Source: Treponema sp.
GTDB taxonomy: Bacteria > Spirochaetota > Spirochaetia > Treponematales > Breznakiellaceae
Reading direction: 5' to 3'
Length of the DNA stretch: 64,000 nt
Assembly (NCBI GenBank): GCA_009781635.1
Contig: WQXU01000009.1
Location: forward strand, 1 to 64,000
Shown here in pieces: positions 1 through 64,000 of this stretch (positions within the stretch are counted from its first letter, which is position 1; the number at the start of each line of letters is the position of its first letter). The position numbers and the translations under genes were made by a program. The notes under the pieces were generated by a model. The model was given only the letters and a program-made list of their open reading frames with translations, did not search any database and was not told the DNA's origin.

Positions 1-21
1 AAGTTTAACTCCATACGTACT

Positions 22-41
22 CCGGTAAATGGTCTTACCGG
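22..41 (+). terminator. short hairpin, possible terminator of an upstream gene
   Basis: CCGGTAA at 22-28 pairs perfectly with TTACCGG at 35-41 around a 6-base loop, and a T-rich stretch follows. It could end a transcript entering from the left of the window. The T tract is interrupted, so the call is weak. Confidence 0.35.
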
Positions 42-164
42 TATTATTTCATTTTCCGTATGGTTAGATTTTCATCTTGAGGCATCAACCCACTTAGGGT
101 TAGATTTAACGTGAGGCATTGCGGCGTCTACCCAGATAAAGCAAAAAGCAGTATATTTATAGGT

Positions 165-1499
165 ATGTTTTCCAGAACCTGCGGTTTGGTTTTATTTTTT
201 ATAATTATAACGTCATCAGAGCTTTTCGCCCAAACCATAGCAAGCCGTTCAGACGGCGAAAATACGCATTACTATACAACCCTCCATGAAGCTGTGGCTG
301 CTATTGCAGATAATGAAACTTCCATTGACCGCCCTGCCGAAATAACACTGTTTGCTGACATTGTTTTAGACGAACCATTAAAAGTCGCTGACGGAGCACA
401 TATACAACTTGCGGCAGGAGGAGCAGATAGAACCATACGCAGAAGCGCTAACCTGATGGAATATCCTGTCATTTGGGTAACTGGAGAAAACTCAAGCCTG
501 ACTTTAGGAAAGCCCGGTATGGAGCATGAACTTGTCATAGACGGCGGATATTTGAATGAGCCTCCAATACAGGCTCATGCGCCGCTGGCTGCGGTAAACG
601 GCCAGGATGCTAAACTGATAATGCTAAACAATGTTACGCTTCAAAACAATTATAACATTGCTGATGTTCTGACAACCAACCATTATCAAAACGGCGCGGG
701 CGTATTTATAAGGACAGTAGATGATAATTCTGAAAGACAGGCGGAATTTATTATGAAAGGCGGAATAATCCGCGGAAATACAAATAGTGTAAATTCCGCT
801 GTCTCAAGCGGCGGCGGAGTTCTCTCCGCCGGTTTTGGCATTTTTACCATGGAAGGCGGTGTTATAAAGGGTAATACTGCTATGCGTGCAGGCGGCGGCG
901 TTGCAATTGGCAGCAGAGCATCATTCAGAAAGACAGGCGGCATTGTATATGGTTTCGGCGCACCTGCCGGCTACCGGAACACTGCTATGGAAAACTATTC
1001 ATCGCCAAAATATTACGGACATGCGGTATACGTGGCAATTTTTAATCCGATAGCGCAGTTTAGAAATGATACAGTTTATGAAAATGACAATTTAAGTTAT
1101 ACGGGTGTACCAAGAGGAAACGGCGTCTTCGGCGAAGGAGAAAAATGGGATAACCCAAACAAGGTGTTCCAGCGCAGGCTGTTTATTATTATTCCGGTAG
1201 TCCTTGTGTTATGCATCTCAATCTTTTTTATTATAAATATTACTTTTAAAAAGCAATTATTAAAAACATTCAGCAATAACCCGCCGCCGGAAATTAATCT
1301 TGAAAATTTTAATTTGTCACCGCGTGAAAAAGAAATATGCGCATTACTGATGACAAAACTTTCCATGAAGCAGATTGCCTCTGTGTTGAACTTAACTTAT
1401 TCAGGCGTTACTTTTCATGTCAGGAATTTGTATCATAAAATGGAAGTACAAAGCAGGACTGAACTGATTGTTAAAATAAAGACACTTGACAAGGGCTGA
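165..1499 (+). CDS. membrane-anchored LuxR-type regulator with extracytoplasmic repeat domain (copy 1)
   Basis: The protein starts with a signal peptide (MFSR, then a hydrophobic LVLFFIIITSS core ending ELFAQ). A long extracytoplasmic part follows with glycine-rich turns such as GGGVLSAGFGIFTMEGG and repeated GG-I-x-GN units, resembling a right-handed beta-helix. Next comes one transmembrane segment (LFIIIPVVLVLCISIFFII) and a C-terminal GerE/LuxR helix-turn-helix (LSPREKEICALL, MKQIASVLNL, GVTFHVRNLYHKM). This predicts a one-component regulator that senses outside and binds DNA inside, the reverse order of CadC/ToxR. ATG 165 is preferred over GTG 111 because it puts the signal peptide at the very N-terminus, although no strong ribosome site is seen for it. 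The ligand and target genes are unknown. It is a close paralog of the next gene. Confidence 0.8.
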   Translation: MFSRTCGLVLFFIIITSSELFAQTIASRSDGENTHYYTTLHEAVAAIADNETSIDRPAEITLFADIVLDEPLKVADGAHIQLAAGGADRTIRRSANLMEYPVIWVTGENSSLTLGKPGMEHELVIDGGYLNEPPIQAHAPLAAVNGQDAKLIMLNNVTLQNNYNIADVLTTNHYQNGAGVFIRTVDDNSERQAEFIMKGGIIRGNTNSVNSAVSSGGGVLSAGFGIFTMEGGVIKGNTAMRAGGGVAIGSRASFRKTGGIVYGFGAPAGYRNTAMENYSSPKYYGHAVYVAIFNPIAQFRNDTVYENDNLSYTGVPRGNGVFGEGEKWDNPNKVFQRRLFIIIPVVLVLCISIFFIINITFKKQLLKTFSNNPPPEINLENFNLSPREKEICALLMTKLSMKQIASVLNLTYSGVTFHVRNLYHKMEVQSRTELIVKIKTLDKG

Positions 1500-1509
1500 C
1501 AGGAGAGTA

Positions 1510-2793
1510 ATGAAAAAAGTTTTTTTACTGTTTTTATTTATTATACCTGTCTGTCTTCCGGCGCAAACGGCTGCCGCAACCAACCCTGCAACCCTCCATG
1601 AAGCCTTTACTGCAGCAGCAGAAACATCGATTGATCAGCCGGTTATAATCATCCTTCTTGCGGATATTGTATTAGACGAACCTTTAATCGTTGCTGACAG
1701 AATACATATAAGGCTTACAGCAGAGGGAGCTGACAGAACAATACGAAGAAGCGCTAACCAAACAGAATATCCTGTCATTTGGTTAAGGGGAGAAAGTTCA
1801 AGCCTTACCTTGGGCAGCCCTTATATGGAATATGAACTTGTCATAGACGGCGGATATTTAAATGAACCGCCCATACAGGCGCATGCTCCTTTAATTGCGG
1901 TGAACGGACTTGATGCAAAACTGATAATGCTGGACGGCGTTACGCTTCAGAACAATTATAACAAGGGTCAAGCTCTGTCATCCAGCCATCATCAAAACGG
2001 CGCAGGAGTATTTATCCGGACTCATAACGAAGTCTTAAGCGCAACTGAAGATAATGCCGACAGACAGGCTGAGTTCATAATGAAAGGCGGAATCATCAGA
2101 GGAAACAGAAATGATGTGCAGTCTTATGCAGCCAGCGGCGGCGGCGTGTTAATCGCCGGTTTTGGTATTTTTACAATGGAAGGCGGAGTTATAATGAATA
2201 ATACCGCCCAGCTCAACGGCGGAGGTTTCCATACGCAAGGGTATGGTTCTTTCAAAAAGACAGGCGGTATTATCTATGGAGCAGACGCTCCTGCTGAATA
2301 CCGTAATACTGCCATAGAGGGTTTCGGCGAACCTTTAAACTACGGTCATGCGGTATCTGTAAATATTCATTACGACATGTTATACCGGTACAGAAATAAT
2401 ACGGTCAGCGAAAACGATAATTTAAGTTATACAGGCACATCAAGAGGAAACGGTATATTCGGCAAAGGGGAAAAATGGGATTACCCGTCAAATAATTTCC
2501 GGCTCATTCTGTTTATTTTAGTCCTGTCAGCGCTTGCTCTCGGCATTTCTGTCTTGATTGTCTGGAGAAAATTATCAAGAAAAGAAAAAAACGCGCCGCA
2601 AATTGATCCTGAAAACTTTGATCTGTCTCCGCGGGAAAAAGAAATATTTGATTTGCTCTTAACGTCACTTTCCATAAAACAGATCGCCTATAAATCAGGC
2701 TTAACTGTTTCCGGAGTTAAATTTCATACTCATAATTTGTACCGCAAATTTGGCGTACAAAGCCGGACAGAATTGCTTGCAAGGCATAAATGA
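1510..2793 (+). CDS. membrane-anchored LuxR-type regulator with extracytoplasmic repeat domain (copy 2)
   Basis: This is a tandem paralog of the preceding gene, 10 bp downstream, with long stretches nearly identical (for example the segment around LVIDGGYLNEPPIQAHAPL). The domain order is the same: signal peptide (MKKVFLLFLFIIPVCLPAQ), glycine-rich repeat domain, one transmembrane helix (LILFILVLSALALGISVLIV) and a LuxR HTH (LSPREKEIFDLLL ... IKQIAYKSGLT). Start 1510 is chosen because AGGAG at 1501-1505 lies five bases upstream and the signal peptide begins there. The pair is probably one transcript made by gene duplication. The DNA-binding helices differ enough that the two may read different operators. 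Confidence 0.8.
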   Translation: MKKVFLLFLFIIPVCLPAQTAAATNPATLHEAFTAAAETSIDQPVIIILLADIVLDEPLIVADRIHIRLTAEGADRTIRRSANQTEYPVIWLRGESSSLTLGSPYMEYELVIDGGYLNEPPIQAHAPLIAVNGLDAKLIMLDGVTLQNNYNKGQALSSSHHQNGAGVFIRTHNEVLSATEDNADRQAEFIMKGGIIRGNRNDVQSYAASGGGVLIAGFGIFTMEGGVIMNNTAQLNGGGFHTQGYGSFKKTGGIIYGADAPAEYRNTAIEGFGEPLNYGHAVSVNIHYDMLYRYRNNTVSENDNLSYTGTSRGNGIFGKGEKWDYPSNNFRLILFILVLSALALGISVLIVWRKLSRKEKNAPQIDPENFDLSPREKEIFDLLLTSLSIKQIAYKSGLTVSGVKFHTHNLYRKFGVQSRTELLARHK

Positions 2794-2811
2794 AAGGCAG
2801 GCGGCCTGATT

Positions 2812-3279
2812 TTATGTATAAAAAACCACTTTTAATTTTACCGAAATTTGTCCGTCTCCCAGGATTCTGGAAATAATATTAATCCCTTTCTTTGCCTTAA
2901 TAGACATATTTTCCCCGTTAATAATAAAAGGTGATGAAAGCGTATATGTTTGCTCTGTATTGTTGGTACGCAGTTTTGCGTTGCCTGCAGTCATATTTAC
3001 CAGTTCACATAAAGTGTCTTCGATATCATTTATTGTGATTTCCTCTTTTGGAATACCTGTCATAAACGAACAAATAATACGCATAACGTCTTCTTTGGCG
3101 GAAATAAAAATCATTCCATGGTTCTTGCCGTTAAGGCTCATCACTGCGGTGATTTCTTCAAATGCATTGTCAGCTTCTGATGATAATACATCAAACGAAA
3201 ACCCTGCCATTTTAGAAATAACTTCTGTCAATGCATCAATAAAAATATAACTTAGTTTTTCTATTGTAAAAATACTCAT
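2812..3279 (-). CDS. cheX: CheX-type CheY-P phosphatase
   Basis: The 155-residue protein matches the CheC/CheX/FliY phosphatase family. The signature ELVNMTAGNAK supplies the Glu and Asn pair that in CheX points the attacking water at the aspartyl phosphate of CheY. CheX is the usual CheY-P phosphatase in spirochetes, which lack CheZ. It is the last gene of the chemotaxis operon, 1 bp after cheY, with AGGAG just before the ATG. It should reset the signal made by the CheA of this cluster. Confidence 0.85.
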   Translation of the reverse strand: MSIFTIEKLSYIFIDALTEVISKMAGFSFDVLSSEADNAFEEITAVMSLNGKNHGMIFISAKEDVMRIICSFMTGIPKEEITINDIEDTLCELVNMTAGNAKLRTNNTEQTYTLSSPFIINGENMSIKAKKGINIISRILGDGQISVKLKVVFYT

Positions 3280-3280
3280 A

Positions 3281-3658
3281 TTATTCTCCTTCTTCCCTTA
3301 TACATTCCAGAATTTTTGCCTCCAGCTCTTCGCCGGTAAATGGCTTGGTCAGGTAATTTGCAGCTCCCGCCCGCACAGCCGCGACAATGTTGCTCTTCTG
3401 TCCTTCTGTCGTAACCATCATTACAGGTATATCTTTATACCGGATATTATTTTTTATTTCTACAAGTACATCATACCCGCTTATCCCCGGCATATTCCAG
3501 TCCAAAAGAACCAGATCTATTTCGCTATGAATTTTTGAAAGTATTTCAAGGGCTTCAATTCCATCCTGCGCTTCAACAATTTCCATTTGAAGCACATCAG
3601 TAGTAGCCTTGATTATCTTTCTTATTACAGACGAATCGTCAACTACAAGTAATTTCAT
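3281..3658 (-). CDS. cheY: CheY single-domain response regulator
   Basis: This 125-residue stand-alone receiver has the acidic pair in VVDDSS, the phospho-acceptor Asp in LVLLDWNMP, and the TKP lysine near the C-terminus. It has no output domain. It lies between cheR and cheX with 1-3 bp gaps and has GAGGTGA upstream of its ATG. It is the likely target of CheA in this cluster and probably binds the flagellar switch, but a signal sink for another CheY is equally possible. Confidence 0.85.
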   Translation of the reverse strand: MKLLVVDDSSVIRKIIKATTDVLQMEIVEAQDGIEALEILSKIHSEIDLVLLDWNMPGISGYDVLVEIKNNIRYKDIPVMMVTTEGQKSNIVAAVRAGAANYLTKPFTGEELEAKILECIREEGE

Positions 3659-3661
3659 TTT

Positions 3662-4552
3662 TCACCTCTTCTTTTTTGTATAATATGTTAAGTTATCGTA
3701 ATAATCAGCGTCAAAATTATTTTCAAACAAGTCATAAAGGGCATAATTTCCCGTAAACAGAACCCCGTTATCCTGTAATGAACCGTGTATTTTTGTTACT
3801 ATCCCGCTTTTTAAAGTTTCAGAAAAATAAATTAAAATATATCTGCAGAAAATAATATCGAACAATCCAAATTCCTTATAACTGTTTATAAGGTTAAAGC
3901 GCATAAATTTTACTGCGCTCTGTATTTTTTGATCAATGGTCCATACTGAACCATTCTTGTTAAAATATTTCTCTTTATACTCCTCATTTAAACCGCGCAT
4001 CATACTTATCTTGTCATATCTTCCTTTTTTTGCTATTTCCAGAACATGACTGGAAATATCTGTAGCTATAAATTCAAAATTCTTAAGACTTACTCCATTT
4101 ACATTGTTTTTGCTTAAATAATTGTCTATACACATAACAGTCGAATAAATTTCCTGCCCGGTTGAAGCTGCCGCGCTCCAAATCCTTATCCGCGTTTTTC
4201 TTCCTGATACAATATCGCCTACCAATTTAGGAAGAAGCCTCTCCTCCAGCACCTTCCATGGAGCCTCGTCACGAAACCACTTTGTTTCGTTCGTAGTAAT
4301 GGAATTAATTATTTTTTGATTAAATACAGGATCATTTTTCTTTATTATATAACTATATAACTCTTCAAATGAATTTACGCCTGCATCGACCAGATATTTT
4401 GAAAGTCTTGTTTCGAATATATAGGCTTTTTCGGGAGGAATGGCAATCCCGCAATTTCTTATAATATAATCGCTGAGAAGTGAAAATTCTCTTTCATTAA
4501 TGGAAACCAGCGAAAGTCTGGTTTCTTCATGCTTCAGGTTTGAATACAGCAT
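3662..4552 (-). CDS. cheR: CheR chemoreceptor glutamate methyltransferase
   Basis: This 296-residue SAM-dependent methyltransferase would methylate MCP glutamates for adaptation. It has the all-alpha N-terminal CheR domain (FSLLSDYIIRNCGI, NETKWFRD), then the SAM-binding core with IRIWSAAASTGQEIYS and the FDIIFCRYILIYFS segment. The start overlaps the end of cheB by 19 bp, with GAGAG three bases before the ATG, so the two are probably coupled. Neither this CheR nor the nearby MCP shows an added tethering motif. Confidence 0.88.
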   Translation of the reverse strand: MLYSNLKHEETRLSLVSINEREFSLLSDYIIRNCGIAIPPEKAYIFETRLSKYLVDAGVNSFEELYSYIIKKNDPVFNQKIINSITTNETKWFRDEAPWKVLEERLLPKLVGDIVSGRKTRIRIWSAAASTGQEIYSTVMCIDNYLSKNNVNGVSLKNFEFIATDISSHVLEIAKKGRYDKISMMRGLNEEYKEKYFNKNGSVWTIDQKIQSAVKFMRFNLINSYKEFGLFDIIFCRYILIYFSETLKSGIVTKIHGSLQDNGVLFTGNYALYDLFENNFDADYYDNLTYYTKKKR

Positions 4553-5586
4553 AAACTCTCTATTTCTTGATAAATATTTTCCAGATCCAAAACCTTGTCA
4601 GCAAGACCGCTTTCCACAACGCACCTGGGCATTCCGTATACAACACATGTTTCCTCGCTTTGCGCAATGCAAAAACAATCACGTTTAGCCTTTAAACTGA
4701 CAAGTCCCTCTTTCCCGTCACTTCCCATTCCCGTTAAAATAACAGCCAAAACCCCTGAACCGGAAAATGATTTTGCCGCAGATTCAAAAAGAACATCGGC
4801 AGCAGGACGAAGCCCTCCGATGGGCGGCGAATCATCAAGCCTTATATTGTTTTTTGAATTAAGTTTCATGTGCATTCCGCCGGGCGCCAAATATACATTC
4901 CCTGCTTTAATAGCTTCTTTGTCTTGTGCAATTTTTACTTTTAATTGAGACTTATTGTCTAAATGCTGCGCCAATGTTTCAGTAAAATATGACGGTATAT
5001 GCTGTACTATAAGAATAGGTACCGGAAAATCCTTATGCAGGTTTGATAAAATACTGTTTAAAGCCAGCGGACCGCCGGTTGAAGCGGCAATAAGAACAAT
5101 CTCAGGATTTAATTTATTTTTTTTGGATGTTTTCTCTATACTTGGTTCTGCAGAAGGAATTATTTCTTTTTCTACGCGGTTTTTTTGTCTTGTTTTTTTT
5201 ATTAAGTAATTCATTTTATTTTTTATGATATCAAGGTTTTCGGTATAGCTGTCATAAATCGGTTTAGTCATACATTCAGTTGCGCCTTTTGACAATACCT
5301 CTTCGAACAGATCATCTTCAGCAGCTGAAGGTCTTGCTATTACCAGAATATAGACAAGGGGGTTTTTTATTAAAATAACATTGATAAGTTCCATTAAACC
5401 CGGCTCTGAAATTTCCGCATCAATAACGATAATATTATATTTTTTGCGGTTAATTAAACCCAGAACTTCATCGCCGTCTGTAACACAGGAAATAGATATT
5501 TTTTTATCTGTTTCCGTTACAGCACGGGTAAACATTTTTGTGTATACCGATGATTTATCGGCGATTAAAACTCTAATTTCATCCAT
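4534..5586 (-). CDS. cheB: CheB protein-glutamate methylesterase/deamidase
   Basis: The 350-residue protein has an N-terminal receiver (about residues 1-120), a charged linker and a C-terminal methylesterase domain. The catalytic Ser is in AASTGGP, the His in VQHIPSYF and the Asp in TGMGSDG. The receiver keeps the acceptor Asp (IIVIDAE) and the TKP lysine, but the first acidic patch reads LIADKS instead of the usual DD, so phosphorylation may be weaker. It removes methyl groups added by CheR and sits between mcp and cheR in the operon. Confidence 0.88.
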   Translation of the reverse strand: MDEIRVLIADKSSVYTKMFTRAVTETDKKISISCVTDGDEVLGLINRKKYNIIVIDAEISEPGLMELINVILIKNPLVYILVIARPSAAEDDLFEEVLSKGATECMTKPIYDSYTENLDIIKNKMNYLIKKTRQKNRVEKEIIPSAEPSIEKTSKKNKLNPEIVLIAASTGGPLALNSILSNLHKDFPVPILIVQHIPSYFTETLAQHLDNKSQLKVKIAQDKEAIKAGNVYLAPGGMHMKLNSKNNIRLDDSPPIGGLRPAADVLFESAAKSFSGSGVLAVILTGMGSDGKEGLVSLKAKRDCFCIAQSEETCVVYGMPRCVVESGLADKVLDLENIYQEIESLCCIQT

Positions 5587-5588
5587 AA

Positions 5589-7595
5589 TCAGCTGGTCTT
5601 AAAATTTTTAACAGACTCTTCCATCCCGCTTGCAATCTTAAGAATAGTCTCGCTGGCTTCTTTTGTGGAACTCGCGCTTTTGCTTACCGCACCAGCCTCC
5701 CCGTTTAATAGCTGCAGATTTTTGGAAATATCCACAAGCCCTATCGCCATTTCTTTTGCTGAGCGGTTTATTTCACTTATATTATTGGAAGTGCGTTCGG
5801 AGTTCATCGCTATTTCCTGTGTTCCGACAACAAGCTCGGCTGTAGATTTTGCTATTTCGTTAACGCCCTTTGCAGACTCGACAACTGTCTTTGTTACTGA
5901 TTGGGCATTTTCGGAAATACTGATTATTTCTGAATTAATTTCGCTCATTCTCTGCGCAGCAGTAGCGGATTCTAATGCAATCTGATCGCTGCGTTCACTG
6001 GATTGGGTTGTTTCTCTTGCAAATGAATTAATATAATCTGTCATATCATTGATTATTGCAGTAATTTCCGATACTGCCCCGACTGCTTCGGGCATATTCT
6101 TTTGCATATTTTCTATCTGCTCGGCGATTTCATCGGTAGCTTCGGCAGTTTGTTTTGCAAGTTCTTTAACTTCGTTTGCTACTATCATAAAACTCTTGCC
6201 CGCTTCCCCTGCGCCTGCCGCTTCTATTGCGGCATTTAATGCAAGCATGTTTGTTTGATCAGCTATATCACTAATAACATTGACTATCTTTCCAATTTGC
6301 CTGCTCGCCGTTTCCAGCCGCCGTATTATTTCGTTGGTATTTTTGGCTTTTTTGTCCGCGTCAAGCATTTTATTTTTGGCATTTACGCTGTTTACGCTTA
6401 TCATAATAATGGATTTGTTTATTTCCTCAACACTCTTTGCCACACTGTTAAAGGCATTTGATACATGTTTTACAGAACCTGATGCATTTACAATGCTTCT
6501 TTGTATACTGTCTACAAGAGTGCTTGACTGATCCACTCTCATACTCGTTTCTTCTGCCGCTGCCGCCACATTGCTTATAGTAGAGTTTATTTCTTCTATT
6601 GAAGACGCCATTGCGCTTATATGCGAGCTTGCTGTTGAAAGGGAATTTGTCGACTGCGTCATTCCTGCAGAAAATTCTTCTGTCACTGTACTGACAGCTT
6701 CTGTTTTTTCGTTGAGTTCCTTGCTGTTTGTTTCCATTTGCGACGACACAGCCAGCAGGCTCATGGCTGCTTCCCGCATTTGCTGCGCTGTCTCTCTTAT
6801 GCCGTTAATAGTAATACGGTTAAATTCAATTAACTGATTACACGCGGCAAAAAACTGTCCAAACTCTGCGCCGTATTTATCAGGGAACCTTACGGTAAAA
6901 TCCCCTCCGGCGATAATCTTAACCAGATCTGTACCGACCATTATAGGCTTACTGCCGGCTATGGAAAAGTAAATCCCAAAAAAGACGATTATAGAAAATG
7001 CAATAATTGAAATTATAACAAGCCTTATAACTCCAACTTCAGATTTATGTTTATTTCTTAATGTAATATCTTTTCCTAAACCTATTCTTAAGATATTCAG
7101 CTCAGTCAATATATCCATACATCTGTCAGAAACCGGAGACAGCACTTCCAGTATAAATTCACCCGCCTCTTCTCCCCTGTTTAATTTACCCTGATAATTA
7201 TGCATGTGCTCTTCCCAGGAATTCAGCAATCCGTCAAAATCATTATAAAGTACGCGGGCTTGCTGAAGTTCAATGGTATCAGAAAATATCTGCATGCTTT
7301 CTTTAATCCCGGCTATTTCATTGAAGAATTCGCTGAATGCTGCATTTCGCTTTTGATAATCGGTTTCATAAATAATGTCACGCCCTCTAAGTTTAACATA
7401 TCCCATTGCTACTCTGGCTTTTAATACATGTTCAAGGGGATCCAATACTTTATGAATATTTTCGTCACTTATGGATATCGTTGAGTTCATATCGATAACA
7501 GATATCAGCGAAGTACTAAACATGATAACTGCCACAAACAAGAACGCAAACAACAGCTTGGTTCTTATTTTTAACTCATTAATTTTGTTCAGCAT
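5589..7595 (-). CDS. mcp: methyl-accepting chemotaxis protein of the che cluster
   Basis: A 668-residue transmembrane receptor. It has an N-terminal membrane helix ([21 protein letters not shown]), an extracytoplasmic four-helix-bundle-like region (about residues 40-190), a second membrane helix ([21 protein letters not shown]), a HAMP-like region, and a long coiled-coil signalling domain. The conserved hairpin tip reads around [30 protein letters not shown], with the usual R of GKGF-AVVA changed. There is no C-terminal CheR-binding pentapeptide. AGGAGG precedes the ATG. The cluster position suggests it signals to the adjacent CheA/CheW. Confidence 0.88.
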
Positions 7596-7610
7596 ATTCT
7601 ATTCCTCCTT

Positions 7611-8081
7611 TTAATATTGTTCCGGCGTTTTTTCGCCTTTAGATTTATACTTGTTTATTATGGAATCAATATCTATGATTCTGTAAAGCCTGTCATCCTG
7701 TTCTGCAACTCCTGAAATGAAAAAGCTTTCTTCCGCTCCTGTCGGCAGGGAAGGCGTGTAGATGGTATCATCATCTAAGTCGATCAAATTACCCGGTTTG
7801 TCTATTAACAAACCTATCTGATCTTCGCTTCCTGAAAGTGTTTTAAAAACAACCGCTTTAACCGCACGGGAAACATCTTCATTATTCCGCCTTTCCTTGT
7901 GTCCCAGCAGCTGGTAAAGACTTAAAATGGTGATAACTCTGCCTTTTAAATTTGCTATGCCTATTACTTCATCAGGCGCGGTGGGAACCGGCGTTATAAT
8001 CATTTTTTGCGTAACCTTCTGCACAAGGTCTACATCAACAGCAAAATATTCTTTGTTAACAAGAAAGCTGAAACCTCTCAT
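7611..8081 (-). CDS. cheW: CheW coupling protein
   Basis: This 156-residue single CheW-like domain starts FLVNKEYFAVDVDLVQKV and contains the conserved GIANLKGRVITILSLYQLL stretch. It links MCPs to CheA. Its ATG overlaps the cheA stop codon (ATGA), which indicates translational coupling and balanced amounts of the two partners. Confidence 0.88.
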   Translation of the reverse strand: MRGFSFLVNKEYFAVDVDLVQKVTQKMIITPVPTAPDEVIGIANLKGRVITILSLYQLLGHKERRNNEDVSRAVKAVVFKTLSGSEDQIGLLIDKPGNLIDLDDDTIYTPSLPTGAEESFFISGVAEQDDRLYRIIDIDSIINKYKSKGEKTPEQY

Positions 8082-10768
8082 ATATTTTTTCCCTTCCCTG
8101 TATTTTTTTTGCTTTCCTTATCGTTTTCCACATGCCCGGTTATAGCAGCAGGATTAAGGAAAATGAGTATCTTTTCGTTATAGATCCCTGTGCCAAAGAT
8201 AAAATCACTGTAGAGCTGTTTAGTATCAAGGATAAATTCACCCTCGGCTTTATCAATCACGTTCCTGACAAGAAGCCCTATGGGAGATATGTTATTTTTT
8301 AAAGTGAGCACATAGAGTTTTTCTTCAGTATAGTCCTGTTTTGTGACAGGCGCAAAATCTTCAGGCCTTGCCAGACGCCATGTAACACCGGCAATATTGA
8401 CAAAACACTCCTTGTTAATTTCCTGAATGTCTTTATTTTTAATACTTTCAATCCTTAAAATGTTAACTGTTTCAACTGCAAAGTATTCTGTCCCTGAACA
8501 TTTAAATATTATTATTTGTTTTTCATTTTCTTCATATTTATTTTTTTCCATTTTCTCATCTGTCTGGGTTAATTGCTGTGCGAGTGAAGCACCGTTGTAT
8601 AATGCTGCTTCTTTTTCCTTATCTTCTATATTCATGAACCGCATAATTCCAGCCGCATCCAAAATAGCAACTGCCCTTCCGCTGCCTAAAACCGTTACGC
8701 ATAAATAGCAGGGGCAGTTTTGCAAGTATACGGGAAGCGGTTTAACAAGGATTTGTTCTGTCTCTACCGCATCGTCTATTAACAGCGCAAAACTTTTTCC
8801 GTCTGCTCTTAGTATAAGACATTTTGTGACACCGGCAGCCAGGCACTTCTCCAGTACTTTAGCGGCAGGGATGCCGGAAGCGCCTTTGATTTTTGCTTCT
8901 ATCTCGTTCATGGTTATAATGGGAATTATTCTCCCGTTAAAACTTAAAACAAGGGATTTGTTTATTTTTTCGATACGCTGCTTTGAGCTTGAATTATTAT
9001 TTATCCGCACTATATGTTCCACATTCAATTCCGGTACTGCGTATAAAATGGAATTAATTTTTATTATAAGAGTGTTTATAATCGACAGGGTAAGCGGCAT
9101 TTTTAACCGTACGGTTGTTCCAACACCCAATTCAGATTCTACCTCGATTAAACCGCCTGACTTTTCTATATTTGTTTTTACTATATCCATTCCAACGCCG
9201 CGCCCTGAAAGGTTTGTTATCTGTTTGGCGGTGGAAATGCCCGGTCTAAAAATTAAATTGTATATTTCATTTTTCGGCATTGATGCCAATTTTTCTTCGG
9301 TCTCTATACCCTGTTCGACAGCCTTCTTTTTTAAGGCATCTGCATCGATGCCGCCGCCGTCATCGGACACTTCAATAATTGCAGAACCGTCATGCATATA
9401 GGCATTGAGGATGATGGAACCTTTCTGCGGTTTGCCTGCCGCAGTGCGCTGTTCCGCTGATTCCATGCCGTGATCTGCCGAATTTTTAACAAGCTGCGTA
9501 ATTGGATCGGCAAGAGCTTCCAGTAAATATTTATCCAGGGTTACATCGTCCCTTAAAATTTTTACAGCGATATCTTTATTCAGAGCCTTTGCTGTGTCAC
9601 GTATCATTCGCGGGAACTTGTTAAATATAACGCTTATCGGCTGCATTCTTGTGAACATTATTTTTTCATGTATTTCACTTGTAAGATAATTTATATCATG
9701 CAATAAGGGCGTAAGGCCCAGAATAGTTTTTTTATGCTCAGCCACAATAGAGAAAAGCTGATTTCGCGCCAACACCATTTCGTTAGCTAAATCCATTAAT
9801 TTATTGATATCTGTAATATCAAGACGGATCGAAAGGTTATTTCCCTGTAAAGCAGCCGGTTTATTTTTTTTATCATTGTCCGCTGCAGCCAGTTGACCTG
9901 ATTTTACCAGACCGGATATTTTTGTCTTTTCATTGATTTTATCTTCCCCAAAAATAATTTTCTTTGATAAAAGACGTATATGCTTTTTATCTACTCCGGT
10001 TGCAATAGAAAAAAGCTCCAAATCCAAAATGCTTGTAATAAGAAATTCTATCGTAGAAGTATCATATTCTTCTAACGCTTTTATCAGTTCACCGGTAAAA
10101 ACGGCTGTATCAGAATTTTTCATTATTTTGCCGCTTACAGCGCCGCTGCTAACAGCGCCGCTGCCTGCGACGACAGCTTGTACAATTAAACCTATAGAAA
10201 AAATATTATCTATCATTCCTTTGGGGTTATGATAGTACTTGCCCAAACTCCTGTTAAACCCAATATTTATGTAATATATTTTATGCCCGTGCTTTGACAT
10301 ATTTTTTAATATTTTTTCCGTCTCATTATCTTTGAAATTAAATGGAATATTTACTTCCCCGGAACTTTCATCATTATTATTACTATTTGCAGCATGAGTA
10401 TATCTTTTTATGGTACCAATGATTTCATTTATGGAAATTGCCTCATCGTTCTGTAAATTTTCTACTAAATCTTTCAGGCAATCAACGCACTGAAGTACAA
10501 TATCTGCAATTTCGTTATCAATTGTCAGAACCTCATCCTTAATTTGCAGCAGGACTCCTTCAAGTTCATGAGTTACAGCAACAATTTTATCAAGCGATAA
10601 AAATCCGGCCGTCCCCTTAAGACTGTGCGCAGCGCGAAAAACAGAATTCATCAATTTATGATCTCCGGCAAACAAAGAAACATCCAGGAATGCCGTTTCT
10701 ATTTTTTCTATATGTATTCTTGCTTCTGCTTCAAAATCACCAAGAAACAGATTTGCATCTATTTTCAT
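8078..10768 (-). CDS. cheA: CheA sensor histidine kinase with two C-terminal CheW-like domains
   Basis: A protein of about 896 residues: an N-terminal Hpt domain with the phospho-His in FRAAHSLKGTAGF, a variable middle, a dimerisation region, the HATPase domain (NSADHGME, SDDGGGID, GRGVGMDIVKTNI) and a CheW-like regulatory domain. After that comes a second CheW-like domain of about 130 residues (QIIIFKCSGTEYFAVETVNIL to the end), which standard CheA lacks. Start 10768 is preferred to 10798: it overlaps the stop of the upstream gene as ATGA and has AGGAAACC upstream. It phosphorylates CheY and CheB. Confidence 0.88.
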   Translation of the reverse strand: MKIDANLFLGDFEAEARIHIEKIETAFLDVSLFAGDHKLMNSVFRAAHSLKGTAGFLSLDKIVAVTHELEGVLLQIKDEVLTIDNEIADIVLQCVDCLKDLVENLQNDEAISINEIIGTIKRYTHAANSNNNDESSGEVNIPFNFKDNETEKILKNMSKHGHKIYYINIGFNRSLGKYYHNPKGMIDNIFSIGLIVQAVVAGSGAVSSGAVSGKIMKNSDTAVFTGELIKALEEYDTSTIEFLITSILDLELFSIATGVDKKHIRLLSKKIIFGEDKINEKTKISGLVKSGQLAAADNDKKNKPAALQGNNLSIRLDITDINKLMDLANEMVLARNQLFSIVAEHKKTILGLTPLLHDINYLTSEIHEKIMFTRMQPISVIFNKFPRMIRDTAKALNKDIAVKILRDDVTLDKYLLEALADPITQLVKNSADHGMESAEQRTAAGKPQKGSIILNAYMHDGSAIIEVSDDGGGIDADALKKKAVEQGIETEEKLASMPKNEIYNLIFRPGISTAKQITNLSGRGVGMDIVKTNIEKSGGLIEVESELGVGTTVRLKMPLTLSIINTLIIKINSILYAVPELNVEHIVRINNNSSSKQRIEKINKSLVLSFNGRIIPIITMNEIEAKIKGASGIPAAKVLEKCLAAGVTKCLILRADGKSFALLIDDAVETEQILVKPLPVYLQNCPCYLCVTVLGSGRAVAILDAAGIMRFMNIEDKEKEAALYNGASLAQQLTQTDEKMEKNKYEENEKQIIIFKCSGTEYFAVETVNILRIESIKNKDIQEINKECFVNIAGVTWRLARPEDFAPVTKQDYTEEKLYVLTLKNNISPIGLLVRNVIDKAEGEFILDTKQLYSDFIFGTGIYNEKILIFLNPAAITGHVENDKESKKNTGKGKNI

Positions 10769-11622
10769 GCCTGGTTTCCTGCTTTGTTTATCCGGCAATG
10801 TTTGTCGGCTGCGGCAATTATTTTATCATAGACTATAGGCTTTTCTATATAATCATTCATTCCTGCTTCCAGACACAATTTTATTTCTTTTTCTTCAACA
10901 TCTGCGGTTGCTGCAATAATTGGAATTTCACGCGCGTTTTCACAGGTTAAGCGCCTTATGGCTTTTGTTGCCTTTAACCCGTCCATAACCGGCATTTGAA
11001 CATCCATCAAAATAAGGGTATACAGATTGGGATCTTTTTCAAATTTTTCAACTGCCTCCCTCCCGTTTACCGCAAACTCAACAGTCAAGCTGTCAATTTC
11101 AGAAAGCATGGCGGCAATAATATCCCTGTTTAGCTCAACATCTTCGGCAACTAAAATAGTTTTGTTATGCAAAATTGTTACAGGTTTATTTGCGCCGGAG
11201 CGGATGATATTCCGGTTAAAATGATTTTTTTCATATTCGCTTGCATTTATCCGAAGCCTTATACGGTCAACTAACGCTTTGGTAGTACCGCGTCTTCTCG
11301 CAGAATAATCAACAGCGCCGATTTCAAATGCGGTAATTTCATCCTCGTCATTGCCTCTTTCTGACAAGAATTTAATGGGAATATTTTTTCTTTTAGCTGA
11401 ATTGAATATATCATTAAATACAGAAAACGCTGTTTCGCGGTTTTCATAAATACAAATAACTATAGCTGATATTTCATCCATTTCCATTGCTGAAAGAGCC
11501 GCCGTACTTGTTGCGGCTATACTTATGTCAAAATGATCCATGAGCTCTGATTTTATTTCGGCCAATATGCGAGGTTCGCTGCTGATAATGAGTATATGTT
11601 TTTTATCTTTACTATTAATCAA
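10765..11622 (-). CDS. double receiver protein: degenerate receiver plus intact receiver
   Basis: A 285-residue protein with two receiver domains in series and no output domain. The second (about residues 150-280) is intact, with VAEDVELN, the acceptor Asp in LILMDVQMPVMDG, and EKP. The first (about residues 8-130) has lost the acidic pair (ISSEPR) and the acceptor Asp (AIVICIYENRE), so it cannot be phosphorylated in the usual way. The start is a TTG at 11622 with GAGGTGA upstream; no ATG fits. As first gene of the che operon it may bind CheA or act as a phosphate sink. Confidence 0.8.
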   Translation of the reverse strand: MINSKDKKHILIISSEPRILAEIKSELMDHFDISIAATSTAALSAMEMDEISAIVICIYENRETAFSVFNDIFNSAKRKNIPIKFLSERGNDEDEITAFEIGAVDYSARRRGTTKALVDRIRLRINASEYEKNHFNRNIIRSGANKPVTILHNKTILVAEDVELNRDIIAAMLSEIDSLTVEFAVNGREAVEKFEKDPNLYTLILMDVQMPVMDGLKATKAIRRLTCENAREIPIIAATADVEEKEIKLCLEAGMNDYIEKPIVYDKIIAAADKHCRINKAGNQA

Positions 11623-11667
11623 GGCCGCTCACCTCTATCTAATCTGTATGAAGTACAAATGATAGAT

Positions 11668-11707
11668 ATTATACCAATATTTTACATTATTTTATTCTGA
11701 ATGTCAA
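11668..11707 (-). promoter_or_regulatory. promoter of the chemotaxis operon
   Basis: On the minus strand TTGACA (11702-11707) is followed after 17 bases by TAAAAT (11679-11684). A second possible -10, TGG-TATAAT with an extended TG (TATAAT at 11668-11673), lies just downstream. Both would start transcription about 40-50 bp before the TTG start of the double receiver gene. Confidence 0.55.
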
Positions 11708-11850
11708 TTTTTATTTATATTTGGATATAAAATCAGCTGGTCTTGTATATTCTTACGGAACAAATGTTTATTCCTGCGCAGAACTTATAATTATATAAAT
11801 ATTCAAAAAACTCCAACACGCATTCATAAGCTTATCTATTATTATTTTAA

Positions 11851-12582
11851 TCAATTTGCTATTATCTTCAATAATATATTTTTTTCATTTTCATCTTTAA
11901 TATATTCACCTAATCTTGCTCCTGCAATAATAGAGGCCCATGATAATATATTATTTTTATCCAATTGCATTATTTTACAATATGTATCCAAATATATTCC
12001 GGCCAATTCCTTATTGGAAAGCAGATATAATAAATAGGTTCTGTATATATCTGCTTCAGGGCTTCCGGAACAAGCGCAAATCCAGTCTATTATTTTTATT
12101 CCATCCAATGTTTGAATTAAGTTCATAAAATGAAAATCACCATGACACAATTTATTGTCAAATACTTTATTTTCCAATTCATTAATTATTCTTTCCCTGT
12201 CGTTCTCATTTATTAATTTTGCTTTTAATATAAAATACTTAAGCCTGTCCTTCATTAATACAATATTTTTTGTTTCTATTTTATGTATTCCGTTTTGTAT
12301 CTCTATTGATTTTAACAGATACTCTTCAAATTTTGAAATATCATGCATAATAATATTTCCAATTGTTTTCCCTTCCAAATACTCCATTTCTATTCCAAAT
12401 TTATTTTCAATTTCAATAATTCCAAATATTTTTGGAACAGGCAAACCTTTATCATAAGCCATTTTTTGTAAATTTATTTCATATTCTATTTCTTCTTTAT
12501 TTATATTATACTTGAATAATTTTATTGCTTTAAAACCATCTTTATAAATATCTGCCTGCGCGCCGCTTGCAATGTATTCCAC
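11851..12582 (-). CDS. APH/choline-kinase-fold phosphotransferase
   Basis: This 243-residue kinase-like protein has a P-loop-like IASGAQADIYK, a lysine (AIKLFKY), a catalytic-loop LCHGDFHFMNLI (HGDxHxxN) and the metal-binding IIDWICAC. These motifs are those of the aminoglycoside phosphotransferase superfamily. The substrate cannot be told from sequence; sugar, choline or antibiotic kinases share them. The start is a GTG at 12582, with AAGGAG seven bases upstream; an in-frame ATG further up lies beyond a terminator hairpin and inside the neighbouring gene. The gene is clearly richer in AT than the che operon, which hints at transfer. Confidence 0.72.
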   Translation of the reverse strand: MEYIASGAQADIYKDGFKAIKLFKYNINKEEIEYEINLQKMAYDKGLPVPKIFGIIEIENKFGIEMEYLEGKTIGNIIMHDISKFEEYLLKSIEIQNGIHKIETKNIVLMKDRLKYFILKAKLINENDRERIINELENKVFDNKLCHGDFHFMNLIQTLDGIKIIDWICACSGSPEADIYRTYLLYLLSNKELAGIYLDTYCKIMQLDKNNILSWASIIAGARLGEYIKDENEKNILLKIIAN

Positions 12583-12626
12583 AATATAACTCCTTGCTGT
12601 TTTTTTGTTCCATATTATTAATTGAA

Positions 12627-12652
12627 AAAAGAGCCGGTTCCCCAGCTCTTTT
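12627..12652 (-). terminator. rho-independent terminator of the GyrI-like gene
   Basis: AAAAGAGC (12627-12634) pairs with GCTCTTTT (12645-12652). On the minus strand the stem is followed by six Ts. It lies 19 bp after the stop codon of the gene at 12671-13543 and just before the GTG start of the kinase gene. Confidence 0.75.
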
Positions 12653-12670
12653 ATATTTACAGTTTCATTG

Positions 12671-13543
12671 TTACCTGGGTGTCCAAAGCTCAACCTTGTT
12701 AATTATACAATTGTTATAGACATTTGTATAAGGACCTTTTATAAATGCAGCTGGAATGCTGTATTCTCTTATCTCGCCTGCAGGAGCGCCCTTAAATTCA
12801 ATTCCATCACTGGTATTACCGGAATTTCCAATCCTGCCGCAGCCCCAGCCGCTTCTGTCCTGACCGGCCGGATGCGCATTTTCAACAAAAATACGCATAA
12901 CACTTTTTTCCGGCGCGGCTTTAATTTTTGCGTAATCTGCATCAATAATTTGACCGCCCTCATTATATGAAGTTAATGTTATTGCCGCTTCAAGCTTCAG
13001 CTCAACTTTCTTGATTGGTATATACATATCTTCCTGGTTAAAACCAAGAACTGATCTGACTTCTTCTGTCGGATTTATTCTTGTAGTCATGCCTAAGCGG
13101 CCTGAATCATTGTCATTTGTAAATCCGCTTGTTTTAAGCCATTTATCTATATTACCCGCAACGCTTCCGATTGATTCCTCATCTCCGTCAATTACTGTTG
13201 CAACTGCAAACAATCCGCCTTCAAATGTTATAAGGTCATAAGGCGCCGCATCAGCTCCGGTTACAGAATCCGCAACTGCAAAAACAAATTGTCCTTTCAT
13301 TTGGCATTTCTCTGCGCATGACGGGCATAAGGCATGATTATGCGGGCAATAAACCTGAAAAAATACCGGCTCTCCTGTTATAAAAGGTTTTTTAAACAGA
13401 TGATTTTTGGCCGGCATTAAGGAACCGAATACTTTATCAAAAATAGTGTTAAAACCTTCAAGGCCGGAAATTATAGCTTTGAACGGTTTAACTTCTACAA
13501 TTCGCACCTCCTGTATTTTATTCAGATGTCCAATTGATTCCAT
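12671..13543 (-). CDS. GyrI-like effector-binding domain protein with an added C-terminal beta domain
   Basis: Residues about 10-175 resemble the GyrI-like (AraC effector-binding) fold: VRIVEVKPFKAIISGLEGF at the start and the typical closing strand MYIPIKK. Inserted near residues 70-85 is a cysteine cluster (CPHNHALCPSCAEKC) that could bind a metal. The last about 110 residues form another, probably beta-rich, unit that I do not recognise by name. No DNA-binding domain is present, so it may be a free-standing ligand binder. GGAGG sits seven bases before the ATG. The gene is followed by its own terminator. Confidence 0.6.
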   Translation of the reverse strand: MESIGHLNKIQEVRIVEVKPFKAIISGLEGFNTIFDKVFGSLMPAKNHLFKKPFITGEPVFFQVYCPHNHALCPSCAEKCQMKGQFVFAVADSVTGADAAPYDLITFEGGLFAVATVIDGDEESIGSVAGNIDKWLKTSGFTNDNDSGRLGMTTRINPTEEVRSVLGFNQEDMYIPIKKVELKLEAAITLTSYNEGGQIIDADYAKIKAAPEKSVMRIFVENAHPAGQDRSGWGCGRIGNSGNTSDGIEFKGAPAGEIREYSIPAAFIKGPYTNVYNNCIINKVELWTPR

Positions 13544-13716
13544 AAATAATCCTCCAGAAAAATTTTTGTCTTCCGTACGGAAGCACTTCTTTAACTTAAA
13601 ACATTTAATAGGAATAACTATACTAATTATTTATTGCTGTTAATGAACTTTTTTGCATATTTAATTATGTTTTGTTAAAATACGGTCTCTCCAGGAACAC
13701 ATTTCCCTTTTTATAT

Positions 13717-13724
13717 GTTATAAT
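13717..13724 (+). promoter_or_regulatory. extended -10 promoter for the lamin-tail/CotH gene pair
   Basis: TATAAT at 13719-13724 is preceded by TG one base away (TGT-TATAAT), an extended -10 element, about 90 bp before the GTG start of the lipoprotein gene. No good -35 is visible, as expected for this promoter class. Confidence 0.5.
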
Positions 13725-13813
13725 CGGTAAATCATGCGGAATTATTTGGTTCTTGCCAAATCAATTCCTTTTTTTATACAGATTCAGATTATTTAAGTAC
13801 AAGGAGTCCTATC

Positions 13814-15397
13814 GTGAAGAAAATGAAAACCATTCTGGCGGTAATACCTTTTATTATAGCCTGTACCCTGCTGTCAGGCTGCGATGTTCCTGATAATCCT
13901 GTTATGCAAGAGCCGAGTTTACTTGAAGGAAAAATACTAATCCTGCAGGCTTACGGTTCTTCTGATGATGCTCAGGGTGCAACTCACTCTTTTTTGGAAT
14001 TGTATAATGTATCCGATGAACCTGTTGATTTAGAAGGCGTGTATCTTTATTATGCCGATGGAATGCGGCAAAATGAAGAAGGTTTTGATAATAATACAGA
14101 TAAACCATGGAGACAATTAATACTAAGCGGAATAATACCGCCTGAAGCATCCTTTCTTATTTTAGGAGATCATGAGGGCAGTAACAGGGCTCGTTATGTA
14201 ATTCCTGAAAATTCCGGCGATATAAATAATCCTTTTTTCTCTTTATCCAACAGATCGTTTAAAGCAGTTTTAATTGAAGCTAATTTAAATCCGCCCCAGA
14301 ATCCATTTAATATCGATGGTAAGGGAACAAAAATCAGAGGTTACATTGATATGATTGGCGCTTCAAACGATCCTAATCATGCTACTAATCCCGACAGAAT
14401 ACTTGGATTTGAAACCGCGCCTGCCCGGAATTCGGCATCGGAAGCTGTCCGCCGCAATAGTTTAACCGATACAAATAATAATCAAGCCGATTTTGATTCA
14501 ATAAGATATGCTGCCAACAACGGTATAAGCGATGAAGAGTTGGAAGTTCGCAGACCAAGAAACTCTACAGAAACTGCAGACGGATGGGATCCCTTTGCAG
14601 AACCTTCAGAGCCTCAATCAACCAATAGTTTAATGATACTTCAAATCGGCGCAGCCACCGATGGAAACATTTCTAAAAGTTTTGTAGAATTGTACAATAA
14701 TACAAGCGAGCCAATAACGCTGACAGGTAATTATTCCCTGCAATATGCTGCAGGGTTTAGCACGGGAGGCACAGGAGGCGATCCCGAAGCTGTCTCCGGT
14801 GAAAAAGACGGCCCGTGGAAAAAAATAGATCTGACAGGAATAATTCCCCCGTACCATTCTTTCCTTGTTCTTGGCGGCGCAGATTTACAGGACAGAATAA
14901 CGCCTGCAAATACGCCAATACCTGTAATGGCGAACCCTGCATTATCATTCAGCGAAGATGAAGGCGACATGAATATCCCTGATTTTTATTTAAGTAACCG
15001 CGCGGTTAAAGTTGTTCTTATAAATAGTCAGACGCTGCTTGATAATAATTTAAAAAATCCTTTTACAGGAGACGGGCAAGATCAATTAACAGGTTATATT
15101 GATATGATTGGCGTAAGAAACGGCAACAATGATACTATACTCGGATTTGAAGCTGTACTTGGACCAAGTTTCAGCAAACAGGTAGGCGTGCGCCGGAATA
15201 ATCTTAAAGATACCAATAATAATTCGATTGATTTTGTTACCTTCGCATTCTGGAACTTTGTTACAAGAAGTTCCGGCGCTGTTAATAATTCAAACGACAA
15301 TGTTATAACAGGTTATTCACCTGAATTTGAATTAAACAGACCTAAAAATATTGCACATGGAGCCTGGAATCCGATTACCGGCGATATAATTGAATAA
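13814..15397 (+). CDS. lipoprotein with two lamin-tail-like domains
   Basis: A 527-residue lipoprotein with signal MKKMKTILAVIPFIIACTLLSGC and lipobox cysteine at residue 23. Two similar halves follow, each starting with an ILQ-x-FLELYN / SFVELYNNTSEPITL stretch typical of bacterial lamin-tail (LTD) domains and ending with a DMIG ... RRN(N/S)LxDTNNN motif. LTDs are thought to be binding or scaffold domains on the cell surface. The start is GTG with AAGGAG seven bases upstream. The CotH-kinase lipoprotein follows 19 bp later, so the two are probably co-expressed. In-frame ATG 13823 is the alternative start. Confidence 0.78.
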   Translation: MKKMKTILAVIPFIIACTLLSGCDVPDNPVMQEPSLLEGKILILQAYGSSDDAQGATHSFLELYNVSDEPVDLEGVYLYYADGMRQNEEGFDNNTDKPWRQLILSGIIPPEASFLILGDHEGSNRARYVIPENSGDINNPFFSLSNRSFKAVLIEANLNPPQNPFNIDGKGTKIRGYIDMIGASNDPNHATNPDRILGFETAPARNSASEAVRRNSLTDTNNNQADFDSIRYAANNGISDEELEVRRPRNSTETADGWDPFAEPSEPQSTNSLMILQIGAATDGNISKSFVELYNNTSEPITLTGNYSLQYAAGFSTGGTGGDPEAVSGEKDGPWKKIDLTGIIPPYHSFLVLGGADLQDRITPANTPIPVMANPALSFSEDEGDMNIPDFYLSNRAVKVVLINSQTLLDNNLKNPFTGDGQDQLTGYIDMIGVRNGNNDTILGFEAVLGPSFSKQVGVRRNNLKDTNNNSIDFVTFAFWNFVTRSSGAVNNSNDNVITGYSPEFELNRPKNIAHGAWNPITGDIIE

Positions 15398-15416
15398 CCG
15401 TAAAAAAGGTAAAATT

Positions 15417-18400
15417 ATGGCAAAGAAACTTTGTTTTTCAATCTGTTTTCTGTTAGCTGCTGTTTTCTTCTTATTCTTGTCATGCAATGACGCAGATACA
15501 GTTACAGACGGCGGTTTTATTCCCGGTATAATAGACGCTCCCATCTTTTCCAGAAGCAGCGGGCTATATCCCGAAGAGTTCGATCTTACATTAATTGCAC
15601 CGGATGGAACTGTCATCTATTACTCGATAGACGGCAGTATTCCTGACCGCAGTAAAGAGGGAAACGGAAGAGTTTTCAGATATGATGGCTCTATCAGAGT
15701 ACAGAACCGCAACGGGCAGCCGAATCTTTTGGCAACGCCGGAAAATACAGCAAAGTTTTTCGGTCACGTTGATGATCCAAGAGGATTTATGCCGGATCCA
15801 TATATCCCAACCAATGCCCAGGTGCCCAAAGCAACTGTTATCCGCGCAGTTGCGGTAAACGCCAACGGCGTGCGAAGCGATCCTGTAACCAGAACTTTTT
15901 TCATCGGCGATAATTTGGCTGAATACGGAAATAATCCGGTTATTTCCATTGTTACAGATCCTTATAATTTACTGGATGAATCTTACGGCATATATGTACG
16001 GGGAAGAGATACTAACCGCTGGTTTGCACGTGACAGCTCAACAGGCAGTGTATATAATTTTAATTTAAGCGGAAGAGACAGAGAGCGCGAGATTCGTTTT
16101 GAGCTTTTTGACGGACAAAGGAACATCGCAGCTTCTACAGGAGCAGGCATACGTGTCCGCGGCGGTTACACAAGAGCGCAGGGACAGAAAAGTTTTAATC
16201 TATACTTCAGAAGCGAATACGGAATCAGCGATCTTAATTATCATTTAATCCCCGGCGCATTTAACGCTGATAGAAGAACTCCGACAACAAGGTACAGAGA
16301 CTTTATACTAAGGAGCGGAGGTCAGGATGCGGAAATGACAAAGTTACGTGATGTGTATCAGCAAAGTTTGTTCAGAGATCGTAATTTTGCCACACAAGCC
16401 GGAATTCCCGGTATTGTGTATTTGAACGGCGAATACTGGGGTGTTTACAATATTCAGGAAAGGTTCAGTGACCGTTATGTGGAATATAAAAATTATGCTG
16501 TAAACAGAAGCAATGTAATCATTTTCACGCCATGGGAATTAGACGAAGGAATTAACACAGACTGGGCTTTTTTTAATGTATACAGAGATTTTCAGAATAT
16601 GGATTTTTCCGTACCGGCGAACTATGAAATATTTTGCAATACTGTTGATATTCAAAGTTATATTGATTATTTTGCCGCGCAGATATACATACACAATTGG
16701 GATTGGCCGCAAAATAATTTCCGTATGTGGAGAGTCAGGACGCCGGAAGCCGGCCCTTACGGCGACGGCAAGTGGCGTTTTATGATGTACGACACTGATA
16801 TATCTTCAGGTATTTATGATAACGGCAGCATTACAGGTCACGGCGATAATAAAGATGCATTCAGAAGAATTCTTGATAAAGATGATCATAGTTCAAGGAT
16901 ATTTCAAAGTTTGGTTATGAATAATGATTTTTCCCGGCAGTTTGTTATGACGATGATGGACTTGTACAATGTGAATTTTGAATATGATGCCTGTGTAAGA
17001 AAATTGGATGAAATGGCAGCTGTATACAGACCCTTAATGCCGGCAAATTATGCAAGATTCGGCCAGGCATGGAAACCTTTTGACAGCTGGATAAATGATA
17101 TGAAAACATTCTTTTGGAACATAAGAAGCGCAATGACAGAAGTTTATTTACCTGAATACTTTAGTCATATTGGCGTCTCTGCAGGCAATTTATCCAATGT
17201 CACTCTTGTTACATCAGACAGCACAGGCTCTGTACCCAATGCATCTGTCAGGTTAAACACTATAACCCCGGATATGTCATCCGGCAGATGGACTGGCAAA
17301 TACTATTCCAATATGCCTGTCACTGTAACAGCAGCCGTTCCTGCAGGTTATAAATTTTCCGGATGGACAGTTACCGGCGGAACTGCGGCAGATCCTTTAT
17401 TATTAACGACAGAAGTTGCATTTTCAGGTGATGTTACAATCAATGCAAATTATGAATTATTATCAAGCGGTATAAGCTTAAGCGGAAATATAACCATTGC
17501 AGATAACACACACGTAAATCATGTCAAACTAATTCTTGTTAATGCATCAGGGAACTGGAGAAGAGATATAGACATTCCTATAACCGGGGATTCCGCTGCA
17601 TGGTCAACAACGATATTGCCGTTCAGTTCTTCCACGCAAATTTCATTCCGGATTGAAGGCTATGAAACTCAGGCCGGCAGCGAGCCCTTGTTTGCAATCA
17701 GTGATGCCGGGGTATACAGAAATGTTCAATCTGCTGATATCAGCGGCATCGATTTAGGATTAATTAAATTAAGCGGATCAATTAATCTGGCTCCAACCCC
17801 GCCTTACCTGCGTTATATAGGAATACGTGTTTTAGCAGGCGGAAAAATACTTGGACAAACTTTTATTCCAAGAACAGACAGCGCAATGAATTGGTGGATA
17901 TATGTTCCCTCTCAAACGGCAAGTACGCCTGTTTCATGGAATTTTTATGGGTTTACTTCATCTCACTGGGCAGCGGATACTACAATGATAAATGAAAATT
18001 TTAATGTCGGGCAGTCATCGATTCATAATGTATCAGTTTCCGGTATCAGTGTTGCAGGCTTAACTTTGACTAATCCGCCTTTGGCAATTACATGGGGCAA
18101 CACATGGGCATCGCCGCCTGCTGCGATTAATCATATTATAACCGGCGGTGAATACATAATTACAGCAACATCTGCAGGCACTGAAAGCTGGCATTCAAAC
18201 GCAAGGTTTAATTTTACAAGAGAGCCAAATGCCCGTTATGTTTACAGTTTCTACGCAAGAACCGAAGCCGGAAGCGGCAATAAGGCCATTAATACTCAAT
18301 ATTATTGGAACGGCGATACAGGACAATGGATGGGGCAAGGCATTACGCTGACAGAAACCAAACAGCTATTTACCATTTACGGCAGCCAATTGCCTTCCGG

Positions 18401-18482
18401 CGGCGATACCAGTTTTTATTTCCATTTCGGTTCTGTAACAGGAACATTCTATATAAGTGATCTTACTATTGTAAAGTATTAA
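15417..18482 (+). CDS. cotH: CotH-kinase family surface lipoprotein
   Basis: A large lipoprotein (about 1020 residues; signal ends FLFLSC). In order: a chitobiase C-terminal-like domain (DGTVIYYSIDGSIPD), a CotH kinase domain of about 350 residues (VRGGYTRAQGQKSFNLYFR, GVYNIQERFSDRYVE, MMYDTDIS), an InlB-B-repeat-like segment (PAGYKFSGWTVTGG ... INANYE), and C-terminal beta-sandwich regions resembling carbohydrate-binding modules. CotH proteins are atypical kinases that phosphorylate surface or spore proteins. Here the enzyme is predicted on the cell envelope and may modify the lamin-tail lipoprotein or adhesins. ATG 15417 is chosen over the earlier in-frame start because the signal peptide begins there. 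Confidence 0.8.
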   Translation: MAKKLCFSICFLLAAVFFLFLSCNDADTVTDGGFIPGIIDAPIFSRSSGLYPEEFDLTLIAPDGTVIYYSIDGSIPDRSKEGNGRVFRYDGSIRVQNRNGQPNLLATPENTAKFFGHVDDPRGFMPDPYIPTNAQVPKATVIRAVAVNANGVRSDPVTRTFFIGDNLAEYGNNPVISIVTDPYNLLDESYGIYVRGRDTNRWFARDSSTGSVYNFNLSGRDREREIRFELFDGQRNIAASTGAGIRVRGGYTRAQGQKSFNLYFRSEYGISDLNYHLIPGAFNADRRTPTTRYRDFILRSGGQDAEMTKLRDVYQQSLFRDRNFATQAGIPGIVYLNGEYWGVYNIQERFSDRYVEYKNYAVNRSNVIIFTPWELDEGINTDWAFFNVYRDFQNMDFSVPANYEIFCNTVDIQSYIDYFAAQIYIHNWDWPQNNFRMWRVRTPEAGPYGDGKWRFMMYDTDISSGIYDNGSITGHGDNKDAFRRILDKDDHSSRIFQSLVMNNDFSRQFVMTMMDLYNVNFEYDACVRKLDEMAAVYRPLMPANYARFGQAWKPFDSWINDMKTFFWNIRSAMTEVYLPEYFSHIGVSAGNLSNVTLVTSDSTGSVPNASVRLNTITPDMSSGRWTGKYYSNMPVTVTAAVPAGYKFSGWTVTGGTAADPLLLTTEVAFSGDVTINANYELLSSGISLSGNITIADNTHVNHVKLILVNASGNWRRDIDIPITGDSAAWSTTILPFSSSTQISFRIEGYETQAGSEPLFAISDAGVYRNVQSADISGIDLGLIKLSGSINLAPTPPYLRYIGIRVLAGGKILGQTFIPRTDSAMNWWIYVPSQTASTPVSWNFYGFTSSHWAADTTMINENFNVGQSSIHNVSVSGISVAGLTLTNPPLAITWGNTWASPPAAINHIITGGEYIITATSAGTESWHSNARFNFTREPNARYVYSFYARTEAGSGNKAINTQYYWNGDTGQWMGQGITLTETKQLFTIYGSQLPSGGDTSFYFHFGSVTGTFYISDLTIVKY

Positions 18483-18485
18483 AAT

Positions 18486-18519
18486 ATTCCCAATAAGACA
18501 TAAAGCGCTTATTGGGAAT
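18486..18519 (+). terminator. long inverted repeat after the CotH gene
   Basis: ATTCCCAATAAG (18486-18497) and CTTATTGGGAAT (18508-18519) form a 12-bp perfect stem around a 10-base loop right after the stop codon. No T tract follows, so it may protect the 3' end or work together with the next hairpin. Confidence 0.5.
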
Positions 18520-18531
18520 TCCTGGAAACTG

Positions 18532-18563
18532 AGCCGCTGTAAAAGCGGCTTGGTTTTTGTTTG
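18532..18563 (+). terminator. rho-independent terminator of the lamin-tail/CotH operon
   Basis: AGCCGC (18532-18537) pairs with GCGGCT (18545-18550), followed by TGGTTTTTGTTTG. This is a standard intrinsic terminator on the plus strand. Confidence 0.75.
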
Positions 18564-18607
18564 TTAAGCGAAATAAAACCTGTTTTTTATGGTACACAAA
18601 TATTTGT

Positions 18608-19321
18608 TTATTTATTATATTTTTCTTTTATTGCAAAGCAGGGGATAAAGTGATATTTTGTATGATGGCTCGTTATTGGCACCTTTAATAATCCCAAAAT
18701 GTTTTTATTCCCCCAATAATCTAATAACCAGATTGAACTGGGATCATTTACTACGCCGCCATTTTGTACAATTTTTTCAATTTGTTCAGGCTTTACTTTT
18801 ACTTTTAAATCATTAAATTCAAGATTTTCCAATATTTTTTTTGTTGATTTACCAACTTTAATTCTGTAATCTTTTAATGCTTTCACATTAATATTATTAT
18901 TCAGCAATTCAATTTCCGTATTTGTCATTGAGTTTCCTGCATCTTTTATTTTAATATTCAATTGCGATTGCATTTCTTTATTGAATATTGTTTCTTTGTT
19001 TCCAATTATTAAATTTGATATAAGATCCTCAATTCTTGTAGTATGCCAAATGCTCCATAATATAGAAGTTCCTTTCTCAGGTATAATTTTACATGTTTCC
19101 GGCTTTAAATTTTCCCATAAAAGATCATAAATCGTCTTTTCATTTTCTTTATATACTTTTTTATCATGTACTAAGCTGTGATTTTTTAACAATATGTTTT
19201 TTCCTTCAAAAAATGTTTCTTGTTTACAAATTAATATTGTCCAGTTTTTTTGATTTTCCTGGAATATTTTCAGCATATTCTGTCTTTCATTCCAGCCAAT
19301 AGGCCTCTTTTTGTTTTCCAT
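18608..19321 (-). CDS. DinB-like four-helix-bundle protein
   Basis: A 237-residue protein matching the DinB/YfiT-like superfamily pattern of a long helix with ILWSIWHTTRIEDLISNLII, then a second conserved block (NSMTNTEIELLNNNINVKALKDYRIKVG) and a C-terminal WLLDYWGNKNILGLL. The His in IWHTTRIED is a typical metal ligand of the family. Members include thiol-dependent transferases; the substrate here is unknown. It lies 21 bp after the EamA transporter gene on the same strand and is preceded by AGAGGA, so the two probably form an operon. AT-rich composition. Confidence 0.7.
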   Translation of the reverse strand: MENKKRPIGWNERQNMLKIFQENQKNWTILICKQETFFEGKNILLKNHSLVHDKKVYKENEKTIYDLLWENLKPETCKIIPEKGTSILWSIWHTTRIEDLISNLIIGNKETIFNKEMQSQLNIKIKDAGNSMTNTEIELLNNNINVKALKDYRIKVGKSTKKILENLEFNDLKVKVKPEQIEKIVQNGGVVNDPSSIWLLDYWGNKNILGLLKVPITSHHTKYHFIPCFAIKEKYNK

Positions 19322-19342
19322 TTTTTTATCCTCTTTTAAAAA

Positions 19343-20236
19343 TTATATATAATTTTTGTTTTTTCTTATAAATATTTTATCATAAAAATTAAATATAAAC
19401 ATTCCTGTTATGATAATTGCTCCGCCAATAATTGTTTCAATATCCGGAATTTCATTTGCCAGTAATATGCCCAATAATGCTGTTAAAAGCGGCGTTAAAA
19501 ACATATAATTTGTTACTGATGACACATTTTCAGCTTTACTTAAAGCATAGGCCCAGGAAATATAAGCAACAGCTCCTGCAAATATTCCTAAAATTAATAA
19601 ATAAACAATTTGTACCGGCGGTACATCTACGATTTCTGTTACAGAATTAGGCAGAAAAATTAATAATAAAATTGCACCAAACCATATACTAAATATTGAT
19701 ACTTGCCTTGCAGAATATGTTTTTGTTAATTTTCTTTGCAGCAGGTTATAAATACTTAATGAGATACTTGCAAGTATCAGCCATATTAAACCAATATTTA
19801 TTGAAAGTATTCCATTGTATAATAATATAATACACACTCCTAAAAACTGAATTATTATGGCGAAATATTGAATTATTCTTAATTTTTCCCTGAATAATAT
19901 TTTAGCCATTATTGCCGTAATAACAGGCGTTGCCGAAATTATTAAACTGCCGGTTGATGCAGATACATTAACAGAACCAATATTAAATGTTATTATGTAA
20001 ATGAAAAAACCAAAAAATCCGGAAAGAATAAACCATTTTATATCATTTTTATCCGGCATTTTAATTTTTATAATTAATGCAAATATTATTATTGAAACAG
20101 AAGCAATAAAGTATCTTAAAAATCCTAAAGATAAGGGAGAGAAATACCTTAAGGCCAATCTTGTAAAAACATAACCTAAAGACCAGCATAAAATGGTAAT
20201 CATTGCAAAAACATGAAAATTGTTCTTTAGCTTCAT
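19343..20236 (-). CDS. EamA-family drug/metabolite exporter
   Basis: A 297-residue integral membrane protein with about ten transmembrane helices in two EamA repeats (about residues 8-140 and 150-285). Typical sequence at the repeat junction includes SASTGSLIISATPVITAIMAKILFREKL. Such proteins export amino acids, metabolites or drugs, and the substrate cannot be predicted. It is the first gene of the pair with the DinB-like protein and is AT-rich like the rest of the island. Confidence 0.8.
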   Translation of the reverse strand: MKLKNNFHVFAMITILCWSLGYVFTRLALRYFSPLSLGFLRYFIASVSIIIFALIIKIKMPDKNDIKWFILSGFFGFFIYIITFNIGSVNVSASTGSLIISATPVITAIMAKILFREKLRIIQYFAIIIQFLGVCIILLYNGILSINIGLIWLILASISLSIYNLLQRKLTKTYSARQVSIFSIWFGAILLLIFLPNSVTEIVDVPPVQIVYLLILGIFAGAVAYISWAYALSKAENVSSVTNYMFLTPLLTALLGILLANEIPDIETIIGGAIIITGMFIFNFYDKIFIRKNKNYI

Positions 20237-20410
20237 TTATATCCCAATAATTTTTTTTGGCATTACAACTTTTTATTATACAATACACATTAATTTAAAA
20301 ATGAACTTTTTTGTTCTTTTCTATCTGCTTCCTTTGTTCCCGGATTTTCAGGTTTAGTAAATTTATCTATAGGAATTAAAAAATATTTATAGTATAATTA
20401 AAGGAATATT

Positions 20411-20830
20411 ATGACAACAAAACAAAAAGCTGAAAAACTGTATAAAAAGGTTAATACGTTTATTCTATCGTGCGCAGGGACTGACGGGTACCCTGTTAGT
20501 AAGGCAGTAGTTCCCGGCAAACACAGAGAATCGATAAGCGAAATGTATTTTTGCACAAATACTTCATCAAATTTTACTGCTGAAATAAGCAAAAACCCAA
20601 AAGCAAGCGTCTATTTTTATACCCGCAGATTGATCTGGAAGGGTTGCATGCTCAAGGGAAAAATGGAAATTATTTCCGATTTGACAATAAAAGAAAAATA
20701 CTGGCAAAATAAATTCAAGGATGCATATCCGCAAAAATCGTATACTGATCCTGATTTTTGTGTACTTAAATTTACTCCTGAATCCGGCAGATTTTATTCC
20801 TGGTATAAACTGGATGATTTTAAAATTTAA
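20411..20830 (+). CDS. pyridoxamine 5'-phosphate oxidase-like FMN-binding protein
   Basis: A 139-residue split-barrel protein. The VNTFILSCAGTDGYPVSKAVVPG start, the MYFCTNTSSNFTAEISKNPKASVYFYT middle and the GRFYSWYKL end follow the general-stress/PPOX-like flavoprotein pattern. These small proteins bind FMN or related cofactors and reduce them; the physiological substrate is unknown. AAAGGA lies five bases before the ATG. It is the only plus-strand gene between the minus-strand EamA and broken GNAT genes. Confidence 0.7.
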   Translation: MTTKQKAEKLYKKVNTFILSCAGTDGYPVSKAVVPGKHRESISEMYFCTNTSSNFTAEISKNPKASVYFYTRRLIWKGCMLKGKMEIISDLTIKEKYWQNKFKDAYPQKSYTDPDFCVLKFTPESGRFYSWYKLDDFKI

Positions 20831-20892
20831 ATGAATAATTAATAGCATTTTCCAGGCGGTAATTTCTCAATTTATTTGCAGTTTGCTGCTTC

Positions 20893-21358
20893 TCATATTT
20901 TTTTCCCATACGCATGATTCTTTATTTTTATGAATCCATTACTCAAAAATGTTTTTATTGAAACTATATTTTCTTCATCAGGATCAGCAAGTATTTCTTT
21001 CCCGCCCATTTCAGATATTTTCTCTTCCAATTTTTCTATAATTATTTTTCCAATTCCTTTATTCAAATACTCTTCTTCACCGATACAAAAACCTATTTCA
21101 TATGCATCCTTTGAATATTCCTGCTTAAAATGATAATCCATACATACGCAATAACCAATTTTTTATTGCCATAATTAACAAAAAATGCTTCATGTGATTA
21201 TATTTGTTATTTTTATTTTTTACTTCATCCAGCCAGGCTTCTCTTTCTTCTTCTCCATCGGGACAAAACCATTTTTAAATGGAGTCTTTATCTAGCCAAT
21301 TAGCAAAAATATTTATTTCCTTGTCTGTCAGAGGAATTAACGCAATTTCATTCTCCAT
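20893..21358 (-). pseudogene. broken GNAT-family acetyltransferase
   Basis: The last 82 codons (from ATG 21141) encode the acetyl-CoA-binding half of a GNAT enzyme (IGEEEYLNKGIGKIIIEKL ... SIKTFLSNGFIKI). The N-terminal half is readable upstream from ATG 21358 (MENEIALIPLTDKEINIF) but is interrupted by an in-frame TAA after about 27 codons. Two further frame changes are needed to join it to the C-terminal half, one near a run of six Ts and one just before the internal ATG. The gene is therefore most likely inactive. Sequencing error at all three places is unlikely. Confidence 0.7.
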
Positions 21359-21717
21359 TTTTCTATTTTATTATTGTTTATATAATTTATTAATATATCC
21401 CGTAACAATTTATATAAGTTACTTACACTCGAAGCAGGTAATAAAGCTATGCGTAGCATTAACCCCTGCCCAAAATATACTGGAGCAAAATACCGCAAAG
21501 GACGTTGGCTCTAACAGGCATTTTTTCGCTAATCGTTTTAGATTGACGACATTTTTTTGTGTTCGATGAGGAAAATGCGATAGCATTTTACGGGCACAAA
21601 AAAATGTAGTAGAAGAAATTGCAACAAAGGCGTTTGCGCCGACTGGAAATTTATGGAACCCGAGAGCACGAACAGCACCCGTAGTGTTAATCGTGTGTTA
21701 TATACCGTTTGCACTTT
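21359..21717. other. palindrome-rich spacer without a gene
   Basis: No convincing coding frame is found here. The spacer holds several inverted repeats: a short hairpin at 21434-21469, a nested pair at 21549-21607, and GGCG/CGCC around 21630. It ends at 21697-21706 in GTTATATACC, which recurs inverted beyond the other end of the restriction-modification module. The layout resembles the recombination-site spacers of integron cassettes or a mobile-element end, but no integrase is seen. Confidence 0.5.
21549..21607. repeat. nested inverted repeat
   Basis: The outer arms are ACATTTTTTTGTG (21549-21561) and CACAAAAAAATGT (21595-21607), 13 bp and perfect. The inner arms are AAAATGC (21572-21578) and GCATTTT (21583-21589). 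Together they can fold into a double hairpin on either strand. Confidence 0.75.
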
Positions 21718-23229
21718 CTATATTTGAATAAAAAAATCTATTTTTACATATTTGTCTTTCACAATATTATCAATAGTTAAATTTAGTTTTGTTTTTAATT
21801 GTTTTGCTGTTTTATCAAGTTCGTAAATACCTGCTATTTTATTATATTTTGAGTCTATTTCTAAAAAATTATCTAAAGTACATTTTTCTATAGGATATTT
21901 TATTCTCGGCTTATGATAAAGTTCTGCTATCTTATTTAATATTTCATCAGGAAATGTTGGTATATATATTCTGTCAAAGTAAGATGGAGAAAGATGTCCG
22001 CCTGACCCACCTACTGTAATACAGTCAATAATACCAATTTCCTTATAATATTGCATAATACAACGAATTGCAATCGTTTTATTTAAAGAACATTTTTCTT
22101 TGATTGGCCTTAAAATATGAGCGTGAGCATTGTTAATAGTATTATTGTCATCATCTAAATAAACCATACTTCTTCCTGTTCCACTTTCGCCAAATAGTAT
22201 ATCTCCATATTGGATAGTTGGAATTTTTTTTGGCGTTCCTATGTACTCAAAGTTTTTAACAGTTCCGTAATTCAATATTTGCTTGGGAGTTATTAATCTG
22301 TAAAAACCTTTGATGTACTTATCGCTATCAATTCGTGTTCCTAAAAGCCTTATTTCTAAACTAGGTCCTGGTTTAAGATCTAATCCTTGCTTAGTTAGCG
22401 GTAAATAGCCGTTTTTATAATTCAACGTTGGAAATATTAGATATTTATGTTTTTCAGAGTAATAAGTAGCGTCAAGACGATTATTTAATTCTAATTCTCT
22501 TAAACTGGGGAATTCAAATCTAAATTTTTTATTTTTTTGATTGTTATCTAATTCAATTTTTATTAATTCGAATATTTTTTTATGATTTTGTTGGATTTGT
22601 TTTTCTTTATTAATAATTGCTTGAGTAAGCACTTCAACAAATCTCATTGTTTTTGCTGTGTTTTGTTTTGGAATTGGGATTTTACAATCTAAAAACATAG
22701 TTTTTGCATGTCGGATTGTGGCTCCTTTTGGAACCATAAAATCTAGCTGTTCCAGGAATATTTGATGCTTGATAAAAGCAAGTAAATAATACTTATGTTC
22801 ATTTACAGGTAACTTATAAATAGCACCTGAAGTCATAAAATTTTTATAATCTTTATCTAAAATTACAATCTCGCCGATGTTGCTGTCTTTTGAAATCAGT
22901 AAATCCCCTTCCTTCAAATTTTGTTTTACAAAAGTATTTGGCATAATTGGCAATGCAGATTCAGATGTTATTTCTGGTAAAAATGAATATGATTGAAATG
23001 CTTTTGTTCTTAAAAAATAAAAAGGCGATTGGTTGATATAGCTAAGACTGCCAACTTCAACTCCCAAGTCACTTCTTTTTAATGGACGAGATAAGAAATC
23101 TCTTACGTGTTTATAATTTCTATTGGGCATAATCAAATCCACATACTGTGAAGAAGACAGAGTAAATCCTTTTTTCTCAATATTTTTTATAGAAATTGAT
23201 TCGGGTGTTCTTATATAACTGTTATTCAT
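21718..23229 (-). CDS. specificity (S) subunit of a BcgI/type I-like restriction-modification system
   Basis: A 503-residue protein with two target-recognition halves (about residues 15-205 and 240-440), each ending in the conserved region that packs as helices (MRFVEVLTQAIINKEKQIQQNHKKIFELIK after the first). Typical TRD patterns are seen, such as EGDLLISKDSNIGEIVIL and YGDILFGESGTGRSMVYLD. It should choose the DNA sequence cut and methylated by the partner encoded 2 bp upstream. AT-rich; module-like placement suggests transfer. Confidence 0.78.
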   Translation of the reverse strand: MNNSYIRTPESISIKNIEKKGFTLSSSQYVDLIMPNRNYKHVRDFLSRPLKRSDLGVEVGSLSYINQSPFYFLRTKAFQSYSFLPEITSESALPIMPNTFVKQNLKEGDLLISKDSNIGEIVILDKDYKNFMTSGAIYKLPVNEHKYYLLAFIKHQIFLEQLDFMVPKGATIRHAKTMFLDCKIPIPKQNTAKTMRFVEVLTQAIINKEKQIQQNHKKIFELIKIELDNNQKNKKFRFEFPSLRELELNNRLDATYYSEKHKYLIFPTLNYKNGYLPLTKQGLDLKPGPSLEIRLLGTRIDSDKYIKGFYRLITPKQILNYGTVKNFEYIGTPKKIPTIQYGDILFGESGTGRSMVYLDDDNNTINNAHAHILRPIKEKCSLNKTIAIRCIMQYYKEIGIIDCITVGGSGGHLSPSYFDRIYIPTFPDEILNKIAELYHKPRIKYPIEKCTLDNFLEIDSKYNKIAGIYELDKTAKQLKTKLNLTIDNIVKDKYVKIDFFIQI

Positions 23230-23231
23230 TC

Positions 23232-25400
23232 TTATCTCTTTTTTACGAATAAATCTTGAAGTGTTTTTTCTTGTCCTTTACACCATTCTTTGAAGTGTTG
23301 GATTGTTCCTGTAAATTCTTCATCTAATACCACTCGTCCTTCATTATCAATAACTGTTTCGAATGTTTCGTAATTAATCTTATAAATAGGTGCAAAATAT
23401 TTTACACGTTTACTTGTTTTTACTTCATAACCAACTTTATCAATAGCTTTAAAAAAGACTTGATAATTTTGCTCCTTAAGTTTTACTAATTCTTTTTCTT
23501 TCGGTTTATATGCGACAATAACAGAAGTATTTACTCCTGTTTCTCCAAAAACATTTGCGGGTAAATCGAAAATAGCAACAATTCTCATTTTGTCCATTAG
23601 CCACTTCCTGGCTTGCTTATGTGTATCAATTGAAGCAATTGAATTGGAAAGCACAATACCCATTCTTCCATTTTCATCTAAAATTCGATAAGCGTTTTCT
23701 AAGAAAACTACACCTAAATCAATTTTTTTTCCTCCATACAAATTCCATAATTCATAGCATTCCATTAATTCTTTTTCCTTAGAATCTTTTGGTTCAAACG
23801 CTCTGTCATCTCCAAATGGCGGATTTGTCAAAACAACATCAAATTTTTTAAGTTTGGTCTGAGTTTTCCAATTATCCCAATTTCCCGCCTTATGAAGTTT
23901 TGATTTTAATTCTACCAAGTTATCTCTATCGTCAAATTTCCAAATTATAGAACCTAAATCAGACTTGTGTTGCAATTTTGCGTTTCCATCTCCATTCAAT
24001 AGCATATTAAGCTGAGCAAGCATAATCATTTGTTCATCGTTATCCAAGCCGTAAATATTACTATCATCTAATTTTGAATCTGAATTAACATAAGAAACAG
24101 ATAGAAAATCTGCAATTCCTGATGTGGGGTCAATTATCTTTTCTGTACTTCTAGGATTGACAATTTGAACCAGAAAATCAATTATCTGAATTGGTGTTAA
24201 GAATTGTCCTTTTTCTACTTTTGAAAATTCGCTTGCAAATTTATAAAATACAATTTGGTACAAATCTGTCTTGTGTGATTTAAAAAAGCTATAATCCTGA
24301 AATTGTTCAACTGCTTCTGCTATAATTCTTATATGTTCTTCTCTCAGCCAATTTATAGTTTCTGTATCAACCCTATTTAGAATAAACTGATATTCCTGTG
24401 AAGCTTCATTGTATAATTGCCTCATTCTTTCAATAAATGTCTGAATATTATCATCAGATAAATCAATATAATTTCGTTCCTTTTCTGTTACAAAAAATAA
24501 TAAATCCATTTTCTCTTTTTCTTCATCGGTTTTATGCCAATCTAAAAATGCTTTTATTTTATTACTTCGTTTTTCATCAAATATCTTCAATGCGATTATT
24601 TGTATAAGTATTTCATAACCCCGTTGGTTTTTCATACTCACTTTATCCATTGTTCTGAGTATTGCAGATATCCCATCTGTAAGTTGTGTACTATAAACTC
24701 CACTAATAATTTCCAAGTCATCAATTGTCCTTTTACTACGATCTATTTTGGGATTGTAAATTTTTTGGTATAACTGCCCGTAAGTAGGTATCGTAATGTA
24801 TGAATCCGTTAAATGTAGTTGTAAGTCCTTAGTTTGGCTTTCCTCTTTTTTTGTATTGTAGCCTTCATTTAGTCTTAAAAACTTACCTTTTTGTTTTTTA
24901 AAAAGATATAGTCTTTCTGCATCATACAAAATACCAAGACAAAAATCATTTTCTGATTCTTTTAGTGCAGGTTTTAATTGTTGATTCCAAACTGTTTCAA
25001 CATCTTTACTGTTTTCTTTTTTTATTTCTATTACAGCGATAATATGTTTTCTTAACCAATCAAGAGCTTCTTGATTTTTGCTTGTATGATATTCCTTATA
25101 ATACTCAAACCAATTTACATCATCAAAAATAGCTCCATCAAACTTTATAGGTGCAGAATTTTTATTTCCTTTCGGAAAATATATTTCTGTTCCAATATAA
25201 TCTTTAGAGTACATTCCTGAATTAACCAAAGAATATAAAAGTTGCCATTTGTAATACTGCTCATTATTACTACCGTTTTTTTTCTTTAATAATGATTTTT
25301 TTGCAACATTCAAATGTTCTGACAAAAAATTATCCAATTCTGTTGCTGTGGAGTATTTTTTATCAAACTCTGCTTTTACTTCTAAAAATGACTTCGCCAT
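23232..25400 (-). CDS. fused nuclease-N6-adenine methyltransferase (BcgI-like RM subunit)
   Basis: A 722-residue protein. The N-terminal third has a PD-(D/E)xK-type nuclease pattern (TEI near residue 72, D88 in IKFDGAIFDD, E125-x-K127 in VIEIKKEN). The middle and C-terminal part is an HsdM-like methyltransferase with motif I-like IIDPTSGIADFL and motif IV NPPF (VVLTNPPFGDD). Cleavage and methylation on one chain plus a separate S subunit, with no HsdR helicase nearby, fits BcgI-like type IIB/IIG systems better than classical type I. Motif I is slightly off the usual GxGxF pattern. Confidence 0.75.
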   Translation of the reverse strand: MAKSFLEVKAEFDKKYSTATELDNFLSEHLNVAKKSLLKKKNGSNNEQYYKWQLLYSLVNSGMYSKDYIGTEIYFPKGNKNSAPIKFDGAIFDDVNWFEYYKEYHTSKNQEALDWLRKHIIAVIEIKKENSKDVETVWNQQLKPALKESENDFCLGILYDAERLYLFKKQKGKFLRLNEGYNTKKEESQTKDLQLHLTDSYITIPTYGQLYQKIYNPKIDRSKRTIDDLEIISGVYSTQLTDGISAILRTMDKVSMKNQRGYEILIQIIALKIFDEKRSNKIKAFLDWHKTDEEKEKMDLLFFVTEKERNYIDLSDDNIQTFIERMRQLYNEASQEYQFILNRVDTETINWLREEHIRIIAEAVEQFQDYSFFKSHKTDLYQIVFYKFASEFSKVEKGQFLTPIQIIDFLVQIVNPRSTEKIIDPTSGIADFLSVSYVNSDSKLDDSNIYGLDNDEQMIMLAQLNMLLNGDGNAKLQHKSDLGSIIWKFDDRDNLVELKSKLHKAGNWDNWKTQTKLKKFDVVLTNPPFGDDRAFEPKDSKEKELMECYELWNLYGGKKIDLGVVFLENAYRILDENGRMGIVLSNSIASIDTHKQARKWLMDKMRIVAIFDLPANVFGETGVNTSVIVAYKPKEKELVKLKEQNYQVFFKAIDKVGYEVKTSKRVKYFAPIYKINYETFETVIDNEGRVVLDEEFTGTIQHFKEWCKGQEKTLQDLFVKKR

Positions 25401-25523
25401 ATTTTATGCCTTTTTATACGATTTTTTGTAGAATTTATACTTCCCATCAGCTACACAACCAACTTGTGTACCTTTAGGCACCAAAAGAGAATAGAATCCA
25501 AAAATACGTATGAGCATTTATGT

Positions 25524-25553
25524 ATTATATGAACTACTGAGAGGTCTTGTCAA
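25524..25553 (-). promoter_or_regulatory. sigma70-type promoter of the RM module
   Basis: On the minus strand TTGACA (25548-25553) is followed after 18 bases by TATAAT (25524-25529), both perfect consensus. Transcription would start about 120 bp upstream of the methyltransferase gene. Confidence 0.75.
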
Positions 25554-25632
25554 TAGCACTTTTAGTATGTATGATTTTTTATACACACCGTCGCAAATGG
25601 CATATAACGTGTGTGTTTACCCCTATGCATCA

Positions 25633-26211
25633 TTATTTTTTTATTATTATTTCAAATATTCCCTTTACATTTTCATTATATTTTTTTCCAATTATATTTA
25701 TTATTAATTCTTCAATTGAGAAAATAATAGAAATGCAAAGCCCAATAAAAATAATATTTTTGTTAAATAATATAAATACACATATATTTATAAACAGAAT
25801 TATTCCGGTAATTTTATTCCCTAATGTATGTAAAAATCCAAATTTCCTATATTTTATTAAACATATTATTATTGAAATTATTTTTATTGAAGTAATTATA
25901 ATTACATAATATTTTAGTTCCATTAAAATATCAGATTCATAAAATAATGCACAAAGTGTAAGTATAATATAGAATGTAAAATCTGCTATTGAATCAAGCC
26001 AAGCTCCAATAACAGTTTTTTGATTTAATTTTTTGGCAATAAACCCATCTATAATATCAGTTAATCCGCATAAAAGAATAATTGAAAATAATAAATATTT
26101 AATATCCCATATAAATAATAATGAAAATGATAATATAAACCTTAATAAGGACAGTAAATTTGGAATATTAATAATATTATTTTTTTCTCCTTCCTTATTT
26201 ATATACATCAT
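25633..26211 (-). CDS. CDP-alcohol phosphatidyltransferase family protein
   Basis: A 192-residue membrane enzyme with the family motif D-x2-DG-x2-A-(R/K)-x8-G-x3-D-x3-D at residues 52-77 (D52, D55, G56, A59, K60, G69, D73, D77). The usual Arg is Lys. About six transmembrane helices. The family transfers a phosphatidyl group from a CDP-diacylglycerol-like donor to a small alcohol such as glycerol phosphate, inositol or serine; the acceptor is not predictable. It is last in the MarR-controlled operon, 7 bp after the radical SAM gene. Confidence 0.78.
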   Translation of the reverse strand: MMYINKEGEKNNIINIPNLLSLLRFILSFSLLFIWDIKYLLFSIILLCGLTDIIDGFIAKKLNQKTVIGAWLDSIADFTFYIILTLCALFYESDILMELKYYVIIITSIKIISIIICLIKYRKFGFLHTLGNKITGIILFINICVFILFNKNIIFIGLCISIIFSIEELIINIIGKKYNENVKGIFEIIIKK

Positions 26212-26218
26212 TATTTAA

Positions 26219-27097
26219 TTATAGTGATACTATACTATTTCTATAATTTGACAAAATTCCTTCATCAAAACGATTTATTATTCCTTGCAATGCTTCTAAA
26301 ACATCATCTTTATCTTTAGGAAGTTTAGCAACAAAAGGAGCAGTATTTGAAACGGTATTTGCATTTATTGTTGTGGTAATATCAATATTTTTTATAAAAT
26401 TCTGTAATTCATATAATTTTTCTGTTTCACTTGCTGGAATATATTTTCCTGCATTTACTTCTTTATATAATTCTGATTCAGGAAAAATGGTTAAACCTAC
26501 GATATTGATACTTTGCGGATTTGACTTATTAAATATTTTAGCGCTTTCCAATGCATTGCGCTCGGTGTTACCGCTTCCAGAAAGACCATTCAAATATGTA
26601 AGATGATATTTAATACCGGCATTATCTAACCTATGAAGCTGTTCAACAATATCAGAAGCTGTATATCCTTTATTCATATAAGCAAGAGTTATATCATCAC
26701 CAGTTTCCGTTCCAATTGAAATATAATTATAACCTATGGAATAAAGTTTGCTTAATTCATCTTGTGTTTTATTTTTGATGTCAGAAATTCTGGCAAAACC
26801 GCCTACGCTTTCAATATGAGGCAGGAAAGATTTTATTTTTTCTCCGATAGTCTTTAGTTTATAAAAACTCAATCCTATAGGGTTTGCCCCTGTAAGAAAA
26901 ACACGTTTTGCTTTAAGAAATGGTTTTTTTAACTCTATCAAATCCATATCAATTTCTACTTCCGGAGACATCCTAAATGGCGTTCCCTTATACAAACTGC
27001 AAAATTTGCATTTATTGTGCATACAACCAGATGTAACCTGTAAGAGTAAACTGTCTGCTTCAAATGACGGTCTCCATACTTGTCCTGTAAAATGCAT
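26219..27097 (-). CDS. radical SAM enzyme
   Basis: A 292-residue protein with the 4Fe-4S cluster cysteines C25, C30 and C33 in SGCMHNKCKFCSLY, spaced C-x4-C-x2-C as in the CTHNKCTFC-type group of uncharacterised radical SAM proteins. The TIM-barrel features include ISIGTETGDD (SAM-contacting region) and YHLTYLNGLSGSG. No B12-binding or SPASM domain is seen. Lying between a membrane protein and a phosphatidyltransferase under MarR control, it may modify a lipid or small molecule, but the reaction is unknown. Confidence 0.8.
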   Translation of the reverse strand: MHFTGQVWRPSFEADSLLLQVTSGCMHNKCKFCSLYKGTPFRMSPEVEIDMDLIELKKPFLKAKRVFLTGANPIGLSFYKLKTIGEKIKSFLPHIESVGGFARISDIKNKTQDELSKLYSIGYNYISIGTETGDDITLAYMNKGYTASDIVEQLHRLDNAGIKYHLTYLNGLSGSGNTERNALESAKIFNKSNPQSINIVGLTIFPESELYKEVNAGKYIPASETEKLYELQNFIKNIDITTTINANTVSNTAPFVAKLPKDKDDVLEALQGIINRFDEGILSNYRNSIVSL

Positions 27098-27111
27098 TAT
27101 ATTATACCTAT

Positions 27112-27963
27112 TTAATTTGTACTTTTTCTTATTCTTATTATTTCTAATGTTTTTACAGTAAAATATAGAACTACTATATCAACGGTGCTTCGTAAAAGCA
27201 TTTGCGGCATAACACCTTTAAAAATCAATCCTATAAAACTATTAAAAATAATCCAATTTATCCCGATTGTAAGAAAGATTATATTTACATTTCTATATTT
27301 CATATTTTTAAAGAACGGCTCAATGTATACATATATAAAACCCAACAAGAAACCAAATAATAATGTCCATACTATACATGGTACTGGATATTGTGAAAAA
27401 TTATTATTAATAATTCCTGTTTTATATCCTATAATCCTGGTAATTAATATTGTTATTGCAATAATAAATATAAAAATAATATTATTTAATATATTATTTT
27501 TGTAAATATGTTCTTCTTTCTTGCTTATGTTAATATATCCAATAATCAAACACAAAAATAAAACTGGAAGCGCGTCAGCTAATCCCATAAAAAACTGATA
27601 TTTAACAAAATCAAAGCCCCAATAAGAAACAGGTGATGCTTCAACAACAATTTCCTGCATACCAATCATATAAATTAACGCAAATGATAACCCAAACCGA
27701 AACCCAATTTTTACTCCTGATATTTTAATTGCCGATCTGTTTCCAAAATATATTGTTACTGCAGTACAATGGGCAAATAGAATGAGAAAATAAAGCGTTG
27801 CAACAACTGGAAAACCAAGTGCCTTTACAAATATACTGTCAAAATCACCGTCATTAACTTCTGCCGGAAACAAGGCATGGGCAAAAATAGCAAGAATACT
27901 CGACAAAATTATTGCTGTCATATTAACTATTAAAAGTTGTTTTCTGCTAAATTGGTTTATCAT
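27112..27963 (-). CDS. integral membrane protein of unknown function
   Basis: A protein of 283 residues with about eight hydrophobic helices (for example LLIVNMTAIILSSILAIFAHALF and IIFIFIIAITILITRIIGY). I do not recognise the family. Start ATG 27963 is supported by GAGG six bases upstream. It overlaps the end of the MarR gene by 17 bp, so the two are translationally linked. It may be the target or transporter for whatever the MarR protein senses. Confidence 0.6.
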   Translation of the reverse strand: MINQFSRKQLLIVNMTAIILSSILAIFAHALFPAEVNDGDFDSIFVKALGFPVVATLYFLILFAHCTAVTIYFGNRSAIKISGVKIGFRFGLSFALIYMIGMQEIVVEASPVSYWGFDFVKYQFFMGLADALPVLFLCLIIGYINISKKEEHIYKNNILNNIIFIFIIAITILITRIIGYKTGIINNNFSQYPVPCIVWTLLFGFLLGFIYVYIEPFFKNMKYRNVNIIFLTIGINWIIFNSFIGLIFKGVMPQMLLRSTVDIVVLYFTVKTLEIIRIRKSTN

Positions 27964-28432
27964 TATATTCCTCATTTTTTGACAATGATTTCAAGTTAAG
28001 TTCCATCTGCTTTAATACGGCAATGGTGCTTAAAAGGCTTTCCTTTGATAAATCTTTATATAGTGAAGTCATAAAATCATTTATTTCCCTGTCAATATCA
28101 GAAGATACTTTTTTAATTTTTTTTGTAAGTATTATTTTGTACTCTCTTTTATCTTCTTTGTTACGATCAATTTTTATATATCCCTTTTTTTCAAGAGAAA
28201 CCAGTATTTTTTTTATATTCTGATAAGAGCATCCGACAATTTCTGCGACTTCCTTTAGATTAGGACTAGTTTCTTGAAGCAAGTTCAATGTCATTAAAAT
28301 AAAATGCTGTTTCATCGTTATATCGGGGAAAACTTCATCGCCTATTGTTTGTATCCGATTGCTTAAGGAAAATAATGTACCATAAAGCATTATTTCATTG
28401 GGCAAACCGTCAAATTCTGTTCTATGTATCAT
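27947..28432 (-). CDS. MarR-family transcriptional regulator
   Basis: A 161-residue winged-helix protein. The recognition region reads LKEVAEIVGCSYQNIKKILVSLEKKGYI, followed by the wing KIDRNKEDKREYKIILT. ATG 28432 has a perfect AGGAGG (28440-28445) eight bases upstream and is preferred to the longer reading frame. Two inverted repeats overlap its own promoter, so it is probably an autorepressor that also controls the three genes downstream. Confidence 0.82.
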   Translation of the reverse strand: MIHRTEFDGLPNEIMLYGTLFSLSNRIQTIGDEVFPDITMKQHFILMTLNLLQETSPNLKEVAEIVGCSYQNIKKILVSLEKKGYIKIDRNKEDKREYKIILTKKIKKVSSDIDREINDFMTSLYKDLSKESLLSTIAVLKQMELNLKSLSKNEEYNDKPI

Positions 28433-28447
28433 TTCAAAACCTCCTAT

Positions 28448-28496
28448 ATACATAACCTATTATGTATAATATATAACAAGTTATGTATTATGTCAA
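28448..28496 (-). promoter_or_regulatory. MarR operon promoter with two inverted-repeat operators
   Basis: Minus strand: TTGACA at 28491-28496, 17-base spacer, TATATT at 28468-28473. Two 20-bp sites lie over it: 28448-28467 (ATACATAA, 4 bases, TTATGTAT; perfect arms) and 28469-28488 (same outer sequence with one arm mismatch). They are placed 21 bp apart, two helical turns, just as expected for two MarR dimers bound side by side. Confidence 0.75.
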
Positions 28497-28604
28497 GACT
28501 TCATGTAAAATTTTTTATTGTCTTTTCCATATACTTTCCTTCCGACTTTTTTCAGTAAATCAATATAAAAATCAAAAATGTTTGTTATTTGCGTTTAACA
28601 ATAG

Positions 28605-28610
28605 TATTAT
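28605..28610 (+). promoter_or_regulatory. promoter of the nucleotidyltransferase gene
   Basis: TATTAT at 28605-28610 lies 17 bases after TTGTTA (28582-28587), about 28 bp before the ATG. The match is moderate. Confidence 0.4.
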
Positions 28611-28637
28611 ATTATTATCCAAAAACAAGGGGAAAAA

Positions 28638-29393
28638 ATGCACCTGCATCACAAAGAATCTATAGAAAATATGATTAAACATTACCGGGAAAACCGGGAA
28701 ATTATGGCCTTGTTTCTGATTGGCTCTGTCGCTACCGGAACCGCGCGCCCTGATTCTGATATAGACGGAGTTGCAGTTGTATCGCAGGAATATCTCAACT
28801 ATAAAAAAAATAATAATGGACTTGAAGAAACTTATTTTGGTAAATGCACTTACGAAGGCGGTTATTTTAATATTCATTATATGACTTATGAAGATTTGGT
28901 AAAACTTGAAAAAAGCGGCTCGGAGCCAATGCGGAATATGTTTTCATGCGCTCATACTCTTTTTTGTGATGAACCGGCTTGCAGGGAATTAGCGGAAAAA
29001 ATTCCTGTATTTCAAAAAGACGAAGCTGCGTCCAAACAATTTAAATTCTATTGCACTCTAAGAATGTATTACAATTATTTTTGGATGTGTTGTAAACCTG
29101 AAGGATTTATGCGTTTCCACATTGCAGACGGAATGATATATAATCTTTACCGCTTAATTTTACTTGAAAATGAAATCCTGTTTCCATCTATGAGAAAACT
29201 GGAAGAATATGTAAGGCTTGCTCCGGATAAACCGGAATGTATTATTGAAAAATGCCAAAAGTTTATGGAAACATTATCAGACGGTGATTGCAAGGCAATT
29301 TTAGACAGTTATGAAGCATGGACTTCCTACGATTATCCCAAGGATCACAATATTATAATGAATAATTTTTCTGACCCCTGGGAATGGCAGTAG
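28638..29393 (+). CDS. nucleotidyltransferase-domain protein
   Basis: A 251-residue protein. Residues about 20-60 hold the polymerase-beta-like pattern FLIGSVATGTARPDSDIDGVAVV, that is GS-x(n)-D-x-D with the two metal-binding aspartates. The rest is helical and resembles aminoglycoside adenylyltransferase-type proteins, but the substrate is unknown. AAGGGGA precedes the ATG. It faces purC tail to tail with only 6 bp between the stop codons. Confidence 0.7.
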   Translation: MHLHHKESIENMIKHYRENREIMALFLIGSVATGTARPDSDIDGVAVVSQEYLNYKKNNNGLEETYFGKCTYEGGYFNIHYMTYEDLVKLEKSGSEPMRNMFSCAHTLFCDEPACRELAEKIPVFQKDEAASKQFKFYCTLRMYYNYFWMCCKPEGFMRFHIADGMIYNLYRLILLENEILFPSMRKLEEYVRLAPDKPECIIEKCQKFMETLSDGDCKAILDSYEAWTSYDYPKDHNIIMNNFSDPWEWQ

Positions 29394-29399
29394 TTTTTT

Positions 29400-30092
29400 T
29401 TATCCGGCAGATGCATTTCCGGTTACAATTTTAAATAATTCAAGCGGTTCAATAATTCTGCCGTTTTTATAAACACGCATATTGCCGCCGGAGATTTCGT
29501 CAATTAAAATAATCCGCCCGTTATTTCTTGCAAACTCAAGTTTAATATCATAAAGCTCACAATCAAATCCTGCAAGTTCGTCCTTTATTATTTTGCAAAT
29601 TTTCTGCGTTTGCTCTTTTAAATATTCATATTCATCATTATTAAGTATATTTAAAACCGCCAGCGCATCTTTTGTAATGGGAGGGTCTGCGCGCTTGTCG
29701 TCTTTAAGCGTAATCTCTACAAGCGCGTTTAATTCCTGCCCTTCATTCGCATATTGCCCGTAACGTCTTATAAAACTGCCAGCCGCTTTGTAACGGCAAA
29801 TAACTTCAATGCCTTTTCCGAAAAAAGCTGCGGGCAGAACTTCCATTGTGCTGTTTTCAATGTCTGACTTAACATAATGCGTTGCAATACCTTTATTGTG
29901 AAGCAATTCAAAGAAATGAGCAGTAAGCATAAGTCCGCTCCTGCCCATTCCTTTTACAGAAAGCCCAACAGTGTTTGCTCCGGGATCAAAGACGCCGTCA
30001 GTTCCGGTTACATCATCTTTAAACCTTAAAAGATAATTGCCGTTGTCAAGCGCAAATACCGTTTTTGTTTTGCCTTCGTAGAGAAGCTTCAC
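29400..30092 (-). CDS. purC: SAICAR synthetase
   Basis: A 230-residue phosphoribosylaminoimidazole-succinocarboxamide synthase of normal length, joining CAIR and aspartate in purine synthesis. It opens with LLYEGKTKTVFAL and contains ICRYKAAGSFIRRYG and the C-terminal IILIDEISGGNMRVY. The start is GTG 30092, with AAGG nine bases upstream inside the end of the mcp gene. Its place 1 bp after mcp is an unusual neighbour for a purine gene; no other pur gene is in the window. Confidence 0.92.
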   Translation of the reverse strand: MKLLYEGKTKTVFALDNGNYLLRFKDDVTGTDGVFDPGANTVGLSVKGMGRSGLMLTAHFFELLHNKGIATHYVKSDIENSTMEVLPAAFFGKGIEVICRYKAAGSFIRRYGQYANEGQELNALVEITLKDDKRADPPITKDALAVLNILNNDEYEYLKEQTQKICKIIKDELAGFDCELYDIKLEFARNNGRIILIDEISGGNMRVYKNGRIIEPLELFKIVTGNASAG

Positions 30093-30093
30093 G

Positions 30094-31893
30094 TTAAGAA
30101 ACCTTAAACCGGGAAACTTCCTTAATTAATACATCAATTCCTTCACGGTTCTTAATTGTAATTTCGTTAACATGATGAACAGCCACATTGATTTGCTCAG
30201 CGCCGGAAGCCATCTCGTTCATGCCTGAAGTGATCTCCTGAGTCACTTTTTCAAGATGCACGCTTTCCTGTATAACTTCCTTTGCTCCTTCAAGCATTTC
30301 ATGGGAGCCGCTCCTTACCTGCCTTGTTATCTCGTTTACATTACTGATTCCGTCAAGCACCTGTTTGCTGCCCGCTCCCTGTTCTTCCATTGCGCTGCGA
30401 ATATTTTCTTCCTGTTCCGCAACAGTCCTGACGCTTGAGTCAATAGCCTCAAAATTTGCCAGTACGTTTTGTGTTGAACGGGTGATCTTGTCAATTGAGC
30501 TCTTTATCTTTTTTAATACAGTGCTAATTGTTTTCGACTGCTCGCTGGAATTCTCGGCAAGCTTGCGGATTTCATCTGCAACTACGGCAAATCCCTTGCC
30601 TGCTTCCCCTGCATGAGCCGCTTCGATGGCAGCGTTCATTGAAAGCAGGTTTGTCTGGCTTGCAATATTTTCCATGACCGAGTTTATTTCCATTAACCCC
30701 TCAGACTCACGCGCTATTTCCTGAATATCCGCCGCTACTTCCGAAAGGCCTGAGCGCCCAATATCGGAGGCCTCTTTAAGTGTTTTTACATTATCGCTGT
30801 TCTTAACAAGAGTTTCGGTAACAGAGCGGGTATTGGCTACCATTTGTTCAATGGCAGATGAAGCCTGGGAAACATTTTCGCTTTGGTTTTCTACATGACC
30901 ATTAAGCTTGTTGATATTTCCAACAACCTGTTCCATAGTCGCATTGGTCTCACTGACGCTGGCGCTCTGGTTTATAACGCGGGTCTTTATGCTCTGGACA
31001 TTGGTAGTGATCTGGTTTATCGCAGCGGCAGTCTCGTTCATATTACTTGCAAGATCATTGCCTGTATTGGACAGCGCTGTTGTCTGGCTTATAATCGAGT
31101 GGATCATTTTGCTGAATTCATCCATTGTCTGGTTGTAGGCTTTGGAAGCTTTGGCAATTTCATCTTTACCTTCATCTGAAAGTTTCTCCGTTAAATCACC
31201 GATTGCAACCTTTTCAAATGCATTGACCAAAAGGCCAAGAGGCCGGCTTATCATGCCGGATATGTACAATGCAAGGAATATCGTAGCGGCAAATGCGACG
31301 GCCAGCGCAATAATTATCGTAACAAGCAAAGTCTGCGACAGTTCTGTTGAACTGGCATTAAGCGATGACGCAGTATTTACCATATACTCAAAACTTCTAT
31401 CGTAATTATTAAGGATTATATCGCTGTGTACTTTGCAATTTTCTAACCCTCTTAGAATATTGGGAACATCGTTTGTTTGAGAAGCTGCGTATAAACCTAA
31501 AACAACGGGCACAAGGTCATTCTGAAACACAGATCTTGCTTCATCAAAGTAGCGTGTCGCCTCTCCTTCGCTTACTGAACCTCTGTATGCGTCCATGTAC
31601 CTATCCAGTACCGGCAGATAGCCTTCGATACTGCGGAATTCTGCTTCAACTTGTGTAAAATTGCCTGTCATAGATGCTATTACCATTTCCCGCACATGTA
31701 TCCTTATCTTTAGAAGAGTTTGTTCAACAAAGGACAAATGCGGCATTGGACGGACTATGTTTCTGTACATGTAAAAACCGGAATCCCTGATTTGCTGCAT
31801 ACCGAAAATGCCTACCACGCCTACGGCGACAGCCAATATGGCAACAATAAAAAAACTCACAATCAGCTTCGTTCTTACTTTCATGTTTTTCAT
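30094..31893 (-). CDS. mcp: methyl-accepting chemotaxis protein
   Basis: A 599-residue receptor with an N-terminal membrane helix, a four-helix-bundle sensor (about residues 35-185), a second helix ([24 protein letters not shown]), HAMP ([23 protein letters not shown]) and the signalling domain. The tip reads [38 protein letters not shown], the classical form. AAAGGAG lies ten bases upstream. The signalling half is close to the MCP at 48.6-50.8 kb, which suggests recent duplication with exchange of the sensor part. Confidence 0.9.
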
Positions 31894-31936
31894 CTTTTTA
31901 AACTCCTTTATTTACCTATAATTAAGATGATTTCTG

Positions 31937-31955
31937 AAAACCCGCCCCGGGTTTT
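31937..31955 (-). promoter_or_regulatory. perfect palindrome in the mcp leader
   Basis: AAAACCCG (31937-31944) and CGGGTTTT (31948-31955) flank three bases. It could be an operator or a hairpin in the mcp leader RNA. It stands about 45 bp before the mcp start. Confidence 0.4.
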
Positions 31956-32134
31956 GAAAGTTTACTACTATATTTTATACTATTTTTTCATTAATATAAA
32001 GCCCCAACGGCGGAAAATTTTAAAAAGTGTTTTTGGAAAAGACGCAAAATTCATGCGTATGCTTGACAAAATATCAAAAATTATTCAGAGTTATCAAACC
32101 GAAGTATTTCGGGTACAGTCCTGGAGGTTCCATA

Positions 32135-32245
32135 GTGAACAATCAAAATCGCGTATTGAACGGCTTTATTAGAAGCGAAGCAACTCTGGCTTTTATTATT
32201 GCGCTATTTCTCATTACGCGGACGGTTGTCCACAGGAGTGTGTAG
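32135..32245 (+). CDS. small predicted membrane protein or leader peptide
   Basis: A 36-residue frame starting at GTG 32135 with GGAGG (32123-32127) seven bases upstream. It has a polar N-terminus (NNQNRVLNGFIRSE) and one hydrophobic segment (ATLAFIIALFLI), then a basic tail. It lies just before a terminator-like hairpin and the MFS gene. It may be a small partner of the transporter or a leader peptide whose translation controls the hairpin. Without homology evidence it could also be chance. Confidence 0.4.
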   Translation: MNNQNRVLNGFIRSEATLAFIIALFLITRTVVHRSV

Positions 32246-32274
32246 AGGCTGTAATAAAACGGCAAAGGCATACG

Positions 32275-32314
32275 CCCGGGCAATCGGTAAAACGGTTGCA
32301 CCGGGTTTTTTTTT
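32275..32314 (+). terminator. terminator or attenuator in front of the MFS gene
   Basis: CCCGG plus GCAATCG (32275-32286) pairs with CGGTTGC and CCGGG (32293-32305) around a six-base loop, followed by nine Ts. It sits 28 bp before the MFS start codon, in the leader, so it could regulate read-through rather than end a gene. Confidence 0.7.
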
Positions 32315-32342
32315 GCTTCAATTTAATCCAAGGAGAACTTTT

Positions 32343-33599
32343 ATGAAAAAGCAAGGTTTCTATCCTGTGTTCGCAGCGATAGCAATTCAACTCACCCTCG
32401 GCATAGCCTATATCTGGAGCGTATTCCAGACAGGTATCGCAAACAGTATCTTCGGCGGCGATAATGCCGCGGCAGGGCTTACATTTTCGCTTCTGCTTGC
32501 AACACTGACCATCGGAAGCGTATTTGGCGGAAAGCTGGCTGTAAAATATTCTACCCGTATTGTCGTGTTTACAGGCGGCGTAATATTGAGCGCAGGCTTT
32601 TTTCTGGCCTCGTTTGTTACAGCCGGCACTTCATGGCTTTTATGGGTCACCTATGGCGTCATGGGCGGCGCCGGCATGGGGTTTACATACTCCACAACCA
32701 TTGCCTGCGCTCAAAAGTGGTTCCCTCACAAAAAAGGTTTTGTCACGGGTATCATCGTTTCCGCCCTTGGTTTCGGCGGCGTTGTTTTCACGCCTATCGT
32801 TGAGAGCCTGATTACTGCCTTCGGCGGCGCAGGCGCCGGAGAACCCAAAACTTTTATGGTCTTGAGCGCAATCTTTCTGGTTGTTTGCACAGCGGGAAGC
32901 TTTTTTCTGAAGAACCCTCCCGAAGAGTACTCACAGCAGTACGCGGCAGGTTCCAATGCGCCGAATAAGGCTGCGCTAAAGGCTGTTAAAGATCATACGC
33001 CTGCGGAAATGCTTAAGTCGCCGCGGTTTTATCTGATGACCGCCGCTTTTATGTTTGCCTGCATGGGCGGACTTATGATGATAGGTTTTGCAAAACCCAT
33101 CGCTGTTGCCAAAGATCTTGCGCAGACTGCTACCATCGGAGTTCTGGCGATTTCCATGTTCAATTCAATCGGCCGCCTTCTTTGGGGCATTGTTTCCGAT
33201 AAAATCGGGAGAAAGAATACAATAATGATCCTGCTTTCCGGAAGCGCAATTCTTTCACTTTTTGTCACCGCCGTAAACGGTTACTGGATTTATGTCTTGA
33301 TTGCCTTGATTGGGTTTTTCTACGGCGGACTGTTAAGCACCTTCCCCTCGCTGACAGCCGATATTTTCGGCGCAAAACACATGGCAACTAATTACGGGTT
33401 TGTGCTGCTTGGTTTTGGCATTGGAGCGATTGTTTCATCGCAAATCGCAGGGTACTACAAAAACATTGCAGCTAACGACATCAGTCTTATGTTTCCGGCT
33501 TTTGTGATCGCATCAGGCTGCGCTGCCGCCGGGATTGTTATGATGTTGATTCTAAGGAAAACAGCCAGGAAACCAATGGAAACAGGAGCAGTAAACTAA
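32343..33599 (+). CDS. OFA-type MFS transporter (oxalate/formate antiporter family)
   Basis: A 418-residue, about 12-helix major facilitator starting MKKQGFYPVFAAIAIQLTLGIAYIWSVFQTG, the usual opening of the OFA family. Later motifs include GFGGVVFTPIVESL and the loop FNSIGRLLWGIVSDKIGRKN. Family members carry oxalate/formate, lactate or other small organic acids; the substrate here is not settled. AGGAG sits seven bases before ATG 32343; the in-frame extension upstream crosses the hairpin and is not used. Confidence 0.85.
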   Translation: MKKQGFYPVFAAIAIQLTLGIAYIWSVFQTGIANSIFGGDNAAAGLTFSLLLATLTIGSVFGGKLAVKYSTRIVVFTGGVILSAGFFLASFVTAGTSWLLWVTYGVMGGAGMGFTYSTTIACAQKWFPHKKGFVTGIIVSALGFGGVVFTPIVESLITAFGGAGAGEPKTFMVLSAIFLVVCTAGSFFLKNPPEEYSQQYAAGSNAPNKAALKAVKDHTPAEMLKSPRFYLMTAAFMFACMGGLMMIGFAKPIAVAKDLAQTATIGVLAISMFNSIGRLLWGIVSDKIGRKNTIMILLSGSAILSLFVTAVNGYWIYVLIALIGFFYGGLLSTFPSLTADIFGAKHMATNYGFVLLGFGIGAIVSSQIAGYYKNIAANDISLMFPAFVIASGCAAAGIVMMLILRKTARKPMETGAVN

Positions 33600-33645
33600 A
33601 AAGTTTTTTATTGACTTTTCATATTTTAAGGGTTACATTAATAAC

Positions 33646-34092
33646 ATGAACCTCAAAACAGTAATTAGTACGGATACGATCGATCTTAACCTGAAAGGTT
33701 CCACAAAAAAAGAGATAATCAACGAGTTGCTTGATATTCTTTACAAAACAGGAAAAATTCAGGACAGAGAAGCGGCGTTAACGGCGGTAATGGACAGGGA
33801 AGAAAAAATGTCCACCGGAATGAAACATGGAATCGCAATACCTCACGGAAAAACTGCAACAACACAGGATTTGGTTGCCTGCATAGGTATCTCAGAAAAA
33901 CCTGTAGATTTTGATTCCCTGGACAAACAGCCGTGCAGAATCTTTATTATGACCCTTTCCCCGGTAGAAAAAACAGGACCTCATTTGCAATTTTTGGCGG
34001 AAGTCAGTCTTCTTTTTAAAAGCGCCGAAAAACGCGAAGAAATATTAAAAGCCAAAACACCAGAGGAAGTTCTGGAAATATTAACAGAATAA
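33646..34092 (+). CDS. ptsN: PTS EIIA-type (PtsN/fructose-like) domain protein
   Basis: A 148-residue single IIA domain with the phospho-His at H67 in GIAIPHGKT. No IIB or IIC gene is near, so a regulatory role like PtsN (IIA-Ntr) is likely, receiving phosphate from HPr (gene at 40185). The distal phosphorylation control by HprK on the same window supports a regulatory PTS. The ribosome site is weak (AAGGG 13 bases upstream). Confidence 0.8.
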   Translation: MNLKTVISTDTIDLNLKGSTKKEIINELLDILYKTGKIQDREAALTAVMDREEKMSTGMKHGIAIPHGKTATTQDLVACIGISEKPVDFDSLDKQPCRIFIMTLSPVEKTGPHLQFLAEVSLLFKSAEKREEILKAKTPEEVLEILTE

Positions 34093-34096
34093 TTGC

Positions 34097-34450
34097 ATGA
34101 ACCTTTCAGACAAATTGCAAATGTCTCCTTCCGAAGCTGAAAGCCGTTTCAAAGAGTTAAAGCTGGACGGGGTAAACTCAATTGAGTTAAATCTGCAATG
34201 GGAATTGATAGAACATGAAGGGCCGGGTATTTACGATGAGGCCTTTCTTGCAAACTTTAGAAAAGTTATTATAGCGGCGGAAAAAGAAGGGATTACAGTC
34301 TCTGTAAATTTTCACAGCGGCGCGCCGTCATGGACAAAGAGCGGGCAAATCTGCGATGACACGCTTAAAGAACACTGCGCTGCCGCTTTACATCATGCGC
34401 AGCGCCGTTTAAAAAACTGCGCTGCCATTACAGGCTGGCGTCAGACTTAA
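34097..34450 (+). CDS. truncated glycoside-hydrolase-like TIM-barrel fragment
   Basis: A 117-residue frame resembling the first strands of a GH5-like barrel (NSIELNLQWELIEHEGPGIYDEAFLANFRKVI, then GITVSVNFHSGAPSW, then RRLKNCAAITGW). Full enzymes continue with NEP, the acid/base Glu, directly after this point and then several more strands. Here the frame stops, so both catalytic glutamates are missing. It is probably a remnant, ending right against the convergent lytic transglycosylase gene. Confidence 0.45.
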   Translation: MNLSDKLQMSPSEAESRFKELKLDGVNSIELNLQWELIEHEGPGIYDEAFLANFRKVIIAAEKEGITVSVNFHSGAPSWTKSGQICDDTLKEHCAAALHHAQRRLKNCAAITGWRQT

Positions 34451-35194
34451 CTAAAGCGCACGGCCGAATAATCCGCCGCCCTGCGATGATCTTTCTACAA
34501 GGCGCACCTCTTCTTCACGGATGAGCCGTAAATGAAAACGGCTTTCTATTTTTCTGCGGTTCTCCAGAATCCGGCTTGTGTAATTCAAAGTGACATGCGG
34601 CGCGCCTGTAGACCTAACCCTTCCTGCCCCGGCATTGTACATCGCAAGGGCGGAAATCTCATTGCCGCCGGTATCAAGGCAATACCGCAGATAGCCGACT
34701 CCATGACGCACGTTTGTATCGATATCAAAAAAGGCAGCTACTTCCAAGTGCGGAAAGGAACGGTTATTAAGCTGAAACAAACCGCGGTCAATTGACCCAT
34801 TACGGTTTTGTCTGTTTATGGCATATGGATTAAATCTGCTTTCTTCCCAGCATAGTGCAAAAGCCAACGCAGGCGGAATATTAAATTCATCCGCGCTGTT
34901 CAGAATGGTATACGCAATATCACGGTTTGAGCAGATATTTGTAAAAAAATCAATTACCCATATCCTGAACTCCGGATTACGGTAATATTCCAGGACAACA
35001 TCCGGAATAATATCTGTTGCCGCAAAAAGCAGGGAATAATCATCATCTTCAGGAACATCAACGGCGGCAGTCTCACCGCTGTCAAACAAACCATAGGAGG
35101 AACTGAAAAAAACGCAGGCAAATAAGGAAAACAGCGCCCCTATAAAAAGAGGTATTACAAATGTAATATTTATCCTTTGAAAAGCCGATTCCAA
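34451..35194 (-). CDS. lytic transglycosylase (SLT domain)
   Basis: A 247-residue envelope protein. It has an N-terminal membrane/signal segment (ITFVIPLFIGALFSLFACVFF), a linker, and a C-terminal SLT domain with the catalytic Glu in ALCWEESRFNPYAI, GLFQLN, and ALAMYNAGAGRV. It cleaves peptidoglycan, leaving anhydromuramic ends. The start is TTG 35194 with AAAGG upstream; no ATG fits. It follows serA by 6 bp, a curious partner for serine synthesis. Confidence 0.82.
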   Translation of the reverse strand: MESAFQRINITFVIPLFIGALFSLFACVFFSSSYGLFDSGETAAVDVPEDDDYSLLFAATDIIPDVVLEYYRNPEFRIWVIDFFTNICSNRDIAYTILNSADEFNIPPALAFALCWEESRFNPYAINRQNRNGSIDRGLFQLNNRSFPHLEVAAFFDIDTNVRHGVGYLRYCLDTGGNEISALAMYNAGAGRVRSTGAPHVTLNYTSRILENRRKIESRFHLRLIREEEVRLVERSSQGGGLFGRAL

Positions 35195-35200
35195 AAAATA

Positions 35201-36367
35201 TTACCTTTCTATCGACCGAACCCTGATTATCCCGTTTACTTTACGAATCTGTTCCATTACAGATTCAGGTATCTGCTGCTCAGTATCAATTATGCTGAAT
35301 CCGTATTCATTGCGATGGTGATTTATTAAGTCCTGAATATTGATGTTTGCGCTTGCAAGATTTGTGGTTATCTGGCCAACCATGTTGGGAATATTCCGGT
35401 TTACAACAAGAAGCCTGTGCGGGAACCGCTGTTCAAGCCTGCAGGCCGGGAAATTTACAGAGTTACGGATCTCCCCGTTTTCAAGATAATCGATTATCTG
35501 CTGAACTGCCATTACCGCGCAGTTATCCTCAGCTTCCGGCGTAGATGCTCCAAGATGCGGAATGCCGATAACTTTTTTACACGCCAATGTTGTTGCTGAC
35601 GGGAAATCTGTAACATAACAGCTGATTTTCCCGGATTCCAGCGCTTCAACGATATCCTTGTCTACTACAAGGCCATTCCTTGAAAGATTTATAATGCGCG
35701 CGTCTTTTTTAATAATTTTAAATTTGGCGGCATCCAGAAGACCCTTTGTAGCTTCACTCTGCGGAATATGCAAAGTAACATAGTCCGATTTTACAAGCAG
35801 GCTTTCAAGACTGTCAGCGCGGGCGACATCGCTGGAAAGATGCCATGCGGCATCAACTGAAATATACGGATCGAATCCGATAACCTTCATCCCAAGAGCC
35901 ATTGCATCATTTGCAACCATTACGCCGATGGCGCCAAGGCCGATTACTCCAAGAGTTTTTCCTTTTAGCTCCGGCCCTGTAAACTTTGATTTCTCTTTTT
36001 CTACAAGCTCTGCAACATCGGCCCTGTCTGCAACGGATGCAGTCCAGTTAATGCCGCCGATAATATTGCGCGAAGATAAAAGCAGCGCTGCAATGGCAAG
36101 TTCTTTAACGGCATTTGCATTTGCGCCGGGAGTGTTAAAAACCACAACTCCGCTTTCGCTGCAGCGCGGAACGGGGATGTTGTTGTACCCTGCGCCTGCT
36201 CTTGCAATTGCAAGCACGCTGGAAGGTATTTCCATATTGTTCATATCAGCGCTGCGCACTATTATCGCATGCGGATTGGCAATATCGCTTGCAATCTCAT
36301 ATTTATCCCGCGGAAAAAGATCCAGCCCCAGCGGCGATATTTTATTTAGTGTTTGAATACGAAACAT
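35201..36367 (-). CDS. serA: D-3-phosphoglycerate dehydrogenase with ACT domain
   Basis: A 388-residue NAD-dependent dehydrogenase: catalytic domain, Rossmann domain with TLGVIGLGAIGVMVANDAM, the His motif GIPHLGASTPEAE, and a C-terminal ACT domain (about residues 315-388; NRNIPNMVGQITTNLASANINI) for serine feedback. It oxidises 3-phosphoglycerate, the first step of serine synthesis. It lies 20 bp after serC on the same strand, so the two first enzymes of the pathway are made together. Confidence 0.9.
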   Translation of the reverse strand: MFRIQTLNKISPLGLDLFPRDKYEIASDIANPHAIIVRSADMNNMEIPSSVLAIARAGAGYNNIPVPRCSESGVVVFNTPGANANAVKELAIAALLLSSRNIIGGINWTASVADRADVAELVEKEKSKFTGPELKGKTLGVIGLGAIGVMVANDAMALGMKVIGFDPYISVDAAWHLSSDVARADSLESLLVKSDYVTLHIPQSEATKGLLDAAKFKIIKKDARIINLSRNGLVVDKDIVEALESGKISCYVTDFPSATTLACKKVIGIPHLGASTPEAEDNCAVMAVQQIIDYLENGEIRNSVNFPACRLEQRFPHRLLVVNRNIPNMVGQITTNLASANINIQDLINHHRNEYGFSIIDTEQQIPESVMEQIRKVNGIIRVRSIER

Positions 36368-36387
36368 ATTTTCATCCTTTTTCTGAT

Positions 36388-37485
36388 TTAGCTTTCAAAT
36401 TTTTCCATGAAGCTGATTAAGGCTTTAACGCCGTCCACAGGCATGGCATTATAAATACTTGCCCTCATGCCTCCAACCAGACGATGTCCCGCAAGATTGA
36501 CAAGACCGGCTGCCGCCGCTTCTTTTACAAAACGCGATTCCAGTTCCGTTTTTTTTGCCTCGTCCTGCTCTTTTGTAATAAACGGAATATTCATTAAACT
36601 GCGGTACTGTTTTTCTACGGGAGAATAAAACATTTTTGAAGTCTCAAGATAATTATAGAACATTCCAGCTTTATCGCGGTTTATCCCGGCAATTGCTTCT
36701 GCGCCGCCTGAATTTTTAATCCATTCCAGTACAAGGCCTATCATATAAATACCGTAGCATGGCGGCGTATTATACATGGAGCCTTCTGCAGCATGAGTAT
36801 CATACCGGAGCATGACCGGCACCCAATCCGGCGTTTTGCGGATTAAATCCTCGCGGATAATTACAACTGTTGTCCCGGCAGGGCCAAGATTCTTCTGCGC
36901 GCCGGCGTAGAGAATGCCGAACCTGCTCACATCAATCGGTTCAGAAAGGATGCAGCTTGAAATATCCGAAACAAGCGGAACAGATCCGGTATCCGGAATT
37001 TTATCCCATTTTGTGCCGACAATTGTGTTGTTCAATGTTATGTGATAATAAGCGTCATCCGCCTGCGGCTGCGGCGCTGCGGGAATATATGAATAGGCCT
37101 TGTCCTTGGAACTAGCCCTTACTTCTACGGCGGCATACTTTGCGCCTTCTTTTATCGCTTTGTCAGACCAAATGCCCGTATCAATATAAGCGGCTTTTTT
37201 TCCCTTACCGGGAGCGTCCCCTGCTGCAAGATTGAGGGGAACCATGGAAAACTGCAATGAAGCGCCGCCCTGTAAAAAGAGAACTTTATAATTGGCAGGG
37301 ATACCCATTAACTCCCTTAAAAGAGACTCTGTTTTTTCGATAATAGGTTTAAAATCCTTTGAGCGATGGCTCATTTCCATTACCGACTGACCTGTTCCGT
37401 TAGTATCAGTCATCTCAATTGCTGCTTTTTCAAGAACCGGCAATGGAAGCGCAGACGGTCCGGGGGAAAAATTGAAAACTCGCAT
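36388..37485 (-). CDS. serC: phosphoserine aminotransferase
   Basis: A 365-residue PLP enzyme of class V aminotransferases with the opening NFSPGPSALPLPVLEKA and the PLP lysine in YAGAQKNLGPAG. It converts phosphohydroxypyruvate and glutamate to phosphoserine. GGAGAA precedes the ATG. With serA it forms a two-gene serine unit; serB is not in the window. Confidence 0.93.
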   Translation of the reverse strand: MRVFNFSPGPSALPLPVLEKAAIEMTDTNGTGQSVMEMSHRSKDFKPIIEKTESLLRELMGIPANYKVLFLQGGASLQFSMVPLNLAAGDAPGKGKKAAYIDTGIWSDKAIKEGAKYAAVEVRASSKDKAYSYIPAAPQPQADDAYYHITLNNTIVGTKWDKIPDTGSVPLVSDISSCILSEPIDVSRFGILYAGAQKNLGPAGTTVVIIREDLIRKTPDWVPVMLRYDTHAAEGSMYNTPPCYGIYMIGLVLEWIKNSGGAEAIAGINRDKAGMFYNYLETSKMFYSPVEKQYRSLMNIPFITKEQDEAKKTELESRFVKEAAAAGLVNLAGHRLVGGMRASIYNAMPVDGVKALISFMEKFES

Positions 37486-37701
37486 GGTTATTCTCCTAAC
37501 TGAGTATTAATTTTTATAATAAGAAAAATACCGGACTTTGTCGAGACTGCGGGATGCTATATTTGCGGAGTAAAAGAGGGATTTAGTCCGCAGATTGGCA
37601 TGGACTTTTTATGGATTAATATGGGTTTAGGGACAAAAATCCATGGATATTCGCGGAATTTTATTGAAATTTAAGCGTTGATTTCATATGTGGTGTCAGA
37701 T

Positions 37702-37734
37702 ATAAAACATGAGTGCCTGACGCAAAGCGTTACT
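37702..37734. repeat. direct repeat, left copy, flanking the ATPase gene
   Basis: A 33-bp sequence containing ATAAAACATGAGTGCCTGAC recurs at 39081-39113 with one mismatch (CGC here, CAC there). It overlaps the last two codons' worth of the ATPase gene end. The ten bases in front are also partly conserved and add an imperfect inverted pair (GTGTCAG/CTGACGC). Confidence 0.85.
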
Positions 37735-38950
37735 AAATATCCCAAATGGACATTGCTGTGACATTTGGCGCTAAAGGCTGTAAATCAGAAACTAAGCAAA
37801 TTTCGCAGCCATATCCAAGCGTTTCATTTTTTGCAAAAACAGCAAACGCTTTTATATCGCTTGCTCCCGGAGTACCGTGTTTTTTTATCTCTATAGGGTG
37901 GTATTTTCCGTCCTGATAAATAAGAAGATCAATTTCGTTTTTGTCAGAGTCCCTGTAAAAATTTAACTGCGGGTTTTTTCCGTTGTGGTAATATGATTTA
38001 ATAATTTCTGTAATTACAAATGTTTCAAAAAATGCGCCCGAAGACGCGCCGTTTTCCAGAGATTTGGGTGTAGTCCAACCTGCAAGATATGCTGCAAGAC
38101 CTGTATCCATAAAATATAGTTTTGGGTGTTTTGTAAATCGCTTTGTAATATTTTTAAAATAAGGCTGCAATAGATAAACCAAACCGGATGTTTTAAGAAC
38201 AGATATCCATTTGTCAGCTGTTTTTGGATCTATTCCTGCGTCACCAGCCATGTTAGCAAGATTCAATTCCTGTCCTGTTCGCGCTGCCGCTACTTTTAAA
38301 AAAGTAATAAATTTGATTTCGCTGCCTATATTAATAATTTGCCTTACATCACGTTCAATGTATGTACGTAAATATGAATCATAGAATGCTTCCCAATGTT
38401 CTGAATCTGCTTTTATAACATCAGGGAAAGCGCCCTGCCAAATAACATTAAATGTATCTGATGAATTTTTTCTTTTTAAAATACATGCAGGTTCCGGTGA
38501 CGGTAAAAACGGTTTTTGCTTTTCACCTTTACCCTCACGTTCATATATTGAAAAACCAAGCATATCTATTATTACAACTCGTCCTGCAAGCGACTCTGTA
38601 ATGCCTTGCATTAAATTATATTGCTGAGAACCAGTCAGCCAAATAAGATCGCGTTCTTCTGTTTTATCCGCAATTAACTTTATATATGGAAATAACTCGG
38701 GCGCATACTGTATTTCATCTATAATGCATGGCGGAGCATAGGTATCCAGAAAACCTTTTGGATCAGTTTTTGCTTTAAGTAAATCCTTGGGGTTATCCAG
38801 AGTTACATATTTACGTTTATTTTCTGATGTTATTTTTAGCAGCGTAGTTTTACCTATTTGCCGCGGTCCGTTTATTAATAAAACCTTAAATTTATCTGAT
38901 ATACGCTGGATATATGGGGATAAAGTACGTGTTTTGTATGTTTTTGCCAT
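37733..38950 (-). CDS. AAA+ ATPase with DUF4143 domain
   Basis: A protein of about 405 residues with Walker A INGPRQIGKTTLLK, Walker B CIIDEIQYAP, a winged-helix part, and a C-terminal PD-(D/E)xK-like region (NEIDLLIYQDGKYHPIEIKK). This architecture (ATPase plus DUF4143) is common in gut and anaerobic bacteria, often in many copies and varied places; function unproven, perhaps DNA- or toxin-antitoxin-related. ATG 38950 gives the normal N-terminus; the ribosome site is poor and ATG 38956 is an alternative. The gene is bracketed by direct repeats. Confidence 0.78.
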   Translation of the reverse strand: MAKTYKTRTLSPYIQRISDKFKVLLINGPRQIGKTTLLKITSENKRKYVTLDNPKDLLKAKTDPKGFLDTYAPPCIIDEIQYAPELFPYIKLIADKTEERDLIWLTGSQQYNLMQGITESLAGRVVIIDMLGFSIYEREGKGEKQKPFLPSPEPACILKRKNSSDTFNVIWQGAFPDVIKADSEHWEAFYDSYLRTYIERDVRQIINIGSEIKFITFLKVAAARTGQELNLANMAGDAGIDPKTADKWISVLKTSGLVYLLQPYFKNITKRFTKHPKLYFMDTGLAAYLAGWTTPKSLENGASSGAFFETFVITEIIKSYYHNGKNPQLNFYRDSDKNEIDLLIYQDGKYHPIEIKKHGTPGASDIKAFAVFAKNETLGYGCEICLVSDLQPLAPNVTAMSIWDI

Positions 38951-39080
38951 AATCATATTTAAACATGTAAAAATGATAAAAGCAAGCAAAATCTGCAATA
39001 ATGGAATGCAAATCCGTTTTTGCAGATTTTAACGGCTTAATCTGAAAACGAGCAGTTTACCCTTTAATTCGGCACCAGAG

Positions 39081-39113
39081 ATAAAACATGAGTGCCTGAC
39101 ACAAAGCGTTACT
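39081..39113. repeat. direct repeat, right copy, flanking the ATPase gene
   Basis: This is the second copy of the 33-bp sequence at 37702-37734, in the same orientation, with one base changed. It lies upstream of the ATPase gene and about 48 bp before hprK. Confidence 0.85.
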
Positions 39114-39160
39114 CTATATATATAATTGAATAGTGCTGTAAATTGTACTAAAATGGAAAT

Positions 39161-40150
39161 ATGGCGGACAGGGTTTTTACCGTACTCGACCTAATCGATC
39201 TTGATCTCAAAGAGCACAATTCATTGAATTTGCGCTGTATTGGCGGCAGAAAGGGGCTTGGCAGATCTATCGATATCCCTGATCTGAACCGCCCGATGGG
39301 CGCCATTATGGGGTTTTTCGAGGATTTTGCCTACCAGAGGATTCAATTGTTCGGGCGCGGGGAAGCGGCTTTTTTACGGCGGCTGGAAACCGAGGGCAAA
39401 ACCGACACCATAAAAGAAATGTTTAATTACACTATGCCTTGCTGTATTTTTACACATAACTACACGCCTCATAAGGATTTTTTTGAGATTGCAGAAAATG
39501 CCAGATGCCCGATTCTGCTGACCGATTTAGGCTCAGCCGATTTTACCGCAAGATTAATGCGGATCCTCTCCAGAATCTTTTCACTCAGGCAGGTTATCCA
39601 CGGCGTTCTTGTAGAGGTTTACGGTTTGGGAATTCTGATACAGGGCGATTCCGGCGTCGGCAAGAGCGAGACAGCCCTGGAACTCATTCACCGCGGTCAC
39701 CGCCTTGTGGCCGACGATGTTGTGGAAATAAACTGCATATACGGAAATATATTGATGGGCGCCGGAGCAAATAAAATAATCGGGCATCATATGGAAATCC
39801 GGGGGCCCGGAATCATCAATATCACCCACCTTTTCGGAGTAAGGGCGATAAGAGACCGTAAGGAAGTTCAGCTTGTGGTTGAACTTGAGGAATGGGACTC
39901 CGACAAGAACTACGACCGGCTTGGCGCCGAGGATCATACAGTAGAATTGCTGGGAGTGACTATTCCGAGATTAACAATACCCGTTAAACCGGGGCGAAAT
40001 ATCCCTATTATAATTGAAACCGCCGCGATGAATGAAAGGCTCAAGTCGATGGGTTATCATGCTGCAAGGGAATTCAACAAGAATATCCTGAAGTGGATCG
40101 AAAGCGACGCCGCCCGCTCGGTTTTCTTTGGTCATGACGATGTAATATAG
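39161..40150 (+). CDS. hprK: HPr kinase/phosphorylase
   Basis: A 329-residue enzyme with an N-terminal HprK domain and a C-terminal kinase domain. Walker A is GDSGVGKSE, followed by ALELIHRGHRLVADDVVEI with the catalytic His/Asp, and later the conserved MEIRGPGIINI stretch. It phosphorylates and dephosphorylates Ser46 of HPr using ATP or pyrophosphate, in response to glycolytic state. ptsH follows 34 bp downstream. No PTS permease is near, so the couple probably serves regulation. Confidence 0.93.
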   Translation: MADRVFTVLDLIDLDLKEHNSLNLRCIGGRKGLGRSIDIPDLNRPMGAIMGFFEDFAYQRIQLFGRGEAAFLRRLETEGKTDTIKEMFNYTMPCCIFTHNYTPHKDFFEIAENARCPILLTDLGSADFTARLMRILSRIFSLRQVIHGVLVEVYGLGILIQGDSGVGKSETALELIHRGHRLVADDVVEINCIYGNILMGAGANKIIGHHMEIRGPGIINITHLFGVRAIRDRKEVQLVVELEEWDSDKNYDRLGAEDHTVELLGVTIPRLTIPVKPGRNIPIIIETAAMNERLKSMGYHAAREFNKNILKWIESDAARSVFFGHDDVI

Positions 40151-40184
40151 GGAGCTTTGACATGAGGAATATAAGGAATAAAAA

Positions 40185-40451
40185 ATGACTGAGAAAATAG
40201 TAACCGTGGTAAACAGAGCCGGTATTCACGCCCGCCCCTCGGCGTTATTGGTTCAGACAACAAAGAATTTTATATCCAATATTTACATAGAAAAAGGCAC
40301 CGACCGCATTAATGCAAAATCAATCATGGGTATTATTACATTGGGAGCGGCGTACGGAACGGAATTAAAAATTATCGCCGAGGGAACAGATGAGGAAACT
40401 GCCGTAGAAGCGCTTGTAAAATTATTTGAATCCAAATTTGAAGAAGAATGA
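40185..40451 (+). CDS. ptsH: HPr phosphocarrier protein
   Basis: An 88-residue HPr with His15 (AGIHARPSA, the EI phosphorylation site) and Ser46 (INAKSIMGI, the HprK site), both intact. AAGGA precedes the ATG. Paired with hprK and probably able to pass phosphate to the IIA domain encoded at 33646. Enzyme I is not in the window. Confidence 0.93.
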   Translation: MTEKIVTVVNRAGIHARPSALLVQTTKNFISNIYIEKGTDRINAKSIMGIITLGAAYGTELKIIAEGTDEETAVEALVKLFESKFEEE

Positions 40452-40496
40452 ATTAAATATTCAATTTGCGGAACAGAAAAAGGACAAAGCTGTTAA

Positions 40497-42218
40497 ATGG
40501 GTAAATTCAAAAAATCAGGCGGTCATCCTGAATATCCGATAATACATGTGCGTATTCTTGTTCTAATTTATTCGCTTCTTTGCGTCCTTTCATTTCTTTT
40601 TTCGCGTAATTTTTTTATTGATACTCTCCAGGACGGCAATGTGCCGGATCGCATGCACTTGATTGTATTTTTTACAATTCCTGCAGTGCTAATGATTGTT
40701 TTTGGATTTTCGGTTTTTCATCTTTTAATTGATTTTATTAAAAGCCGCCCGGGAAGCAAATTTAACGCAAGGCTTCTTGCCTATTTTGCAGTTATAGTCA
40801 TATTTGCTGTCATGCCGACAACTCTTATGACAAGCGCCGCATTAAACGAAATTGTCCGTTTCTGGCACAGCATAGATGCCGCAGCGGCAACAAGAGCCGC
40901 CAACAGTTTTGTCGCAGATAATTATCTGCTTCATCTGGAACGGTTTGAAAACATAATAAAGCAAAATGATTTATCCAGTAAAGATATTGCATCCATTCAG
41001 GTTTTCCATTTCAGCGGTTTGCCGGATGACAATGCAGACTGGACAGAAAGTTCATTCACAGGCAATGAGACGCTCATGCTGGATTATCCTCCGTCAACAG
41101 AGAGCGGATTTCCATTAAGGGAAATGCCAAGGGATCAGGGGACAATTCGTTATGTGCAAAGGCTGCCGCAGAATGCTGTCCGGGTAATCAGCTACAATCT
41201 CGGCGATGATTTTGACCGCGGCAGATCCGCCCTGGAAAATCAGGCGGAGCGTTTTGAAACAGTTAATGAATTAAGAAGAAACATGCGCCCTCTTCTTATA
41301 TATTATTATGTTGTATTTTTCCTTCCCACGCTTTTAATGACGGCGATTATTGCAATCTCGTTTACAAGAAGGGTAACCCACCCTATTGTGGAATTGACAT
41401 CGGCGACTCAGCGGGTTGCCGAAGGGGATTTTTCCATTCAAATTCTTACACGCCGCAGCGATGAGCTTGGCATTCTAATCAGTTCATTTAACTCCATGGT
41501 GCAGGATTTGGAAAAATCCCGCGCCGCGCTTATAAGAAGCGAAAAAATATCAATCTGGCAGAATATGGCGCAGCAGCTTGCGCATGAAATAAAAAATCCT
41601 CTTACGCCGATAAAACTTTCCGCAGAACGCGTGCTGCGAAGATGGCACAACAGCCCAAGTGATGTCGGTGAGATACTGGAAAGTTCGATGATGGCAATCA
41701 TCCGGGAGACTGAGGGGCTTTCCGTCCTGTTAAACGAATTCAGGACATTGTCAAAACCGATGGAACCGTCCAATTCATTGACAAGTCTGCGCGAACCTCT
41801 GGACGGAGCAATTAACGCATATGCAAGTTCGTATCCGAATGTAAAATTCGATACTGAACATATAAAAATAGACGCAGAAATGAAAATAGATAAACACCGT
41901 CTTTCGCAAATTTTTACAAATCTTTTAGTTAACGCAATTGATGCAATGGAAGGCAGCGGCCTTATTGAAATACGCGCAGACCTTGTAAAAAAACGGGAAG
42001 TCTGTTATTGTAGGATAAGCATCAAGGATTCCGGCAAAGGCATTAATGCCGATGAAGGACAGCGCATTTTTACTCCCTACTATACAACAAAAGCATCCGG
42101 CACAGGGTTGGGACTTCCGATTATTGAACGAATCGTAACCGATCATGGCGGCGCAATCTGGTTTGATTCTGCGGAAGGCATGGGTACAACTTTTTATATT
42201 GATATACCTTTAGCCTGA
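40497..42218 (+). CDS. ntrY: NtrY-like membrane histidine kinase
   Basis: A 573-residue kinase with about four membrane helices in the first 290 residues and an extracytoplasmic loop, then HAMP (SFTRRVTHPIVELTSATQRVAEGDFSI), a HisKA domain with the phospho-His in LAHEIKNPLTPIKLSAERVL, and a HATPase domain ending in DSGKGINADEG, GTGLGLPIIERIV. The H-box KNPLTPI is the NtrB/NtrY form. The sigma54 regulator gene follows 52 bp downstream. No PAS domain is obvious. Confidence 0.85.
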   Translation: MGKFKKSGGHPEYPIIHVRILVLIYSLLCVLSFLFSRNFFIDTLQDGNVPDRMHLIVFFTIPAVLMIVFGFSVFHLLIDFIKSRPGSKFNARLLAYFAVIVIFAVMPTTLMTSAALNEIVRFWHSIDAAAATRAANSFVADNYLLHLERFENIIKQNDLSSKDIASIQVFHFSGLPDDNADWTESSFTGNETLMLDYPPSTESGFPLREMPRDQGTIRYVQRLPQNAVRVISYNLGDDFDRGRSALENQAERFETVNELRRNMRPLLIYYYVVFFLPTLLMTAIIAISFTRRVTHPIVELTSATQRVAEGDFSIQILTRRSDELGILISSFNSMVQDLEKSRAALIRSEKISIWQNMAQQLAHEIKNPLTPIKLSAERVLRRWHNSPSDVGEILESSMMAIIRETEGLSVLLNEFRTLSKPMEPSNSLTSLREPLDGAINAYASSYPNVKFDTEHIKIDAEMKIDKHRLSQIFTNLLVNAIDAMEGSGLIEIRADLVKKREVCYCRISIKDSGKGINADEGQRIFTPYYTTKASGTGLGLPIIERIVTDHGGAIWFDSAEGMGTTFYIDIPLA

Positions 42219-42270
42219 TTTTCGGCGGTTTCGTTCCGCTTTATATTTTTTTTACCGGAGACTGACTGCA

Positions 42271-43650
42271 ATGCCGACAATATTAATCATTGACGATGAA
42301 CCGGGCATCAGGCTTACTCTTGCTTCAATTCTGGAAGATGAGAAATATAAGGTTTTTACTTCAGATGATGCGCTGGCCGGTATGGAAACGCTTAAGAGGG
42401 AAGTTATAGATTTAATTTTCCTGGATGTCCTGCTTCCGAAACTCGGCGGCATTGAGGCGCTGGAAAAAATACGGAAAGAATGGCCTGCGATAGAAATTAT
42501 AATGATATCGGGTCATGCAAACATTGACATGGCGGTGCGCGCCGTCAAACTCGGCGCTTTCGATTTTCTGGAAAAACCCTTATCGCTTGAAAAAGTTCTT
42601 ACAGTCTGCAGGAATGCATTTGCCATCAAAAAACTGCGCGAAGAAAATAAAAACTTAAAAAAATTAAACCGCAGCGCAAGCGAAGATATAATCGGAACAA
42701 GCGCTGCCATCAGTAATATCCGCGAAACAGTAAAGCAGGCTGCCGAAAGCGATGCGCGGATTTTAATAACAGGCGAGAACGGCGCAGGAAAAGAAATAAT
42801 CGCAAGGGCAATTCACATGTTTTCCGCGCGCGCGGAAAACCCTTTTATCGATATTAATTGCGCAGCTATTCCGGAAAGCCTTATAGAGAGCGAACTTTTC
42901 GGCCACGAAAAAGGCGCTTTTACGGACGCAATTACTGCGCGCAAAGGACGGTTTGAACTTGCGCACGGGGGAAGCCTTCTGCTTGATGAAATCGGCGATA
43001 TGAGCCTTTCTGCGCAGGCCAAGGTACTGCGCGTGATTCAGGAGCAGAAGATCGAACGTGTCGGAGGCGAAAAAACAATAGAAACCGATGTACGCATAAT
43101 TGCCGCTACAAATCAGGATCTTGACAAGGCCTGTGAAGAAGGAAGATTCAGGCAGGATCTTTTCTTCAGGCTTAATGTAATCCCGATTCATGTGCCGCCT
43201 CTGCGCGAGCGTCCGGAAGATATTCCGTTACTGCTTTACCATTTTTTGAAAACATTGAAAAAGGAAGTGACCCTGGAAGCAGATGCGCTGGAAACGCTAA
43301 GCTCATATGAATGGCCAGGAAATGTCCGTGAATTAATAAATCTTTCCGAGAGAATTTCTGTAATGCATCAGGAAAGTACGATCTCCGGGGATGAATTGCT
43401 GAAATTACTTAACAAGAAAACAAAAAAAACAATAAATAGCAGGCAATCGGACCTTTCTGCGCTGCCCCCGGGTATTTTGGAGCAGAATTATAATGAAGCA
43501 AAAGACAGCTTTGAAAAGCAGTATTTGGAGTTCCAACTTTTTAAAAATAATGGTATAATATCCAGAACGGCGGAGGCTATTGGAATTTATCCAAGCAACC
43601 TCCATGCAAAACTTAGAAGATATAATATTACAGCCGCTAATAAGGAATAA
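42271..43650 (+). CDS. ntrX: NtrX-like sigma54-dependent response regulator
   Basis: A 459-residue regulator: receiver (acceptor Asp in LIFLDVLLPKLGG), AAA+ domain with Walker A GENGAGKE and the sigma54-contacting GAFTDAI loop, and a short Fis-type C-terminal helix-turn-helix (ISRTAEAIGIYPSNLHAKLRRY). It activates RNA polymerase with sigma54, probably for nitrogen or redox genes, when phosphorylated by the upstream kinase. GGAGA precedes the ATG. lexA follows after 9 bp. Confidence 0.87.
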   Translation: MPTILIIDDEPGIRLTLASILEDEKYKVFTSDDALAGMETLKREVIDLIFLDVLLPKLGGIEALEKIRKEWPAIEIIMISGHANIDMAVRAVKLGAFDFLEKPLSLEKVLTVCRNAFAIKKLREENKNLKKLNRSASEDIIGTSAAISNIRETVKQAAESDARILITGENGAGKEIIARAIHMFSARAENPFIDINCAAIPESLIESELFGHEKGAFTDAITARKGRFELAHGGSLLLDEIGDMSLSAQAKVLRVIQEQKIERVGGEKTIETDVRIIAATNQDLDKACEEGRFRQDLFFRLNVIPIHVPPLRERPEDIPLLLYHFLKTLKKEVTLEADALETLSSYEWPGNVRELINLSERISVMHQESTISGDELLKLLNKKTKKTINSRQSDLSALPPGILEQNYNEAKDSFEKQYLEFQLFKNNGIISRTAEAIGIYPSNLHAKLRRYNITAANKE

Positions 43651-43659
43651 GGTATATAT

Positions 43660-44262
43660 ATGAAAGAGTTGACAGATCGCCAAAAGCAAGTCCTCTCCTT
43701 TATCGCTGATTACATTAAAAGTCATTCGTATCCGCCGACAGTAAGGGAGATTGCAGACCATTATTCAATTTCTGTTAAGGGAGCGCATGATCACATAACC
43801 GCTCTACGGAAAAAAGGCCATTTAAAATTAGCCGATAAACGGCCGCGGACAATGGGCCTTACGCATAAAAGGCCAGAAGATGCAGACATGATGGAGATAC
43901 CGCTTCTTGGCAGCGTTGCCGCCGGCGTGCCGCTTTTGGCGGAGGAAAACTTCGACGGCAATGTTCTTATGCACCGTTCCATGTTAAAGAAGAATAAAAA
44001 ATATTTTGCGCTTAAGGTAAAAGGCGATTCCATGTCGGGCGCCGGCATACTTGAAGGCGATACCGCCATAATCGAAAAGCAGAGCACAGTCCGTAACGGT
44101 GAAATTGCAGTGGCAGTAATAGACGAAGCTGTAACGCTTAAAAGATTTTACAAGGAAAGCACAAGAATAAAATTACAGGCGGAAAATCCTGCCTATAAGC
44201 CAATGTACAGCCAGGATGTAAAAATACTTGGGCGGCTGTTTACAATAATCCGTTCCTATTAA
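43660..44262 (+). CDS. lexA: LexA SOS repressor
   Basis: A 200-residue repressor with an N-terminal winged helix (LTDRQKQVLSFIADYI, YPPTVREIADHYSISVKGAHDHI) and a C-terminal self-cleavage domain. The cleavage bond is A88-G89 (SVAAGVPL), with catalytic Ser124 (KGDSMSGAGI) and Lys161 (VTLKRFY). It should cut itself in the presence of RecA filaments. The gene sits between ntrX and holA, and no LexA box could be identified by eye in front of it. Confidence 0.9.
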   Translation: MKELTDRQKQVLSFIADYIKSHSYPPTVREIADHYSISVKGAHDHITALRKKGHLKLADKRPRTMGLTHKRPEDADMMEIPLLGSVAAGVPLLAEENFDGNVLMHRSMLKKNKKYFALKVKGDSMSGAGILEGDTAIIEKQSTVRNGEIAVAVIDEAVTLKRFYKESTRIKLQAENPAYKPMYSQDVKILGRLFTIIRSY

Positions 44263-44264
44263 TA

Positions 44265-45269
44265 ATGGCTTTAACAGCAATTAACGCATATATATTTCTC
44301 GGCCCTGAACTCGGCAAAAAACTGGATGCCTTAAACAATATAAGAAAAAAATTTAAGGGCGCAGAAGAAACCGTTTTTTATATAGGTGAAAATCCTGTCA
44401 ATATTATTGCTGATATAATTCAGAACATCAGCCTGTTTTCGGATACGCGCATCATTATTATTAAAAACGCCGAGCTTGTCAAAAAAAAGGACGAGGCTGA
44501 ACTTATCGCATCATGTATAAAAAATCTTGACGCAGGTACAGCGCTTGTTCTGCTCTCCGATGAGATAAAACTTGCCGCCGGTCTTGAAGACGCCTGTTTA
44601 AAAGCAGGCATGCCAAAAACCAATCACCAGATTTTCTACGAAATGTTTGAAAACGAAAAAAGCGAATGGGTAAGGCAATTTTTCAGGCGCAGCAATTATA
44701 GTATCGAACAGGATTGCATCGACACCATTCTGGAACTGGTAGAAAATAACACCGATGCCCTAAGAAGGGAATGCGCGCGTTTAATACATTTTGCAGGAGC
44801 GGCAGGACAGAAAAACAGCCTGTCTCCAGGTGAAGCGGAAAAATGGCTTTCCCATAACAGGGAAGAATCGGCTTTTACGCTTTTTTCACGCATTGCTTCC
44901 TGTGATCTTTCAAAGGCGCTGGAATCGTTAGGCGCCATGCTGGCTGCAAAACAGAGCGCCCAGAGCATTCTTGCAGGACTTGCCTGGTGTTTCAGGAAGC
45001 TCTGCGATTATCTGTCACTGCTGGAAACAGGAGATTCATACCAGCCTGACAGCTTTGAACTTAAAAAAATAGGATTGTCATCTCCAAAAGCAAAGAGCGA
45101 TTATGCAATGGCAGCGCGGCACTACAATATGGAATCTGCGGAAGCATGCCTTGCGCTTACAGCGGAATACGATATGCTGCTTCGCTCTCCTGCTGCCATT
45201 ATGGAAAACATACTAATGGACAGATACATTCTAAAAATTATTCGTTCTGCTGCAAATAAGCGTTTATAA
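44265..45269 (+). CDS. holA: DNA polymerase III delta subunit
   Basis: A 334-residue clamp-loader subunit of normal length, opening INAYIFLGPELGKKLDAL and with the family patterns ISLFSDTRIIIIKNAELV and LELVENNTDALRRECARL. It opens the beta clamp within the tau/delta/delta' complex. It starts 2 bp after lexA and is probably co-expressed with it. Its last 32 bp overlap the end of the convergent histidine kinase gene. Confidence 0.85.
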   Translation: MALTAINAYIFLGPELGKKLDALNNIRKKFKGAEETVFYIGENPVNIIADIIQNISLFSDTRIIIIKNAELVKKKDEAELIASCIKNLDAGTALVLLSDEIKLAAGLEDACLKAGMPKTNHQIFYEMFENEKSEWVRQFFRRSNYSIEQDCIDTILELVENNTDALRRECARLIHFAGAAGQKNSLSPGEAEKWLSHNREESAFTLFSRIASCDLSKALESLGAMLAAKQSAQSILAGLAWCFRKLCDYLSLLETGDSYQPDSFELKKIGLSSPKAKSDYAMAARHYNMESAEACLALTAEYDMLLRSPAAIMENILMDRYILKIIRSAANKRL

Positions 45270-46971
45270 TTTTTGTCACATCATCAAAGTCGCTGTGAAG
45301 CAGCAAACCGGCAATTGCGCTGAGGCATTCCTCCGTTTCCTGCGGCCATGCTTTTTCCTTAAGCTCTGCAAGCAAATCTTTTGCGGCTTTTTTATTATAA
45401 ACTGAACATGCAGCCCTTATTTCCCGCAATTTTTCATTTAACAGTGAACTGCCGCCTTCGGCATCTTCTTTTATTTCCCTTTGTTTTTCTTCTTTTGCTT
45501 CAAATTTATAAATGACTGCATACAGCAATTCCAGAAACGAAGGGAGTTCAGAAAGAATAATTTTTATATTTTTTTCACGGCCTGCCTCTTCAAGCCTTGC
45601 CGCTGTTTCGGAAAGTTCATCTTCGCTGATATTTGCAAGTGCGCTCTTCATTGCATGCATATTAATAATAAACATGGAAATATCATCGGTTCTCCGGCAT
45701 TTGTTTATGTATATCGCTTCCATGATCGCAGCGGATTTTTTTGCATCGCGGATAAAAAATTCCGCCAATTGCGGATCTACATCGGTAAGGCTCAATCCCA
45801 TCATCATGTATTCTTTCTGGTAACGCGCCGCTTCAATTACATCATTAGGCTGCTTGTCGCGCACCAGTTTATTTAAAGTTAAATTCAACTGACGGATATC
45901 AATTGGCTTTGAAATAAAATCGTCAAAGCCGTTCTGTAAAAATAATTCCGCCTGTCCGGAGAGGGCATTGGCCGTCAATGCAACAATTGGTTTTGTATAA
46001 CCAAGACTGCGGATAATTTTTGCAGCTTCAATGCCGTCCATTTTTGGCATCATGTGATCCATAAAAATAATATCATAGACACTGCCGTCTCTTATTTTAT
46101 CCAATGCTTCAAATCCGCTTACTGCGGTGTCAATGGTAAGGCCGTAGGGCGACATAAGCCCCTTTGCAACATAAAGGTTTGTTTCTACATCGTCTACAAT
46201 TAAGACATTGCCGTACGGCATAAATTCACGGTTAATCTGCACAGTTTTTATTTTAAGCGCGCTTACAATGTTGAGTTTCATCAGGTTACGCGCCATTTCC
46301 CTGCCAATGGGCTCTGAAACAAGGCATTTCATGGGCACGCTTACTGTAAATGTGGAACCCATGCCCGGCGTGCTTTCTATCTGGATACCGCCGTTCATCA
46401 TTTTCAGCAAGTTGCGCGTAATATTCATGCCAAGGCCTGTTCCTTCCGTTTTGCGGTTTGCTTCCATGTTAAACCGCGCATACTCGCTGCCCAGCTTTTT
46501 TACCTGCTCGGCTGTCATTCCCTGCCCGGTATCGCTGATGCCGAAAACAAGCATTACATCATCAGCATCGCTGCCGCAGGGTCCAGATGAAACCGTAAGG
46601 ATTATCATGCCCTCCTGCGTATATTTAAATGCGTTGGAAAGAAGATTGTTTAAAATTTGTTTCAGGCGCAGTTCATCGCCGTAAAACATGAGAGGAATAT
46701 TCTCGCTTAATTCCAGTTTGAATTCGATGGGCTTGCTCTCATAGCGCATCATGTTCAGCTGAACAGTGTCATGAATAAGGCTTGCAATATCAAACTGCAC
46801 CGGAACCAGTTCCAGCATGCCTGCTTCAATTTTTGAAAGATCAAGTATGTCATTTATAATACCCAGTAAAAGATCTGCAGAATTATAGATTCTTTCCAAA
46901 GCTTCCTTTGTGGACTGCGGGAGCTCATCATCCTGAAGCTGAATTTCTGTAATTCCTAAAATCGCATTCAT
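45238..46971 (-). CDS. hybrid histidine kinase, C-terminal part (HATPase-receiver-Hpt), frame-broken
   Basis: A 577-residue frame that starts MNAILGITEIQLQ, which is the usual continuation of an H-box HEIRTP-MNAILG. It then holds the HATPase (LLSNAFKYTQEG, SDTGQGM, GTGLGMNI), a receiver (acceptor Asp in IIFMDHMMPKMDG) and a Hpt domain (MHAMKSALANI). The phospho-accepting His and PAS domain are in the upstream frame at 46968-47471; the two overlap by ATGA. A single missing base in the Pro codon accounts for the split. It overlaps holA by 32 bp at its 3' end. Confidence 0.82.
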   Translation of the reverse strand: MNAILGITEIQLQDDELPQSTKEALERIYNSADLLLGIINDILDLSKIEAGMLELVPVQFDIASLIHDTVQLNMMRYESKPIEFKLELSENIPLMFYGDELRLKQILNNLLSNAFKYTQEGMIILTVSSGPCGSDADDVMLVFGISDTGQGMTAEQVKKLGSEYARFNMEANRKTEGTGLGMNITRNLLKMMNGGIQIESTPGMGSTFTVSVPMKCLVSEPIGREMARNLMKLNIVSALKIKTVQINREFMPYGNVLIVDDVETNLYVAKGLMSPYGLTIDTAVSGFEALDKIRDGSVYDIIFMDHMMPKMDGIEAAKIIRSLGYTKPIVALTANALSGQAELFLQNGFDDFISKPIDIRQLNLTLNKLVRDKQPNDVIEAARYQKEYMMMGLSLTDVDPQLAEFFIRDAKKSAAIMEAIYINKCRRTDDISMFIINMHAMKSALANISEDELSETAARLEEAGREKNIKIILSELPSFLELLYAVIYKFEAKEEKQREIKEDAEGGSSLLNEKLREIRAACSVYNKKAAKDLLAELKEKAWPQETEECLSAIAGLLLHSDFDDVTKIINAYLQQNE

Positions 46972-47471
46972 GGAGTGCGTATCTCGTGGCTCATCTTCGC
47001 AAGAAAATCACTCTTTGCCTTGCTGCTCTCCTCTGCAATTTCCGCTTTGCGCATTTCAGCTATCATTGCTTTTTGCTCGCGCAAATCCCTTATATATTCG
47101 GTAACTGTCCAGTCTCCCTTGTGTTTTACGCGGACGCATGTTATTTCGGCGGGTATTATTTCACCATCCAGTCTTTGATGCGTCCAGTCAAAGCGGCTGT
47201 AGCCTTCTTCCAGCGCCTTTCTTACAAGCAAACTGCCCTTCTCCCTTGATGACATTCCGTCAGGCTGATATTCAGGAGAAAGCTGTACAAATTTTTCGAT
47301 AAATTCCTGTTTACTTGACAGGTTAAACATTTTTACCGCTTCCTGATTGCACTCAATAATTTTTAAATTTTTATCCCAAAAAAAAGCGCAAAAAGGAGCA
47401 GCGTCGAGCAATATTTGCAGGCGTTCCTCAACATCACGCCTGTCAGTATCATTTCCGTTGTTTTGAGTCAT
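46968..47471 (-). CDS. hybrid histidine kinase, N-terminal part (PAS and H-box), frame-broken
   Basis: A 167-residue frame with a PAS domain (LLDAAPFCAFFWDKNLKIIECNQEAV ... RDLREQKAMIAEM) and a HisKA start ending SDFLAKMSHEIRTP, directly at a stop codon. The phospho-His is therefore the sixth residue from the end. The remaining dimerisation helix and ATPase are in the next frame. One base inserted after ACTCC would fuse both frames into one kinase of about 740 residues. Its ATG shares one base with the stop of the HD-GYP gene. Confidence 0.8.
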   Translation of the reverse strand: MTQNNGNDTDRRDVEERLQILLDAAPFCAFFWDKNLKIIECNQEAVKMFNLSSKQEFIEKFVQLSPEYQPDGMSSREKGSLLVRKALEEGYSRFDWTHQRLDGEIIPAEITCVRVKHKGDWTVTEYIRDLREQKAMIAEMRKAEIAEESSKAKSDFLAKMSHEIRTP

Positions 47472-48496
47472 TACATCTCCAGTTTTAACTTTACTTCCTT
47501 AAACAGATCCTTTGATTCATAGAATACATCCGTAATTAAAGGATCGTAATGAGAGCCTGCATTTTGCATAATAATCCCAACCGCCTCATCCGCCGTAAAT
47601 GCCTTTTTGTACGGACGTTCTGAAACAAGCGCATCGTAAACATCAACTATAGCCATTATCCTTCCCTGCAGCGGAATTTCATTTCCCCTTAATTTATGCG
47701 GATACCCCTTGCCGTCCCAGCGCTCGTGATGACATCCGGCAAAAAGCCTTGCGTTACGCAAAAATTCACCTTCGCCGGTTTTTGCAATAATTTCGTCGAT
47801 TATACGCTCGCCTTCCTGCGCGTGGGTCTTCATTATTTCGTATTCATCGTCTGTAAGTCTGCCCGGTTTATTTACGATAATATCGGTTACGGATATTTTT
47901 CCCAAATCATGCATGCGCGCTGAAGAAATTATTCTTTCTGTATCCCAGTCATTAATCTCTTCGGAATATACTCCGCGTTTTTTCATCTGTTCAATCAGGA
48001 TTTTTATATAAGCTGATGTGCGCTCAATATGACCGCCTGTTCCCTTGTCGCGGTTTTCCACAATATTGGCCAGTACCGATACTATGCTGTTTTGAAGCCT
48101 GTTAAACTGCGCTGTACGCTCACGGATAATTTCGTCAATATCAAGATGTATTTTTATACGGTTAAGCAGCACAGGCGCGGAAAACGGCTTTGTAACAAAA
48201 TCCACAGCCCCCATTTCAAAACCGTGCACTTCTATATCAGGGTCATTGCGGCCTGTCAGAAACATTACCGGTAAATCTGCATATGATTGCATGGTTTTTA
48301 GTTTCTTTAAAGCTGCAAACCCGTCCATTTCGGGCATTTCAATATCCAGAAGAATTAATTCCGGGACTATTTTTTCCAGAAGCGAAAACATTTTTGCAGC
48401 AGACGGCATTGTCATCACACGGTATTGATTTTCCAGCGCTGCCTCTGCCATCGAAAGGTTGGTATCACTATCGTCAACAACAAACACCGTCTTCAT
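47471..48496 (-). CDS. response regulator with HD-GYP phosphodiesterase domain
   Basis: A 341-residue RpfG-type regulator. The receiver has VVDDSD, acceptor Asp in LILLDIEMPEMDG, and TKP. The C-terminal domain has HDLGKISV and HHERWDGKGYPHKLRGNEIP, the HD and GYP motifs of cyclic-di-GMP phosphodiesterases. It likely breaks down cyclic di-GMP when phosphorylated, and the kinase encoded just downstream is the obvious partner. No GGDEF gene lies in the window. Confidence 0.9.
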   Translation of the reverse strand: MKTVFVVDDSDTNLSMAEAALENQYRVMTMPSAAKMFSLLEKIVPELILLDIEMPEMDGFAALKKLKTMQSYADLPVMFLTGRNDPDIEVHGFEMGAVDFVTKPFSAPVLLNRIKIHLDIDEIIRERTAQFNRLQNSIVSVLANIVENRDKGTGGHIERTSAYIKILIEQMKKRGVYSEEINDWDTERIISSARMHDLGKISVTDIIVNKPGRLTDDEYEIMKTHAQEGERIIDEIIAKTGEGEFLRNARLFAGCHHERWDGKGYPHKLRGNEIPLQGRIMAIVDVYDALVSERPYKKAFTADEAVGIIMQNAGSHYDPLITDVFYESKDLFKEVKLKLEM

Positions 48497-48619
48497 TAAC
48501 CCGTCCTTAGAATTAAAACAAAAAACATGAAGTTTTATACAGGCATAAAACTCTCCGGCATAAAAATACTAAAGACATTATATCATTTAATTACAGTTTC
48601 GGCATCTTAAAAGAGCGTA

Positions 48620-50809
48620 TTATTCTACCTTAAACCGGGAAACCTCTTTTATAAGCGCATTAATGCCGTCACGGTTTTGTATGGAAATTTCGTTAACCTG
48701 ATGCACAGCGGCATTAATCTGATCTGCGCCGGATGCCATCTCATTCATGCCTGATGTTATTTCCTGAGTCACCCTTTCCAGATTATTGCTTTCCTGGATT
48801 ACTTCTTTTGCTCCTTCGAACATCTCTTGCGAGCCGCTCTTTACTTCGCGTGTAATTTCGTTTACCTGACTTATTCCGCTAAGAACCTGTTTACTGCCTT
48901 CGCTTTGTTCTTCCATGGCATTACGTATAATATCTTCCTGTTCCGATACAGTATTTACGCTGAAATCAATATCTTCAAACTTGTTCAGAACATTATCTGT
49001 TAATCTTGTTATTTTATCGATAGATTCTTTTATTTTTTTTAATACAACGCCAATTGTTTTTGATTGTTCGCTTGATGATTCCGCCAGCTTGCGGATTTCA
49101 TCGGCGACTACGGCAAAACCCTTGCCTGCTTCTCCTGCGTGGGCTGCTTCTATTGCGGCATTCATTGAAAGCAGGTTTGTCTGGCTTGCAATATTTTCCA
49201 TTACAGAGTTAATTTCCAAAAGCCCTTCGGATTCACGGGCTATTTCCTGAATATCAGTTGCTACTTCCTGCAATCCTGTACGCCCGATTTCGGAAGCATC
49301 TTTTAATATCTTTACATTGTCTGCATTTTTTATAAGCGTTCTTGTGACAGAATGATTGTTTGCCACCATTTCTTCTATTGCAGCGGATGCGCTTGATACA
49401 CAGGAGCTCTGTTCTTCGACATGATTGTTAAGCTTGCGGATATTTACTGTAACCGATTCCATTGTCGCATGGGTCTGGCTTACGCTGGCGCTTTGATTGA
49501 TCACGCGCCCCTTAACGCTTTGAATATTTGCTGTTATCTGATTTACAGCGGCGGCGGTTTCATTCATGTTACTGGAAAGATCCTGCCCGATGCCTGACAG
49601 CCTTGACGCTTCATTTTTAATAACCAGAACAAGGGCTTTTATTTTTTGCAGGGTAAGGTTAAAGTAACGTGAAAGTTCTCCTATCTCGTCTTTGGAATTA
49701 TTATCTATTGTTTTTGTTAAATCACCCTCGCCTTCGGATATATCCTTAAGCGTAGATGTCACACTGATAATAGGTTTGACAATACGCCGGGCGATAACCA
49801 GCGTGATAATTGCAGCCGCAGCAAGTATAACCACTGCGAAAATCATTGAGACCATCGTCATATTCCTGATAGGCCTTTGTATCTCGTTAACAGGAACTGC
49901 AATCATAAGACACCAGGGAGTATCCATTCCGGAAATTTTTACAGGCTGGTAAATCATGTGCATAACAGATTCCAGAATATTGGAATATCTGTTTAAAACA
50001 ACCGGCTTGCCGTTTTCGCCGCCGTTTTCTATTGAACGCATAACACGTCCAAGCTCGCTTCCAAGCTCGTTTATTTCTGCAGGATTGGTTTTGATATTGC
50101 CGCGCACGCGCGAATTGTCAAAATGCGCGACAATTGTGCCGTCATTTGCGTAAACGCCGGCGGCCCCATGTCCGTGAAAAATAGATTCCTTAATTTCATC
50201 AATTATTTCCTGCATATCACTGACATAATTGATGCCGACAAGGCCAACCGGTTTGCCGCCTGCATTTTTAATCGGATACATAACGGCTACAATAGGAACA
50301 TTTCCGTAACCGTAAATATCCCTCCATACAGGAGATGCAATATCGGATTTGTTTGTCATCTCTGCAAGAAAATTCTGCCAGTTTTCATAACCGTCAGAAA
50401 TCAATTCTACATTTCCGGTTCTCCTTCTTGTATAAAAAGTCTGATATTGCCCCAGCTCAGCGTCGCGGTTATCAATTGTATTAGGAAGCCATGCTGTCCA
50501 TATTCCCATAATAGCCGTATTCTGCTGTATTGAGCCCCGTAAAAAATCATTATAATTTCCTCTGCGCGTATCTTCGGCAATGTCTTCAAAATCACTGAAA
50601 ATCATTGAAAGAATATTTCCGTAACCTGTAAAAGCTTCGATCCGCCGCTGAATTTCTATAGAATGAGCAGCCGCCATTTCTTCAACAAATTTAATTGTCA
50701 TCTCTGTCTGCAAGCCGGCAGATTGCGTAAGAGTAAAAACCGATAAAACAGCAATTACAACTGTCAGCATTGCAAGAATGATAGAAATTAATTTTATCCT
50801 AAGACCCAT
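48620..50809 (-). CDS. mcp: methyl-accepting chemotaxis protein with Cache sensor
   Basis: A receptor of about 729 residues: membrane helix ([22 protein letters not shown]), a large double-Cache-like sensor (about residues 30-300, with [15 protein letters not shown] and [23 protein letters not shown]), second helix, HAMP and signalling domain (tip [38 protein letters not shown]). Cache domains bind small organic acids, amino acids or similar. Start 50809 has GGAGG six bases upstream and is preferred over 50842. Confidence 0.9.
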
Positions 50810-50960
50810 TAAGACCTCCAAATCTGTATCCAGAATGTTCATAATGAGTATTTCAAATGGAGCTGTTATCGTTTGAGCAATCTGATCAAAATGATATATA
50901 TATCATTTTCAATATTGCTTATATGCCTGTTTTATGAAATTTAGAATTATCAACATAAAA

Positions 50961-51004
50961 AACCCGCAAATCTGACCTCTTGCAAGTAGTCAGATTTGCG
51001 GGTT
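50961..51004 (-). terminator. strong terminator of nifJ
   Basis: AACCCGCAAATCTGAC (50961-50976) and GTCAGATTTGCGGGTT (50989-51004) form a 16-bp perfect stem. On the minus strand it is followed by TTTTTT. A second 11-bp hairpin (51041-51066) lies between it and the nifJ stop codon. Confidence 0.85.
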
Positions 51005-51040
51005 ACATGCAACTGCTTTTATGTCAGTTTGCAAATGTCA

Positions 51041-51066
51041 TGAGGATCAGGTTTCCCTGATCCTCA
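51041..51066 (-). terminator. second hairpin downstream of nifJ
   Basis: TGAGGATCAGG (51041-51051) and CCTGATCCTCA (51056-51066) pair perfectly, nine bases after the nifJ stop codon. There is no T tract, so it may stabilise the 3' end of the mRNA while the next hairpin terminates. Confidence 0.5.
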
Positions 51067-51074
51067 GCTTAATA

Positions 51075-54000
51075 CTAGAACGGTCTTTCCGCCAGGTACT
51101 TAAGTTCCTTCCACCTGCGTTCAACATTTGCCTTGGAAATTGCAAGCAATTTATCTGCGCGCGTTTGATCTGCGGCTTTAAGGCTCTTGAAGCGGGTTTC
51201 CTTGTACATAAAATCTTCCAGAGCTGTTGTCGGATCTTTTGAATCAAGCTGGAAGGGGTTCTTTCCCTGATCTTTAAGGCGCGGGTCATAACGGTACAGG
51301 GGCCATAAGCCGCATGTCACTGCTGCCTTGCCCTGCTCCAGTCCCTTGCTCATATCGATGCCGTGGGCGATACAATGCGAATAGGCAATGATAAGAGACG
51401 GGCCATTGTATGATTCCGCTTCACGGAAGGCCTTGATGGTCTGCGGCATATTTGCACCTAATGAAATCGATGCGACATAGACATGGCCGTAACTCATTGC
51501 AATCGCGCCAAGGTCTTTCTTGCCTATGCTTTTTCCGCTATAGGCAAATTTTGCGATTGAGCCTACGGGTGTGGCTTTTGACATCTGGCCGCCGGTGTTG
51601 GAGTAAACTTCTGTATCCATACAGAGCAGATTTACATTTCTGTCGGATGCAATTACGTGATCAAGGCCGCCGAAACCAATGTCATATGCCCAGCCGTCAC
51701 CGCCAAAGCCCCATACAGATTTTGCGATAAAGTGATCGGCAAGAGAGAGAAGCAGTTTTGCTGTGGGTTTACTGTCCTTTGCAAGCGCAGCTTTTAACTC
51801 ATCAACATTTTTTCGCTGTTCCCCGATAGCCGCATCATCTTCCTGTTTATTGGCAAGCAATTTATCAATGATTGCTCCTGCTATACCTTCGTTCTTTGCT
51901 CTCACTGCCATATCACGGGCATGTTCAGCAAGCTTGTCACAGGTAAGCCTGAAACCATAGGCGAATTCTGCGGTGTCTTCGAACAAGCTGTTACACCATA
52001 CAGGTCCGCGTCCCTGTGCGTTCTGGCAATACGGAGTGGTCGGCAGGTTTCCGCCGTAAATGGAGGAACAGCCAGTAGCATTGCCGATAAGAGCGCGATC
52101 GCCGAAGAGCTGGGACATAAGTTTGATATAAGGAGTTTCACCGCAGCCGCCGCAAGCGCCAGAGAATTCAAACAAGGGGCGTTTGTAGGCAAGAGACAAG
52201 GCATTGCTTAGCTCGCCTGATATCGGAGTGTCGGGAAGACCAAGGAAGTAATCCCAAACCTTAACCTGCTCAGCGCGGAAATCCGGAGCATCAGAATACG
52301 GTACATATTTAAGAGCCTGCTTGCTGCCGTCTTCTTTGCACTGCGGACAAGCTGTAATACAAAGGCCGCATTCATAACAATCTTCGTAAGCGATTGCCAG
52401 TGTTGCCTTGTCGCCTTGCACTGCCTTCTTGTTTACTATGTCGGCAGTCTGAAGACCCTTGGGCGCTTTGCTCACCTGATCATTGGTAAGGGTTTTCATT
52501 CTCATACAGGCATGGGGACATACAACTGTACAAATACCGCACTGGGTACAATCAGCTGGATTCCACAATGGTACGCGCTCTGCAACAGAGCGTTTTTCGT
52601 ACTGGCTGGTAGCAGTCGGGAAAGTTCCGTCTGCGGGGATTTTACTAACAGGCAGCGTTTCGCCGAACTGGAACGATACTGCTCCAAGTGTTTCCATAAT
52701 CCAGTCTGCATCCGGGCGAGGATCTTTTTGCGCTGAAGCAAAAGGTTTTCTCATACGCTTGCTGCCGTCGGCAGTTGAATACTTTACTTCTTCTACAGCG
52801 TTCAGAGAAGCTTCTACCGTAGCATAGTTCTTTTGTACAACATCGGCACCCTTTTTTCCGTAAGATGATTCGATATGCTGTTTCATTCTTGTTACAGCAT
52901 CGTCCTGCGCCAATATGCCGGAAATTTTAAAATAAGCAGCCTGCATAACTGTATTGATGCGGTTACCCATTCCGGTGTTACGTGCAATTTCTGCAGCATT
53001 GATAACATAGAATTTCAGCTTTTTACTGATAATTTTTTCCTGGACTTCGATTGGAAGCTCTTTCCATACGTCAGCTGCCTTATAAGGGCTGTTAAGAAGG
53101 AAGGTTCCGCCTTCTCTTACTCTTGGAAGCATGTTGTACATTTCCATATAGGAGAATTTATGTACAGCAAGGAAGTTCGCAGAGTTGATAAAATACGGAC
53201 GGCGAATCTTGCCTTTTCCAAAACGAAGGTGAGAAACAGTAAAACCGCCGGATTTTTTTGAGTCATAGGAGAAATATGCCTGTACGTTAAGATCTGGTTT
53301 TGCTTCGCTTATAATTTTAATCGAGTTTTTATTTGCGCCGACTGTTCCGTCTGCTCCAAGACCGTAGAAGAGAGCTTCGTATACATCTTCATCCGGAAGA
53401 ACAAAGTCCGGATCATAATCAAGACTCTTTCCAAGAACGTCATCTTTCAAACCGACCATGAAGTTGGCGATTTTTTTGCCGGAAAGGTTATCAAATACTG
53501 CCCTAACCATGGTTGGTGTAAATTCTTTTGAGCCAAGACCATAGCGTCCGCCTAAAACAAGCGGATTGGCGCTGAATTCGCCGCTGGCCTGCATTTCAGC
53601 AATAGCCGTACGTATATCAGTGTATAAAGGCTCGCCAATTGCTCCCGGATCTTTTGTGCGATCAAGGACTGCGATTGATTTTACTGTTGAAGGCAGCGCT
53701 TTTACAAAGGCCTTTGCGTCAAAGGGACGGAACAGGCGCACTTTTACCATACCTGTTTTTTCGCCCTTGCCGTTCAGGAAGTCGATTGTCTCTTCAACGG
53801 TGTCGGCGCCGGAGCCCATTATAATGATAACTTTTTCCGCGTCAGGCGCGCCGTAGTAATCAAAGATACGATAAGCGCGGCCCGTCAATTTTGCGTATTT
53901 ATCCATTTCCGCCTGGACAATTCCTGCGCAGGCTTCATAGTACTTATTTACACCTTCGCGTCCCTGGAAATAAGTATCCGGGTTTTGTGATGTGCCGCGG

Positions 54001-54647
54001 ATCATTGGTTTTTCCGGCGTAAGACCTCTTTTGCGGTGTTCTGCAACAAGATCGTCATCGATCATTTTGCGCATTAAATCGTAATCCGCTTCTTCTACCT
54101 TCTGCATTTCATGGCTGGTGCGGAAACCGTCAAAGAAGTGCAGGAAGGGAACCCGTGAGCGCAGAGTGCTTGCATGGGCAATAATAGCCAAATCCATTAC
54201 TTCCTGGACATTATTCGAGGACAGCATTCCCCAACCGGTCTGGCGGCAGGCCATAACATCCTGATGATCACCGAAAATACAAAGACTCGATGTTGCAAGA
54301 GCGCGGGCGGAAATATGGAATACCGTGGAAGTAAGTTCCCCGGCTACCTTGTACATGGTTGGAATCATGAGCAGCAAGCCCTGGGAAGCGGTAAAGGTCG
54401 TTGACATAGCGCCGGTTGTAAGAGCGCCGTGTACTGCCGCTGCTGCGCCTGCTTCGGATTGTAATTCTACAACATCCGGGACAGCGCCCCAGATATTTTT
54501 ACGCCCCTGGGCGGAAAACTCGTCGGAAAGTTCTCCCATTTGGCTGGAAGGGGTAATCGGATAAATTGCGATTACTTCGCTTAGCGCATGGGCAACATGC
54601 GCCGCGGCTGTGTTACCTTCTATAGTAACATAATTTTTTTCTGCCAT
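51075..54647 (-). CDS. nifJ: pyruvate:ferredoxin (flavodoxin) oxidoreductase
   Basis: A 1190-residue one-chain enzyme of normal length. The opening TAAAHVAHALSEVIAIYPITPSSQ binds substrate/TPP; a two-cluster ferredoxin domain lies near residues 690-775 (CTQCGICTVVCPHAC, CYECGLCITACPQC); the TPP domain has GGDGWAYDIGFGGLDH and EVYSNTGGQMSKATP. It decarboxylates pyruvate to acetyl-CoA and passes electrons to ferredoxin, as in anaerobic fermenters. AGAGGAA precedes the ATG. A promoter and a leader hairpin are visible upstream and a strong terminator downstream. Confidence 0.95.
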   Translation of the reverse strand: MAEKNYVTIEGNTAAAHVAHALSEVIAIYPITPSSQMGELSDEFSAQGRKNIWGAVPDVVELQSEAGAAAAVHGALTTGAMSTTFTASQGLLLMIPTMYKVAGELTSTVFHISARALATSSLCIFGDHQDVMACRQTGWGMLSSNNVQEVMDLAIIAHASTLRSRVPFLHFFDGFRTSHEMQKVEEADYDLMRKMIDDDLVAEHRKRGLTPEKPMIRGTSQNPDTYFQGREGVNKYYEACAGIVQAEMDKYAKLTGRAYRIFDYYGAPDAEKVIIIMGSGADTVEETIDFLNGKGEKTGMVKVRLFRPFDAKAFVKALPSTVKSIAVLDRTKDPGAIGEPLYTDIRTAIAEMQASGEFSANPLVLGGRYGLGSKEFTPTMVRAVFDNLSGKKIANFMVGLKDDVLGKSLDYDPDFVLPDEDVYEALFYGLGADGTVGANKNSIKIISEAKPDLNVQAYFSYDSKKSGGFTVSHLRFGKGKIRRPYFINSANFLAVHKFSYMEMYNMLPRVREGGTFLLNSPYKAADVWKELPIEVQEKIISKKLKFYVINAAEIARNTGMGNRINTVMQAAYFKISGILAQDDAVTRMKQHIESSYGKKGADVVQKNYATVEASLNAVEEVKYSTADGSKRMRKPFASAQKDPRPDADWIMETLGAVSFQFGETLPVSKIPADGTFPTATSQYEKRSVAERVPLWNPADCTQCGICTVVCPHACMRMKTLTNDQVSKAPKGLQTADIVNKKAVQGDKATLAIAYEDCYECGLCITACPQCKEDGSKQALKYVPYSDAPDFRAEQVKVWDYFLGLPDTPISGELSNALSLAYKRPLFEFSGACGGCGETPYIKLMSQLFGDRALIGNATGCSSIYGGNLPTTPYCQNAQGRGPVWCNSLFEDTAEFAYGFRLTCDKLAEHARDMAVRAKNEGIAGAIIDKLLANKQEDDAAIGEQRKNVDELKAALAKDSKPTAKLLLSLADHFIAKSVWGFGGDGWAYDIGFGGLDHVIASDRNVNLLCMDTEVYSNTGGQMSKATPVGSIAKFAYSGKSIGKKDLGAIAMSYGHVYVASISLGANMPQTIKAFREAESYNGPSLIIAYSHCIAHGIDMSKGLEQGKAAVTCGLWPLYRYDPRLKDQGKNPFQLDSKDPTTALEDFMYKETRFKSLKAADQTRADKLLAISKANVERRWKELKYLAERPF

Positions 54648-54674
54648 TTTATTCCTCTGCTAAGCTTAATATTA

Positions 54675-54692
54675 TGCTGCCGAAAGGCAGCA
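54675..54692 (-). promoter_or_regulatory. hairpin in the nifJ leader
   Basis: TGCTGCC (54675-54681) and GGCAGCA (54686-54692) flank four bases. It lies 28 bp before the start codon, in the mRNA leader, and may protect the transcript of this highly used gene. Confidence 0.4.
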
Positions 54693-54750
54693 CATCAAAA
54701 CCGGGCACGAAACAGGGTTTCATGCTTTTTACGGTGACTTTTATAGGAGG

Positions 54751-54779
54751 ATTTTAACACGGATCGGGGGTATATTCAA
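54751..54779 (-). promoter_or_regulatory. promoter of nifJ
   Basis: On the minus strand TTGAAT (54774-54779), a 17-base spacer, then TAAAAT (54751-54756). Start would be about 100 bp before the nifJ ATG. Confidence 0.5.
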
Positions 54780-54823
54780 TATACAAAAACATTATAATTG
54801 CGGAAAAAAGGGGCTGTTATGCG

Positions 54824-55204
54824 TTAATTCCCCAGTATTTTTTCGATTCTGTTCAGCAATTCGCCTGCTTCATAGGGCTTGGTGATTAAATCCGCCGCTC
54901 CTATTCTTGATGCGTAAAGCTTTTCCCTTACACCGTCCAGCGATGTCAGAAATGCAATCGGAACATTGCGTAAAAGACTTATTCCCTTTATTTTATTATA
55001 CGTTTCCCAGCCGTCCATTTCAGGCATTAATACATCAAGCAGAATTATACTGGGAACAAGCCCTTTGGATAAAAAAATCAACGCATCTTTTCCCGATTTT
55101 GCGGTGGTAACATCATAATGTCCCTTAAGAAGATTCTCGGCAATCACAAGATGAACTTCATTATCATCTACAATAAGAATTTTTTTCAGTATATTTTTTT
55201 CCAT
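54824..55204 (-). CDS. single-domain response regulator
   Basis: A 126-residue stand-alone receiver with IVDDNEVH, the acceptor Asp in IILLDVLMPEMDG, and TKP. No output domain. It stands alone between nifJ and the FKBP genes, so its kinase is unknown; the window holds several candidates. ATG 55204 is chosen, with AAGG nine bases upstream; a TTG six bases earlier, with its own GGAG, is an alternative. Confidence 0.82.
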   Translation of the reverse strand: MEKNILKKILIVDDNEVHLVIAENLLKGHYDVTTAKSGKDALIFLSKGLVPSIILLDVLMPEMDGWETYNKIKGISLLRNVPIAFLTSLDGVREKLYASRIGAADLITKPYEAGELLNRIEKILGN

Positions 55205-55333
55205 AGACAATTGCCTTCTCCCTATTTATTGATTGTCGGCTATAATTCACAACCGCACAATAGTTAACTTGTAAAAACCCGGGTTTTTAAGGTTTTCACA
55301 AGCTTTTTGACAAAAAAAACAGGACACTGGGGC

Positions 55334-55362
55334 TTTTCATAACAAATAAAAAAAGATATTAT
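55334..55362 (+). promoter_or_regulatory. promoter that may give a leaderless FKBP transcript
   Basis: TTTTCA (55334-55339), 17-base spacer, TATTAT (55357-55362). A start seven bases after the -10 falls on the A of ATG 55369, and no ribosome-binding site precedes that ATG. Confidence 0.4.
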
Positions 55363-55368
55363 TGTTAG

Positions 55369-56070
55369 ATGAAGTACAATTTTAAGATATTTTTAACAGT
55401 TTTAACTATGGCTGCTTTTTTAAGCTGTAACAACGGCTCCGGTTCTTCCCAGAGGGAAGTGAATTTTGACAGAGATGCATCATATGCCCTGGGTTTAAAT
55501 ATCGGCGCAGGGCTGAAAGAAGGGCTGGAAGCTGACGGCATCTATCCCAATATCGATGAATTTATCAAAGGCATGAGAGACGGCATTGCAGGCAGAGAGC
55601 CAAGGTTTGATATATTACACGCAAGAGATATACTTGATACGGCATTAGACGCCATGATGGAAGAGGTATTTGCCGAAGCCAGACAGAAGGAAATTATCTT
55701 TCTTGCGGAAAATGCAAGAAAACCCGGCATAATAATCACATCCAGCGGTTTGCAGTACGAAATTATTACTGAGGGAAACGGGCCGAAACCAAAGGAAATG
55801 GATACTGTTGTAGTGCATTATGACGGAAAATTCACAGACGGAAAATTTTTTGACAGTTCCAATACAAGGGGATATCCTTCTGAGTTTGAATTAAACTGGA
55901 TCATTCCCGGCTGGGCCGAAGGGTTGCAGCTAATGAGCGTGGGAAGCAAATACAGATTTTATATTCCATCGGAACTTGGTTACGGCGAAGAAGGCATACA
56001 GTCAATAATTCCGCCCTTTGCCACTCTTGTTTTTGATGTTGAGCTTCTGGAAATTAAGACTGAAAGCTAG
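55369..56070 (+). CDS. FKBP-type peptidyl-prolyl isomerase, lipoprotein
   Basis: A 233-residue lipoprotein (signal ends MAAFLSC). It has an FKBP N-terminal helical domain (YALGLNIGAGLKEGLEADGIYPNIDEFIKGM) and a C-terminal FKBP domain (VVVHYDGKFTDGKFFDSS, GWAEGLQLMSVGSKYRFYIPSELGYG, LVFDVELLEI). It helps fold proteins outside the inner membrane, like Mip or FkpA. No ribosome site is visible. A second FKBP gene follows at once. Confidence 0.87.
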   Translation: MKYNFKIFLTVLTMAAFLSCNNGSGSSQREVNFDRDASYALGLNIGAGLKEGLEADGIYPNIDEFIKGMRDGIAGREPRFDILHARDILDTALDAMMEEVFAEARQKEIIFLAENARKPGIIITSSGLQYEIITEGNGPKPKEMDTVVVHYDGKFTDGKFFDSSNTRGYPSEFELNWIIPGWAEGLQLMSVGSKYRFYIPSELGYGEEGIQSIIPPFATLVFDVELLEIKTES

Positions 56071-56099
56071 TGTCCTGGGACAATAAGCGGGGAGAAAAA

Positions 56100-56792
56100 A
56101 TGAAAAAATTGATAATTATACTGTGCATGTTTCTTGCGGCAACAGCATTACATGCAAGGGCAATTCAGGAAGATTACAGAAATGCAGAAGAAAAAGAGCG
56201 CGTCAGTTACGCCTTTGGAATGATAATCGGAGCCAACTTAAGCACAGCGCCGATTGACTTTGATTATGCTGCCTTTACCGAAGGATTAAGATCAATGTTA
56301 GACGAAAACATTGAATCTCAGTTCAGTCAGCAGGAAGCGATGGAGATTGTAGAAACAGCCCTGCATATTGCAATGGATAAGGTAACCGAAGAAAACCGCA
56401 GGCTTGAAGAAGAATTTCTTCTGACAAACAGCCAGCGCACCGGAGTGCGGGTAACGGAAAGCGGCCTTCAATATGAAGTCCTTAAACATACAAGCGGAGA
56501 TAAACCGGCCGGTAATGCTGTTGTAAAGGTGAATTATACAGGAACATTTATAGACGGCAGCCTGTTTGACAGCTCAGCAGAAGATGAAGGCGCATACATA
56601 CCTATTGAATTAGTCATACCGGGCTGGACAGAAGGCATAATGCTGATGAGCGAAAGCAGCGTATACCGGCTTTTCATACCCTCGAATCTGGCCTACGGCA
56701 GAGACGGCATTCAGGGCTTAATTCCGCCCTATTCAACTCTTATATTTGAGGTTGAGTTACTCGAAATTATCAATGTCGATGATGACGAATAA
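56100..56792 (+). CDS. FKBP-type peptidyl-prolyl isomerase, exported
   Basis: A 230-residue exported FKBP with a plain signal peptide (MKKLIIILCMFLAATALHARA) rather than a lipobox, then the same two-domain layout as its neighbour (VKVNYTGTFIDGSLFDSS, GWTEGIMLMSESSVYRLFIPSNLAYG). It is the soluble partner of the lipid-anchored copy and arose by duplication. ATG 56100 has GGGGAG five bases upstream. Confidence 0.87.
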   Translation: MKKLIIILCMFLAATALHARAIQEDYRNAEEKERVSYAFGMIIGANLSTAPIDFDYAAFTEGLRSMLDENIESQFSQQEAMEIVETALHIAMDKVTEENRRLEEEFLLTNSQRTGVRVTESGLQYEVLKHTSGDKPAGNAVVKVNYTGTFIDGSLFDSSAEDEGAYIPIELVIPGWTEGIMLMSESSVYRLFIPSNLAYGRDGIQGLIPPYSTLIFEVELLEIINVDDDE

Positions 56793-56804
56793 AATTGCCT
56801 GCAG

Positions 56805-56822
56805 CGCCGGAGAAATCCGGCG
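56805..56822. terminator. hairpin between convergent FKBP and phoR genes
   Basis: CGCCGG (56805-56810) pairs with CCGGCG (56817-56822) around six bases, with AT-rich sequence on both sides. It may end both transcripts. Confidence 0.45.
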
Positions 56823-56831
56823 TTATTAAAT

Positions 56832-58688
56832 TCAGCATATATAGGGAATTTTTATTCTGAATACCGAGCCTTTTCCGGCGGTGCTTTCCGCTTCGGCGCT
56901 TCCCTTGTGAAGCAGAGCAATGTGCCGGACAATGGATAAGCCAAGGCCGGTGCTTCTTTGACCGCTGTCTGCAGCGCCCCTTGAACGATCCACGCGGTAA
57001 AATCTTTCAAATATCCTTTCCAAATGTTCAGATGAAACGCCTATCCCCTTATCGCGTACTTCAAAAATTAATACATCGTTTTGAACAAAGGCATTTAACC
57101 AAAGCGCGGATTTGGGCGATGAATACTTAATGCCATTGTCCAATAAATTAATCAATGCCTGAATAACCAACGAACCGAACAGTCTGGCCTTTAGATCATC
57201 CTGGCATTTGATATTTATTTCTATTTGTTTTTTCTTTGCATAGGGTTCTACAGAAACGGCTGCTTCATTTACAATTGATGCTATATCTTCTTCTTTCAGT
57301 TCCCGCTCGTTAACCGGGGAATTGTTTTCTATATCTGCAAGCACGAGTAATTCGTTGGTAAGGCTTTCCATAACTCCGGCATTTTTTAAAATGATCTCTG
57401 AAAAATGAAGCACCTGCTTTTTACTTTTTCCGTCAAAACTATCCGCCGTATCAAGCAATGTTTCAGAGAATCCCTTGATAAGCTGGATAGGTGTGCGTAA
57501 TTCATGCGATACATTTGCGACAAAATCCTTGCGCACTTTTTCCAGTTTTACAAGCCGGGTGATATCCTGTAAAACAAGAATTACGCCTGCAGCATCCGGC
57601 GCCATATGAAGGGGAGAAGCGTAAACCTGGAAATGAACTTCTCCTGCCGGAAGGGAGCCCCCGTCCTTATCATCCTTTATACCGGTTTCAGAATCTGACA
57701 AGAGCGCAAGACCTGTATGGAAAGTAAGTTCTGTCTCAAACGGAGCGCCGCATGCAATTGCCTTTTTGGCAATTTCCGCAAGTTCCGCGGAACGCGTTGC
57801 TTCCAGCAGTGACATATTTTTTATACTGCGGCTTCCCAGATTGAAAAGTTCCCTTGCCCTTGGGTTTACCATGTGCAGTTTTAAAGCATGATCCATCGCA
57901 AAAACAGCTTCTGACATTCCGTTAAGGATTGCTTCCAGGCGGCTGCCTTCCGATTTTGCCTGTATCAGGCGCAGGTTTAATTCCTCTGTCATTGCGCGTA
58001 ACGCTTTTTCCAGGCTCCTGAATTCCGGCGCGGCATGTTCAACAGCTTCGGGTTCGGATAATAAAAGCGAACTTGTCTGCGCAATGCTTACAAGCCTTTC
58101 CAGCGACATTGAAAGGGAGCGCGAATACATGATAATCAACCAGAAAGCGGCGATTATAAACAGACAGATAAAAATTGCAAACGGAAGGAATACAGGTGAA
58201 ACCCGCGCTCCGAACCCGGGAATGGAAACAGAAAGCCTGAACACGCCTGTTATATTGTTAAAATTGTCATAAACAGGCAGCGCATAATAAATACGCTTCA
58301 TTCTGGTGCTGATTGAATCGCGCATCGAACTTCCTTCTCTGCCTTCCAGCGCCGCAATTACTTCTTCGCGATCGATGTGGTTTACAAGTCCGTCTGCAAT
58401 ATGAGAATCCCACAGCACATAACCTGACGGAGTAATCAGTGTAAGCCGGTAAGCATCGTAAACGCTTACCGGAAGCGAAATCTGAATTCCTGCATCCGCC
58501 TGAAATATTTCTGTTATGCGCTCATTTCCTATTACCGTCATTATTGTTTTAGCGGTGTTTCTAAGATTTGTCATGTTAACTCTATAGTAAAGATGATTCA
58601 TGAATAACATTACAGATAACACAAATATTGCAGAAAATCCCAGAACTGCAATCCCAAGAGTTATAAGGCTTCTTCTGAATATTGTCAT
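56832..58688 (-). CDS. phoR: PhoR-type phosphate sensor histidine kinase
   Basis: A 618-residue kinase: membrane helix (LITLGIAVLGFSAIFVLSVML), extracytoplasmic domain of about 130 residues, second helix (VFLPFAIFICLFIIAAFWLIIM), HAMP-like linker, PAS (ILNGMSEAVFAMDHALKLHMVNPRARELFNLG), HisKA with VSHELRTPIQLIKGFSETLL, and HATPase (NLLDNGIKYSSP, DKGIGV, GLGLSIVRHI). It lies downstream of phoB, 22 bp apart, and next to pst genes; it should phosphorylate PhoB when phosphate is scarce. Confidence 0.87.
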   Translation of the reverse strand: MTIFRRSLITLGIAVLGFSAIFVLSVMLFMNHLYYRVNMTNLRNTAKTIMTVIGNERITEIFQADAGIQISLPVSVYDAYRLTLITPSGYVLWDSHIADGLVNHIDREEVIAALEGREGSSMRDSISTRMKRIYYALPVYDNFNNITGVFRLSVSIPGFGARVSPVFLPFAIFICLFIIAAFWLIIMYSRSLSMSLERLVSIAQTSSLLLSEPEAVEHAAPEFRSLEKALRAMTEELNLRLIQAKSEGSRLEAILNGMSEAVFAMDHALKLHMVNPRARELFNLGSRSIKNMSLLEATRSAELAEIAKKAIACGAPFETELTFHTGLALLSDSETGIKDDKDGGSLPAGEVHFQVYASPLHMAPDAAGVILVLQDITRLVKLEKVRKDFVANVSHELRTPIQLIKGFSETLLDTADSFDGKSKKQVLHFSEIILKNAGVMESLTNELLVLADIENNSPVNERELKEEDIASIVNEAAVSVEPYAKKKQIEINIKCQDDLKARLFGSLVIQALINLLDNGIKYSSPKSALWLNAFVQNDVLIFEVRDKGIGVSSEHLERIFERFYRVDRSRGAADSGQRSTGLGLSIVRHIALLHKGSAEAESTAGKGSVFRIKIPYIC

Positions 58689-58710
58689 TGCGCTGTCCTT
58701 ATTTGTTTCA

Positions 58711-59412
58711 CTATGTTTCTTCAGGCGCTTTTAATCTGTAACCAACGCCGCGGATTGTTTCGATCATATCTCCGGCTTTCCCGAGTTTTTTCCGCAAGCC
58801 GAGTATTTGCACATCAACAGAACGATCCGTAACAGGATAATCCGGCCCCCTGATTGCTGCAATAATCTGGTTACGCGAAAAAACAATATCAGGATTTGAA
58901 AGAAAATGTTTCAAAAGCGCAAACTCGGTAGCAAAAAGATCCAGCTGACTGCCGCCGTAAAATGCCGTATGACGCGCGGCGTCAAGCTTTAATTCACCCT
59001 GCTGCCAGACATTAGCCGGGTTATCAGAAACGCCCTCTTCCTGCCGTCTTAGTCCCGCCCGCACTCTTGCAATCAGCACTTTGGGACTGTAGGGTTTTAT
59101 AACATAATCATCTGCGCCAAGTTCAAGCCCCGTAACAATATCGGATTCCTCGCCCTTTGCCGTAGTCATAATAACGGGAATATTTTTACATTGACTTATT
59201 TCTTTAATTTTTTTTAGAACTTTAAAACCATCCATGCCGGGCAGCATTATATCCAAAAGAATACAGTTTACCGTTCTGGATTTTAATATCTTTATTCCTT
59301 CTTCTCCGGTTTTTACCTGTAATAATTTCCAGCCTTCCCTCGACATTGCATGAGACAATAACTCTTGAATGGCAGGATCATCCTCAATAATCAGGATTAC
59401 TGCTTTACTCAT
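58711..59412 (-). CDS. phoB: PhoB-type response regulator
   Basis: A 233-residue OmpR/PhoB regulator: receiver (LIIEDDPAI, acceptor Asp in CILLDIMLPGMDG, IKPYSP) and C-terminal winged helix (ATEFALLKHFLSNPDIVFSRNQII, DVQILGLRKKLG, IRGVGYRLKAP). The start overlaps the end of phoU by 8 bp. It should turn on the pst operon opposite; no clear Pho box could be placed by eye. Confidence 0.9.
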   Translation of the reverse strand: MSKAVILIIEDDPAIQELLSHAMSREGWKLLQVKTGEEGIKILKSRTVNCILLDIMLPGMDGFKVLKKIKEISQCKNIPVIMTTAKGEESDIVTGLELGADDYVIKPYSPKVLIARVRAGLRRQEEGVSDNPANVWQQGELKLDAARHTAFYGGSQLDLFATEFALLKHFLSNPDIVFSRNQIIAAIRGPDYPVTDRSVDVQILGLRKKLGKAGDMIETIRGVGYRLKAPEET

Positions 59413-60070
59413 TTAGCTCCTCATGCTTGCCTTCGATCATGTAGATAATAGCCTCGCAGATATTTGTTATGTGATCTCCAAGGCGTTCAAGCTGATTTGA
59501 TGTAAGAAGTATTTGAACCGCATTTTTAACCTTGTCAGGATTTTTCTTCATTACTTTCAATATTTTTTCCGTCAGTTCCTTATGCTCTGTATCAATCTTG
59601 TCATCCATTGCGGCGGCAGTGCGCGCGGCATTTACATCCTGTTCCATAAAAGCGGATGCGGCAGCGCGGAGCATCTTCTGTCCTGTCTCCGCCATTTTCT
59701 CAAGATTTTCCTGCACCCTGAAAGACGCATCTTCGCTTTTTGCAAGTTTTTTTGCAGCGCGCGCAAGATGCACAGCATGATCTCCGATTCTTTCAATACT
59801 GGTTGTTAGTTTAAAAATTGTTACAAGTTCCCTTAAATCGCGCGCAACCGGCTGCTGGGTGGCAATAAGGATAGCGGCATCGTTTTCTATTTTTACCTGC
59901 AGCAAATCTATTTGAGTATCATTAACGCGCACTTCGTTGGCAAGATCGGAGTTTCGGGTTTTTAGGGCAGCAAGGGCCTTGCCAAGATTTTCTTCAACCC
60001 TGGTTGCCATCTCTAAAATATCATGCCGTAAGCGGCTCAGTTCTTCAGTGAAAAATTTTCGTGATTCCAT
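59405..60070 (-). CDS. phoU: PhoU phosphate-signalling protein
   Basis: A 221-residue two-repeat helical protein (opening MESRKFFTEELSRLRHDILEMATRVEENLGKALAAL; repeat motif ERIGDHAVHLARAA and ERLGDHITNICEAI). It links the Pst transporter to PhoR. ATG 60070 has GGGGGG eight bases upstream and is preferred over 60094. It is transcribed away from the pst operon, together with phoB and phoR. Confidence 0.9.
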   Translation of the reverse strand: MESRKFFTEELSRLRHDILEMATRVEENLGKALAALKTRNSDLANEVRVNDTQIDLLQVKIENDAAILIATQQPVARDLRELVTIFKLTTSIERIGDHAVHLARAAKKLAKSEDASFRVQENLEKMAETGQKMLRAAASAFMEQDVNAARTAAAMDDKIDTEHKELTEKILKVMKKNPDKVKNAVQILLTSNQLERLGDHITNICEAIIYMIEGKHEELNE

Positions 60071-60272
60071 ACCGTTGTCCCCCCTATGTATCATTATACT
60101 CTATCAGTTCTCCGAAAAGAAATAAATACTCTCCAGACTAACGAACTGACTACTGAAAAACCTGTTAAAAAGGTATTTCTTTTATGTTAAATTCAAATGA
60201 AAGAATTGTCAGAATTTGGTTAAAAACCAGTGTAGAATTTATCTCCAAAAAATGCTTTAATGACTTCCAGTA

Positions 60273-61052
60273 ATGATTGATTCAAATGCCAAGCTGAAAC
60301 TGCAATCTGTCAACCTGTTCTACGGCGATTTTCACGCTTTGGGCGATGTTACTTTTGATATTCCCGAGTGCGCAATAACCGCGATAATAGGACCTTCGGG
60401 CTGCGGCAAATCATCTCTTCTTCGTCTTTTTAACCGCATGAACGACCTGATACCCGGCGTCAGAGTAGACGGCAGTATTTTTTTAAATGATATTCCAATT
60501 TACGGAAAAAATACGGATGTCGTTCATCTCAGGCAAAAGGTCGGAATGGTCTTTCAGAAACCGAACATTTTTCCAATGAGCATATATGACAATGTCATAA
60601 TCGGCCCCAAGCACCACGGAATAAAAAACAAGCGTGATTTGGAAATTATAATTGAACGGAGTTTGTCTCAAGTGGCGCTCTGGGATGAAGTAAAGGACAG
60701 TCTTGACAAACCCGGCCTTGGCCTTGCCATGGGACAGCAGCAGCGTTTATGCATAGCCCGCGCGCTGGCTGTAGAACCGGAAGTTATATTGATGGATGAA
60801 TCCTGCAGCGCGCTTGATCCGGAATCCACAATGAAAATAGAAGAGCTTATGATGGAACTTGCGCGCAATTATACCATCATCATAGTTACGCATAACATGG
60901 AACAGGCGCGCAGGGTATCCGATATGGCGGCATTTATGATGATAGACAAGGCAAAAATAGGCAGGCTTGTAGAATACGAAAGAACATCTGATATTTTCTT
61001 AAACCCCAAAGACAAGCGCACAGAAGATTATATAACAGGCCGGTTTGGATAG
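60273..61052 (+). CDS. pstB: PstB phosphate ABC transporter ATPase (first copy), signature motif altered
   Basis: A 259-residue PstB. Walker A is intact (GPSGCGKS, K46), as are Q95 of the Q-loop ([10 protein letters not shown]), the Walker B/catalytic Glu (VILMDE, E176) and the H-loop (VTHNMEQA). The ABC signature, LSGGQQQR in normal PstB, is LAMGQQQR here (residues 151-158): both the Ser and the first Gly are changed. The window also begins a second, differently altered PstB at 63557. It heads the operon, before pstS, which is unusual since pstB normally comes last. Confidence 0.9.
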
Positions 61053-61071
61053 GAGAGCAGGAGGAAGATTG

Positions 61072-61854
61072 ATGAAAGCATTTTGCTCATTTACATTGAT
61101 TCTTTTAACACTCCTTTTATTCTCGTGCGAAAAAGGGAAGGCCAAAATCATCGCCGGCTCCACTTCGGTGCAGCCCTATGTCGAAGTGCTGGCGGAAGAG
61201 TTCATGATAATGTATCCCCATTATATGATAGACATTCAGGGCGGCGGATCTTCTGCCGGCATTACAGCAGTCGAATCCGGAGCTGCACAGCTTGGAATGA
61301 CTTCCCGGGCCTTAAAGGATTCTGAATTGCATTTGTGGACTGCCGGAATAGCCAGGGACGGACTTGCCATGATTATTAATCCCGGAAATCCTGTTAACAG
61401 TTTGACATTATCCCAAATTCGCAGCATTTATACAGGCGATATTCAGGACTGGAGCGCACTCGGAGGGAATAACGCCAGAATACATATCATTGCCCGCGAA
61501 GAAGGCTCAGGAACAAGAAGCGCTTTTGAAGACATGGTAATGGATAATCTGCGGATCACTCCAAAGGCGATTGTTCAGGCCTCCAATGGAACTGTAAGAC
61601 AATTGGTCGCAGGCGATCCCTATTCAATCGGGTTCATCTCTTTGGGACTGGTTGACAATACGGTAAAAGCATTACAATTGGATAATATTGCCGCAACGCA
61701 GGAAAATATACAAAACGGCAGCTACAGTCTTTACAGAGAGTTCCTGTTTGTATCCAAAGACAAGCCAGAAGGCGCTGCAATGGATTTTATTGAGTTTATC
61801 TTTTCTGCAGAAGGACAGCGGATAATAACCCAGGAAGGACTTATAACAAGATGA
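61072..61854 (+). CDS. pstS: PstS phosphate-binding lipoprotein
   Basis: A 260-residue lipoprotein (signal MKAFCSFTLILLTLLLFSC) with phosphate-binding motifs AGSTSVQPYVEVLAEEF, GGGSSAGITAVESGAAQLGMTSR and EEGSGTRSAFED. It delivers phosphate to PstCA. AGGAGG sits seven bases before ATG 61072. The stop overlaps the pstC start (ATGA). Confidence 0.9.
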   Translation: MKAFCSFTLILLTLLLFSCEKGKAKIIAGSTSVQPYVEVLAEEFMIMYPHYMIDIQGGGSSAGITAVESGAAQLGMTSRALKDSELHLWTAGIARDGLAMIINPGNPVNSLTLSQIRSIYTGDIQDWSALGGNNARIHIIAREEGSGTRSAFEDMVMDNLRITPKAIVQASNGTVRQLVAGDPYSIGFISLGLVDNTVKALQLDNIAATQENIQNGSYSLYREFLFVSKDKPEGAAMDFIEFIFSAEGQRIITQEGLITR

Positions 61855-62714
61855 TTAGAAAAGGACTTCAAAAATTAAAGCTGGAAAACATCCCGGGACG
61901 TATTCTGCTTGCTCTTGCCTTTTCATCCATATCAGCACTGGCGCTTATAACTGTATTTATTATCATTAACGGCCTGCCGATTATTGCAAAAACAGGTTTA
62001 TGGAATTTTATTTTTGGCATGTCCTGGGCGCCAAGTCACGGCGAATATGGAATTTTCCCAATGATAGTCGGAACCGTAACTGTTACGCTTGGAGCCGCGC
62101 TAATCGGAGTTCCAATCGGCATCTGCTGCAGTATTTTTCTTTCCGAGTTTGCGCCGGCAACTTTAAGAAACATATTCAGGCCTGCCATACAATTGCTTGC
62201 AGGCATTCCCTCGGTTGTATACGGCTTTTGGGGATTATTGTTTATTGTTCCATTTATACGCGATTATCTTGGAGGGCCGGGACTTAGCATACTTGCCGGC
62301 TCCATCATACTTGCCATCATGGTTTTGCCGACGATTATAAGCATCACAGAAGTATCTATACTTGCTCTGCCGCGCCAGTATAAAGAGGGAGCGCTCGCAC
62401 TTGGGCTTACGCACTGGCAGACAATACACGCAGTTATTTTACCGTCCGCAAAATCAGGGATTGTCGCTGCTGTCATTTTAGGCATAGGACGGGCAATCGG
62501 AGAGACGATGGCAGTCATTATGGTGTTGGGCAATGCCGTAGCGGTTCCTGAATCAATCCTTGATCCTGTAAGAACATTGACAACTAACATCGGCATCGAA
62601 ATGGGATACGCATCCGGGCCGCACCAGGAAGCGCTCTTTGCAACAGGCATTGTGCTGTTTGTTATCATTATGGTTTTGAATGCGTCTGCGCAGTATATAA
62701 CGAGGAAGAAGTGA
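61851..62714 (+). CDS. pstC: PstC phosphate ABC transporter permease
   Basis: A 287-residue permease with six membrane helices and the ABC-permease EAA region (REVSF-like ALPRQYKEGALALGLTHWQTIHAVILPSA). The typical PstC opening and GIPSVVYGFWGL stretch are present. It overlaps pstS by 4 bp and pstA by 1 bp, so all are translated in linked fashion. Confidence 0.92.
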   Translation: MIRKGLQKLKLENIPGRILLALAFSSISALALITVFIIINGLPIIAKTGLWNFIFGMSWAPSHGEYGIFPMIVGTVTVTLGAALIGVPIGICCSIFLSEFAPATLRNIFRPAIQLLAGIPSVVYGFWGLLFIVPFIRDYLGGPGLSILAGSIILAIMVLPTIISITEVSILALPRQYKEGALALGLTHWQTIHAVILPSAKSGIVAAVILGIGRAIGETMAVIMVLGNAVAVPESILDPVRTLTTNIGIEMGYASGPHQEALFATGIVLFVIIMVLNASAQYITRKK

Positions 62715-63550
62715 TGCTTATTACCCCGCGCACAAGTGAAAGAATCGCAAAGGCCCTGATTTGGTCTTCCGCTCTCTTTGTGCTTGTCGTTTTAACTGCC
62801 ATTATCATTTATATACTTTTAAAGGGTCTGCCTATTATAAACTGGAGTTTTCTGACAGAAATTCCGCGCAGCATGGGACGCACAGGCGGTATTTCCTCTA
62901 CCATAATCGGCACTATTTTGATAACCCTTGTAGCGATTATAATAGCGGCTCCCTTCGGCATTGGAACAGCATTCTATCTTGCCGAATATACAAAAGAAAA
63001 TATGATAACGCGCATTATCCGCTTCAGCGCTGAATCTCTTGCGGGTATTCCTTCAATTGTGTACGGCTTATTTGGTTTTATCTTTTTCGTAATATATTTA
63101 AGGTTAGGCTTTTCCATTATATCCGGCGGATTTACATTGGCATTCATGATCCTGCCCACTATTATCCGTACATCGGAAGAGGCAATCCGCGCCGTTCCCA
63201 ATTCGTACCGCGAAGTGAGCTTTTCACTTGGTGCTACAAAATGGCAGACGATCATAAAAGTCGTTTTTCCTTCGGCGCTTCAGGGGATTGTAAACGGCGT
63301 TATACTGAGCGTTGGACGCTGTGTCGCTGAGACAGCGGCTGTTATTCTCACCGCAGGCTCGGTTCTGCGGATGCCCTCATCGCTTTTTTCATCATCACGC
63401 AGCATGGCTGTTCACTTTTATATATTGGCGGTAGAGGGAATTTCCATGGAGAATGCCTACGGCACGGCTGCTCTTTTAATAATTTTAATATTCCTGATTA
63501 ATGTTATCGCAAATACAATGGTAAACAGATTTATGGCAAAGGGCCGGTAA
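62714..63550 (+). CDS. pstA: PstA phosphate ABC transporter permease
   Basis: A 278-residue partner permease with six helices, GIPSIVYGLFGF and the EAA motif VPNSYREVSFSLGATKWQTIIKVVFPSA. It pairs with PstC to form the channel. ATG 62714 (TGATG overlap with the pstC stop) has GAGG eight bases upstream; a GTG three bases earlier is possible. Confidence 0.92.
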   Translation: MLITPRTSERIAKALIWSSALFVLVVLTAIIIYILLKGLPIINWSFLTEIPRSMGRTGGISSTIIGTILITLVAIIIAAPFGIGTAFYLAEYTKENMITRIIRFSAESLAGIPSIVYGLFGFIFFVIYLRLGFSIISGGFTLAFMILPTIIRTSEEAIRAVPNSYREVSFSLGATKWQTIIKVVFPSALQGIVNGVILSVGRCVAETAAVILTAGSVLRMPSSLFSSSRSMAVHFYILAVEGISMENAYGTAALLIILIFLINVIANTMVNRFMAKGR

Positions 63551-63556
63551 ACTATT

Positions 63557-64000
63557 ATGGAAGAAAGAATAAAGATATCAATAAAAAATCTAAATTGTTT
63601 CTTCGGCCAAAAACAGGTTATAAACGATCTTAATATCGATATCCGCGCAAATGAGATACTGTCTGTTTTCGGTCCTGCAAACTCGGGGATCACAACATTA
63701 TTGCGCACTCTAAACCGCCTCTGCGATTTAAATCCTGAGGCGCGCATAGAAGGCGGGATTCTTATGGATGCGTTGGATATATTTGATCCTGCCATCAGTG
63801 TAACAGAGCTGCGCCGGAAAGTTGGAATGGTTTTTGACGTGCCGACTCCGCTTCCGGTTTCAATTTTTGACAATATTGCATACGGCCCGCGCTTAAGCGG
63901 CAATAAAAATAAAAACGATATTGATGATATCGTTGAGCAGTCCTTAAGCATGGCAGTGTTATGGGATGAGGTTAAAGACAGGCTTAAAATACCTGCTATG
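63557..64000 (+). CDS. second PstB-like ATPase, Walker A lysine missing (partial)
   Basis: The window ends inside this gene; 148 residues are visible. It aligns with PstB throughout (NLNCFFGQKQVINDLNIDI, LRRKVGMVF, SIFDNIAYGPRLSG, LWDEVKDRL). The Walker A reads GPANSGITT, with Ile45 where the ATP-binding Lys must be, and the Q-loop Gln is Asp94 (VFDVPTP). Such a site cannot hydrolyse ATP normally. The signature, Walker B and H-loop lie past the window end. It follows pstA by 6 bp. It is likely the degenerate half of a heterodimer with the first PstB. Confidence 0.85.
   Translation, partial: MEERIKISIKNLNCFFGQKQVINDLNIDIRANEILSVFGPANSGITTLLRTLNRLCDLNPEARIEGGILMDALDIFDPAISVTELRRKVGMVFDVPTPLPVSIFDNIAYGPRLSGNKNKNDIDDIVEQSLSMAVLWDEVKDRLKIPAM

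Follow-up and report, generated by a model that had tools for sequence, protein, structure and literature searches.

The window, a 64-kb stretch of DNA, holds four minus-strand genes arranged head to tail behind a single promoter and encoding, in order, a MarR-family regulator, a membrane protein, a radical SAM enzyme and a CDP-alcohol phosphatidyltransferase. With modest confidence, we favour the view that they constitute a horizontally acquired patchwork operon, in which a MarR protein represses its own expression as part of a cargo-swapping cassette. Its inducer is probably a small molecule, and its site of action is probably the cell envelope. The operon is real and tidy, but it looks like a patchwork rather than a conserved system. 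Its gene order, promoter, predicted operators, intact active sites and foreign composition are all features of the DNA sequence itself. A joint function of the cargo genes is inferred; a role in envelope or redox stress is speculative, as would be any substrate proposed for the radical SAM enzyme. If this view is right, the lasting result lies more in the switch than in the particular gene mix: the 20-bp operator is recognisable in DNA sequence and gives a direct route to listing the regulon and seeking the inducing compound.

Organization of the operon

The first gene encodes a MarR-family regulator of 161 aa (27947-28432, minus strand), with a Pfam MarR score of 29.7 bits against a cutoff of 24.6 (PF01047), and is predicted to be an autorepressor. 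Its start is the ATG at 28432, which has AGGAGG ahead of it; a longer open reading frame reaching 28453 is a less likely alternative. The second gene (27112-27963, minus strand) encodes a multi-helix membrane protein of 283 aa and overlaps the MarR gene by 17-29 bp, depending on the choice of start codon, as an alternative ATG is present at 27975. It is followed after 14 bp by the gene of a minimal radical SAM enzyme (26219-27097, minus strand; 292 aa) and, after a further 7 bp, by that of an accessory CDP-alcohol phosphatidyltransferase (25633-26211, minus strand; 192 aa). Since the catalytic motifs of both the radical SAM and the CDP-OH enzymes are intact, these operon genes are not chance frames. 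The open reading frame positions and the promoter thus agree with the first-pass annotation, which had described a four-gene operon on one strand with gaps of at most 15 bp and one promoter. Its statement that the contents fit no named system also holds, as this MarR-led operon matches none.

Two predicted MarR operators cover the operon promoter

One strong promoter, TTGACA-17-TATATT (28496-28468), precedes the operon, with the -35 box TTGACA at 28491-28496 and the -10 box TATATT at 28468-28473 on the minus strand; it matches the consensus at 11 of 12 positions, with a spacer of 17. Two inverted repeats overlie it. The predicted operator 1 (28469-28488; minus-strand sequence ATACATAACTTGTTATATAT) occupies the spacer between the -35 and -10 boxes and covers the -10 box, and the predicted operator 2 (28448-28467; minus-strand sequence ATACATAATAGGTTATGTAT) lies 21 bp from operator 1 and covers the expected transcription start. 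Both score 16/16 against the consensus of the MarR subgroup discussed below, ATANRTAAYNNRTTAYNTAT, for which 16 is the full score, whereas the best other score in the rest of the 64-kb window is at most 14/16.

Similar palindromes occur in the promoters of related MarR genes, for instance ATACGTAACTTGTTACGTAT in L161 as compared with ATACATAACTTGTTATATAT in the window. Indeed, this MarR subgroup in Bacillota has a conserved 20-bp palindromic operator that is usually doubled, the two copies being spaced 20-26 bp apart in 12 of 13 pairs; the window, with its doubled operator at the operon promoter, shows the same trait. The core TAAYNNRTTA was found in the promoters of 22 of the 24 subgroup loci, against 1.55 expected from shuffles, though the exact odds are optimistic, since the pattern had been spotted in these same loci before counting, and for two of them the promoter window was shifted to an upstream operon gene (otherwise the count would be about 20/24). 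Some of the loci are also near relatives of each other. The density of this core is 8.8 per kb in the promoters as against 0.08 per kb elsewhere in the same loci, and such a contrast of about a hundredfold is hard to explain by prior noticing or by shifted windows.

The first-pass annotation had placed the operon under MarR control, and this proposal gains from the position of MarR as the first gene and from the two perfect predicted operators over the promoter. Collectively, these data make it very probable that MarR autorepresses the operon through the two predicted sites. A similar organization, with MarR first in the operon and palindromic operators over the promoter, is found in known MarR autorepressors with a co-transcribed effector; the present subgroup differs in having an operator of its own (ATANRTAAYNNRTTAYNTAT, usually doubled) and interchangeable cargo.

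The MarR subgroup is associated with varying cargo

Members of the subgroup, which are about 24-36% identical to the window MarR and mostly have the same operator at their promoters, lead or join short operons with varying cargo, typed by Pfam on example loci and assigned by sequence similarity in the others. The DUF6544 type is present in L094, L160, L161, L170-L172, L174 and L175, and lies behind a CAAX protease in L168 and L169 (the latter by near-identity). A flavodoxin type is found in L095-L097 and L162-L164, and the family of the window membrane protein in L042-L044, with a CAAX protease beside it in L042 (Pfam) and probably L044. Unclassified membrane-type proteins form the cargo in L165 and L166. 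Three further types were each seen once, namely a nitroreductase (L173), an FMN-binding protein (L176) and an MFS-like protein (L167). In the MarR protein tree, the window MarR is a long branch, loosely grouped with the flavodoxin set (84/92), and has no strongly supported sister. In the literature collection searched, this MarR type has no name or paper. The operator and the cassette family are the part worth following; their cargo includes DUF6544, a membrane family absent from Pfam, and flavodoxins.

The MarR and HxlR regulator families often sense reactive or aromatic compounds. Since both families are found with the parts of the operon, and since the same MarR subgroup appears to control flavodoxin, nitroreductase and FMN-binding cargo, the operon could instead serve a redox or xenobiotic response, in which the radical SAM enzyme helps to remove or repair damage and the membrane genes protect the envelope. 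Radical SAM relatives adjoin HxlR regulators, and in individual loci (L083, L089 and L098) they adjoin flavin oxidoreductases, but the window operon itself is without an oxidoreductase, and we consider such a response possible though unlikely.

The membrane protein belongs to a family without assignment

The membrane protein has no Pfam or NCBIfam match; its relatives, too, stay below every cutoff, and a 13-member profile of the family found no match among PDB sequences. An AlphaFold model built from 6 sequences was of low confidence (pLDDT 53) and gave nothing below an E-value of 0.8 in a fold search; it was not used. The closer relatives of the protein are solo genes without the subgroup operator, so the association of MarR with this membrane protein may have arisen repeatedly. 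Four of the five genomes with the membrane protein are without the radical SAM enzyme.

The radical SAM enzyme comes from an HxlR-linked clade

The third gene product belongs to the radical SAM superfamily (PF04055, 50.4 bits against a cutoff of 29.5), and its cluster motif is CMHNKCKFC, comprising C25, C30 and C33, which are invariant and are the only cysteines in the protein. It carries no extra domain, neither B12 nor SPASM being found. The C-x4-C-x2-C spacing had previously been taken to mark an uncharacterised group, but it is family-wide, being common to 66 of 67 homologues, and does not single this enzyme out. The family is widespread, 61 of 398 Bacillota genomes having a match at E < 1e-40.

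A tree of 47 radical SAM sequences places the window copy in a 17-row clade (SH-aLRT 98), in which 9 of the 16 other rows have an HxlR gene within 1.2 kb, as compared with 2 of the 30 rows outside the clade. The nearest sequence, L002, is 57% identical, solo, and adjoins an HxlR regulator. Members of this HxlR-linked minimal clade (L002/L093, L049, L050, L054-L057) are about 40-57% identical to the window enzyme and have its C-x4-C-x2-C motif, but elsewhere the genes stand singly or in tandem, often next to HxlR, whereas the window gene occupies the third position of an operon led by MarR. No other examined locus pairs the radical SAM enzyme with this MarR type; in the window, MarR takes the place of HxlR beside it. 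A literature search on HxlR with radical SAM yielded nothing useful. If our reading is right, the placing of this clade under a different regulator offers a way into a widespread group of enzymes whose reaction we found nowhere assigned.

Two known radical SAM groups were considered and rejected. In the radical SAM mobile pair system a MarR also stands beside radical SAM, and TIGR04472 is the top NCBIfam match of the window MarR, but at 32.3 bits against a cutoff of 240. Furthermore, the operon has only one radical SAM gene, whose product does not match, at E up to 1, the pair protein models, which we take to be TIGR04470 and TIGR04471. The scores to the lipid-linked B12 radical SAM models TIGR04072 (33.4 against 360) and HpnJ (26.6 against 577.6) are likewise far under the cutoffs. 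Elsewhere in the family, tandem pairs are present at L079:2372-4209, L083:4504-6291 and L084:4830-6616 and 9422-11266, which fit no known mobile pair models; by eye, the L083 pair adjoins FMN-reductase-like and old-yellow-enzyme-like genes.

An accessory phosphatidyltransferase and the lipid-pathway proposal

The last gene product scores 63.4 bits against a cutoff of 22 for PF01066 (CDP-OH_P_transf), and its catalytic motif DIIDGFIAKKLNQKTVIGAWLDSIAD is intact. The motif reads D-x2-DG-x2-AK-x8-G-x3-D-x3-D, with K for R as compared with D-x2-DG-x2-AR-x8-G-x3-D-x3-D, and places the protein in the family. We regard it as accessory because the same genome has two other CDP-OH genes. The domain and the catalytic motif are shared with enzymes of the ClsA and PgsA type, but the window enzyme has AK for AR, scores only 46.8 bits to ClsA (cutoff 240) and 30.2 bits to PgsA (cutoff 109), and has its nearest relatives in an accessory subfamily in Bacillota; assignment as a PgsA, PssA or ClsA equivalog was rejected, all scores being far below cutoff. 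The best-scoring match within the genome's order is 31% identical, and better-scoring relatives, 29-39% identical, are scattered in Bacillota and usually solitary. None of the CDP-OH relatives examined has a radical SAM neighbour.

In two related Bacillota genomes (L160 and L161), a CDP-OH gene of the window enzyme's subfamily and a MarR-DUF6544 pair of the MarR subgroup are transcribed divergently, and the CDP-OH gene lies just ahead of the gene of an ACP-fused aminotransferase-fold protein (Pfam on L160). This is the only independent hint that the MarR subgroup and a CDP-OH gene belong together.

The first-pass annotation had suggested inducible lipid remodelling or a headgroup pathway. Accordingly worded, the phosphatidyltransferase would make a phospholipid, the radical SAM enzyme would alter this lipid in its chain or headgroup, and moving or presenting the product would fall to the membrane protein. 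The tight four-gene operon, the accessory third copy of the CDP-OH gene, the L160/L161 arrangement and the weak resemblance of the radical SAM enzyme to lipid-linked B12 models are consistent with such a dedicated route. On the other hand, the enzyme lacks a B12 domain and scores far too low to those models, the operator search in L160 and L161 gave no site at the CDP-OH gene itself, and no second locus links radical SAM with CDP-OH or with the membrane protein. Dedicated lipid remodelling is thus quite unlikely. A more specific form of it, in which the radical SAM enzyme acts on the phospholipid or the alcohol precursor of its neighbour to give an inducible, undescribed lipid that the membrane protein places or exports, appears very improbable.

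The ACP-fused enzyme of these two loci (L160:3245-7207 and L161:3289-7222) resembles alpha-oxoamine synthases, and the region is possibly a lipid locus.

The gene set was found in no other genome examined

Loci were drawn from 149 relatives and, for each gene, from as many as 398 Bacillota genomes; no second locus with the four-gene set was found, and a literature search on the combination gave nothing useful. The search for the set in other genomes that had been proposed earlier therefore shows the genes unlinked in all relatives examined, an outcome that the first-pass annotation had named as one that would refute it, and a defined lipid pathway is unsupported. Since this particular mix was found nowhere else, it looks like a patchwork of local making, and a new lipid pathway is not established. 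It could even be that genes of a variable island share a promoter by chance, with only MarR and perhaps the membrane protein as a working unit: the combination has been seen once, each part has a separate habit elsewhere, and the island neighbours (an EamA transporter, a PNPOx-like protein and restriction-modification genes) are unrelated. Such an absence of joint function is nevertheless improbable, since neither the four frames nor the catalytic motifs are damaged, and the 7-14 bp gaps suggest selection for joint expression.

According to the patchwork-operon view that we favour, MarR dimers would occupy both operators and hold expression off until a small molecule, or a chemical change caused by it, releases them; the three cargo proteins would then be made together. 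The phosphatidyltransferase may use CDP-diacylglycerol as the donor of a phosphatidyl group, with a small alcohol or a phosphatidylglycerol-like molecule as acceptor. The radical SAM enzyme could perform a radical step on a single substrate with electrons from flavodoxin or ferredoxin. As a result, the envelope would be altered and made more tolerant, or the inducing compound would be removed.

The operon lies in an AT-rich island

The GC content is 25-32% at about 19-29 kb, as compared with 41% at 14-18 kb and values of mostly 40-48% on the right-hand side. The operon lies in this AT-rich island, which is absent from the searched relatives: the genus genomes searched contain no other membrane protein of this family, and only one has the radical SAM enzyme, in a distant form (32%). 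One relative, G017, keeps the right-hand pair (SAICAR synthetase and chemotaxis protein) in the same order, and the operon is absent beside that pair within the 1 kb preceding the contig end. The four genes have apparently been imported into a spirochaete-like bacterium. No strong direct repeats flank the island, and no tRNA is present in the window.

A phage or plasmid origin was rejected, as viral contigs, plasmids and phages gave no match to the membrane protein and only absent or distant ones to the radical SAM enzyme. A defence system was also rejected, PADLOC having no match for the radical SAM, membrane and CDP-OH proteins.

Restriction-modification genes adjoin the operon at 21718-25400, encoding a 722-aa adenine methyltransferase and a specificity-subunit-like protein. 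The N-terminal part of the methyltransferase is nuclease-like by eye (FDGAIFDD...AVIEIKK), and the part inspected showed no restriction subunit with a gene of its own. A sigma-70-type promoter with a perfect 12/12 match, TTGACA-18-TATAAT, lies on the minus strand at 25524-25553, in the interval from the operon to the methyltransferase gene. Farther along the window, 30094-31050 and 48611-49784 encode similar chemotaxis-type proteins, and a single relative locus, L101, aligns to both regions with 70-74% DNA identity.
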